Assembly: GCA_020850835.1 (NCBI GenBank)
Contig: JADZDX010000076.1
Span: 1 to 40,668, forward strand
Direction of reading: 5' to 3'
Source: Fimbriimonadaceae bacterium
GTDB lineage: Bacteria; Armatimonadota; Fimbriimonadia; Fimbriimonadales; Fimbriimonadaceae
DNA length: 40,668 bases
Shown: positions 1-40,668 of the stretch, piece by piece
Position numbering within the stretch: the first letter of the stretch is position 1
Layout of the letters: every line of letters starts with the position of its first letter
Program-made: the position numbers and the translations under genes
Notes under the pieces: generated by a model
What the model saw: only the letters and a program-made list of their open reading frames with translations
Databases searched by the model: none
Told to the model about the DNA's origin: nothing

Positions 1-23
1 ACGGAGAACCAAACACAAACCTT

Positions 24-227
24 ATGAACGCACCATTCGCACTTGGACTCGCCGCTCTCGGCGTCGCGATCGGCCTCGGCATGATCGGCGCGGGAGCTAT
101 GAACGGCATGAGCCGCCAACCGGAAGCTATTGGCAAACTGCAAACCGCGATGCTTATCGCGCTTGCGTTCGTCGAACTCGTATTCCTGTTGACGGTATTC
201 GTCGGCATGAGCGCCCTACCCAAGTAA
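24..227 (+). CDS. atpE: ATP synthase F0 subunit c
   Basis: Membrane rotor subunit of the F-type ATP synthase; it forms the c-ring that carries ions past subunit a. The 67 residues make two hydrophobic helices (about 5-29 and 39-64) joined by a polar loop with the classic RQP at 31-33. The ion-binding carboxylate is Glu51 in the second helix. The residues after Glu51 (LVF) are not the Ser/Thr/Tyr set of sodium-type rings, so proton coupling is likely. The protein is at the short end for the family. It is first in the visible atpE-F-H-A-G run; atpB for subunit a would be expected just before the window but is not visible. A GGAG lies 17 bases before the ATG, too far to be a standard ribosome site. 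Confidence 0.95.
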   Translation: MNAPFALGLAALGVAIGLGMIGAGAMNGMSRQPEAIGKLQTAMLIALAFVELVFLLTVFVGMSALPK

Positions 228-234
228 TTCCATT

Positions 235-273
235 GCAGCTCCCTCGATATCCGAGGGGACTTGAGGGAGCTGC
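235..273 (+). promoter_or_regulatory. Nested hairpin between atpE and atpF
   Basis: A perfect 11-base inverted repeat, GCAGCTCCCTC at 235-245 and GAGGGAGCTGC at 263-273, encloses 17 bases. Within it CCCTCG (241-246) can instead pair with CGAGGG (252-257), so the same left arm has two partners. There is no U-run after either stem, so this is not a standard terminator. It sits after the atpE stop and 30 bases before the atpF ATG. A role in mRNA processing or in raising atpE yield relative to downstream genes is possible but inferred. Confidence 0.6.
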
Positions 274-302
274 CTCGACCCTTTCAACCTGCTTTTCGTT
301 AC

Positions 303-929
303 ATGGCCCAAGAAACTAAGTCATCCGGTAGCACCACCATTTTTGGCATCATCATTGGCATTGCCTTGATGTGCGGCGGCGCATACCTGCATAGCATCCA
401 CGCCTTTCAATCCATTGAAGGCCCATTGGAGAGCGCCGGTGTTCCGCTTCAGATAGGCACGACGATTTCGGTTGCGGGTGTCTTCTTGATCCTCTTCCCC
501 GTTATCAACGCCTTTTTCATAAGCCCGCTCATGACGGCGATCAACGATCGCAATCGTGAACTTGAAAACACCTTCAGCGAAGCGGAAGGCTTGCGCAAAG
601 AGATGGCGGATATGAAAGCGGCCTACGAGAAGCGAATAGGCGACACCGAAGCCGAGGCCCGTGAGAAGATCCAAGCCCAACTGAAGGAAGCTCAAGAGCT
701 TCGCACACAGTTGATGTCCGATGCTGCCGCGGCTAAGGAGCACCTTATTTCGCAAGCTCAAGAAGAGATTACTCGCGAGAAGGACAAGATCATGACTGAA
801 CTTCGTGTTGAGGTCGCCAACTTGGCCCTTGGCGCGACCGAGAAGCTCATTGGCGTGAACGTAACCAACGACACGAACAAGAAGCTCGTTCAAGAGTTTA
901 TTGAGAAGGCCGAGGTGCCCTCTAAGTAA
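303..929 (+). CDS. atpF: ATP synthase F0 subunit b
   Basis: Peripheral stalk subunit linking the membrane sector to F1. I chose the ATG at 303 (208 aa) rather than the in-frame TTG at 261, because that TTG lies inside the right arm of the intercistronic hairpin. Two hydrophobic segments are seen (about 11-30 and 52-76), one more than a usual b subunit. The second ends in the family-like FFISPL, followed by a charged, Ala/Glu/Lys-rich coiled coil from about 80 to 200. The stop and the atpH start share one base (TAATG), so translation is probably coupled. No second b-type gene (b') is present in the cluster. Confidence 0.92.
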   Translation: MAQETKSSGSTTIFGIIIGIALMCGGAYLHSIHAFQSIEGPLESAGVPLQIGTTISVAGVFLILFPVINAFFISPLMTAINDRNRELENTFSEAEGLRKEMADMKAAYEKRIGDTEAEAREKIQAQLKEAQELRTQLMSDAAAAKEHLISQAQEEITREKDKIMTELRVEVANLALGATEKLIGVNVTNDTNKKLVQEFIEKAEVPSK

Positions 930-1480
930 TGGACAACCGCGTCGCTACCCGATACGCTCAGTCCCTGTTCGATGTCGCATCGCAACAGAACATTGTGTCG
1001 GCGATCAGCGACGACCTCAACGCCATTACGACCGCCCTTAATGCTGATCCTCGCTTCAAGACGTTTCTCGAAAACCCTTCGATGAACCGCGAGGGCAAGC
1101 TGAAACTCATGGAATCAGTCTTCAGTGACCGCGTTACCGCGCTCACGATGCAACTCTTTCGACTGCTATTGGATAAGAGGCGAGAAAGCCTCATTGGGCT
1201 TGTAGCAGAAGATTTTGACCGCCTTCGACGTGCAGCATCAAATATTCTTTTTGCCCAAGTCGTCAGTGCGCAACCGCTGACCGAATCAGAGCAAAAGGCA
1301 ATTGTTAGTAAGCTGGAGACGAGTTCGAAGCAGAAGGTGGAAGCCACCTTTGACACTGAAGAGAGTCTCCTCGGCGGCGTCAAGGTTCACCTGGGGAATA
1401 GTGTCATGGATGGCACCGTCCGAGGTTCATTGAACCGACTACGAGACAAATTACTCTACGACATTTTGAAACAAGCTTAG
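929..1480 (+). CDS. atpH: ATP synthase F1 subunit delta
   Basis: Connects the top of F1 to the b-subunit stalk. The 183-residue length is typical (about 175-185). The N-terminus (NRVATRYAQSLFDVA) matches the family's helical domain, and the C-terminal signature region is clear: SLLGGVKVHLGNSVMDGTV, then a leucine-rich end. The start ATG overlaps the atpF stop by one base, and atpA follows after 15 bases, so it is an internal gene of the ATP synthase operon. Confidence 0.95.
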   Translation: MDNRVATRYAQSLFDVASQQNIVSAISDDLNAITTALNADPRFKTFLENPSMNREGKLKLMESVFSDRVTALTMQLFRLLLDKRRESLIGLVAEDFDRLRRAASNILFAQVVSAQPLTESEQKAIVSKLETSSKQKVEATFDTEESLLGGVKVHLGNSVMDGTVRGSLNRLRDKLLYDILKQA

Positions 1481-1495
1481 GCTGGATAGAACAAC

Positions 1496-3022
1496 ATGGC
1501 GATTCGACCCGAAGAAATCACATCAATCCTTACGCAAGAACTGCAAAAGTTCGATCGATCTGTGGAAGTGGACCACGTCGGCACCGTCCTTCAGGTCGGT
1601 GACGGCATTGCTCGCGTCTACGGCCTTCCCGACTGCCAAATGGGTGAATTGTTGGAATTCCCCGGTGGCGTCATGGGGCTCGCTCTGAACCTAGAGGAAG
1701 ACTCCGTCGGCGCCGTGCTTATCGGTGATGACACCACGATCAAGGAAGGCGATAAGGTCAAGGAGACGGGCAAGATTATCAGCATCCCCGTTGGTCCGGG
1801 ACTGCTCGGTCGGGTTGTAAACTCGCTTGGTCAACCTTTGGATGGACTCGGCCCAATCAAGAGTGACGAGTGGAAGCTCATCGAGACAAATTCTCCCGGT
1901 GTTGTTGATCGACAGCCAGTGACCGAACCTCTGCAGAGCGGTATCAAGGCGGTCGATAGCATGATCCCGGTGGGTCGAGGGCAGCGTGAACTCGTAATTG
2001 GTGACCGTCAGACGGGCAAGTCCAGCGTCTGTGTTGACTTCATTATCAACCAGAAGTCTACCCACGAGCCGGGCGGTTCACCGGTTTACTGTGTGTACGT
2101 TGCGATCGGTCAAAAGATGGCTAATGTGGCGCGTGTGGTGGAAACGCTGCGGCAGAATGATGCCCTCCAATACACCGTTGTCGTGGTCGCTTCGGCCTCA
2201 GACTCCAATGCGATGCAGTACCTTGCTCCTTTCACGGGGGCTACCATTGGTGAGTACTTCCGTGATAAGGGCCAGCATGCCTTGGCGGTCTACGATGATC
2301 TTTCCAAGCACGCCCAGGCCTATCGAGCCTTGTCGCTACTCCTGCGCCGCCCGCCAGGACGCGAAGCCTACCCAGGTGACGTTTTCTACCTGCATAGCCG
2401 CCTTTTGGAGCGCGCCGCCAAGCTAAGCGATGAGAATGGTGGCGGTTCGCTCACCGCTCTACCGGTCATCGAAACCCAGGCAGGCGACGTGTCAGCGTAT
2501 ATTCCCACGAATGTCATTTCCATTACTGATGGCCAGATCTACCTAGAACCCGATCTATTCTTTGCTGGTGTCCGCCCTGCGATCAACGTGGGTATTTCGG
2601 TGAGCCGCGTGGGTGGCAATGCTCAGATTAAGGCTATGAAGCAGGTGGCCGGTAAGATTAAGCTTGAAATGGCCCAGTATCGTGACGTGGCGGCCTTCGC
2701 CCAGTTCGCGAGCGACCTTGATAAGGCCACGCAGATGCAGCTCCTCCGAGGACAGCGACTCACAGAGTTGCTCAAGCAGGGACTAGCAGTGCCTTTCAAT
2801 GTCATTGACCAAGTCATCGTGATTCATGCTGGAACCGCTGGGGTTTACGATCAAGTAGAGAATGAACAGGTCGCTGCCTTGGAAAAGGCAATTCTCGCTC
2901 ATGTTCACCACCGATATCCGGATATCGTTGAGACGCTCAAGTCCACCAAGGCTATGAGCGATGACATCGAAGAAAAGCTTAAGAAGGCGTACGACGAAGC
3001 TCTAACTGACTTCAAGAAGTAA
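1496..3022 (+). CDS. atpA: ATP synthase F1 subunit alpha
   Basis: Non-catalytic nucleotide-binding subunit of F1. The 508 residues cover the whole family length. Walker A is GDRQTGKS at 169-176, with Ser-Ser after the lysine where most homologues have Thr-Ala/Ser. The alpha/beta signature [10 protein letters not shown] is at 361-370, followed by Arg371, the arginine that reaches into the neighbouring beta active site. [20 protein letters not shown] lies at about 317-335. Its stop TAA is directly followed by the atpG ATG with no spacer. The catalytic beta subunit it must pair with is not encoded in this window. Confidence 0.97.
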
Positions 3023-3886
3023 ATGGCGAACCTCAAGCAGATTCGGCAACGCATCAGGACGTCGAAGAACATTCGGCAGATCACACGGGCAATGAAGCTC
3101 GTGGCCGCGGCGCGCCTCAAGAAGGCGCAAGACCGCGTCACCGAAGCAAGGCCGTACAGCGACAAAATGCGAGAGTTGATGCTGAGCTTATCGGAGGCCG
3201 GGGATCTGCCCAGCCACCCCCTACTAGAGAAACAGGAGGGTGATAAGACTTGCATGGTGCTCATTACGGCCGACCGTGGCCTTGCTGGTTCGTACAATAC
3301 GAACCTAATTCGCAAGACATCAGATTTCTTGAAGGAGCACACGGGTATTCACCTCTATTGTGTTGGGAAAAAGGGATACCAGTTCTTCAACCGCAGGGGC
3401 GTGAAGCTGACCGGGCAATATTCTGTGCCATCAACGGGTGCTCGGGTTGAGGATGCTCAAGAGGTAACCCGCGTGGTGTCAGACCTCTTTACAAGCGGTG
3501 AGTACGACCGAATCCTCATTTGCTACAGCAAGTTCTATTCGCCGATTCGGCAAGTGCCACAGATTGTTCAGGTTCTGCCCATTGAACCCCCGACCGCCGA
3601 GCAACCCGCCGAGAAGCGAACCAAGAAGGATTACACGTTCGAACCAGATTCGACTACCCTTCTGGCGACATTGTTACCCAAGTACCTGCTCAATATCATG
3701 TTCCAAGCCATGCTTGAGTCAACGGCCTCCGAACACGGTAGCCGAATGACGGCTATGAGTAGCGCGACAGACAACGCCGGCAAGATGATTGATGATCTGA
3801 CGTTGAAGGCGAATCGTGAGCGTCAAAGTAAGATCACTACGGAGATCTTGGAAGTTGTGGGCGGAGCGGAAGCGCTCAATAATTAA
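3023..3886 (+). CDS. atpG: ATP synthase F1 subunit gamma
   Basis: Central rotor shaft of F1. It has 287 residues, normal for the family. The conserved N-terminal helix (KQIRQRIRTSKNIRQITRAM) and the conserved C-terminal helix (SEHGSRMTAMSSATDNA, then an RQSKITTEI segment) are both complete. There is an alanine/lysine-containing insert at about 190-205 (PTAEQPAEKRTKKD). The start follows the atpA stop with zero spacing. It is the last ATP synthase gene here: an acetyltransferase follows after 22 bases, in place of the usual atpD and atpC. Confidence 0.96.
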   Translation: MANLKQIRQRIRTSKNIRQITRAMKLVAAARLKKAQDRVTEARPYSDKMRELMLSLSEAGDLPSHPLLEKQEGDKTCMVLITADRGLAGSYNTNLIRKTSDFLKEHTGIHLYCVGKKGYQFFNRRGVKLTGQYSVPSTGARVEDAQEVTRVVSDLFTSGEYDRILICYSKFYSPIRQVPQIVQVLPIEPPTAEQPAEKRTKKDYTFEPDSTTLLATLLPKYLLNIMFQAMLESTASEHGSRMTAMSSATDNAGKMIDDLTLKANRERQSKITTEILEVVGGAEALNN

Positions 3887-3908
3887 ACTCCAGAGCGGCA
3901 GATGATAG

Positions 3909-4931
3909 ATGCACGTCCGACCTGCGCAACTTGAGGATGCCCGGGCAATTGCTCATATCCAAATTACTACTTGGCGGCAAGCCTACCAAAAGATCGTAGC
4001 TCCACACACCTTAGACGGCCTGTCGGCCGAGTCCATCGCCAAGACGCGCGAAGATCAGATTCAGGCGGGCATGCTCAAGATTTGGGTCGCTTGCCATGGT
4101 GATCAAGTCGTCGGCTATGCGATTGCTGGACCTCCACCCGATCACAATGCGTCATATCACACCGAACTCCTTGCCCTCTACGTACTCCCCAGTCACGTCG
4201 GATCTGGGGTCGGGAGAGGCCTCGTTTCGGCAGTTGTTCACCATTTGGTTAAGGAGGGAGTGACCTCATTATTGATCCGGGCGTTCAGGGATAATGGGCC
4301 CGCGCGACGGATGTATGAGGACATTGGTGGCCAATTCCTAGGACACGGTGTCTACGAACTTGATGGAATCACCTACCCCGACGTCAGCTATGGCTTTTCG
4401 GACCTCCCAAGGCTGTTGCAGATGCTGGTTACCGCTCAAGTTCGTGAAGTCAACGATCAGGATTCCATCCCGGAGATAACCGCCCTATTGCACCGCGCCT
4501 ATGCTCGCAATGCGGCGGCGGGCCTGCGATTTAACGCCTGTCACCAAAATGATGAACGAACCCGGCTTCGCCTGAGTGAAGGTGCGGGACTTGTGATGGA
4601 ACGGGAGGGCCGGTTGGTCGGCACCCTTGCCCTCTGCCTCTTTGAAAATCTTCCATATGGAACCTTCGATCCAAGCGGATTGGTTGCAAGTTTTGGGCAG
4701 TTCGCCATAGAGCCAGAACTTTCCAGACTCAACCTTGGAGGTCTCCTCATTCGCAAAGCTGAGGAACGAGCTCGCGCTGCAGGGGCAACCTTCTTGGCAC
4801 TTGATACGGCAAAGCCGGCCAGCGGCCTAGTTTCGTACTACCAGCGCCAAGGGTTTGAGATTGTGGGCGAGGTGGACTATCGTCCAAGCACGAACTACGA
4901 CAGCTGGGTCCTGGCAAAGCGGCTTACCTAA
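3909..4931 (+). CDS. Tandem GNAT acetyltransferase
   Basis: A 340-residue protein with two GNAT N-acetyltransferase domains in tandem. The first (about 1-165) has the acetyl-CoA loop region around SHVGSGVGRGLVSAVVHHLV. The second (about 180-340) has a weaker version near LNLGGLLIRKAEERARAAGA and a closing YYQRQGFEIVGE. The acceptor substrate cannot be told from sequence. The gene begins 22 bases after atpG with no strong ribosome site and may be read through from the ATP synthase operon. Its stop codon overlaps the stop of the opposing gene by four bases (CTAA). Confidence 0.85.
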   Translation: MHVRPAQLEDARAIAHIQITTWRQAYQKIVAPHTLDGLSAESIAKTREDQIQAGMLKIWVACHGDQVVGYAIAGPPPDHNASYHTELLALYVLPSHVGSGVGRGLVSAVVHHLVKEGVTSLLIRAFRDNGPARRMYEDIGGQFLGHGVYELDGITYPDVSYGFSDLPRLLQMLVTAQVREVNDQDSIPEITALLHRAYARNAAAGLRFNACHQNDERTRLRLSEGAGLVMEREGRLVGTLALCLFENLPYGTFDPSGLVASFGQFAIEPELSRLNLGGLLIRKAEERARAAGATFLALDTAKPASGLVSYYQRQGFEIVGEVDYRPSTNYDSWVLAKRLT

Positions 4932-5410
4932 CCACGCTTTTCGAAGTCGTCCAAGTACTTCAGAAATAGTTCTTCGTCTGACATGGGCTTTGGCTTTGGC
5001 GGCTCGCGCTTTTGCCCGGGTTCGGGCGAAGGGGTCGTGTCGCGGATCCCACGTAGTCCCTCCAATCCGCGCTGGGTCAAAGGACGGGCACCTAGTTCAA
5101 ATGATTCTTCCAAGGCTTGCAAGTCCTGCTTTATGCGTTGACGTAGCCTACCGAACTCAAACCAACGGCGGTGGGTCTCCTCGATGGCCGCTAGCGGGAT
5201 TCGAATGAGGCCGTGTTTGAGAATCAGGTACCCATTCGCACCGTCAGCCTCAATCTTGATCGCTCCTTTCGTCTTGGACGTGGTGATGGGATAGACAAAG
5301 GCGTGAATGTCGTCGTGGTAGGCGAGCAAAACATACCGAGGCTTGGCCGAGAAGCGCTCCAAGGAGTTACCCTTCGGATCCGCTAAGCAAATCGTCCCAT
5401 CCAATAGCAT
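4928..5410 (-). CDS. Hypothetical protein, last gene of tpiA operon
   Basis: I do not recognise this family with confidence. The 160 residues (from ATG 5410) start with a beta-rich half containing RYVLLAYHDDIHAFVYPITT and YLILKHGLIRIPLAAI. The rest is a helical region and a proline/lysine-rich tail. The beta half faintly resembles a PemK/MazF-type fold, but no catalytic pattern is convincing and there is no antitoxin-like partner. An alternative start is the TTG at 5416, which overlaps the thioesterase stop (TTGA). The 3' end shares a CTAA stop-stop overlap with the acetyltransferase gene on the other strand. Confidence 0.65.
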   Translation of the reverse strand: MLLDGTICLADPKGNSLERFSAKPRYVLLAYHDDIHAFVYPITTSKTKGAIKIEADGANGYLILKHGLIRIPLAAIEETHRRWFEFGRLRQRIKQDLQALEESFELGARPLTQRGLEGLRGIRDTTPSPEPGQKREPPKPKPMSDEELFLKYLDDFEKRG

Positions 5411-5412
5411 TT

Positions 5413-5943
5413 TCAACCTGTCAGAAGCGTGTCAAGGTCTTCATCGGTCGCAAGCTCATACTCGGCACGAAGATCTTCAATGCTCTGGTGGTGTACCTGG
5501 CGGCGTTCTCGCCTTGACTTTGCGATCAGGAAGTTGATCTTCTCTTCTCTCGTTTCGCAAATCAACCGCGGTACCACCGTTGGCTTCCCGTCGTGCATCG
5601 CGACCATAGTTACCCGAGCGGTATTGGAATGACGCTTCGTACCAAGAACGAGATTGGTAGAAAACACATCAATCGTGATCTCCATACTGGTTCTCCCAAC
5701 AAAGCTGACATGTCCTTCCATGGCAACGAGGTTGCCAACTTCGATCGGTTCGTGGAAATCCACGCGATCGAATGAGGCGGTCACGGCAATATGGCCGCTG
5801 AACTTCTGGGCCGTTGCGCTAGCGGTCAAGTCAATCATCGCCAGAATTGAGCCCCCGAAGACCTTCCCTAGGACATTTGCGTCGTTTGGGGTCATGATTT
5901 GGGCCAGCTTTGTGGTGGTCTCAGAGACCGTTTTTGGGTTCAT
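5413..5943 (-). CDS. Acyl-CoA thioesterase, hotdog fold
   Basis: A 176-residue hotdog-fold thioesterase of the YciA/cytosolic acyl-CoA hydrolase type, predicted to hydrolyse acyl-CoA thioesters to free acid and CoA. Diagnostic stretches are MTPNDANVLGKVFGGSILAM, where the aspartate-containing loop precedes the hotdog helix, and DRVDFHEPIEVGNLV, a core-strand pattern of the family. The C-terminal 50 residues are charged and helical. The start ATG overlaps the tpiA stop (ATGA), which indicates translational coupling. The chain length of the substrate cannot be deduced. Confidence 0.88.
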   Translation of the reverse strand: MNPKTVSETTTKLAQIMTPNDANVLGKVFGGSILAMIDLTASATAQKFSGHIAVTASFDRVDFHEPIEVGNLVAMEGHVSFVGRTSMEITIDVFSTNLVLGTKRHSNTARVTMVAMHDGKPTVVPRLICETREEKINFLIAKSRRERRQVHHQSIEDLRAEYELATDEDLDTLLTG

Positions 5944-6737
5944 GCGGATGCCACGATTGTGGCGAATTCCGCGGCATCTAAACTCGCTCCTCCAACCAAT
6001 CCCCCATCAATATTGGGCTTGTTGAACAACTCCTTTGCATTGGCGGCCTTAACGCTACCGCCATATAGAATGCGTATCTGGTCCGGGAGGTCAGGATCGT
6101 TAAACTTTGTCCTGAACCAATCTCGAACAAAGGAGCAGACCCGCTCCGCCTCATCGGCGGCGCAGGTCTCACCCGTTCCAATTGCCCATACGGGCTCGTA
6201 GGCCACGATGAAGAAAAATAGCTCCGCCGCATCAAAGCGCCCTAGGGCTCCTTGCAATTGCTGGGCAATGACTTCCTCCGTCGAACCGGCCTGTCGTTCG
6301 GCAAGGGTCTCGCCAACGCACAAGATTGGCTCTATCGATTGGTAGAACAGGGCCTGAATCTTAAGGGCTATAGTCTCGTTCGTTTCCCCAAAGTAAGGGA
6401 GGGTCGTTTCAGAGGTGTCAAGCTTCCCAAATCGGCCCCGTGTTTCGCTATGCCCAACAATGCAGTGCGAAACCCCAAGGTCGGCAAGCATCCGCGCGCT
6501 AATGTTTCCTGTAAACGCTCCCTCTTCTGCCCAAAATACATCCTGGGCGCCGAGATGAACGTGCGACCGGCGCAACTCCTCCCGCAACCGCCCCAGTAAC
6601 GTGAATGGAGGGCAGACGACCACATCGACATCCTGTCGAAGCTCAACCTTCTGCAAGAAGGCCTCCACCAGCGCGCTGCCGGTGGACTGCAACAAGTTCA
6701 TTTTCCAGTTTCCCGCGACCAGTTTGGTCCGTTGCAT
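5940..6737 (-). CDS. tpiA: Triosephosphate isomerase
   Basis: Interconverts dihydroxyacetone phosphate and glyceraldehyde 3-phosphate. The 265-residue barrel has Asn10 and Lys12 (GNWKMN), catalytic His96 (IVGHSETR) and catalytic Glu181 (AYEPVWAIGTG, which leads into the phosphate-gripping loop 6); YGGSV and GGLVGGASL complete the phosphate site. Two points are unusual: GHSETR replaces the normal GHSERR, and about 14 extra residues (GRFGKLDTSETTLP) sit between that motif and YFGET. A GAGGA ribosome site lies nine bases before the ATG. The gene begins four bases after the osmC stop and overlaps the thioesterase gene by four bases. Confidence 0.96.
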   Translation of the reverse strand: MQRTKLVAGNWKMNLLQSTGSALVEAFLQKVELRQDVDVVVCPPFTLLGRLREELRRSHVHLGAQDVFWAEEGAFTGNISARMLADLGVSHCIVGHSETRGRFGKLDTSETTLPYFGETNETIALKIQALFYQSIEPILCVGETLAERQAGSTEEVIAQQLQGALGRFDAAELFFFIVAYEPVWAIGTGETCAADEAERVCSFVRDWFRTKFNDPDLPDQIRILYGGSVKAANAKELFNKPNIDGGLVGGASLDAAEFATIVASA

Positions 6738-6741
6738 GGTT

Positions 6742-7194
6742 CTATCCTCGCTTGATGATTGGTGCGACGGCGATTTCTACCTTCCCTCTCACCGCGTTCG
6801 TGATTAAACAGTATGCATCAGCCTTGTGAGCCAAATCTTCAGCTAACTTGGCGTCGTCGTCGGTTGCAGCGGCGCCCAACGTGATCGTTGGCTTTAGAAC
6901 GATTTTCTGGAAGATGAAGGTCGCGGCATTTGGCTGGTGGACTTCGCCCGTGGCTTGGGTCTGGATATCAACGTAAGGGAGCTTACGCGCTGCCGCCATG
7001 ATGCCAAAGGTGATGCTGAAGCAACTTGCAATGGCGGTTGTCAGGAGTTCCTCTGGGTTAGTCCCGCCTCCCGGTCCCCCAAACTCGGCCGGCACCTTGA
7101 GTGCATGGGTAGCGTCGCCCGATTTTGCGGTTCCCGAGCCATCGCGTCCCCCTGTCCAAGTCACGCTTGCCGAATACTCATGAATATCTGCCAT
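6742..7194 (-). CDS. OsmC/Ohr family peroxiredoxin-like protein
   Basis: A 150-residue OsmC-family protein; characterised members reduce organic hydroperoxides with two redox cysteines. The N-terminus (HEYSASVTWTGGRDGSGTAK), GGTNPEELLTTAIASCFSITF with the first cysteine, and a late cysteine in HKADAYCLITNAVRG fit the OsmC rather than the Ohr branch. I chose the ATG at 7194: the open frame continues upstream to 7317, but that stretch is antisense to tRNA-Cys and carries no OsmC sequence. No Shine-Dalgarno site precedes the ATG; TATACT lies seven bases before it. First gene of the osmC-tpiA-thioesterase-hypothetical operon. Confidence 0.9.
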   Translation of the reverse strand: MADIHEYSASVTWTGGRDGSGTAKSGDATHALKVPAEFGGPGGGTNPEELLTTAIASCFSITFGIMAAARKLPYVDIQTQATGEVHQPNAATFIFQKIVLKPTITLGAAATDDDAKLAEDLAHKADAYCLITNAVRGKVEIAVAPIIKRG

Positions 7195-7201
7195 ACGCTC
7201 A

Positions 7202-7207
7202 AGTATA
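7202..7207 (-). promoter_or_regulatory. Candidate -10 element for leaderless osmC
   Basis: On the minus strand TATACT is followed by exactly seven bases and then the osmC ATG at 7194, so transcription would start at or next to the start codon. No good -35 hexamer is seen 16-18 bases upstream. It lies back to back with the tRNA-Cys -10 on the other strand. Confidence 0.5.
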
Positions 7208-7217
7208 CGAGCTACGG

Positions 7218-7223
7218 TACAAT
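7218..7223 (+). promoter_or_regulatory. Candidate -10 element of tRNA-Cys
   Basis: TACAAT ends 11 bases before the first base of the tRNA, a normal distance for a short 5' leader. No clear -35 hexamer is seen. Confidence 0.45.
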
Positions 7224-7234
7224 GACGTTTGGCT

Positions 7235-7310
7235 GGCGGCGTGCCCAAGTGGTTAAGGGGAAGGTCTGCAAAACCTTTATTCAGCGGTTCGAATCCGCTC
7301 GCCGCCTCCA
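7235..7310 (+). tRNA. tRNA-Cys (GCA anticodon)
   Basis: A 76-base cloverleaf including an encoded CCA end. The acceptor stem pairs GGCGGCG (7235-7241) with CGCCGCC (7300-7306). The anticodon stem AAGGT/ACCTT frames the loop CTGCAAA with anticodon GCA. The T arm is AGCGG-TTCGAAT-CCGCT. The discriminator base is U (7307), the known identity element of cysteine tRNAs, which supports the assignment. It diverges from osmC and ends 18 bases before the converging epsI-like gene. Confidence 0.96.
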
Positions 7311-7328
7311 CTCCCAATCAGCCCTCGG

Positions 7329-7994
7329 CTAAAGAATGCCCTTGCTAGTGCGGTTCGCCTCGTCCATGTACTCCGAGATGAAACTCATGAGCTTCTCACG
7401 CTGCTGATTCTCAGTGAGTTGTTCCTTGAAGGTTGGTATGAAGCGGTAGAAGACGCCATCAAGGTTGCTTCCCATCATCAGCTCTTCCTTTAGGAAGGCC
7501 AACTTAAGTCGATTGGTGTTGCTGTAGTAACCACCGGGACCCTTGTAGATGAACGCTGCTAGCTGCCGCCGAATAGACTGGTTGAACATGGAGATCAGCG
7601 TAAGCGGCATCTCTCCACGGGTTTGCGTCTTGACCTTGGTTTCTTCGCGTCGTTCAATCGTCCACAACTGCGCCGAGAAGCAAATGTTGGGGTCGTGAAA
7701 AGCGTCCTTTGAACGACTGGACAGGATGACGACATCGTACCGATCGCCGCCGTCGTCAAAGACGCGGCAAATGGCGGATGGATACTCCAAGACCTTATAG
7801 GAAACATCGTCCATGCGGTAGGTTGCATCGGGGCCGCCGTCGCCTCGCATGAACTCCTTACCGCGCATTTTGCGCGGCGTAATCTGCCCGAGTTCTTCTT
7901 CGGAGATGAACTTCGTCTTGTCATCTCGCGGAACTAAGTGAATCGCGCCGCCGATGGCGATGATTAGGGCAATGCAAATGTATACGTTACGCAT
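7329..7994 (-). CDS. EpsI-like exosortase-associated protein
   Basis: A 221-residue protein with one N-terminal membrane anchor (about 4-21) and an extracytoplasmic domain. The segment FHDPNICFSAQLW corresponds to the conserved histidine/proline/cysteine region of EpsI (DUF3485-type) proteins, which are found next to or fused to exosortases. It begins four bases after the exosortase stop, so the pair is an operon. Known EpsI-type proteins are linked to exopolysaccharide production and exosortase function, but their biochemical role is not settled. Overall similarity to the family looks low, so the assignment rests on the motif plus the neighbour. Confidence 0.75.
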   Translation of the reverse strand: MRNVYICIALIIAIGGAIHLVPRDDKTKFISEEELGQITPRKMRGKEFMRGDGGPDATYRMDDVSYKVLEYPSAICRVFDDGGDRYDVVILSSRSKDAFHDPNICFSAQLWTIERREETKVKTQTRGEMPLTLISMFNQSIRRQLAAFIYKGPGGYYSNTNRLKLAFLKEELMMGSNLDGVFYRFIPTFKEQLTENQQREKLMSFISEYMDEANRTSKGIL

Positions 7995-7998
7995 AGTC

Positions 7999-8916
7999 TT
8001 AGTCCTCCCATCCCAGTAATCGAGCCAGCTTAAACAAGAGGAAGAAGCAGACGATCAAGGTGATGTAACCTGAGTAGTCGTGAAAATCGTGGCCCGCTTT
8101 GTCGCCCCAGATGTTCCCCACCACACCGATTAGAGTAATCCTTAAGCCGTTGATGAAGAGGCACAGAGGCAGGACTGCCGCCACCATGATGAGGTTGCCC
8201 CACCACTTCAACTTAGCAATCATCATGAAGAAGCTTGTGAACGCCGAGACGGCGATAGCAAGCTTGAGGCCAGAGCAAGGAACGCCAACGTCTAGGGTGA
8301 AGTTCTTCAGGTATATCGTCGTGTTGTCCTGCTTGTAAGGGTCGAATCCAACCAGTTGCAGCATGGAATAACTGATGTCGGTCGAAATGATCTGAAGCGG
8401 GTTCGTGTACGTGTCGATAATCGCTGACCAAATAGGGAGCCCAAACAGTAAAAAAAGAATCGGCAAGCTCAGCGCCCGAAGCCACCGGCCACCGGCGACA
8501 AACCAGACGCAACTGAGGAGCATCAGAACCAGGGAGAACGAGAGAATCTGGATCTGCCCGATACGAATACCGGCAAACAACAGCCAACCCGTAAAGGCCA
8601 TGGCGACCATCGCGGGATAGAACGGACGGACCGGAATCTCCTTAAGCTTTGGCCACCAGCGATAGATGACATAGGCGGAGATGAACGGTACGAGTACGCC
8701 ATGCGAGTAGTAGCCATCATCCTTGAACCAAAGTCCCGGCAATTCGCGGAACAGTTCCCAAAAGGCAAGCATGAGAGCCCCGAACCCTATGATGCCGGGA
8801 ATAAAGGCGGGGGAGTTCCTTATTGACTTAAAATCGAAGTCAGGCAACCCGGGTAACCCGCGTTTCGGGCTCTCAATCGACAGGGAATCGGTACTTTCTG
8901 CGGCTATCTCAGACAA
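7999..8916 (-). CDS. Exosortase
   Basis: Integral membrane cysteine transpeptidase-like enzyme of the exosortase/archaeosortase family, expected to cut C-terminal sorting tags (PEP-CTERM type in other bacteria) at the outer face of the cytoplasmic membrane. The 305 residues hold about eight membrane segments. The catalytic set is visible: Cys214 in GVPCSGLKLA, Arg259 in NGLRITL and His279 in the HDYSGY stretch. I chose TTG 8916 because a full GGAGGTGA ribosome site ends just before it. No tagged substrate is encoded in this window. It is divergent from UDP-glucose dehydrogenase, in line with the usual link between exosortases and exopolysaccharide. Confidence 0.9.
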   Translation of the reverse strand: MSEIAAESTDSLSIESPKRGLPGLPDFDFKSIRNSPAFIPGIIGFGALMLAFWELFRELPGLWFKDDGYYSHGVLVPFISAYVIYRWWPKLKEIPVRPFYPAMVAMAFTGWLLFAGIRIGQIQILSFSLVLMLLSCVWFVAGGRWLRALSLPILFLLFGLPIWSAIIDTYTNPLQIISTDISYSMLQLVGFDPYKQDNTTIYLKNFTLDVGVPCSGLKLAIAVSAFTSFFMMIAKLKWWGNLIMVAAVLPLCLFINGLRITLIGVVGNIWGDKAGHDFHDYSGYITLIVCFFLLFKLARLLGWED

Positions 8917-8920
8917 ATCT

Positions 8921-8928
8921 CACCTCCA
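8921..8928 (-). promoter_or_regulatory. Strong ribosome binding site of exosortase gene
   Basis: On the minus strand GGAGGTGA lies four bases before the TTG at 8916. It is the strongest Shine-Dalgarno match noticed in the window and fixes the non-ATG start. Confidence 0.8.
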
Positions 8929-8942
8929 GGCGCAAGGCACCC

Positions 8943-8948
8943 CATTGT
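8943..8948 (-). promoter_or_regulatory. Candidate -10 element of exosortase operon
   Basis: Minus-strand TACAAT about 26 bases before the exosortase start, which leaves room for a leader containing the ribosome site. A TTGGTT stands 18 bases upstream as a partial -35. Confidence 0.4.
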
Positions 8949-9080
8949 AGCTTGAATGCAAGTCTTAAACCAATCAACGTTGGCACTAATGAAATCATTC
9001 CTTTGTTATTGGCTTTTTGGGCCTTCGTCCTCTGGGGTTGGCGTCGAAACCCCCATAATCTTACGGGAAGCTACGAACTT

Positions 9081-10373
9081 ATGCGAATTGCGGTGATTGG
9101 AACTGGGTATGTGGGATTGGTCACTGGAGTCGCGTTGGCTGACTTGGGCAACGACGTTATTTGCGTTGACAATAATCCGGACAAGGTAGCACTCATCCAA
9201 TCAGGTCGTAGCCCAATCTATGAACCGGGAATCGAAGAGTTTATTACCCGCAACCTGGACGAGGGTCGCTTGCGAGTCTCTGGCAGTGCTGCGGAAGCAA
9301 CACAGCAAAGCGAGATTGTGTTTATTGCGGTGGGAACGCCTCCTTCTGCGGACGGTTCTCCCGATATCACGGCCGTCGTGGCGGCCGCCAAGGAAGTCGC
9401 GAAAGGAATTTCGAAGTACACCCTCGTCGTAAACAAGTCCACCGTGCCGGTCGGGAGTGGTGAAATGGTAGCCGACCTGTTGAGGGAAGCGGGTGTTGAT
9501 GACTCACTGTTCGATGTGGTGAGTAACCCTGAGTTCCTACGTGAGGGCTCCGCGATCTGGGACACGATGAACCCCGATCGTATCATTATCGGAGCCAAAT
9601 CACGAGAGGCCGCCGCACGCCTGATTGAACTCTACCAACCCCTTGACAAGCCGGTGCTGGTCACGGATCTGCAGAGCGCGGAGCTTATCAAATACGCAAG
9701 CAACTGCTTTTTGGCGATGAAGATCAGCTTCATTAATGCGCTGAGCCGCATGTGTGAGGCTTGTGATGGGAATGTTGGGGATGTGGCCAAGGGCATTGGC
9801 TTAGACCACCGGATTGGCCCCGCCTTCTTGGGGGCTGGCCTCGGTTGGGGAGGCTCATGTTTGCCGAAGGACACGGCAGGAATGATTCGAGTTGCCGAGA
9901 GTATGGGATATGACTTCCGACTCCTCAAAGAGGTCGTCGCCATCAACGATGAGCAACCGCGCCACTTTATTGACCGTATGGAAGAGCGACTTGGCGGGCT
10001 AAGCGGCAAGACCATCGCAATGCTCGGCCTAGCATTTAAGCCAAACACCGATGATATTCGTGACGCCAAGGCCTTGGTCATCGCGGAGGATATCAGAGCA
10101 AGGGGAGGTAAGGTCCGCGCTTTTGACCCAGTTGCGATGGACAATGTACGGGCACTTGACACTCAAATCTCGCTATCCGACAATGCCTATGCATGCTGTG
10201 ACGGAGCCGACGCGGTGCTCCTGGTTACAGAATGGAATGAGTTCAAGCAACTTGATTTTGGCAAGATCGGCACCCTTGTCAAGAACAAAGTGCTCTTCGA
10301 CGGTCGCCGGATCTATTCGAAGGAGAGCCTTGGCAAGTTCGGCTTTGAGGTTTTCACGATCGGCTCGCCTTAG
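9081..10373 (+). CDS. ugd: UDP-glucose 6-dehydrogenase
   Basis: Oxidises UDP-glucose twice to UDP-glucuronate, a precursor for acidic surface polysaccharides. The 430 residues start with the NAD-binding GTGYVGLVTG, continue with the GTPPSADGSPD loop, and carry the catalytic Cys260 in GWGGSCLPKDT. The C-terminal UDP-binding domain contains GLAFKPNTDDIRDAKAL. The ATG at 9081 is preceded by GGGAAG (9065-9070). An upstream in-frame TTG at 8952 would add 43 residues not found in the family and is rejected. GDP-mannose dehydrogenase is a related alternative, but the loop and length fit Ugd better. The stop shares TTAG with the opposing glycosyltransferase. Confidence 0.93.
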   Translation: MRIAVIGTGYVGLVTGVALADLGNDVICVDNNPDKVALIQSGRSPIYEPGIEEFITRNLDEGRLRVSGSAAEATQQSEIVFIAVGTPPSADGSPDITAVVAAAKEVAKGISKYTLVVNKSTVPVGSGEMVADLLREAGVDDSLFDVVSNPEFLREGSAIWDTMNPDRIIIGAKSREAAARLIELYQPLDKPVLVTDLQSAELIKYASNCFLAMKISFINALSRMCEACDGNVGDVAKGIGLDHRIGPAFLGAGLGWGGSCLPKDTAGMIRVAESMGYDFRLLKEVVAINDEQPRHFIDRMEERLGGLSGKTIAMLGLAFKPNTDDIRDAKALVIAEDIRARGGKVRAFDPVAMDNVRALDTQISLSDNAYACCDGADAVLLVTEWNEFKQLDFGKIGTLVKNKVLFDGRRIYSKESLGKFGFEVFTIGSP

Positions 10374-11236
10374 GACGAGGCCCGGGCTTTCCGCATCACG
10401 ACGAGGGCCAAGGCCTTCCAGAGGCGTCGATCGCTTAGGGAGACCCCTCCCCATCGGATATGAGTCCAAAATGTGGAGAGATCGCTCACGAGGGCATTGC
10501 GAATCGCAATCGTTTGCCTTACCGACCGGACATCTTCAGCTTCCATGAACGAACAAGAAGCGGCGAGGGCTCCGATCATCTCATCTCCCCAACTCGTATT
10601 CCGCGAAATCCCGCCCTCGCTTAGATGGTACAGCGTGTTGCAGTCGGACACCCGATAACCAGGCCCTCCAAAGTAGGCCATGCGAATTAGAAAGTCCACG
10701 TCTTGAAGACCGCGTAGAGTCGGATTGAACCCACCAATTGCCTCCCACTTATCACGCCGCGCCGAAATACCCGAACCACTGCTCCAATTGCGATGCTGCA
10801 CCATATCCCGCCAGGTAAGGTCCCCTTCTGGGCCTGCCCCATTCAACCCGCGCATTTCGCCCCCTGGTCGGACGCGCCTCGAAGGGTCAATCACAAAGGA
10901 TGCGGCGGGCGCCTTAGAATGAGCATCAAGATGGCTCTGGACCTTGTTCGGTAGCCACTCATCATCGGAATCGAGCAAGAACACGACATCTCCGCTGGAG
11001 GCGGCAAAAGCGGCATTCCTGGCTGCCGCACCATTGGACTTGGGGTTCTCCACAACGATCGCACCCAGCCCACGCGCAATCGTCGCCGTTTGGTCCGTAC
11101 ACCCGTCACAACCGAGCACTATCTCATTGGGAGGAACGGTTTGGAGCATGGCGCTACGGATGGCGCGCTCAATCGTGTCCTGAGCGTTGAAGGCCGGAAT
11201 GAGCACGGACGTGGTGGGTCGTGGCGGGGTGCCCAT
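10370..11236 (-). CDS. Family 2 glycosyltransferase
   Basis: A 288-residue GT-A fold glycosyltransferase. The N-terminus TSVLIPAFNAQDTIERAIRS is typical of family GT2; the nucleotide-binding aspartates are in LGCDGCTDQT and the metal-binding DxD is in FLLDSDDEW. GGFNPTLRGLQDVDFLIRM is the acceptor-side ED-like region. No membrane segment is evident. It probably adds a sugar during polysaccharide or glycoconjugate assembly; donor and acceptor are unknown. The gene converges on ugd with a four-base shared stop (TTAG/CTAA). The ATG has no Shine-Dalgarno site but has TAACCT seven bases before it. Confidence 0.88.
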   Translation of the reverse strand: MGTPPRPTTSVLIPAFNAQDTIERAIRSAMLQTVPPNEIVLGCDGCTDQTATIARGLGAIVVENPKSNGAAARNAAFAASSGDVVFLLDSDDEWLPNKVQSHLDAHSKAPAASFVIDPSRRVRPGGEMRGLNGAGPEGDLTWRDMVQHRNWSSGSGISARRDKWEAIGGFNPTLRGLQDVDFLIRMAYFGGPGYRVSDCNTLYHLSEGGISRNTSWGDEMIGALAASCSFMEAEDVRSVRQTIAIRNALVSDLSTFWTHIRWGGVSLSDRRLWKALALVVMRKARASS

Positions 11237-11243
11237 CGCGAAA

Positions 11244-11249
11244 AGGTTA
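11244..11249 (-). promoter_or_regulatory. Candidate -10 element for leaderless glycosyltransferase gene
   Basis: Minus-strand TAACCT followed by seven bases and the ATG at 11236. A TTGGCA lies 15 bases upstream, slightly short for an ideal -35 spacing. No ribosome site is present. Confidence 0.45.
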
Positions 11250-11399
11250 CCCTTGCCTAGCCCATGCCAACCAGAGACAAATGGCGAAATTGGGTGTTGA
11301 GGATTGATTTTTCCCAGTTCAAAGGTGAATAATGATGAGCGACTGTCACTGTGCGTGAATGCTCGTGACGTTCATTTGCCTATTGCTGGTATCAACTCA

Positions 11400-12368
11400 A
11401 TGAAGCGTGCATTTACCCTCATCGAACTCCTGGTCGTCATCGCCATTATCGCGATTCTAGCGGCCATCCTCTTTCCTGTTTTCGCTCAAGCTCGGACGGC
11501 GGCGAAGAAGACCGCTGGAATTAGCAATCAAAAGCAAGTTGGCCTTGCCTTTATGATGTACGCAGGCGACAACGACGACATGTACCCCCGTCGGCGAGGT
11601 TGTGAGCTGAACTCCTCGCTGAATTCAGCATTGAACGATGGAACCCTTCGATGTGGGGGAGCGGGCGGTTTCGGGCACAGCATGACTTGGCAAACTTGGC
11701 AAAAGTACGTCAAGCCATACATCAAGACGGTCGAACTCTTTTTCCACCCCCTCCGCCAGCACAACCCCACCCAGTGGAATACCAATGGGCAACTCCTCAA
11801 TTCGTTTGTCGTGAATCTCTCAATGATTGGCGCAGAGACTTCTGGCTTCAGCAGCGTTCCCTGGTTTGGCGGCACCATCAGTTCAGTACCGCAACCGTCG
11901 GGCGCCATGTTGCTTCTTGAGCACCCGAACAACTATGCGGCACCATTTGTTGCCGTTGGCGAATACACGGGCACCACTTCTGGAGATGACCCAGGCAAGC
12001 AGATTGAGCGTGTCTACCCGCTCGCTATTCGAGAGTTTTGGGCTGCCCAGTTCTACCGAGTTACGGGGGCTAACAATTGCACCATTGCAACACCGCAGAC
12101 CAAGGACCCAGTTGGCGCTGGTGCCCACGGTGGCGTGATCACCGGGATGGCTGACGGTAGCGCGAAGTTCCTTGCCGTGGACGCCTTCCTCGGTAAGACG
12201 CCACGGGCCAGTGAATATGTAGCCTCGGGAACTGGCTTCCCTGCTTCAGCCGGCTCTTACTCGACAAATTGCCGACCAACTTCGCCACAGAATGTTTATA
12301 TTCTGCCGAATGGCACCACACTGAACATGGGAATCAACTACCCGCTTTGGGGATTAGGCAATCCGTGA
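11400..12368 (+). CDS. DUF1559-type prepilin-like protein
   Basis: A 322-residue secreted protein with a class III prepilin leader: [20 protein letters not shown], where the prepilin peptidase would cut before the Phe or after the Ala at positions 4-5 and leave the glutamate at +5. The hydrophobic helix serves as membrane anchor and assembly domain. The C-terminal part has [15 protein letters not shown], a form of the H-x-DG motif typical of DUF1559 prepilins (spacing here is H-x8-DG rather than x9). Such proteins are abundant in Planctomycetes and Armatimonadota; their partners are mostly unknown. The ATG at 11400 is preferred over upstream in-frame codons. It is coupled to the next gene by a GTGA overlap. 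Confidence 0.9.
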
Positions 12369-12535
12369 AGATCCTGCTGTTGCTGATTTTGGCCCTCAGC
12401 ACCATTGTCGGGTTGTCAGGTTGCAATTCCGGCGAAGTTTCTTCGCAGGATGCCCAAAACTTCGGAAAGGAGAGTGAAGCTGATCGCGCTGCTAAGGCGA
12501 GCGGCACATACAACGAAGGACGCTCCGACCGCTAA
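12365..12535 (+). CDS. Small lipoprotein coupled to prepilin
   Basis: A 56-residue protein starting with GTG that overlaps the prepilin stop (GTGA). It has a basic start, a hydrophobic stretch ([13 protein letters not shown]) and a lipobox LSGC at about 18-21, so it should be processed by signal peptidase II into a mature peptide of only about 36 residues. The mature part is polar and disordered-looking (SEVSS-like, acidic/Ala/Gly). Function is unknown; co-translation with a prepilin suggests a membrane-tethered helper or regulator of that pilin. A terminator follows directly. Confidence 0.8.
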
Positions 12536-12552
12536 TCTCGATCAACACAAAG

Positions 12553-12581
12553 TGCCCGCTCGCCGGACGAGCGGGCATTTT
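12553..12581 (+). terminator. Rho-independent terminator after prepilin-lipoprotein unit
   Basis: A ten-base perfect stem, TGCCCGCTCG (12553-12562) with CGAGCGGGCA (12568-12577), has a five-base loop CCGGA and is followed by TTTT. It is the clearest intrinsic terminator in the window. It separates the prepilin/lipoprotein pair from glpX. Confidence 0.85.
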
Positions 12582-12589
12582 GCTAAACT
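12581..12589 (+). promoter_or_regulatory. Extended -10 promoter element of glpX
   Basis: TGCTAAACT fits an extended -10 (TGnTAnnnT). It begins on the last T of the upstream terminator, so any -35 would lie inside the terminator stem; the TG extension would compensate. The predicted start leaves a leader of about 25 bases that carries AAGGA before the glpX ATG. Confidence 0.5.
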
Positions 12590-12622
12590 TGACCCTGTCG
12601 CTTCAACGGCGAAGGACGACTT

Positions 12623-13582
12623 ATGGATTACAATCTCCACCTCGAATTTTTGCGCGTGACCGAGTCGGCGGCGCTTGCTTGCGCCCCTTGGGTTGGTAAA
12701 GGAGACCGTGCATCTGCCGATGATGCCGCCTGCACTGGAATGCGGAGCAAGCTAGGCGAGATGAATATTGACGGAACCATCGTCATTGGCGAAGGAGAAC
12801 GAGACGAAGCCCCCATGCTATTTATCGGCGAAAAGGTGGGCACCGGTTCTGGCCCCGCCGTTCAGATTGCCGTGGACCCCTTGGAAGGCACAAACCTTTG
12901 CGCCAATGGAGTTCCGAATGCCATCGCAGTACTGGCAGCCGCCGTCGAAGGCAAGGGCTTTCTCATGCATGCGCCCGACTGCTACATGGACAAGTTGGTC
13001 GTTGGGGCTGATTGTAAGGGCGTTGTTGACATTACATTGCCGATCAGGGTCAATGTTCGCCTTATGGCCAAGGCGCTTGGCAAAGATATTGACGAAATCA
13101 CGATCGGCATTTTGGAGCGACCCCGCCACGAGCAGATCATCAAGGATATTCGGGAGGTTGGGGCTCGGGTTCACCTCATCGGCGACGGTGATCTCTCCAT
13201 CGCAATTGCTGCTCTGAACCCAGATTCAGGGGTTGATGCCCTTATGGGCATCGGCGGAGCCCCCGAAGGCGTCATAACCGCGGCAGCAGTGCAGTGCGTC
13301 GGTGGCGAGATGCAAGCTAGGCTAGTTTTCTCTACCGACGACCAAAGGAAGCGAGCCGAAAAAATGGTGAAGGGCGATTTGGATCGGGTTCTCACAGCGA
13401 ATGATTTGGCTAGCGGCGATGTTATGTTCTCCGCTACGGGGGTCACAAGCGGTGACCTGCTCCGTGGCGTGCGCTACCGAAGGGGTCTAGCCTATACAGA
13501 GTCCATCGTCATGACTAGCGACACGGGAACTATTCGCCGCATAGAGACACAGCATCGCTCATCGTCGTCTGACGATAAGTAG
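12623..13582 (+). CDS. glpX: Fructose-1,6-bisphosphatase class II
   Basis: Hydrolyses fructose 1,6-bisphosphate for gluconeogenesis; cyanobacterial-type homologues also act on sedoheptulose bisphosphate. It has 319 residues, normal for GlpX. Key metal-binding motifs are present: [10 protein letters not shown] at 56-65 and DPLEGTNL at 85-92. The [11 protein letters not shown] stretch and the [14 protein letters not shown] stretch are strongly family-like. An AAGGA ribosome site stands about eight bases before the ATG. With the lipoprotein terminator upstream and its own extended -10, it appears to be a separate transcription unit. No calvin-cycle genes are nearby. Confidence 0.95.
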
Positions 13583-13629
13583 GTACTTTCTGCGAAAACC
13601 TTGTAAGATTAGGTTTGTTGGAGCAAACT

Positions 13630-14513
<884 letters not shown>

Positions 14514-14529
<16 letters not shown>

Positions 14530-15215
14530 TCCCGTTATGTTATCAATGCCATCGGGGTAGCCCCGCCCTATCGGGGCGCGGAGATGATGCTTCGTGGGTG
14601 GCTGCCGATTGGACGTCGTACTTTGTTGATATTGAAGGTATTAAGAGGCCATTGCCCAGGTTCAAAACACGGGCAAAGATGCTCTGGGACGACGAGGCTT
14701 TTTATGTTTACGCATGGCTGGAGGAGCCCTGCGTCTGGGCCACGTTGACGGAACATGACAGCGTGGTCTTTCAAGACAACGACTTTGAAGTCTTTGTTGA
14801 CCCAGACGGAGATGCCCTGCGCTACTTTGAGTTTGAGGTCAATGCCTTTGGGACAACTTGGGATTTGTTCTTGGATCGCCCTTATCGGGACGGCGGGACA
14901 GCTGATAACTCCTGGGAGAGCCATGCGCAAGTGAAGGTTCATATTGATGGCGAAATCAATGACCCAGCGCACTTGGACCAAGGATGGAGCGTTGAACTAG
15001 CCTTCCCATGGACTAGCTTCATCGGGCACTCGCGCCCCAGGCCCGGTGATGTGTGGCGAGTCAACTTTAGTCGAGTGCAGTGGCAGGTTGACATCATTGG
15101 AGGCAAGATAGCGAAGCGTCTTAACACGCCAGAGGACAACTGGGTTTGGTCTTCGCAGGGTGTCATTGACATGCACCAGCCCGAAATGTGGGGCAAGGTC
15201 GAGTTTTGTCTATAG
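14514..15215 (+). CDS. CBM9-like carbohydrate-binding protein
   Basis: About 233 residues of a family 9 carbohydrate-binding-like beta-sandwich, a domain that in xylanases and related proteins binds sugar chain ends. Characteristic stretches are [47 protein letters not shown] and [13 protein letters not shown]. Homologous sequence starts close to [20 protein letters not shown], upstream of any in-frame ATG, so the best start is GTG 14514, inside the end of the prepilin gene (16-base overlap). No signal peptide is seen with this start, so it may be cytoplasmic or the start may differ. Function beyond carbohydrate binding is unclear. Confidence 0.78.
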
Positions 15216-15273
15216 CCTCAGCTAGGCCAAATGAGGTGGTGTCCCAGCCTCCCGCGGGTATCCTTGGGGGCGC

Positions 15274-17112
15274 ATGGATTCCCCCTCAATCCGAACCGTC
15301 GGCATTATTGCGCACGTTGATCACGGCAAAACAACCCTAGTGGATGCCCTGTTCAAGCAGGCGGGCTTGTTTCGTGAAAACCAACACGTAAACGAGCGGG
15401 TCATGGACTCCAACGACCTGGAGCGCGAAAAGGGAATCACGATTCTCTCCAAGGTGGCCAGCGTGCGCTATATGGGGACCAAGATCAATATCGTGGATAC
15501 CCCCGGCCACGCCGACTTCGGCGGAGAAGTGGAGCGGGTGCTGAGCATGGTAGACGGTGTCCTGCTCATCGTTGATGCCAACGAGGGCCCCATGCCCCAA
15601 ACCCGTTTTGTGTTGAAAAAGGCCTTCGAAAATAAGAAGAAGCCCATCGTCTGCATCAATAAGGTGGACCGCGAGGGTGCCCGCCCAATTGATGCCTACG
15701 ACAAGACCATAGATCTATTCATTGACCTCGGCGCAGAGGAGGAAGACCTCTTTTTCCCACATATCTACACCAGTGGCTCAGGGGGCTTTGCCCGCAAAGA
15801 TCCCAATGGTTCAGAAACTGATATGCGGGCTTTGTTCGAAATGATCGTGGATAATATTCCGGCGCCGGAAGTCGCCGAGGAGGGACCCTTCTTACTGCAG
15901 GTGAATAATTTGGATTATTCCGATTATTTAGGACGTATGTTCGGTGGGAAGATTCTAAGGGGCACGATAAAGGTAGGCGATCGCATGGAGCGACAGCGCG
16001 ATGGTCGTGACAAAAAAGATGGATTTAATGTTACGAAATTGTGGATCTATGAGGGCATCCAGTTAAAGGAAGTGCCTGAAGCCAGCGCGGGAGAGATTGT
16101 CATGATGAGTGGCCTTGACCACGTGCACATCTCGGATACGATCAATGTGCCTGATAGTAACCCGCCGCTTCCAATCATCGAAATCGAGCCAAGTACGCTT
16201 AGCATGAATTTCTACGCCAATAATTCTCCCCTTGCGGGGAAGGATGGCGGTAAGTTTCTAACCATCCACAAGATACGGGAACGTCTCGAAAAGGAAGAAG
16301 TCGTTAGCGTTAGTATCGAGATTGACGAGGACTCAGCTAGCGACGCGGTCAAGGTGAAGGCACGAGGAGAACTGCAGTTGGCAATTCTCATTGAGACCAT
16401 GAGACGAGAGGGCTACGAAATGCAGATCAGCCGACCGGAGGCCATCTTAGTAAGAGACTTGAATGGTAAGGTGACCGAACCTTATGAGATCGCCACCCTG
16501 GAGTTACCCGAAGATTCACAGGGATTCGTAATGGAAGAAATGAGTCGACGCAAGGGTGAAATGCAGGACATGCAGATCAACGAAAATGGCACACGGCGAC
16601 TGGTTTACAGCATCCCAACGCGCGGATTAATCGGCTTCCGAAGTAATTATCTTACAATGACACGCGGCCTGGGGCTGATGTCTACCCTGTTTGATGGTTA
16701 TCGGGAATACAAGGGAGCAATTGAATCACGGACGAACGGGGCGCTCATTGTCAAGGACGCCGGCAAGCTCACGCGATATGCGTACGAAAAGATTCAGGAA
16801 CGGGGCCAGTTTTTCTATGAAGTCGGCACGGAGCTGTACGGAGGCATGATCGTTGGTGCCTGTGCAAAGGAAGAGGATCTCGTCGTAAATGCGGTAGACC
16901 AAAAAGCAGCCACAAATATGCGAAGCGCAAGTGCCGATGCCACGACCGTCCTTGATGCCCACCGAGAGTTCAGTCTTGAAGAAGCCCTCAGCTGGCTCCG
17001 AGATGACGAACTTTTGGAAGTGACTCCTAAGATGTTGCGCTTTAGAAAGAAGATTCTTGAACACAGTCAACGACGAGTGAGCGAGCGGCGGAGCGACACC
17101 GCAAGCGTTTAG
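15274..17112 (+). CDS. typA: Ribosome-associated GTPase TypA/BipA
   Basis: Translational GTPase that binds the 70S ribosome and supports ribosome assembly and stress adaptation. The 612 residues match the family length. G motifs are visible: [10 protein letters not shown] (G1), [16 protein letters not shown] (G3) and [10 protein letters not shown] (G4). EKGITILSK marks switch I. The C-terminal EF-G-like domains contain [14 protein letters not shown], a BipA hallmark, and RNA-binding basic stretches near the end. It starts a three-gene run with a DsbD N-terminal domain gene 18 bases on and nadB after it. Confidence 0.96.
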
Positions 17113-17130
17113 GCGCGTAGAATTAGAACG

Positions 17131-17925
17131 ATGCATCCAATCGCGCTAGCCGTCCTCTTGCTCCAGCCGCCACCTGCCGAAATGGTGCAGAGCGAAGTGA
17201 TCACTAAGTCCGCAACTTATAAGCCCGGGGTACCTGTAACCGTAGCGCTAAAACTAACCCTTGACGAAGCTTGGCATGTCTATTGGCGAAACCCCGGGGA
17301 CAGCGGAGTAGGAACCGAGGTCAAGTGGGCGCTGCCGAAGGGCTGGAAAGCTGGTCCATTGCGTTTCCCCACACCCGAGCGAATCAATTTAGGCATTGGA
17401 TACGGCTATAGTTTTGGTTACGAGAATGAGGTGGTCTTTCTTGCCCACCTGACCCCGCCGGCCAACGCTTCCGGACCGGCCAAGATTTCGGCCGAAATGT
17501 CACTGCTGGCCTGCAAGACGGACTGCGTCCCGGCTGATCAGAGCTTTAGCTTCACCCTCCAACGTGGCAATGGGAACCCCGTTGCCCAAGCCCAGTTCGA
17601 GGCTTGGGGCAAGAAGATGCCGGTTCAAGTACCAGTAGAGCAGATCAAAGCCACAATGAAGGATAAGAAGTATTTCTTAACTATTCCCGGCAACCCGCAT
17701 CTCACGGGGGCAGTAAGCCTTGACTTCTTTCCCGGCGTTGCAGGACAAGCGACAACAGATAAGCCGAGTCACGTGACCAAGAATAGAGATGGGACTTGGA
17801 GCCTCATTGTGCCGGCAGGGCAAGCTATCAACACCCTGCCAAAGGAGGTTCCCTTCTTGGTGATCCCTCTTGATAAAGAAGGACATCAGCTCAACCAGGG
17901 CGTCGAGTTCGTTCCTTCGTCATAA
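17131..17925 (+). CDS. Solo DsbD N-terminal domain protein
   Basis: A 264-residue protein that matches only the N-terminal (alpha) domain of the thiol:disulfide reductase DsbD/ScsB. The conserved region WHVYWRNPGDSGVGTEVKWALP and the paired cysteines in LLACKTDCVPADQSF are visible; in DsbD these pass electrons to periplasmic partners. A short hydrophobic N-terminus (IALAVLLLQPPPA) may be an export signal. The membrane (beta) and thioredoxin (gamma) domains of full DsbD are absent, so the electron source must be encoded elsewhere. It lies between typA and nadB with very short gaps. Confidence 0.78.
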   Translation: MHPIALAVLLLQPPPAEMVQSEVITKSATYKPGVPVTVALKLTLDEAWHVYWRNPGDSGVGTEVKWALPKGWKAGPLRFPTPERINLGIGYGYSFGYENEVVFLAHLTPPANASGPAKISAEMSLLACKTDCVPADQSFSFTLQRGNGNPVAQAQFEAWGKKMPVQVPVEQIKATMKDKKYFLTIPGNPHLTGAVSLDFFPGVAGQATTDKPSHVTKNRDGTWSLIVPAGQAINTLPKEVPFLVIPLDKEGHQLNQGVEFVPSS

Positions 17926-17932
17926 TCTTGGC

Positions 17933-19474
17933 GTGCCACCTCAGCACTTTGACACGATCGTCATCGGAAGCGGCCTTGCTGGCCTGACCTTTGCCCTTGA
18001 CGCCGCCAAACAGGGCCCGATCATCGTACTGACGAAGGCCCAGCTTTGGGAATCCAACACCAGCTACGCTCAGGGTGGTATCGCCGCCGCCGTAGGAGAG
18101 AGTGACAGTTGGCAACTTCACGAACAAGATACGCTCATTGCCGGTGCCGGCTTGTGCGACCCGGCGGCCGTTCGATTTCTCGTTCAAGAAGCTCCTGCAG
18201 CCATTGAATGGCTGGCCAGTCTAGGCGCCCAATTCGACAAAGAAACGGACCTAACCGACTGGGCCCTCGGGATGGAGGGCGGGCATAGCCGAAATCGGAT
18301 CGTCCACCACGCAGACCGAACAGGTTGGGAGGTGGAGCGTGCGATGAACGAAGCTGTGCGCAAAGAACCGAACATCACCATCCTAGAGAACGCATTCGTT
18401 ACCGACCTTCTCATGCAGGATGGGCGTTGCATCGGTTGCGCAATGCAGGATCGGGACCTTGGCATTCGGACCTTCACAAGCCGTGCCGTCATATTAGCTA
18501 CCGGTGGCGCCGGAAGGTTATACCAACACACGACAAATCCAAGAATTGCTACCGCAGATGGCGTTGCGCTCGCGGCAAGGGTCGGGGCTGCAATTCAGGA
18601 CATGGAGTTCATGCAATTTCATCCCACTACGCTCTATCACCCCCAGATGCGTTCATTTCTCATCACTGAAGCCGCTCGCGGAGAGGGTGGCACCTTACGG
18701 AGCCATCAAGGGACTCGGTTCATGTACGATTACGACGAGCGTTTGGAACTCGCACCGCGCGATATCGTGGCACGAGCTATTGATGCCGAAATGAAGAAGC
18801 TCCAAACTTGGTGTGTCTATCTGGACATGACCCACCTAGCCCGTTCCCACATCGAAAGGCACTTCCCAACTATTGTTGAAAGGCTAAAGGGGGTCGGGCT
18901 TGAGCCACACAAGAATTGGATTCCCGTTGTTCCGGCTCAACACTATTCATGCGGTGGGGTCGTTACCGACCTGAACGGGCGCACTAGTATTCCCGGCCTC
19001 TTTGCCGCCGGTGAGGTCGCCCGAACTGGCGTGCACGGCGCCAATCGCTTGGCCTCCAATTCCCTATTGGAAGCTCTTGTATTCGCCAAGGCAGCCGCTA
19101 GCGCATTGAGCGGCGAATCAGTCCCTGAGATAAAGCCAACGGGCCCTGGAAATAGGCATTCCATCTTGGAGGCGGATGCCCTTAGAATCAGGCGTTCCCT
19201 GGAAAAGACCATGACCGAGCACGTGGGCATCGTCCGCCACAATCGTGGACTCGCCCAAGCAAGCGCTCGCGTCGCCGAGTTGACGAAGGAATACAATGAC
19301 CTTCCCGAAGCGCCACCCGACGTGTACGCAATTGAAGCAGAGAACCTCCTCATTGCGGCTAAGACCGTTATCGATGGGGCAATTGCACGACAGGTGAATG
19401 TTGGGTTGCACTATAACGCAGACTTAGACAGCGCCTCGGGCCATCAACCAAAGACAAGCATTGCGCCAAAGTGA
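17933..19474 (+). CDS. nadB: L-aspartate oxidase
   Basis: FAD enzyme that oxidises L-aspartate to iminoaspartate, the first step of de novo NAD synthesis. It has 513 residues from GTG 17933. The FAD-binding GSGLAG is at 12-17, and SYAQGGIAAAVG, RGEGGTLRS, LAPRDIVARAI and HGANRLASNSLLEALVF match NadB rather than succinate dehydrogenase, as does the E/D pattern after SYAQGGIAA. The GTG start lies seven bases after the previous stop, with a weak ribosome site. No nadA or nadC is adjacent. The last 31 bases overlap the 3' end of the cytochrome-like gene on the other strand. Confidence 0.93.
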   Translation: MPPQHFDTIVIGSGLAGLTFALDAAKQGPIIVLTKAQLWESNTSYAQGGIAAAVGESDSWQLHEQDTLIAGAGLCDPAAVRFLVQEAPAAIEWLASLGAQFDKETDLTDWALGMEGGHSRNRIVHHADRTGWEVERAMNEAVRKEPNITILENAFVTDLLMQDGRCIGCAMQDRDLGIRTFTSRAVILATGGAGRLYQHTTNPRIATADGVALAARVGAAIQDMEFMQFHPTTLYHPQMRSFLITEAARGEGGTLRSHQGTRFMYDYDERLELAPRDIVARAIDAEMKKLQTWCVYLDMTHLARSHIERHFPTIVERLKGVGLEPHKNWIPVVPAQHYSCGGVVTDLNGRTSIPGLFAAGEVARTGVHGANRLASNSLLEALVFAKAAASALSGESVPEIKPTGPGNRHSILEADALRIRRSLEKTMTEHVGIVRHNRGLAQASARVAELTKEYNDLPEAPPDVYAIEAENLLIAAKTVIDGAIARQVNVGLHYNADLDSASGHQPKTSIAPK

Positions 19475-20190
19475 CCGGTAGCCGCGACGGCAAGTCCCGC
19501 AAGGATGAGCAAGCCAAAGTAGGCAGATGATTCCACTTCCCCTTTGCGACGCCAGAGAACCGTTCCGGTGCACAAGATTAGAGCCGCCACGGCGCAGATG
19601 AAATGCGTAAGGAACTGTCCTTCCCACTTCATTCCTAGCTGAAATGATGCCCGCAGGCCGGTAAAGGCAGTCGGGACGATAAAGATCGTTCCCCAAAGGA
19701 GCCCCAGCCACCCTGCTCTGCGCAGGCCAGAGTCCCGCTTGCGATACCCGAATAACTCAAGGACGACGCCAAATAGAACCAGCGCGATCGGAAAGTGGAC
19801 ATACAGGGGGTGAAAGCTATGCTTGGGGATCAGGCCACCATCCGTCGCCCCGGGATTGCTGGTCGGTTTATCCGTTGCGTTCCCGGGAGCGGTACCGGCG
19901 CTCACCTCATTTCCATTGGAAACTCCGTCACCATCCGAATCCTTCAGGGCCAGTTCGTGCCACAGCGCCTTGGTCATGAGCTCCGGCTTGACCGTCTCGA
20001 TGGCCTCTTCAACATCCCGCCCAAAGACATTCCGCTTTGGTGGATTGGTATGACAGAGCATGCACTTCATGGCCGTCAGCTTGGATGTTGTGCCGATTTC
20101 GGCTGCAGCATGCATTGAGTTCATGATGTCTGGCGTACACCAGCCGAGAGATACAAGGCAACCGAGCACAAAACAGGCAAATCCGCGCAT
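19444..20190 (-). CDS. Haem c-binding CxxCH/DUF2231 membrane protein
   Basis: A 248-residue three-part protein. After an N-terminal signal (about 1-18) comes CMLCH at 43-47, a covalent haem c site in a CHTNPPKRNVFG context seen in small bacterial cytochromes. Next is a calcium-loop motif, DSDGDGVSNGNEVSAGTAP (about 88-106), of the thrombospondin type 3/dockerin kind. Four membrane helices follow (about 127-244) with HPLYVHFPIALV and GHFGAMLVFG, the DUF2231 pattern with conserved histidines. It probably works in membrane-linked electron transfer, though partner and substrate are unknown. The ATG follows an extended -10 by seven bases. It overlaps nadB tail to tail. Confidence 0.82.
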   Translation of the reverse strand: MRGFACFVLGCLVSLGWCTPDIMNSMHAAAEIGTTSKLTAMKCMLCHTNPPKRNVFGRDVEEAIETVKPELMTKALWHELALKDSDGDGVSNGNEVSAGTAPGNATDKPTSNPGATDGGLIPKHSFHPLYVHFPIALVLFGVVLELFGYRKRDSGLRRAGWLGLLWGTIFIVPTAFTGLRASFQLGMKWEGQFLTHFICAVAALILCTGTVLWRRKGEVESSAYFGLLILAGLAVAATGHFGAMLVFG

Positions 20191-20197
20191 GGCGCGT

Positions 20198-20206
20198 ATA
20201 CTACCA
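20198..20206 (-). promoter_or_regulatory. Extended -10 for leaderless cytochrome-like gene
   Basis: Minus-strand TGGTAGTAT (an extended -10) ends seven bases before the ATG at 20190, with no ribosome site between. A separate start from the upstream carboxypeptidase gene is therefore likely, although 45 bases would also allow read-through. Confidence 0.5.
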
Positions 20207-20235
20207 GCCCACGAAGTTCAAAATCCGCGATTCGG

Positions 20236-21939
20236 CTAGATCTTCAAGGTCACGCGCACCGTCCCGGCTCGCTCGTGCTTGGCTACCAAGTGATATTCGC
20301 CCGGCCCACTGACCACCCATTCAAAGACAGCCATGTTATCAGTACCATCAAATTGGTAGCCAAATCCACCCTTGCCGACATGTGACCAACCACTCAGCTG
20401 GCCGGCTACTTGTCGAAGCTTTCCGCTCGCAAGCCATCCGGGCTCAGTACTGCCGGCACCATGGGTAGGCTCACCGTTGCGGCTAATCTCACCCACAACC
20501 CCTCGAACCAGCTTCTTCATGTCCGCGTGCTTTGTCACAGTAGTGGGCAAATAGCCTGAGTTGATGACGGCCATCCGAATCCGGATCGAGCTGCCTACAG
20601 CGGTGGTCTGGACCTCTTTCAATTCCAACTTCGGTGAAGCCGAGGCCTGCCAAATGGCAAAGTCCCCCAAGGGCGCGATTTCCTTCTCCAAGAACTTTGG
20701 CGGAGGGTTCCGAAACGCATTGAAAGCGTCCCAGCCACCAATTTCAACTTCACCAAGTTGCGGGTGGGTAAAGGGCTTCCAGTCATGGTAGCCCTGACCA
20801 TCCAGCTTCTCATCGCTCCACTTGAGCATTTTAAGATCATCCTCAAATGGGTGATCCCGCCCCCAGTCAATGTACTTGTAGTCTGTTATGCCGGCCTGGC
20901 GCTGAGGTGCCCAGATTTCGCAGGTCCAGGCATGGACCCCCCGGTGCTCAAACATCCAGTCATCGAAGGTACCCGTGATTACTTCCTTGGGGTGGTACTT
21001 AAACTCATGAAAATTACTGATCGCCGGGTACCCAGTGATCTCCTGACACTTCGCGCCAAAGTCTTTGTAAACCCATAGGTCTTCGGCGGGCATATCGTCA
21101 TCAGGGTAACGGCAAGGTGGACGCAGGAACACGCCGCTATAGGTATGGAAAGTAATAGCGCCACAGACGTTCGGGCGGTCAAAGATGGCCTGCACTGCGG
21201 CTCGGATCTCCGGTTCACTGGTGGGATAGGGTCCCGCTCCGTACTGCTCGTGCTCTTGCCGCCATGCCGCCGGGAAATTTCGGTTCATATCGAGGCCTTG
21301 CTTAACCTTTCTGCCCCGCATAGTTAGGCCGTCGTAGTTGTGAAACAGCCCTTCAGGGATGACTCGATAGTAGGTACCCCCGACGTCATTGGGTTGTCGC
21401 TTTTCCATCAGGCGCGGCTCCCGCTCGCTAACCTTCCAGGGACCGTTCGCATCCTTGATCCGGATATTCAAGAGCTTGCCATCGCCATTGATATCCATTC
21501 GTTCGAGCCCGTAAAGATCCTCTTCATCAAAGGGATAAGGCCGCGTCGAACTTCGGATCATCCTCGGCACATCTTCGAGGGCCCATTCTGCGCCATCCGG
21601 GTTGAGCCGAGGCACCAAGTAGAAGGCTCGCGAGTTGAGGACATGGGTTATCTGGTCATCCTTACCAAAGCCCGTGCAGAGTTTGTTGAGCAGGTGCAGG
21701 ATAGCAGTCCCAGCACTCACCTCAGTAGCGTGGATATTCCCATCGCACCAAAAGGCGGGCTTATCTTCTGCGGGCCCCGTCACCGAATTGGTTACGGTCA
21801 GTAACCATATATCCTTGCCTTCGTAGCTCTTGCCGATACTCTCGACTTCAACCAAGGGAGGAAACTCCTTGGCAAAGTCGTGGAGTAATTTCGAGAAGTC
21901 GTCGTAACGATAGTACCGATTGAAGGCAATTTCGATCAT
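20236..21939 (-). CDS. M14 family zinc carboxypeptidase
   Basis: A 567-residue metallopeptidase. The zinc ligands His70 and Glu73 are in CDGNIHATEVSAG; the third ligand His is in AITFHTYSG. The catalytic glutamate is probably that of HAWTCEIWAP. LNPDGAEWAL and RKVKQGLDMNRNFPAAW are also typical of M14. The peptidase domain covers about 1-415, followed by a beta-rich C-terminal domain. No signal peptide is visible, so it may act in the cytoplasm, unlike most secreted M14 enzymes. CATAAT lies six bases before the ATG and there is no ribosome site. Confidence 0.88.
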   Translation of the reverse strand: MIEIAFNRYYRYDDFSKLLHDFAKEFPPLVEVESIGKSYEGKDIWLLTVTNSVTGPAEDKPAFWCDGNIHATEVSAGTAILHLLNKLCTGFGKDDQITHVLNSRAFYLVPRLNPDGAEWALEDVPRMIRSSTRPYPFDEEDLYGLERMDINGDGKLLNIRIKDANGPWKVSEREPRLMEKRQPNDVGGTYYRVIPEGLFHNYDGLTMRGRKVKQGLDMNRNFPAAWRQEHEQYGAGPYPTSEPEIRAAVQAIFDRPNVCGAITFHTYSGVFLRPPCRYPDDDMPAEDLWVYKDFGAKCQEITGYPAISNFHEFKYHPKEVITGTFDDWMFEHRGVHAWTCEIWAPQRQAGITDYKYIDWGRDHPFEDDLKMLKWSDEKLDGQGYHDWKPFTHPQLGEVEIGGWDAFNAFRNPPPKFLEKEIAPLGDFAIWQASASPKLELKEVQTTAVGSSIRIRMAVINSGYLPTTVTKHADMKKLVRGVVGEISRNGEPTHGAGSTEPGWLASGKLRQVAGQLSGWSHVGKGGFGYQFDGTDNMAVFEWVVSGPGEYHLVAKHERAGTVRVTLKI

Positions 21940-21945
21940 GAGTTC

Positions 21946-21951
21946 ATTATG
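21946..21951 (-). promoter_or_regulatory. Candidate -10 for leaderless carboxypeptidase gene
   Basis: Minus-strand CATAAT followed by six bases and the ATG at 21939. No ribosome site and no obvious -35. Confidence 0.4.
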
Positions 21952-22059
21952 CCGGAGATCGACCCGCTACCTTGAGGTCTAGTTGCGCTCTCTGCAGCCC
22001 CCCAAATATCCCGAGCAAAAAAACCACAATCTTCTTGAAACTGTGGAATAGCTACGGTA

Positions 22060-22398
22060 ATGCGACGAAAAGGCTTTACTCTGGTAGAAATTATGATCGT
22101 GGTGCTGATCATAGGCATCCTACTCGCGGTCGCAGTACCCCAGTGGGTTCGAGCGAGGGAAAGTACCCGCACACGCACCTGCATGAAGAATCTATACGAG
22201 ATTGATAATGCTAAGGCTCGCTGGGCCATGGAGAATAACCTTCCCGGTTCCTCCGTTCCCACGGCAGCCGATATTGCTCCAATCTTTATCAAAGGGGCAA
22301 TGCCTATTTGCCCCGTTTCTGGTGTCTACACGATCAATCAGGTCGATATTGAGCCCAGTTGCAGTATTCATGGCAACCTGGGCGCCTGGACTCCGTAA
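22060..22398 (+). CDS. Small type IV pilin-like protein
   Basis: A 112-residue pseudopilin: RRKGFTLVEIMIVVLIIGIL has the canonical prepilin peptidase site (G before F, glutamate at +5) followed by the hydrophobic helix. The mature globular part is short and has three cysteines (CMKN, ICPV, PSCS), compatible with a disulfide; VDIEPSCSIHG suggests a small C-terminal domain of the kind seen in compact prepilin-like proteins. It stands alone: no pilus assembly genes (pilB, pilC, pilD) are in the window. Converges on the CapD-like gene with six bases between stops. Confidence 0.88.
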   Translation: MRRKGFTLVEIMIVVLIIGILLAVAVPQWVRARESTRTRTCMKNLYEIDNAKARWAMENNLPGSSVPTAADIAPIFIKGAMPICPVSGVYTINQVDIEPSCSIHGNLGAWTP

Positions 22399-22404
22399 GA
22401 AGGT

Positions 22405-24270
22405 CTACGCGGCTTGACGTTCATCCCATGACTGCGACAAGTCGTGCTTACCCCAAGCCAAATCCATAAGATACTGATGGGCTCGTTCCTGTTCCCCAGC
22501 GTCACACAGGGTCTGCAAAGCATCCAATTCATCTTGAAGCCAGTTGAAGTCCACGGGCGAAGTAAGGGCCATTCTGATCTTGGGTTGGTCCGTAGGGATT
22601 AACGACTCCACATCATAGGTCAATTCCTCGTAAAGTTTCTCACCGGGCCTTGGACCAATAAACTTTACGTCAATATCCTCGTGGGGCACCAATCCATGTA
22701 GCCGGATCAGATCATAGGCCAAGTCAACGATCTTGACAGGATCGCCCATATCAAGAATGAACAATTCTCCGTTCTCGCCGATTGCGCCTGCTTGAAGAAT
22801 CAATTGAACCGCCTCGGGAATCGTCATGAAAAACCGAGTCATATCAGGATGAGTGATGCGAACCGGCCCTCCTCGCTGAATCTGACTCTTTATTAGCGGG
22901 ACCAACGAACCCCGCGAGCCTAAAACATTCCCGAACCGGACGACGGCAAACTTAGTCTCAGATCGTTGGGCGTACGCCCCAACGACCATTTCCGCCACAC
23001 GCTTGGTCGCCCCCATAACGCTTGTTGGCTTTACGGCCTTATCCGTTGAAATCAGTACAAATCGGCGCGCTTGATGTTGCACCGCTATTTCCACGGCGCA
23101 AAGCGTCCCGAACACATTGTTGCGAATGGCCTCAATCGGATTGGATTGCATGAGCGGGACATGCTTATGCGCCGCGGCATGGAACACGACCGACGGTTGG
23201 ACCTTGGCAAAGGCATACTTCATGGCATCCGCATCGCGGACATCAGCCACAACGCATGTCGGGGTGAAGCTTGTCGTCTGGATCAGTTCCTGTTCGATCT
23301 CGTAGAGGCTGTTCTCGCCCTTACCCAACAGGGTAAGCCGAGCTGGTTCTAGTGCAGAAACCTGACGGGCTAACTCGCTACCAATGGAACCGCCGCCGCC
23401 TGTAATCAGGACGCTTTCGCCCCTGGTGATCTGGTTGAGCAAGTCGGGGTGGGGTTCGGCAACTGGACGGCGAAGCAGGTCTTCAAGATCTACTTTGCGC
23501 AACTGCTGCCGCAAGTTCACTGCTCCGTGAAGCAAATTGGATACGCTCGGCAATGTGCGAACCCGAACATTGGTCTTCATGCAGAGGTCATTGACGCGAC
23601 GCATCGTTGAGCCGTCCGCACTAGGAAGGCAGATGATGATTTCTTCGATATCTAGGTTTTGCACAAGGTGCTGAACGTCCTCGGTAGTCCCGAGCACGCG
23701 AACCCCTTGGATAATGAGCGACCGCTTGAGGGGATCATCATCCACGAATCCAACGACCACCCGATGCTCATTCCGAACTCGGCCAAGTTCGCGCAACACA
23801 AACTCACCGGCATCACCGGCTCCAACGATCAGGGTTCGTATCCGGCGAGTTTGTGAGCCCCAAGGGCGGTGTCCCCAACTGACAAGGCGGGTGACTACAC
23901 GACTGCCCGTCATCCCGACCAAACTCAAGAACCCAAAGAGGAGCGGAAAGGCCAAGTTCTTCGAGCCGATTTGCAAGCGATCTACGCAGGCTAGGCCCAA
24001 GGTTAAGACCATGGAAACCAAGCTCAGGTTAAGCTGATCATATAACCCAACATAACGAGGGTTGATACGATGAATTCCTCGCCACAACAATGTGGCAGCG
24101 GAAACCACCAACATCGGACCTCCATAGATCGCAATGTAGCGTTCACCTGTTAGAACCCAACGCTCCTGCGTCCCGATATAGAGAGCCCCTGCCAAGCTGA
24201 GTTGAATCCAGACCATGTCGGGAAGAATTCGAAACAACGCACGTCCAATTCGAAATAGGGGCAAGCTCAC
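22405..24270 (-). CDS. CapD/FlaA1-type nucleotide-sugar 4,6-dehydratase
   Basis: A 621-residue membrane-anchored protein of the WbpM/PglF/CapD class, which convert UDP-GlcNAc to a 4-keto-6-deoxy sugar for surface glycans. Four N-terminal membrane helices (about 10-140) are followed by a first Rossmann domain (LIVGAGDAGEFVLREL) and a second short-chain dehydrogenase domain starting VLITGGGGSIGSEL. STDKAVKPTSVMGATKR carries the catalytic region, in which methionine replaces the usual tyrosine of SYK, as in this family. GTG start at 24270 with GAGGA nine bases upstream. It is well separated from the ugd and exosortase cluster but fits the same polysaccharide theme. Confidence 0.9.
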   Translation of the reverse strand: MSLPLFRIGRALFRILPDMVWIQLSLAGALYIGTQERWVLTGERYIAIYGGPMLVVSAATLLWRGIHRINPRYVGLYDQLNLSLVSMVLTLGLACVDRLQIGSKNLAFPLLFGFLSLVGMTGSRVVTRLVSWGHRPWGSQTRRIRTLIVGAGDAGEFVLRELGRVRNEHRVVVGFVDDDPLKRSLIIQGVRVLGTTEDVQHLVQNLDIEEIIICLPSADGSTMRRVNDLCMKTNVRVRTLPSVSNLLHGAVNLRQQLRKVDLEDLLRRPVAEPHPDLLNQITRGESVLITGGGGSIGSELARQVSALEPARLTLLGKGENSLYEIEQELIQTTSFTPTCVVADVRDADAMKYAFAKVQPSVVFHAAAHKHVPLMQSNPIEAIRNNVFGTLCAVEIAVQHQARRFVLISTDKAVKPTSVMGATKRVAEMVVGAYAQRSETKFAVVRFGNVLGSRGSLVPLIKSQIQRGGPVRITHPDMTRFFMTIPEAVQLILQAGAIGENGELFILDMGDPVKIVDLAYDLIRLHGLVPHEDIDVKFIGPRPGEKLYEELTYDVESLIPTDQPKIRMALTSPVDFNWLQDELDALQTLCDAGEQERAHQYLMDLAWGKHDLSQSWDERQAA

Positions 24271-24385
24271 AGTGTCCTCGTCGCCCTTACTAGACTGGTA
24301 GGGCTACTAGGATTATCGGCGCACCACTGCGGGGTTTCAAGCCCAAATTGGTCGTAATGCGGACAATACAGACGAACGAGCCCTT

Positions 24386-26527
24386 CTACTCTTCAAATGG
24401 ATCAATCTCAACCGGTGGCCCCGTCCTTCGTCCGGACAACACGGCCTCAACCTCCATCGGACTCACCAAAACTTCACGAGAACGAGCCCCAACGCGGGGG
24501 CCAACGATCCCTCTGTCTTCCATCATATCCAAGAGGCGCGACGCTCGCTGGAACCCAATACTGAACTTGCGCTGGATCATGCTTGTGCTCGCCTCCTGGC
24601 GATCAACGACAAACGTGACAACTTCCTGCCACAGTTCGTCATGTGCTTCTTCGGCTACTTCCCTTTCGCGTTCCTTGACGGCGATCGCAATTGGATCAAG
24701 GACGTATTGAGGTGCCTCTTGCTCACGCCAAAACTCGCAAACTGCCTCAATCTCCTTCTCGCCAACATAGCAACCTTGCATGCGAGTCGGCTTGTTTGCA
24801 TCAATAGGCATAAAGAGCATGTCACCCTTGCCTACCAGCCTTTCAGCTCCCGCGCCATCAAGAATGGTTCGAGAGTCAATCTGCGAGGAAACCGCGAACG
24901 CCATTCGGCTGGGGATATTTGCCTTGATCGTGCCCGTGATCACGTCCACGCTGGGACGTTGGGTGGCGATTACAAGGTGGATGCCCACGGCACGAGCCAA
25001 TTGTGCCAGCCGAACAATGCTGGTCTCCACCTCGGCCGCAGCCTGAATCATGAGGTCGGCCAGCTCGTCAATGATGACGACGATATAGGGCATCTTGTCT
25101 TGGAAGCTTGCTTGGGCATTGTAACCGTCAATGTTCCGTACCCCAATCTCGCTTAGGCGGTCGTACCGCATGTCCATCTCCCTCCAGACCGCTCGAAGAA
25201 CTCCGGGGGCTTCCGTGATGTCTTTGACCACGGGACACATGAGATGTGGAATGCCATCAAATAGGGTCAGTTCAACTCGCTTGGGGTCAATCATGACAAG
25301 CCGGACATCCTTGGGAGTGTTGCGAAGCAGCAGGGATGTGATAATGCTGGCGAGCCCGATGGATTTACCGCTATTAGTCGCGCCGCCAATCAAGAGGTGC
25401 GGCATCTTTGAAAGGTCTGCGTAGCGATTGTTTCCGCTTACGTCTTGGCCCAAGGCAACGATGAGGCGATTCGGTCCATCAAGGAACTCGTTTGTCTCAC
25501 AGACCTCACGCATGGCAACCATGGCGGGCTGACTATTGGGGACTTCAACACCTACGGCGGCCTTACCAGGAATCGGAGCTTCAACGCGTACGTGTGCTGC
25601 CGCTAGATTCATGGCAATGTTGTCACCCAAATTGGTAATGCGGCGGACATTCACCCCGGGGCCGAGCTGAATCTCGTAGCGCGTTATCGTAGGGCCGGTT
25701 GCAACCTCGGTTACGTTGGCTTCGATCCCAAACTCCTCCAGCGTACGCTCTAGAGTCTCAATATTGGCCTGCATTTCTTGAGCGCTTCGACGCTGCTTGG
25801 GTGGTGGCTGATTGAGCAAGGTCAGCGGCGGGAGCTTATAACCTTCCTTGTCCTTGGGAGTTGGTTGCAAGGTGAATGGATTCTCCGCCTTATGGATAAT
25901 AGTAGCCTTGCGCGGTGCTGGGCGGGGTGGCTCGTCCTCCACTTCATTTAACTCCGGCATCCGAACGGCCGCGCGTTCGGCAACGGGTAACGAGATTCGC
26001 TGAGCCGGCTTCTTGCGGCGGCTTGTCAGGCGCGACATGATCATATGGAGTGGCGAATTGACGCACAGGATCACACCCACCATTCCAAGGGCACCTAAGC
26101 CGACCGGTTTAGCTTGCCCCAGTAAGGTGTCAAAAGCCCACCCGATGATTGCTCCAATATAGCCACCCGAATGTTGGGCCGCAGAGGGATCAAAATAGTC
26201 ACCTCGTGGCTGGTTTGAAGCCATCGATCCAACGAGGGTAAGGAAGAGGCACGCAACCCCCCAACTCAGGCGGCCGACTTCGAACTGCCGACGGCCGAGC
26301 AAGACGGTGACCCCGAGAATTAGCAAGGCCACTGGGGCAGCCCAAGCGGCTCGCCCGAAAAGGGTGGAGAAGACATTACCGAGCGCGTTGCCGATGACAC
26401 CGGCATTCCCAAGCCCAAGCGCGATCGTCATGATTAGCGCGACCGCAACAAGGACAACTCCGGCCACGTCGCCGTGACGGTGCGATGACTCCACCGGTTT
26501 TGAATTTCGATTGGCGCGTGTTGCCAT
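24386..26527 (-). CDS. ftsK: FtsK/SpoIIIE DNA translocase
   Basis: Septal DNA pump that moves chromosome ends during division. From ATG 26527 it is 713 residues. Four or so N-terminal membrane helices (about 20-165) are followed by a short linker and the motor. Walker A is GGATNSGKS with Lys388; DPKRVELTLFDGIPHL and a Walker B region IVVIIDELADLM follow, and LVIATQRPSVDVITG is FtsK-typical. The end is a winged-helix gamma domain (IQRKFSIGFQRASRLLDMME) that reads polarity sequences. ATG 26551 is possible, but GAGG lies five bases before 26527. A TATACT at 26586-26591 is a plausible -10. Confidence 0.94.
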   Translation of the reverse strand: MATRANRNSKPVESSHRHGDVAGVVLVAVALIMTIALGLGNAGVIGNALGNVFSTLFGRAAWAAPVALLILGVTVLLGRRQFEVGRLSWGVACLFLTLVGSMASNQPRGDYFDPSAAQHSGGYIGAIIGWAFDTLLGQAKPVGLGALGMVGVILCVNSPLHMIMSRLTSRRKKPAQRISLPVAERAAVRMPELNEVEDEPPRPAPRKATIIHKAENPFTLQPTPKDKEGYKLPPLTLLNQPPPKQRRSAQEMQANIETLERTLEEFGIEANVTEVATGPTITRYEIQLGPGVNVRRITNLGDNIAMNLAAAHVRVEAPIPGKAAVGVEVPNSQPAMVAMREVCETNEFLDGPNRLIVALGQDVSGNNRYADLSKMPHLLIGGATNSGKSIGLASIITSLLLRNTPKDVRLVMIDPKRVELTLFDGIPHLMCPVVKDITEAPGVLRAVWREMDMRYDRLSEIGVRNIDGYNAQASFQDKMPYIVVIIDELADLMIQAAAEVETSIVRLAQLARAVGIHLVIATQRPSVDVITGTIKANIPSRMAFAVSSQIDSRTILDGAGAERLVGKGDMLFMPIDANKPTRMQGCYVGEKEIEAVCEFWREQEAPQYVLDPIAIAVKEREREVAEEAHDELWQEVVTFVVDRQEASTSMIQRKFSIGFQRASRLLDMMEDRGIVGPRVGARSREVLVSPMEVEAVLSGRRTGPPVEIDPFEE

Positions 26528-26585
26528 CCTAGCCTCAGGTGCGCTACGCATTGATGCATTCCATTGCCCTCGCGTAGTCGTTTTT

Positions 26586-26591
26586 AGTATA
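26586..26591 (-). promoter_or_regulatory. Candidate -10 element of ftsK
   Basis: Minus-strand TATACT preceded by TG, about 58 bases before the chosen ATG, which gives a leader that includes a GAGG ribosome site. No well-spaced -35 is seen. Confidence 0.4.
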
Positions 26592-26630
26592 CAGGAAGTT
26601 GCACTTGTTTGCGGGTCAATCTTTTCTTGA

Positions 26631-26639
26631 TGCTAGAAT
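26631..26639 (+). promoter_or_regulatory. Extended -10 of GYF-domain pair
   Basis: TGCTAGAAT fits TGnTAnnnT. It is followed by a leader of about ten bases with GAGGGA, which lies four bases before the ATG at 26655. Confidence 0.5.
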
Positions 26640-26654
26640 GGCGCGAGGGACACA

Positions 26655-27161
26655 ATGAGCTACTTCGTCGTTGATTCAAATACCGGGCAGAAATACGGCC
26701 CCGCCGACATAGACGTTCTGAACCAATGGATCGCGGAGGGGCGAGTCACTCCTCAGACTGTGCTGGAAGATGCCGATACCGGGTCCAAAATTGGAGCCGG
26801 GGCGATAGCGGGACTGAATTTTGGGATTGCGCCACCGCCGGCAACACCTATGCCTCCGGCGACCGACTCGTACCCCAATCCCTCTTCGAGTTCAGGAGCC
26901 CCCTTTTCGGCCCCCAGCCCCTACCCGCGCGACATCGGGCCAAGTTCAGATCAAAGTGGCAAAATAATCGGAAGCTATGTCTGTAGCGTGATCGGGATTT
27001 TCTGTTGCCCGATTGTCCTTTGCTCGGTTGGCATCATGTTGGCGAATCAAGCGAAAGATGCAGGAGATCAACGTGGGGTGACCGCTAAGACGGTCGGGAT
27101 TGTCTGCCTCGTGATCGGTATTCTTTTTGGCGTGTTGAGTCTTGGGTTGAATAGGCGATGA
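26655..27161 (+). CDS. GYF_2/DUF4190-type membrane protein A
   Basis: A 168-residue protein with an N-terminal GYF_2-like domain (SYFVVDSNTGQKYGPADIDVLNQWIAEG, about 1-55; a domain class thought to bind proline-rich segments), a Pro/Ser-rich linker (about 58-96) and two closely spaced membrane helices (about 104-125 and 146-164) with DUF4190-like LCSVGIMLANQAKDAG between them. It is probably a membrane adaptor exposing the domain to the cytoplasm. GAGGGA before the ATG gives a clear start. The stop overlaps the start of its paralogue (ATGA). Confidence 0.78.
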   Translation: MSYFVVDSNTGQKYGPADIDVLNQWIAEGRVTPQTVLEDADTGSKIGAGAIAGLNFGIAPPPATPMPPATDSYPNPSSSSGAPFSAPSPYPRDIGPSSDQSGKIIGSYVCSVIGIFCCPIVLCSVGIMLANQAKDAGDQRGVTAKTVGIVCLVIGILFGVLSLGLNRR

Positions 27162-27643
27162 GCTATTTCGTGGTGGATCCAAAGTCGGGGCAGAAGTACG
27201 GGCCGGCAGAGCTCTCGGTCTTAAATAGCTGGGCTGCTCAGGGCCGAATCCACCAAGACACGATTATTGAGGACACGATAACAGGCTCCCACCAACGAGC
27301 ATGCGAGTTGTATGGTCTCAATTTACCGCCCGTCCCACCTCCCAATCCCCAGTTTTCGCAGTTTAGGGAGCCGCCTTCGCCCTATCCTCGTCAAAGTGGA
27401 GCCCCTGGTCAATCACCGGGGCAGGCAGACGTAACCAACGCCTGGATTTACTTCGCACTTGGGTTCGCTGTCTGTAGCATTATCTTCTTGCCACTATCGA
27501 TCATCTCCGCTAACAAGGCGATTGCACAAGGAAACACGTCGGCTAACGTTGCCAAGATATTGTCAATCGTGTTACTCATCCTGAACTTACTGGCGGTAGT
27601 TGCCTTCGTTGGGTTTATCGCGCTAGCCGCGAGTAACCCTTAG
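27158..27643 (+). CDS. GYF_2/DUF4190-type membrane protein B
   Basis: A 161-residue paralogue of the preceding gene with the same order: GYF_2-like domain (SYFVVDPKSGQKYGPAELSVLN), proline-rich linker and two membrane helices (about 108-128 and 138-158). The first 20 residues match closely, the rest has diverged, so the pair arose by tandem duplication some time ago. ATGA overlap with copy A implies coupled translation and possibly a hetero-oligomer. The stop shares TTAG with the opposite gene. Confidence 0.78.
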   Translation: MSYFVVDPKSGQKYGPAELSVLNSWAAQGRIHQDTIIEDTITGSHQRACELYGLNLPPVPPPNPQFSQFREPPSPYPRQSGAPGQSPGQADVTNAWIYFALGFAVCSIIFLPLSIISANKAIAQGNTSANVAKILSIVLLILNLLAVVAFVGFIALAASNP

Positions 27644-28053
27644 GTTTGGTGAATAACCTCGGTCGCGCCCATGAGGAACGCCTCTACTTCGCAGTAAGGA
27701 TCATCTCTAAGCATCACCGCACAAAGTGATGTGTGCCGCTCTGAGACCAAGTGCCGGGCACGATTAATCACGTGGAGGCTGTCGGAGTAGACCACTTCCG
27801 CGGGTACGAGGGCCGAAAACAAGAGCAGGTCCTCAGCCTCTTCGGCCTCTATCACCTGATAGCCCTGAGTTCGCAACTGCAGCGCCAAGGTCGTTCTTAG
27901 GACCTGATTGCGGACACATAAGAACGCAACATGGTCATCAGAAAATCGCTGTCCGTTGACAGTGGGTGGGTGGATTGGCGGTCGCTCCCGCATCCCCTCA
28001 AGGAGGGGCAAGGGGACAGTTCCAATATTCAAGCTAGAGACCTGAGTCAACAT
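27640..28053 (-). CDS. Degenerate receiver-like protein
   Basis: A 137-residue protein whose last 95 residues look like a response-regulator receiver fold: a beta/alpha start (AFLCVRNQVLRTTLALQLRTQGYQVIEA), a strand EVVYSDSLHV where a phospho-acceptor Asp would sit, and an end GATEVIHQT that mirrors the GAxxYIxKP close of receivers. The acidic cluster at the first strand is missing and the final Lys-Pro is replaced, so it may not be phosphorylated. There is no output domain and no kinase nearby. The 42-residue N-terminus is unassigned. Its stop overlaps the GYF gene by four bases (TTAG). Confidence 0.6.
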   Translation of the reverse strand: MLTQVSSLNIGTVPLPLLEGMRERPPIHPPTVNGQRFSDDHVAFLCVRNQVLRTTLALQLRTQGYQVIEAEEAEDLLLFSALVPAEVVYSDSLHVINRARHLVSERHTSLCAVMLRDDPYCEVEAFLMGATEVIHQT

Positions 28054-28118
28054 GGCGAAATGCCAAAGGGGGGAATGCCATTACTATACAGCATTTTCGG
28101 CAAAAACTGGAGGTTTTT

Positions 28119-28604
28119 TCAGGATTTCTCATCGGCCCAGCCATGGATCTGGTGCGGCGGAACCACCATTACATTCGGCTTGATGACTCGAACAAATTCA
28201 TCAAAGCTCGCCTCCTTGATTTCCCCGTTGTCTCGAAGTTCGTCATACATTCTCTTCAGCGCCTCCGCCGTGGAAATCTCGTGAATATCGGCATCAAGCC
28301 ACAATCCGGGAGTGGTTTCCTCGCTACGATACGCAATGGCAACCACGTAGGGAGTCTCTTCGACGCCATCTTCCCCTTCAATCGTGCTCCAGGTGCCCGC
28401 CCTGGGCTTGAGACCCGACTTCTCCAATGTATCCAAAGCTTTCGCAAGCGAAGTGCGAAACTTGGCCTCAATGAGTAAGCCCGTTGCTGGGTCGCCAGCC
28501 GTCGCGAGCGTGTGCCTCCCACTTGCGATCACGTAAACATCTTTCACCCTGAGCCGGCTTTCAACTTCAGCGGCAAAGCTCTCCGGAGATACACGCAATA
28601 CCAT
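28119..28604 (-). CDS. Hypothetical protein
   Basis: A 161-residue protein I do not recognise. It looks like a mixed alpha/beta soluble domain with short strand-like stretches (DVYVIASG, YVVAIAY, VMVVPPHQIHGW) and no membrane segment or known motif. I take the ATG at 28604 because TATTCT lies eight bases before it; a GTG at 28625 is possible. It is divergent from acs, and the two promoters overlap. The gene is followed by an A/T-rich hairpin-like stretch. Confidence 0.6.
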   Translation of the reverse strand: MVLRVSPESFAAEVESRLRVKDVYVIASGRHTLATAGDPATGLLIEAKFRTSLAKALDTLEKSGLKPRAGTWSTIEGEDGVEETPYVVAIAYRSEETTPGLWLDADIHEISTAEALKRMYDELRDNGEIKEASFDEFVRVIKPNVMVVPPHQIHGWADEKS

Positions 28605-28611
28605 CAGGAGA

Positions 28612-28618
28612 TAGAATA
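28612..28618. promoter_or_regulatory. Overlapping divergent -10 elements
   Basis: TAGAATA reads as TAGAAT on the plus strand (28612-28617), 24 bases before the acs start, and as TATTCT on the minus strand (28613-28618), eight bases before the ATG at 28604. Both -10 elements share almost the same bases, so only one polymerase could melt this site at a time. Confidence 0.4.
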
Positions 28619-28640
28619 CTCCCACTAAGCGAGGACTACG

Positions 28641-30644
28641 TTGTCAACTGAAAGTCAGACCATCAATACGCTACTCGAAGAGTCACGCACTTACGAACCA
28701 ACCGCCGAGTTTCGAAGTCAGGCGAACTTAAAGGATCCATCGATCTATGCCAATGCAGCCGATGACCCAGTCGCATTTTGGGAGGAGCAAGCCAAGCAAC
28801 TCAGCTGGACTCAGCCTTGGACGCAGGCTCTAGACGATTCCGACGCCCCGTTCTACCGATGGTTTGTGGGCGGAAAGCTGAACGCATGCTACAACTGCGT
28901 TGATCGACATGTCGAGGCGGGTCTTGGTGAAAAGCCCGCCATCATCTGCGAAACCGAGCCAGGCGACCATCGAGTCTATACGTATTCCGAGACCTTGGCC
29001 GAGGTCTCCAAGATTGCCAATGCCCTGAAGGCATTGGGGGTTAAGAAAGGAGACCGCGTTTGTATTTACATGCCAATGACCGCGGAGCTGTGCTTCACCA
29101 TGCTGGCCTGTGCCCGCATTGGAGCGGCCCACAATGTGGTCTTTGGCGGCTTCAGCCCGGACTCCATCGCTGAGAGGGTCAATGATGCTGAGGTGAAGGT
29201 CATTGTTACCGCCGATGGCGGCTGGCGCCGTGGCAAAGTGATTGAGCTCAAACGGATGGTGGATGAAGCGATCGAACTGGGCTGCCCAACCATTGAGAAA
29301 GTCCTAGTCTACGAACGGCTCGGCGACGCAACACAATACAACAAGGGCACCTGGCATGAGGGTCGAGATGTCTCCTGGTCCGACCTTGTTGAGAATCAGC
29401 CTGACGCCTGCCCGTGCGAGGAAATGGAAAGCGAGGATTTGCTTTTCATCCTATATACCAGTGGGTCGACCGGGAAACCAAAGGGCATTATGCACACGAC
29501 CGGCGGGTACCTAACCGGCGTCAATGCTACAAGCCGCTGGGTTTTCGACCTCAAACCCAATGATATCTACTGGTGTACGGCTGACTGCGGCTGGGTTACA
29601 GGGCACAGTTACATTGTGTACGGGCCGATGTCAAATGCGGCAACCGTTCTCGTGTACGAAGGATCACCCGACTTCCCCGATAAGGATCGCTTCTGGAGAG
29701 TGATTGAGAAGCATCGGGCCACGATCCTTTACACGGCACCGACAGCGATTCGAACTTTCATGAAGTGGGGCACGCAATACGTAGAGCGGTGCGACCTCTC
29801 GTCGCTACGTCTGCTGGGCTCGGTCGGCGAGCCCATAAACCCGGAAGCATGGGTTTGGTACCACAAATACGTCGGGCGGAAGAATTGCCCCATCGTTGAT
29901 ACATGGTGGCAAACGGAAACCGGAGGCATCATGATTTCTCCGCTCCCAGGGCTCACGACCACCAAGCCAGGATCAGCGACCCGTCCATTACCCGGCATTA
30001 GCGCCGCAATATTAAGCGAAGAAGGGCATCCTCTAACAACAATTAGCGGGGGTATCGATAAACCAGAGGAGCCGATCGGTGGGATTCTCGCCCTGACAAA
30101 ACCCTGGCCCTCAATGTTGCGCGGTATTTGGGGGGATCCGGAGCGCTACGTGAATACGTATTGGTCGCGATTTGATGGCATGTACTTTCCTGGCGATGGC
30201 GTTAAGCTTGACGAAGATGGATTCCTATTTCTCCTTGGTCGGGTAGACGACATTATGCTGGTGGCCGGACACAATATCTCCACCATGGAGGTGGAGTCTG
30301 CCCTCGTGGATCACCCAGCAGTCGCCGAGGCAGCGGTTATTGGCAAGACTCACGAAATCAAGGGACAGGGCATCTGCGCCTTCGTCACCATCAAGAGCGA
30401 CGTTCAGGTAACCGAATCAACCATTGATGAGCTAAAGGCCCATGTCGGGATAAAGATTGGCCCGATTGCGAGGCCTGACGACATCATCCTTACGGCTGAG
30501 CTACCTAAAACGCGGTCGGGCAAGATCATGCGCAGGCTCCTTCGCGATATTGCGGAGGGCCGAGAACTTGGCGACACGACGACTTTGGGCGATCCCAGTG
30601 TTGTTGCGGCCTTGCGGGATAAGTACGAGGCCGACGGCGCGTAA
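28641..30644 (+). CDS. acs: Acetyl-CoA synthetase
   Basis: Activates acetate with ATP to acetyl-AMP and then acetyl-CoA. The 667 residues show the adenylation signature YTSGSTGKPKG at 272-282, WWQTETGG, and RSGKIMRRLLRDIA with Lys628, the lysine that acetylation controls in studied enzymes. The start is TTG 28641, supported by GAGGA five bases upstream and by no competing ATG in the first 60 residues. It lies divergent from a hypothetical gene and converges on the TPR gene with a hairpin between them. Confidence 0.96.
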   Translation: MSTESQTINTLLEESRTYEPTAEFRSQANLKDPSIYANAADDPVAFWEEQAKQLSWTQPWTQALDDSDAPFYRWFVGGKLNACYNCVDRHVEAGLGEKPAIICETEPGDHRVYTYSETLAEVSKIANALKALGVKKGDRVCIYMPMTAELCFTMLACARIGAAHNVVFGGFSPDSIAERVNDAEVKVIVTADGGWRRGKVIELKRMVDEAIELGCPTIEKVLVYERLGDATQYNKGTWHEGRDVSWSDLVENQPDACPCEEMESEDLLFILYTSGSTGKPKGIMHTTGGYLTGVNATSRWVFDLKPNDIYWCTADCGWVTGHSYIVYGPMSNAATVLVYEGSPDFPDKDRFWRVIEKHRATILYTAPTAIRTFMKWGTQYVERCDLSSLRLLGSVGEPINPEAWVWYHKYVGRKNCPIVDTWWQTETGGIMISPLPGLTTTKPGSATRPLPGISAAILSEEGHPLTTISGGIDKPEEPIGGILALTKPWPSMLRGIWGDPERYVNTYWSRFDGMYFPGDGVKLDEDGFLFLLGRVDDIMLVAGHNISTMEVESALVDHPAVAEAAVIGKTHEIKGQGICAFVTIKSDVQVTESTIDELKAHVGIKIGPIARPDDIILTAELPKTRSGKIMRRLLRDIAEGRELGDTTTLGDPSVVAALRDKYEADGA

Positions 30645-30654
30645 GGCCGAACCG

Positions 30655-30675
30655 AGCCCCAGACTTACTGGGGCT
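30655..30675. terminator. Hairpin between convergent acs and TPR genes
   Basis: A perfect eight-base stem AGCCCCAG/CTGGGGCT with five-base loop ACTTA lies ten bases after the acs stop and includes the last codons of the TPR gene. No U-run follows on either strand, so it may act as a bidirectional weak stop or 3' stabiliser rather than a classic terminator. Confidence 0.5.
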
Positions 30676-32449
30676 GGATTACCAAGACGGGCTTTCCGTA
30701 GCTCGCAAAATAGCGCCACGCCTCATAGAGGTTCGGAATCCCTTTGCCTTCCAAATTTACCGGGTCGCACTGACCAGCCAACTTGATGGTGGCTTCACTT
30801 GCGGCTTGGTACTTGTCAGCTTCCAACGCTAGCTTTCTTGCATCGTCGGCCGCTTTGCGGGCCTCATCCATCTGACCATTTGCCCGGAAACCGGCAGCCT
30901 GACCATCAGCGACCGAGCTTGCTTGGCGCAACCGAAGAGCCTCGGCGCCTTGCACCATGCTCAGAACATACTGGGCGGCACCGTATTCCGGACCAGCCGC
31001 GGCGGCCGACTGGGCATACTTCATGGCGTCCGCTTGCTTATTGTCAATCAGCGCGCTGATCGCCAGCCCGGTCAGAGCTTCAAAAGATTCTGGCTTTGCC
31101 GCAACCGCCGCGTCAAACATCACGCGGGCCAAAGACCGATAGTAGGCAACATCATCCTTGCCGCTCTCGGGGTTTGTTGAATATCCAATGAGTTGATTTC
31201 CGCGCATGATGTAGGCGTCGTAGCTCGAGGGCTCGTTCAACACCGCTTGCTCGAATGAGTTCTTGGACCCTTCGTAATCGTTCGCTGAATTGAAAAGAAT
31301 GGATCTGTAGATCATGACCACAAATCGTTGGTCCTCATCCTTGACCAAGTCGTTCACAAAACCGCTAAACGCCTGGGCGCGGCCTCTTGCCAAGGCAAGA
31401 AACGCTTGCGCCGAGCGGACTGTTACATCACTAGAGTCATTTTTGATCGCTTCAGTTTCGGCGGCGATAGAGCCGTCAGCATCTCCGGTTCGCTGGCGCG
31501 TGATGGCAACCAAGGCCCAACCAGCTGCATCGGGTAACCCGCGCTTACTGTAAATGCTGGCATTCTCGGCGGCCTGACGGAACTTGCCACCACGCAATTG
31601 AGCATAAATCAGGCGGTTCGCAACTGCGCTGTTCCGGGGGCTTGAGCGGAAGAGCGGGTCAAGCTCTCGGTAGACCAAGCTGTACCGACCGGATCGAATC
31701 GCAAGGTCAGCAAAACGCAGGCGATTCTCGTCGTTCACCGGGCCAAAGTTGTCCAAACGGCTCTCGTAAATCGCCGCCCTGCTCGCAGCGGCCTGTCGCA
31801 GTGCCTTATCGATGATATTGACCGTATCCTCTCGGGATGATCCAGTCGCATTGAAGGCCGTTCGCAGCGAAATAGCCGCCTTGAGGTCAAGTGCATCTGC
31901 ATTCTTAGGATCTTCAGCAAGGATATCTTGCACAAACTTCTGGGCCGCGTCGTAAACCCCACGACCAAAATTGGCGCGCGCCAAAAGAACACGGCCTCCG
32001 ATGTGCTTTGGAGATGCCTTCAGGGCTACACGACCCTTCTCGATGGCGGGTAACCACTTGCCTTCGGCCAGCAAGGCAAGCCCTTGATCGACAAAGAAGT
32101 CAGCTCCTTTTCCTAGTTCATTATCCACGACCAAGTTAAGGTTAAGGACCTTCTGAGCTCCTTCACTATCGTAGGCCAATACTTTGACTTTAATCGGTCC
32201 TTCTTTCTCAGCAATGGTGTCAATATCGAACTCATACGGCGTGCTCTCGTCGGTAGAACGCAGATCGTCGTTGACGTAGAACTCAACCTCAGAGACCGTA
32301 TGGGAAGATTGAACAGTGACGCGAAAGCCTTGGAGGCCGCTGATCTTCTGCCCATCCTTCACACTGCAAGTGATAGAAATTTGGGCTTGGGCAACCGCCG
32401 CAATCACAGCAGCGGACAGAGCCAGGATGAATCGGTTAACAATGCGCAT
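30665..32449 (-). CDS. Secreted Ig-like/TPR repeat protein
   Basis: From ATG 32449 this is 594 residues with a clear signal peptide (about 1-22, ending AVAQA). An N-terminal Ig-like domain (about 25-108) has VEFYVNDDLRSTDESTPYEF, close to the Big_7 pattern of secreted and surface proteins. Most of the remainder is helical tetratricopeptide-like repeats with repeated ...AALKA.P.. and AVLNEPSSYDAYI blocks. A likely periplasmic or surface protein interaction scaffold; partner unknown. The upstream start at 32485 would disrupt the signal peptide and is rejected. CATAAT sits 13 bases before the ATG. Confidence 0.8.
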   Translation of the reverse strand: MRIVNRFILALSAAVIAAVAQAQISITCSVKDGQKISGLQGFRVTVQSSHTVSEVEFYVNDDLRSTDESTPYEFDIDTIAEKEGPIKVKVLAYDSEGAQKVLNLNLVVDNELGKGADFFVDQGLALLAEGKWLPAIEKGRVALKASPKHIGGRVLLARANFGRGVYDAAQKFVQDILAEDPKNADALDLKAAISLRTAFNATGSSREDTVNIIDKALRQAAASRAAIYESRLDNFGPVNDENRLRFADLAIRSGRYSLVYRELDPLFRSSPRNSAVANRLIYAQLRGGKFRQAAENASIYSKRGLPDAAGWALVAITRQRTGDADGSIAAETEAIKNDSSDVTVRSAQAFLALARGRAQAFSGFVNDLVKDEDQRFVVMIYRSILFNSANDYEGSKNSFEQAVLNEPSSYDAYIMRGNQLIGYSTNPESGKDDVAYYRSLARVMFDAAVAAKPESFEALTGLAISALIDNKQADAMKYAQSAAAAGPEYGAAQYVLSMVQGAEALRLRQASSVADGQAAGFRANGQMDEARKAADDARKLALEADKYQAASEATIKLAGQCDPVNLEGKGIPNLYEAWRYFASYGKPVLVIQPQ

Positions 32450-32487
32450 GGGCGATTTCCGTATTATGACGGCTCGCGCCATCATTT

Positions 32488-32826
32488 CTATACGGCGGTT
32501 TCGCCATGCTCTTTGGTTCGGATGCGAATGGCGTCTTGGACGGGTTCCACGAATATTTTTCCGTCGCCTGGCTCGCCCGTTTGGGAATGAGCAATAATGG
32601 CCGCAATAACCTGGTCTTGCAAGTCGTCAGTCACGACTACACAAATCATGGCCTTGGGCGGCAAATGACTCAAGGTCTGTTGCCCCCCAAAGGCCACACC
32701 GCTCTCTGGGCTATTGCCACACCCTCGGACTTCGCTCACGGTCATACCAGTAACGCCGAGATCTGCGACCGCGGTCTTCACGTCCTCTGTCCGATGCGGG
32801 CGTATGTACGCAGTAATTCGACGCAT
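32488..32826 (-). CDS. PII family protein with altered T-loop
   Basis: A 112-residue PII signalling protein, exactly the length of E. coli GlnB, from ATG 32826. The second PII signature (TGEPGDGKIFVEPV) is conserved, as are Gly35/Gly37, Lys58 and Lys90. The T-loop is not: aligned without gaps to GlnB, Tyr51 (the uridylylation site) is Thr, Tyr46 is Phe, Gln39 (a 2-oxoglutarate contact) is Ser and Arg47 is Gly. Cyanobacterial Ser49 is Gln. So ATP/ADP binding may be kept while uridylylation and normal 2-oxoglutarate sensing are lost. No amtB or glnA is adjacent. Divergent from a ferredoxin gene. Confidence 0.88.
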   Translation of the reverse strand: MRRITAYIRPHRTEDVKTAVADLGVTGMTVSEVRGCGNSPESGVAFGGQQTLSHLPPKAMICVVVTDDLQDQVIAAIIAHSQTGEPGDGKIFVEPVQDAIRIRTKEHGETAV

Positions 32827-32834
32827 GTTCACCT

Positions 32835-32840
32835 AGTATG
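32835..32840 (-). promoter_or_regulatory. Candidate -10 of PII gene
   Basis: Minus-strand CATACT, eight bases before the ATG at 32826. Those eight bases contain AGGTG, so a ribosome site and a -10 nearly touch. It faces the ferredoxin -10 only five bases away. Confidence 0.35.
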
Positions 32841-32845
32841 AGCGG

Positions 32846-32851
32846 TAAACT
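32846..32851 (+). promoter_or_regulatory. Candidate -10 for leaderless ferredoxin gene
   Basis: TAAACT followed by eight bases and the ATG at 32860, with no Shine-Dalgarno site. Confidence 0.45.
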
Positions 32852-32859
32852 CTTACCCA

Positions 32860-33105
32860 ATGCCCTACGTCATCACGGAAGCCTGCATCGGAGTGAAGGA
32901 CAAGTCATGTATGAACGTTTGTCCGGTGGATTGTATTTACGAAGGCGAGGACATGGTCTATATCCACCCGGATGAGTGTATTGATTGCGGCCTGTGTGAG
33001 CCCGAGTGCCCCGTGACGGCGATCTTTGTTGATACCGATGTACCCCCGAATCTAACGAGCTACATCGAAAAGAACAAGGAAATGGCGGAGAAGCTCAGAG
33101 GCTAA
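32860..33105 (+). CDS. fdxA: Seven-iron [3Fe-4S][4Fe-4S] ferredoxin
   Basis: An 81-residue low-potential electron carrier. Cysteines at 9, 17, 21, 40, 43, 46 and 50 match Azotobacter-type seven-iron ferredoxin: Cys9, 17 and 50 for the 3Fe-4S cluster and Cys21, 40, 43 and 46 for the 4Fe-4S cluster; Cys25 is the extra free cysteine also present in that family. The partner is not clear from context. The last four bases overlap the PilZ gene on the other strand (CTAA/TTAG). Confidence 0.93.
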
Positions 33106-33683
33106 GCCGCTTCAGCAACCTCGTCAAAGAGTCCAAGCCACCTTGCGTCTGGAGCTTCGAGTTGGACCCCCATCCGATGGGCTCCGATCGGGTCGCTATC
33201 TTCAACGCAGTAACGGATCGTTCCCCGGAGCTGATAGACCTCGCTTTCGTGGTGGACTTCCATGTCCACCGTTGAGCCAACAAGAACGTCCCCCTGCAGA
33301 ACCATACATAGCCCTTCCCGGGAGATATTGCTGACCCGGCCAACTAATTCCTTGCCATCCCAGTGACAGTGAACCGAAACACCATCCACCATCACCCGTG
33401 CGGGTTCCGAAGAGGGCATGAGCTTGATGTCTCGGCCGACCTCAAACTCAGCGCCACTCTTGCCTGAACCCATTAATTTGGCGTTCAACACCAAGCGAAC
33501 GGACGGCCCGTGGACCTCAACGATGTACTCCTCACCCATCTCTCCCACCTTTGGCTCAAGGATCGCGACCTTCAGCCGGCGAGCGGTCATCTGGACCATC
33601 CAGCCATTTAGTATCTCGCCATCGGTCTGGCGCACAAGGCGGACTCTCGCACTGGCTAGTCGGCGAAAGGATTCGCTATTCAT
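33102..33683 (-). CDS. PilZ domain protein
   Basis: A 193-residue protein with a C-terminal PilZ domain (about 95-185), a c-di-GMP-binding beta-barrel. The conserved loop is NISREG (a variant of the D/NxSxxG motif), followed by a typical strand GLCMVL and a closing IGVQLE-like strand (MGVQLEAP). The N-terminal RxxxR element is not clear (ARVMVDG), so c-di-GMP binding is uncertain. The N-terminal half resembles a YcgR/PilZ-N-type barrel. AAGG lies about five bases before the ATG. Stop shared with fdxA. Confidence 0.75.
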
Positions 33684-33787
33684 AGGACCTTTGTTCCATG
33701 TTTGATCGATTTCCTTGACTACTCAAGATTTCGCAAACTCGGAGCCCTTTGTTGAGCCTTGCGGTAACCTAAATCAAGTGCCTGAAA

Positions 33788-34333
33788 ATGAACCCGTTTA
33801 ACGACTTATCCCCTGAACAGCGCACGATCTATGATGTTCAAGAGCAGTTCATCATGGAATGGGGTCGGATGAGCTCAAGCTGGGGCATCAATCGTACCAT
33901 GGCCCAAATCCACGCCCTGCTCTTTATCACGGGCAAACCGTATAGCATGGATGAGATCATTGAGCGCCTCCACATCAGTCGAGGAAATGCCAGCATGAAC
34001 TTGCGCGACCTCATGGAATGGGGCATTATCCGCCGCTTCAGGAGACCGGGCGATCGGAAGGATATCTATCTGACAGAGTCCGAACCTTGGCAGATGGTAG
34101 CCAGGGTGGTCCGTGAGCGGAAGCGTCGCGAGCTTGACCCGACCAGCAAGGTGATTTCGGAATGTCTAGACAACGTTCCCAAAAGCGAAGAGCTGGAGGA
34201 CGCGAAGCTAGTGCGCGAGCGGCTTCAAGGACTTCTGGACATCTTTGGCATGGTAGATGCAGTGTATGAACAGGTGTTCAAGAACGACGAGACATTTCAC
34301 CAGACCTTAAAGCTCTTCGGTAGAAATGGCTGA
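33788..34333 (+). CDS. GbsR/MarR-type transcriptional regulator
   Basis: A 181-residue winged-helix regulator. The helix-turn-helix core (YSMDEIIERLHISRGNASMNLRDLMEWGIIRR) and the preceding ARIHALLF-like helix with GINRTMAQIHALLFITGKP match the GbsR branch of MarR-like proteins, and FRRPGDRKDIYL is the wing. The C-terminal helices probably dimerise and bind a ligand. It starts a run with lon and the hydrolase, 8-26 bases apart, so it may control this operon. TAACCT lies about 17 bases before the ATG. Confidence 0.88.
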   Translation: MNPFNDLSPEQRTIYDVQEQFIMEWGRMSSSWGINRTMAQIHALLFITGKPYSMDEIIERLHISRGNASMNLRDLMEWGIIRRFRRPGDRKDIYLTESEPWQMVARVVRERKRRELDPTSKVISECLDNVPKSEELEDAKLVRERLQGLLDIFGMVDAVYEQVFKNDETFHQTLKLFGRNG

Positions 34334-34359
34334 ATTGAGCAGTGCTGTCGTATAAACAT

Positions 34360-36726
34360 ATGGGTGAACCGTTGAATCCTGCTTCTTCCCGGCGACGTAG
34401 TGGCCATTCTCAAGCCATCCCGCAGGCCGTTCCCTTGTTACCTGTGCGGGATAACGTACACTTTCCGCAGCTTGTTGGGACCCTGCTGATTGGTCGAGAA
34501 ATATCCTTGCGAGCTCTACAGAGTGCGATCCGCAAGGAAAGGATGGTTTTGGTCGTGGGGCAACGCGATGTTGCTGTAGATGAACCCCGTGCTGAAGATC
34601 TCTATCGGATCGGCACGCTATGCGAGGTCGTCCAGATCATGCCAATGCCTGACGGCACCATGCGGGTCATCCTGCGCGGCCTGAGTCGTTCAAGAGTGGA
34701 GCGATTCCTATTTAAGCGAGGCTTCTACACCTCAGAGTACGAGGTCCTCCTTGAAGAGCAAGCCATCGGCCCAGCGAGTGAGGCCCTTCGACGAGAAGCA
34801 ATTGAAGAATTTCAACAAATTGCATCGCTCGGGAAACAGGTGCCAGTTGAAGTATTAGAAGTCTTACCGAGCATTGATGACACCGGGCATCTGGCCGACC
34901 TTATGGCAGACCACCTAACCCTTCGAGCTTCGGTAAAGCAGGAGTTGTTGGAGGAAACAGACTGTGCACGGCGAATGGAGAAGCTCATCCAGGTCTTGGC
35001 ATCCGAACGCCAAGTTCTGGAACTCCAAAACGACCTTCGCCACCGGGTTGAAGAAGAGCTAGGTAACACCCAGCGTGAGTATTACCTCCGCGAACAACTG
35101 AAAATTATTCAAGGCGAACTGAGTGGAGGAGACGAAGCATTCTCGCCCGAGAATGAAGCGCTTGCTACCGCCATACGGGCCGCAGGGATGCCGCAAGAGA
35201 CCGAAGACAAGGCGATTCTGGAACTGAAACGCCTTGAACGTGCGCCCAGCAGTTCGCCGGAAAACATGGTCATTCGTAATTACCTTGACTGGCTGATCGG
35301 CCTGCCATGGACTGCCTTGAGCCAAGACCGCTTAGACGTCAAGGCCGCGGCTCAAATCCTGGACGAAGCGCATCTCGGCCTGGAGAAAGTTAAAGACCGA
35401 GTCCTAGATTTTCTCGCCGTGCGGCAATTGTCGGGCTCCCTCCGTGGTCCCATCCTTTGCTTTGTCGGACCGCCGGGCGTTGGCAAGACGAGCCTCGGAC
35501 GATCCATTGCCGAAGCCCTGGGTCGGAAGTTTGTACGCCTTTCGCTCGGGGGCATCCGGGATGAGGCGGAGATCAGGGGACACCGAAGGACTTACGTTGG
35601 CTCCATGCCTGGACGAATTATCCAGGGGATCAAGACCTGTGGGACGCGCAATCCAGTCTTCATGCTTGATGAGATAGACAAGATGACGACGGACTTTCGC
35701 GGTGACCCCACATCAGCTCTTCTCGAAGCCCTTGACCCTGAGCAAAACGAGCACTTCAGCGATCACTACATTGAAGCATCCTTTGATCTGAGCGCCGTCA
35801 TGTTTATCGCGACCGCCAACGTTCTTGAGAATGTCCCAGCACCCCTGCGAGATCGCATGGAAGTCATCCAATTTCGCAGCTATACGGAGCAGGAGAAGCT
35901 GGAGATCGCACGACAATTTTTGGTGCCTAAGATGGCTTCGCTACACGGCCTCAAGAAAGGTCAGCTCAAGGTTGATGACCGGGCAGTGCAGCAAGTCATC
36001 CGCGAATATACGCGGGAAAGCGGGGTGAGGAACTTGGAAAGAGAGATCGCAACTCTATGCCGAAAAACGGCTCGACGTGTCGCCGAGGGCAAAGCAGAAA
36101 GAGTTCGCCTCACGGCGAAGGATTTAAGCTCGTTCCTCGGGCGCCCTCGGTTCCGATACGGAATGCGACAAGATCGCGACCAGGTTGGGGCCAGTACCGG
36201 GCTGGTGTACACCGAAGTCGGAGGCGACACTGTTACCATTGAGGCCAGCCTAATGCCTTCGCTAGGCCCCGAGCCAAACGTGCAGCTCACGGGTTCCCTG
36301 GGGAATGTCATGAAGGAGTCCGCGCTCACAGCTGCTACTTACGCCCGAGAACACGCCAGTAACTTCGGACTTGAGCAGACATTCGCCAACGATATGCACA
36401 TCCACGTTCCCGAAGGAGCGGTGCCCAAGGATGGACCGAGTGCTGGCGTGACCATTGTAACGGCGATTGTCAGTGCCATGACGGGGCGCCCAGTACGGCG
36501 GGACCTTGCGATGACCGGCGAGATTACGCTTCGAGGCAAGGTACTTGCCGTTGGAGGGATCCGCGAGAAACTACTCGCGGCCCACCGGGCGGCGATAAGC
36601 GAAGTAGCCATTCCGCGAGATAACGAGAGCGATCTTGAAGATCTTCCACCGGGTGTTCGGGAGCAATTGCAAGTTCATTTTGTGCAAACTGTGGATGAGG
36701 TGTTACGCCTTGCCCTGGTTCCATGA
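34360..36726 (+). CDS. lon: ATP-dependent protease Lon
   Basis: AAA+ serine protease that degrades misfolded and regulatory proteins. From ATG 34360 it has 788 residues, typical for LonA. The N-terminal substrate domain ([13 protein letters not shown]), Walker A ([11 protein letters not shown], Lys376), Walker B ([10 protein letters not shown]) and the catalytic dyad Ser694 (KDGPSAGVT) and Lys737 (IREKLLAA) are complete; the 43-residue dyad spacing equals that of E. coli. GTG 34342 is another possible start. Its stop overlaps the start of the hydrolase (ATGA). Confidence 0.95.
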
Positions 36727-38915
36727 TCTTGCCCATCAATATCGTCGCCGAGCCTGACTTCGGCCTTAAGGTAGAAGCTGTTTACGCCCGCCAGATTCCG
36801 GCAAGGGCACGCTCTTTGGTTCGTGTTGACCCAATTGAAGCCGAGGTGATTACCGGCAAGCTTAGGGCCGAAAAGCCTTGGGAGTCGCGTGCCATAACGG
36901 GCTGGAAAGTAGCCCCCGCTGGCTACGTGTGGGTCCGCATCAATAGCCCAAAGGACCAAATTCTCCAACTCAATGTGTCCGGCGCTTCAATGGCCTATGT
37001 CAACGGTGAACCCCGAGTCGGGGATGTCTACGGCTATGGGACGTACTTCATACCGGTTGATATGAAGCAAGGAGTAAACGAAGTCCTACTAACCGGCTTC
37101 CGAGGTGATGCCACGCTGAATTGGCGGAAGGTGGAAGCCGAAATTGAGCTAGACCGATTTGACGCTACGCTGCCCGACTTCCGCGTAGACGCCAACGCGG
37201 CTCAAGGCTCTTGGGGCGGATTTGTCGTACGGAATAACTCCACGCGACCTCGAATCGTTTCTCTCCACTCCGAAGGAGCACGTCAAACTTTGCCAGCGGA
37301 GAAACGGATGATCCCTCCCCTTGGAATGGTAAAGGTCCCCATCGCCATTCCAAATTCCTCGGTATTCAGTGTGATCCTCCAAGAAGGAAATTCGACGTGG
37401 GCACACAAGGTATTCAAACTGCAGAGCCGCAAGGCTGGCGAACCCTTTCGCCGGACCTTTCGAAGTGCCATGGACGGAAGTGCTCAATACTATGCGGTCA
37501 ACCCAAGTTCGAGGCCAAATCCAAAGGTGGCCGTGTTATCGCTCCATGGGGCCAGCGTGGAAGCCATTGGCCAAGCCCAGGCCTATGGACAAAAGGATTT
37601 TTGCGACATCATCTGCCCCACCAATCGCCGCCCATTTGGGTTCAACTGGGAAGGCATCGGTCGCAAAGATGCCCTAGAAGTCCTATCCGACGCTCGATGG
37701 CTGGCGAACTACGATCCAGACCGAATCATGCTTACGGGACACTCAATGGGAGGTCACGGCACTTGGCACTTGGGGGCGAACTACCCAAACATCTTTGCCG
37801 CCATTGCCCCCTGCGCGGGCTGGATATCGTTCGACACCTACGCCGGAGGAGCGAATTATGACCTCGATGACCCCGTGCAGAAACTGCTAGCGAGGGGCAA
37901 CCAGACCAGCGACACATTGCTGCTGAAGGCAAATTTCAGTCAGTACCAAAGCGTATACATCCACCATGGCGGTGCGGATGAGACCGTCCCCATAACAGAA
38001 GCCCGGAAAATGCGAGATGAATTGACCCCAGTCGCAAAGGTGACCTACAGCGAGGTGCCCGGTATGGGGCATTGGTTTGACAACGATCCCGCGCCCGGGG
38101 CGGACAGCGTGGACTGGAAACCATTTTTTGATATCTTTAGGACTGCCCGCAAGTCAGACCCAGTTCGGTTGGGGAAAGTACGCTTTCGAACTTACGACGT
38201 TGATGTCAATGCTGACTTTGGACTGGGGCAGGTGCTAGCTCAGCAACATCCCCTTGAGCGCAGTACCATCTCTGCTGATCTTCATGGTGATACGTGGCGG
38301 ATGACAACGGCAAATGTCTTCAGAATAAGGACGGGACACGCCGGACTGATCAATCTGGATGGTCAGGCATTTATCGTCAAGAAGGGCGATGTCTTTACCA
38401 AGGTGGGCCCGAGGTGGAGGAAGCAAGGCCCGAATGAGATGTCCTTCCACGGCGCAACCTCTGCCTACGCCCACAACGTCCAGTGGGCGGGACCATGGCA
38501 GTCCCCTATCGCCACCAAGGCAGGGCTATGGGCAATGGCCCGCTTTCACTTGGAACAATTGTGGTACCGCGCCAACGCCACGCCGGAACTTGTTGAACTT
38601 GATCGTGCTCGGATAAATGATCGTAACTACTGGGAATACCTCTACGCCGATGCGAATCAGGACCGCGCTACCTTCCGCACCATGCCAACTTCGCGACGGG
38701 AACGTATGAAGACGGTCATCACCGGCTACTCATTGTTTGGGCTGAAGTTTGCCGAGCGGTTCCCTCTCCTTAGCCCGGGAATTGCATACCCCGACTGGTT
38801 CGCAACGGATATTGGAATGCTGCAAGGAGAAGCAAAGCACACCCAGGCTGGCTACACCGATCCTTCTGGGAATGAATTCGAGAGCCTTGCTTCAAGTGCC
38901 CATTTCCCAAAGTAA
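36723..38915 (+). CDS. Large alpha/beta hydrolase, lon-coupled
   Basis: A 730-residue protein with a central alpha/beta hydrolase (prolyl oligopeptidase-like) domain (about 255-480): nucleophile Ser341 in GHSMGGHG, Asp419 in GGADETVP and His450 in GMGHWF. The N-terminal 250 residues are beta-rich and the last 240 are unassigned with an Ile/Tyr-rich character. No signal peptide is seen. The ATG overlaps the lon stop, which suggests co-translation with the protease; its substrate is unknown, with peptidase or esterase as the main options. A weak AT-rich hairpin (38916-38942) follows the stop. Confidence 0.82.
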
Positions 38916-38942
38916 CGATTTTTCAATAATCTTTGAAAATCG
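38916..38942 (+). terminator. Weak AT-rich hairpin after hydrolase
   Basis: CGATTTTTCA (38916-38925) can pair with TGAAAATCG (38934-38942) with one bulged T and an eight-base loop. The stem is AT-rich and lacks a U-run, so termination strength is doubtful. It runs directly into the mqnC -10. Confidence 0.35.
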
Positions 38943-38943
38943 G

Positions 38944-38949
38944 TAAAAT
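38944..38949 (+). promoter_or_regulatory. Candidate -10 for leaderless mqnC
   Basis: TAAAAT followed by eight bases and the ATG at 38958, without a ribosome site. Confidence 0.5.
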
Positions 38950-38957
38950 AAGCTCAA

Positions 38958-40043
38958 ATGGCCACTCTGGTTTCCCCCAATATCAGCATTGATTCGATCG
39001 CTGACAAGGTTTTCGCCAATGAGCGGATCACGCCGGAGGATGCCCTATTCCTCTATCAGCATCCGAACCTGCTGGAACTAGCAGCGCTGGCAAATCACCG
39101 CCGCCAGCAACAGATTCCAGGTCGCACCGTGACCTACATCATTGGTCGCATTCTGAACTACACGAACGTATGTTGGGTGCGGTGTAAGTTCTGCGCGTTT
39201 TACCGCGTGCCCAATCATAGCGAGGGGTATCTCCTTAGCGATGAAGAGATACTTGCCAAAGTTGGTGATACGGTTGAGAAAGGTGGAGTTGAGATTCTCT
39301 TCCAGGGCGGACTCAATCCTAAGCTGAAAATTGAGTACTTCGAAGGCATTTTCAACAAGATCATGGCGGCCTATCCAAATGTCATCCTGCACGCCCTGAG
39401 TCCAGCTGAGATCATCTACATTGCGCACATCAGCAAATTGACGGTACATGACACGCTCAAAAGGCTCAAGGCAAGCGGCCTCCACTCAATTCCGGGAGCC
39501 GGGGGTGAGATCCTTGTTGACCGTGTTCGTAAGATCATCGCTCCTTACAAGGATACGACCGACGAATGGCTTCGGTGCATGCGGGAGGCCAGCGCACTGG
39601 GCATCCGGAGTACCGCGAGCATGATGTTTGGTCATGTTGAGACGCTCGAGGATCGAATTGAGCACCTCGGTCGAATCCGCGACCTGCAAGATGAGTGCGC
39701 TCCATTTCGAGCGTTCATCAGTTGGAACTTCCAGCCCGAAGACACTAACCTTCCCATCGCTCACAAGGCGAGTAGCGCCGACTACCTACGGACTGTCGCA
39801 ATATCTCGGATCTTCCTTGATAATATCGCCAACTTCCAGGTCTCCATCCTCACGCAGGGGCCAAAAATCGCCCAGGCGGCATTGAACTATGGGGCCAATG
39901 ACTTCGGCTCAATCATGATTGAGGAAAATGTTGTGAGCGCGGCCGGAAACAAGTTCATCCTTAACACCGAGGAGTTTGAGCGAGTCATTGCGGCGGCGGA
40001 TTACGTTCCCAAGCGCCGAAACACCCGTTACGAATTGATCTGA
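38958..40043 (+). CDS. mqnC: Dehypoxanthine futalosine cyclase MqnC
   Basis: Radical SAM enzyme that cyclises dehypoxanthine futalosine in the futalosine route to menaquinone. The 361 residues contain the iron-sulfur motif Cys72-x3-Cys76-x2-Cys79 (CWVRCKFC) after TYIIGRILNYTN, and MqnC-type stretches GGVEILFQGGLNPKL, IPGAGGEILVDRVR and SMMFGHVETLEDRIEHL. The last of these separates MqnC from MqnE and CofH. No other mqn genes are in the window. The ORF follows the hairpin after the hydrolase and converges on the AtpZ-like gene with 13 bases between. Confidence 0.93.
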   Translation: MATLVSPNISIDSIADKVFANERITPEDALFLYQHPNLLELAALANHRRQQQIPGRTVTYIIGRILNYTNVCWVRCKFCAFYRVPNHSEGYLLSDEEILAKVGDTVEKGGVEILFQGGLNPKLKIEYFEGIFNKIMAAYPNVILHALSPAEIIYIAHISKLTVHDTLKRLKASGLHSIPGAGGEILVDRVRKIIAPYKDTTDEWLRCMREASALGIRSTASMMFGHVETLEDRIEHLGRIRDLQDECAPFRAFISWNFQPEDTNLPIAHKASSADYLRTVAISRIFLDNIANFQVSILTQGPKIAQAALNYGANDFGSIMIEENVVSAAGNKFILNTEEFERVIAAADYVPKRRNTRYELI

Positions 40044-40056
40044 GGGCCTGCGGCAA

Positions 40057-40425
40057 CTATTGCCCTTGGACGCGATTCACGAACACGATCGCGAACACAA
40101 CGCCCATAACCGAACCAAGCACGATAAGTCCGCTCTGCCAGCCCGCCGGACCTCCCATCTTCTCAATCAGCCAACCTACTCCAAGCCCAGCTAGGGGCAT
40201 GCCGAGAATCGCGTAGGCCACAGTTAGGCCAACCCCGAGCCCTTTTGCGGCTTCGGCGCTCGAGCGATCTTCCTTCTCCTTTTGACGAGTGGTCTGTTCT
40301 CGTTTCTGGGTTGCCCGATGGGCTCGTTCCTCCAAATCCTTTAAGCGACCCTCAAACTCTGAGTCGGCGGCGTCCATCTTCCGCCGAGCCTCAGCAGCGA
40401 TTTCTTCGGGTGTTTGACCGGGCAT
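40057..40425 (-). CDS. AtpZ/AtpI-like membrane protein
   Basis: A 122-residue protein with a charged coiled-coil N-terminus (about 10-60, rich in Glu/Arg/Lys/Gln) and two membrane helices (about 66-86 and 96-116) separated by IEKMGGPAGWQSG. This matches the AtpZ/AtpI class, small proteins usually found at the head of ATP synthase operons and implicated in magnesium uptake or c-ring assembly. Here it is roughly 40 kb from the ATP synthase genes. ATG 40425 is chosen, as the longer frame has no matching sequence; CAAACT is six bases before it. Divergent from recG. Confidence 0.65.
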   Translation of the reverse strand: MPGQTPEEIAAEARRKMDAADSEFEGRLKDLEERAHRATQKREQTTRQKEKEDRSSAEAAKGLGVGLTVAYAILGMPLAGLGVGWLIEKMGGPAGWQSGLIVLGSVMGVVFAIVFVNRVQGQ

Positions 40426-40483
40426 AAACTTAGTTTGGCTTGGTGCGGGCCTGAATTGCTGGTGCTCCGCAACCAAACATGGT

Positions 40484-40491
40484 ATACATCC
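40484..40491 (+). promoter_or_regulatory. Candidate extended -10 near recG
   Basis: The plus strand reads TGGTATACA across about 40480-40488, an extended -10 about 17 bases before the recG GTG. Confidence 0.35.
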
Positions 40492-40504
40492 GTCTATACA
40501 AATC

Positions 40505-40668
40505 GTGACAGGAATCGCGCCGAGCCTATCTACGGAGATCCAGTACGTCAAGGGCGTAGGACCAAAGCTCGCACCCCTTTTCAGCAAGCTAGGAATCGAA
40601 ACAGCCCGGGACTTGTTGTTTCACTTCCCTCGCCGTTATGAAGACCGCCGACACCTTCCGCCCATTCG
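40505..40668 (+). CDS. recG: ATP-dependent DNA helicase RecG (5' end)
   Basis: Partial gene cut by the window edge. The first 54 codons include IQYVKGVGPKLAPLFSKLG, then DLLFHFPRRYEDRR, the classic N-terminal wedge-domain start of RecG, which remodels stalled replication forks. The most upstream sensible start in frame is GTG 40505. No nucleotide-binding motif is visible because the rest lies outside the window. Confidence 0.85.
   Translation, partial: MTGIAPSLSTEIQYVKGVGPKLAPLFSKLGIETARDLLFHFPRRYEDRRHLPPI

Follow-up and report, generated by a model that had tools for sequence, protein, structure and literature searches.

What does a PII protein do in a cell that carries the modifying enzyme GlnD when GlnD cannot modify that PII? 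This question is raised by a gene in a 40,668-nucleotide stretch of a Fimbriimonadaceae genome (contig JADZDX010000076.1 of GCA_020850835.1, the whole of which we call the window). Its product retains the PII core but lacks the tyrosine needed for control by GlnD, and the original prediction was that its rebuilt T-loop might serve a new target.

A PII protein with an altered T-loop

The gene lies on the minus strand at 32488..32826, with an ATG at 32826, a stop codon ending at 32488, and an intact frame of 112 codons; an in-frame GTG at 32832, upstream of the ATG, would add two residues if used. The 112-aa GlnB-like product matched the entire Pfam P-II profile (PF00543, positions 1-102 of 102, E = 4.1e-24, 85.3 bits vs. 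a cut-off of 25), and every one of its best solved relatives is a PII. An AlphaFold2 monomer (pLDDT 85.3, pTM 0.75) was poorest at residues 39-43, within the T-loop. Foldseek searches with this model returned PII proteins as the PDB matches, at E-values down to 2.5e-13, which points to the ferredoxin-like PII fold. The C-terminal (second) PII signature is intact. NCBIfam equivalog scores, given here for the window PII only, fell well short of the cut-offs for GlnB (90.5 vs. 202 bits) and GlnK (78.1 vs. 181 bits), which may be too strict for Armatimonadota.

Residues were numbered against the E. coli GlnB sequence. In this alignment, the altered T-loop (codons 38-57, NSPESGVAFGGQQTLSHLPP, minus strand, 32656..32715) carries Ser in place of Gln39, Phe in place of Tyr46, Gly in place of Arg47, Gln at position 49, and Thr in place of Tyr51, and Glu replaces Gly at position 41. 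The coordinates, the 112-aa length, and every residue change named in the original prediction were exact. K58, K90, R101, and R103 are retained in the same alignment, and R9, T29, G87, and F92 were read from the translation. All of the ATP/ADP-site residues (T29, G87, K90, F92, R101, and R103, with roles as in an excerpt of PMC8395244) are present.

Tyr51, which GlnD control needs, is Thr in the window PII, and Ser49, the phosphorylation site of cyanobacterial PII, is Gln. Neither uridylylation nor Ser49 phosphorylation should thus occur as known, as had been claimed. In a GlnK crystal structure, the keto group of 2-oxoglutarate is held by the backbone of both Gln39 and Gly41, Arg9 and Lys58 bind its carboxylate by a salt bridge, and the Gln39 side chain is directed to Mg (PMC8395244, in excerpt). 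The window PII keeps R9 and K58, with Ser for Q39 and Glu for G41, and position 58 is mostly R or K in its relatives. The claim that the standard 2-oxoglutarate contact is inoperable therefore stands for Q39 but not for the carboxylate residues, and the residue changes suggest that 2-oxoglutarate binding is likely weakened or altered. Loss of 2-oxoglutarate sensing is known from an algal PII whose residue 47 is Gly, according to an excerpt of PMC7027753.

The type-B clade and its loop

At 2.15 Mb and 88% completeness, the bin that represents the window's genome is incomplete; it has exactly two PII matches, namely the window copy and a copy on contig C68 that has the canonical set of Q39, Y46, R47, S49, Y51, and K58. 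GlnD and GlnE are both present, and AmtB was not found in this 2.15-Mb, 88%-complete bin. The nucleotidyltransferase (GGYGRQEL...SDLD) and HD motifs of this GlnD look intact by eye. A degraded GlnD had been suspected because the GlnD matches in families f1 and f5 came as two pieces; this candidate was dropped, since the motifs in the window's genome look intact.

In a tree built without the T-loop columns, the divergent PII copies of the window's order grouped together (43 rows, 42 labelled plus L053, SH-aLRT 87). When nine PIIs from other Armatimonadota families were added, 67 rows (58 from the order and nine from outside) formed one side of a branch with an SH-aLRT of 94, a value from a “quick” method with few columns that does not count as a starred one. 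Most forks within the clade are poorly resolved in these trees, which rest on 93 and 90 columns. Pro56, a marker at the T-loop base that was left out of the tree columns, agrees with this grouping, being present in 56 of 58 order rows, all nine outside rows, and 0 of 43 canonical rows. The window gene, a PII by sequence and modelled fold, belongs to an ancient Armatimonadota paralogue clade, which we name “type B”.

Outside the order (families f11, f12, f13, and f19), type-B rows have R47, Y51, and K58 in 9/9 cases each and Q39 in 3/9, and a further 20 outside loci read by eye had Y51 in 18 and P56 in 19. Within the order, Q39 occurs in 0/58 type-B rows, K58 in 9/58 (Arg in 44), and Y51 in nine of the 57 rows with a letter at that position, so the T-loop changes of the window copy hold across its order relatives. 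The ATP site is much steadier in the same rows (R101, R103, and G89 each 58/58; D88 and K90 each 56/58). Canonical rows have Q39 and K58 in 43/43, R47 in 38/43, and Y51 in 42/43, the exception being genome G023. Because the outside rows keep Y51 and R47, the type-B ancestor most likely had a normal loop and the modification site was lost in the window's order. The retention of Y51 in nine of 57 order rows also means that an inability to be uridylylated applies to the window copy and does not extend to every ortholog.

The loop had been described as rebuilt, but it is the most variable part of the clade rather than a newly conserved one. Mean entropy over columns 38-55 vs. elsewhere was 2.21 vs. 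1.33 bits in type B, compared to 0.73 vs. 1.09 bits in canonical copies. Purifying selection on the type-B loop persists within genera and is weaker than in the canonical loop, with loop pN/pS values of 0.19 vs. 0.08 across 28 pairs each in genus g37, and 0.11 vs. 0.02 across three pairs each in the window's genus. Together, the high entropy and weaker constraint indicate that the type-B loop is not rebuilt into one new shape and has instead lost a special constraint. Elsewhere, loci L125 (genome G044) and L241 (G133) encode 103-aa PII-like proteins in which the T-loop is almost wholly missing. Large genomes of genus g20 (G114, G125, and G127-G130) carry three to five PII genes, some groups of which the tree places with amtB-linked PIIs; G114 also has a type-B PII.

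A rival explanation is that the window copy is a decaying glnB duplicate. A canonical glnB does exist in the same genome, as that reading expects, and the window copy has lost Q39, R47, and Y51. However, comparison with the nearest relative (G001) gave a dN of 0.0099 and a dS of 0.254 for the window PII (dN/dS ~0.04), vs. a dN of 0.0078 and a dS of 0.443 for the canonical PII, indicating strong purifying selection; the codon test was unusable between the window's genome (G000) and G004, where synonymous sites are saturated. The reading frame, the second signature, and the ATP site are intact, and a single old clade spans families f1, f2, f4, and f5. The window PII is not decaying, and we regard the duplicate-in-decay explanation as highly improbable. 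One refutation offered by the original prediction was a canonical second copy showing that this one decays; it held only by half, as the canonical copy was found and decay was not, given purifying selection and one clade through the order.

Neighbouring genes and a possible other target

An FdxA-type ferredoxin gene (81 aa, 32860..33105, plus strand) starts 33 bp from the PII gene. This neighbour is divergently oriented, and, contrary to the original description, its product is an ordinary FdxA type (NCBIfam FdxA_Actino 114.5 bits, slightly below the cut-off of 125). A search of 32700-33000 for sigma-70-like promoters found none, which leaves the proposed interleaved promoters unsupported. An fdxA gene lies near the type-B PII in only five of the 41 loci of the window's family (a set in which L005 and L264 are the same contig), so its neighbourhood gives no clue to function, and it was rejected as a partner.

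The original prediction did not mention the neighbour that is best conserved across the family. It is a 594-aa protein (30665..32449, minus strand) encoded 38 bp past the PII stop in the same orientation, with a hydrophobic N-terminal leader, an Ig-like (Big_7) domain, TPR repeats, and predicted export. Its gene is next to the type-B PII in 36/41 family loci and 7/7 f5 loci; the 36 comprise 35 plus L068, where an extended frame caused it to be scored upstream and inspection placed it downstream. Directly upstream of the PII gene, 20 of the 41 family loci have a Bax1-I-type membrane protein, for which one Bax1-I match was above the cut-off (E = 1.5e-8) and two others were weaker. This multi-pass, Bax-inhibitor-1-related protein has invariant Asp180 and Asp203 (first-row numbering; example L108:4329-5000), and it is also upstream at L005, L055, L065, L068, L074, L076, L082, L085, L087, L091, L093, L101, and L103. 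The TPR and membrane proteins were at first favoured as partners because of the operon structure. They were rejected, since in G011, G014, G020, and G023, which have no type-B PII, the two genes are next to each other and the retrieved stretch contains no match to PII, and neither co-occurs with it. Because they persist without it, these neighbours do not need PII.

Beyond the window's family, no gene context was common to all families. Family f2 has the order sigma70-rex-nadB-PII, with nadB directly upstream of the type-B PII in 12/13 loci and gene ends overlapping or adjacent. This apparent operon joins rex (an NADH-sensing repressor), nadB (L-aspartate oxidase), and type-B PII (e.g., L143:2065-4638), and a PII link to NAD synthesis is possible there. 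The window's own nadB is 13 kb away on the opposite, plus strand (17933-19474), and no nadB turned up around the type-B loci of f1 and f5. In family f12, a type I glnA (TIGR00653) lies within ~3 kb of the type-B PII on the same strand in 6/11 genomes; the remaining 21 outside loci examined, three of them holding canonical-type PIIs, showed no glnA nearby. No recurrent neighbour cluster at the order's loci resembled glnA, glnD, or glnE in a general neighbour-cluster comparison. A PII-glnD operon occurs at L278 (G112), in a different Armatimonadota family, where the gene for a canonical-type PII and the start of glnD overlap.

These arrangements bear on the idea that type-B PII acts on some other target through its lineage-specific T-loop, such as NadB in f2 or the Bax-inhibitor-1-like protein, with any shared loss of nitrogen genes reflecting a general loss of nitrogen control. 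The kept f2 gene order, the membrane protein upstream in the window's family, and purifying selection on the loop within genera are in line with it, and PII control of the NAD synthetase NadE has been published (PMC7196632, in excerpt). Yet the membrane and TPR genes are adjacent in four genomes without a type-B PII, and their presence does not track that of the PII. In the window, nadB lies away from the PII gene, and it was not found close to the loci of f1 or f5 either; the families have no single context in common. We therefore consider another target unlikely.

Co-occurrence with GlnD and comparison with known systems

We compared gene presence across 61 genomes of the order, 50 of which were ≥90% complete; counts for these 50 are given as both/type-B PII alone/other alone/neither, and Fisher values for them ignore kinship. 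Type-B PII matched GlnD without exception (39/0/0/11; weak GlnD matches below ~110 bits, which mostly covered just the HD part, were disregarded), GlnE with one exception (38/1/0/11, G034), and canonical-lineage PII with one (39/0/1/10, G023). By contrast, there was no association with AmtB (9/30/4/7), and the counts were 22/17/9/2 for the membrane protein and 38/1/9/2 for the TPR protein. When all 61 genomes were considered, the only GlnD exceptions were G025, G058, and G060, each <85% complete. AmtB, which is in 15/61 genomes and was not found in the window's genome, was rejected as a partner.

A second set of 41 genomes of the window's family (42 minus G148, whose copy status was ambiguous) gave 28/0/1/12 for GlnE (exception G120) and 28/0/2/11 for GlnD (G117 and G120), with copy presence in some genomes taken from an A3-model score and not from sequence. 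Across the two sets, the exceptions differ in kind. G034 (92% complete) has the copy and GlnD, and GlnE was not found in it; G120 has GlnD and GlnE, and the copy was not found; and G117 has GlnD but lacks GlnE, canonical PII, and the copy. On a tree built from the two neighbour proteins, TPR and membrane, the PII-less state required seven changes, at least five of them forced by starred (well-supported) branches. The combined loss of the copy and GlnD thus arose repeatedly.

In one genus, six genomes (G023, G118, G119, G124, G126, and G131) retain only a canonical-lineage PII; GlnD, GlnE, and the copy are all missing from them. In all six, this canonical-lineage PII has lost Tyr51, suggesting that the canonical copy keeps its Tyr51 because of GlnD and that type-B PII, despite having no such tyrosine, tracks GlnD. 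In three of them, G118, G119, and G131 (L237, L239, and L238), the canonical-lineage PIIs have shortened or scrambled T-loop tips.

Could this co-occurrence be non-functional, with both PIIs, GlnD, and GlnE simply lost together and the copy's job minor and partly redundant? Near-complete genomes without any PII are also without GlnD and GlnE, and the T-loop is less constrained than that of the canonical copy, both as this explanation would have it. Still, the six genomes above kept a canonical-lineage PII although GlnD, GlnE, and type-B PII are gone, and a dN/dS of ~0.04 and the persistence of the clade in most GlnD-bearing genomes also speak against it. Joint loss of this kind seems to us a doubtful account.

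Our preferred reading, to which we give a probability of roughly 0.5, is that the window PII is a functional, non-uridylylated companion PII in a circuit of GlnD, PII, GlnE, and glutamine synthetase. It is supported by the co-occurrence with GlnD and GlnE, the repeated joint loss, the proximity of glnA in f12, and purifying selection. This evidence favours the old GlnD/GlnE nitrogen circuit over the new target first proposed. Several points speak against it. The joint loss could mean a general loss of nitrogen control and not a direct link, the six-genome case may represent one or two events, G034, G120, and G117 are exceptions, and in f2 the copy sits instead in an apparent rex/nadB operon.

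In the companion role that we prefer, type-B PII would have left GlnD's substrates but stayed in GlnD's circuit. It would read adenylates, with a small or altered response to 2-oxoglutarate, and would stay unmodified at any glutamine level while modulating the canonical cascade. One possible route is binding to GlnE or GlnD through the PII body and loop base. Alternatively, type-B and canonical PII could form mixed trimers, which would carry fewer UMP groups per trimer; E. coli GlnB/GlnK heterotrimers are mentioned in an excerpt of PMC5448240. In such trimers, the unmodifiable PII would be a fixed adenylate-reading subunit, and the ratio of the two gene products would set the strength of the signal from GlnD to GlnE. 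This model would explain why a tyrosine-less PII is kept only beside GlnD and a tyrosine-bearing PII, and we put it forward tentatively, as an improbable but specific version of the circuit.

In the open-access literature that we searched, we found no description of the type-B clade and no PII study in Armatimonadota, and the main text of the Fimbriimonas genome paper does not mention PII or P-II. The clade offers a natural series within one phylum: the paralogue has a complete T-loop and lies close to glnA in one family, and in another its switch is gone and it is kept only beside the modifying enzyme. It thereby makes our opening question about PII testable.

Compared to GlnB and GlnK (PF00543), the window PII is alike in length, modelled fold, ATP-site residues, C-terminal signature, R9 and K58, and Pfam score. 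It differs in lacking Tyr51, Arg47, Gln39, and Gly41 and in having P56 in place of a hydrophobic residue. The type-B PIIs of f11, f12, f13, and f19 share its side of the branch and P56, but they have their own Y51, R47, and K58 and in some cases Q39, and some are near glnA. More broadly, PII modification is often dispensable, and many PIIs are never modified. An excerpt of PMC4285133 describes PIIs without T-loop modification as well known and common, ties modification to GlnD-bearing groups, and reports that GlnK Tyr51Ala still responds to nitrogen status. Nitrogenase-linked, metal-transport-linked, and plant or algal PIIs resemble the window PII in having an unmodified T-loop (PMC4285133, in excerpt). 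Unlike these unmodified PIIs of other groups, the window PII is absent where GlnD is absent and coexists with both GlnD and a modifiable PII.
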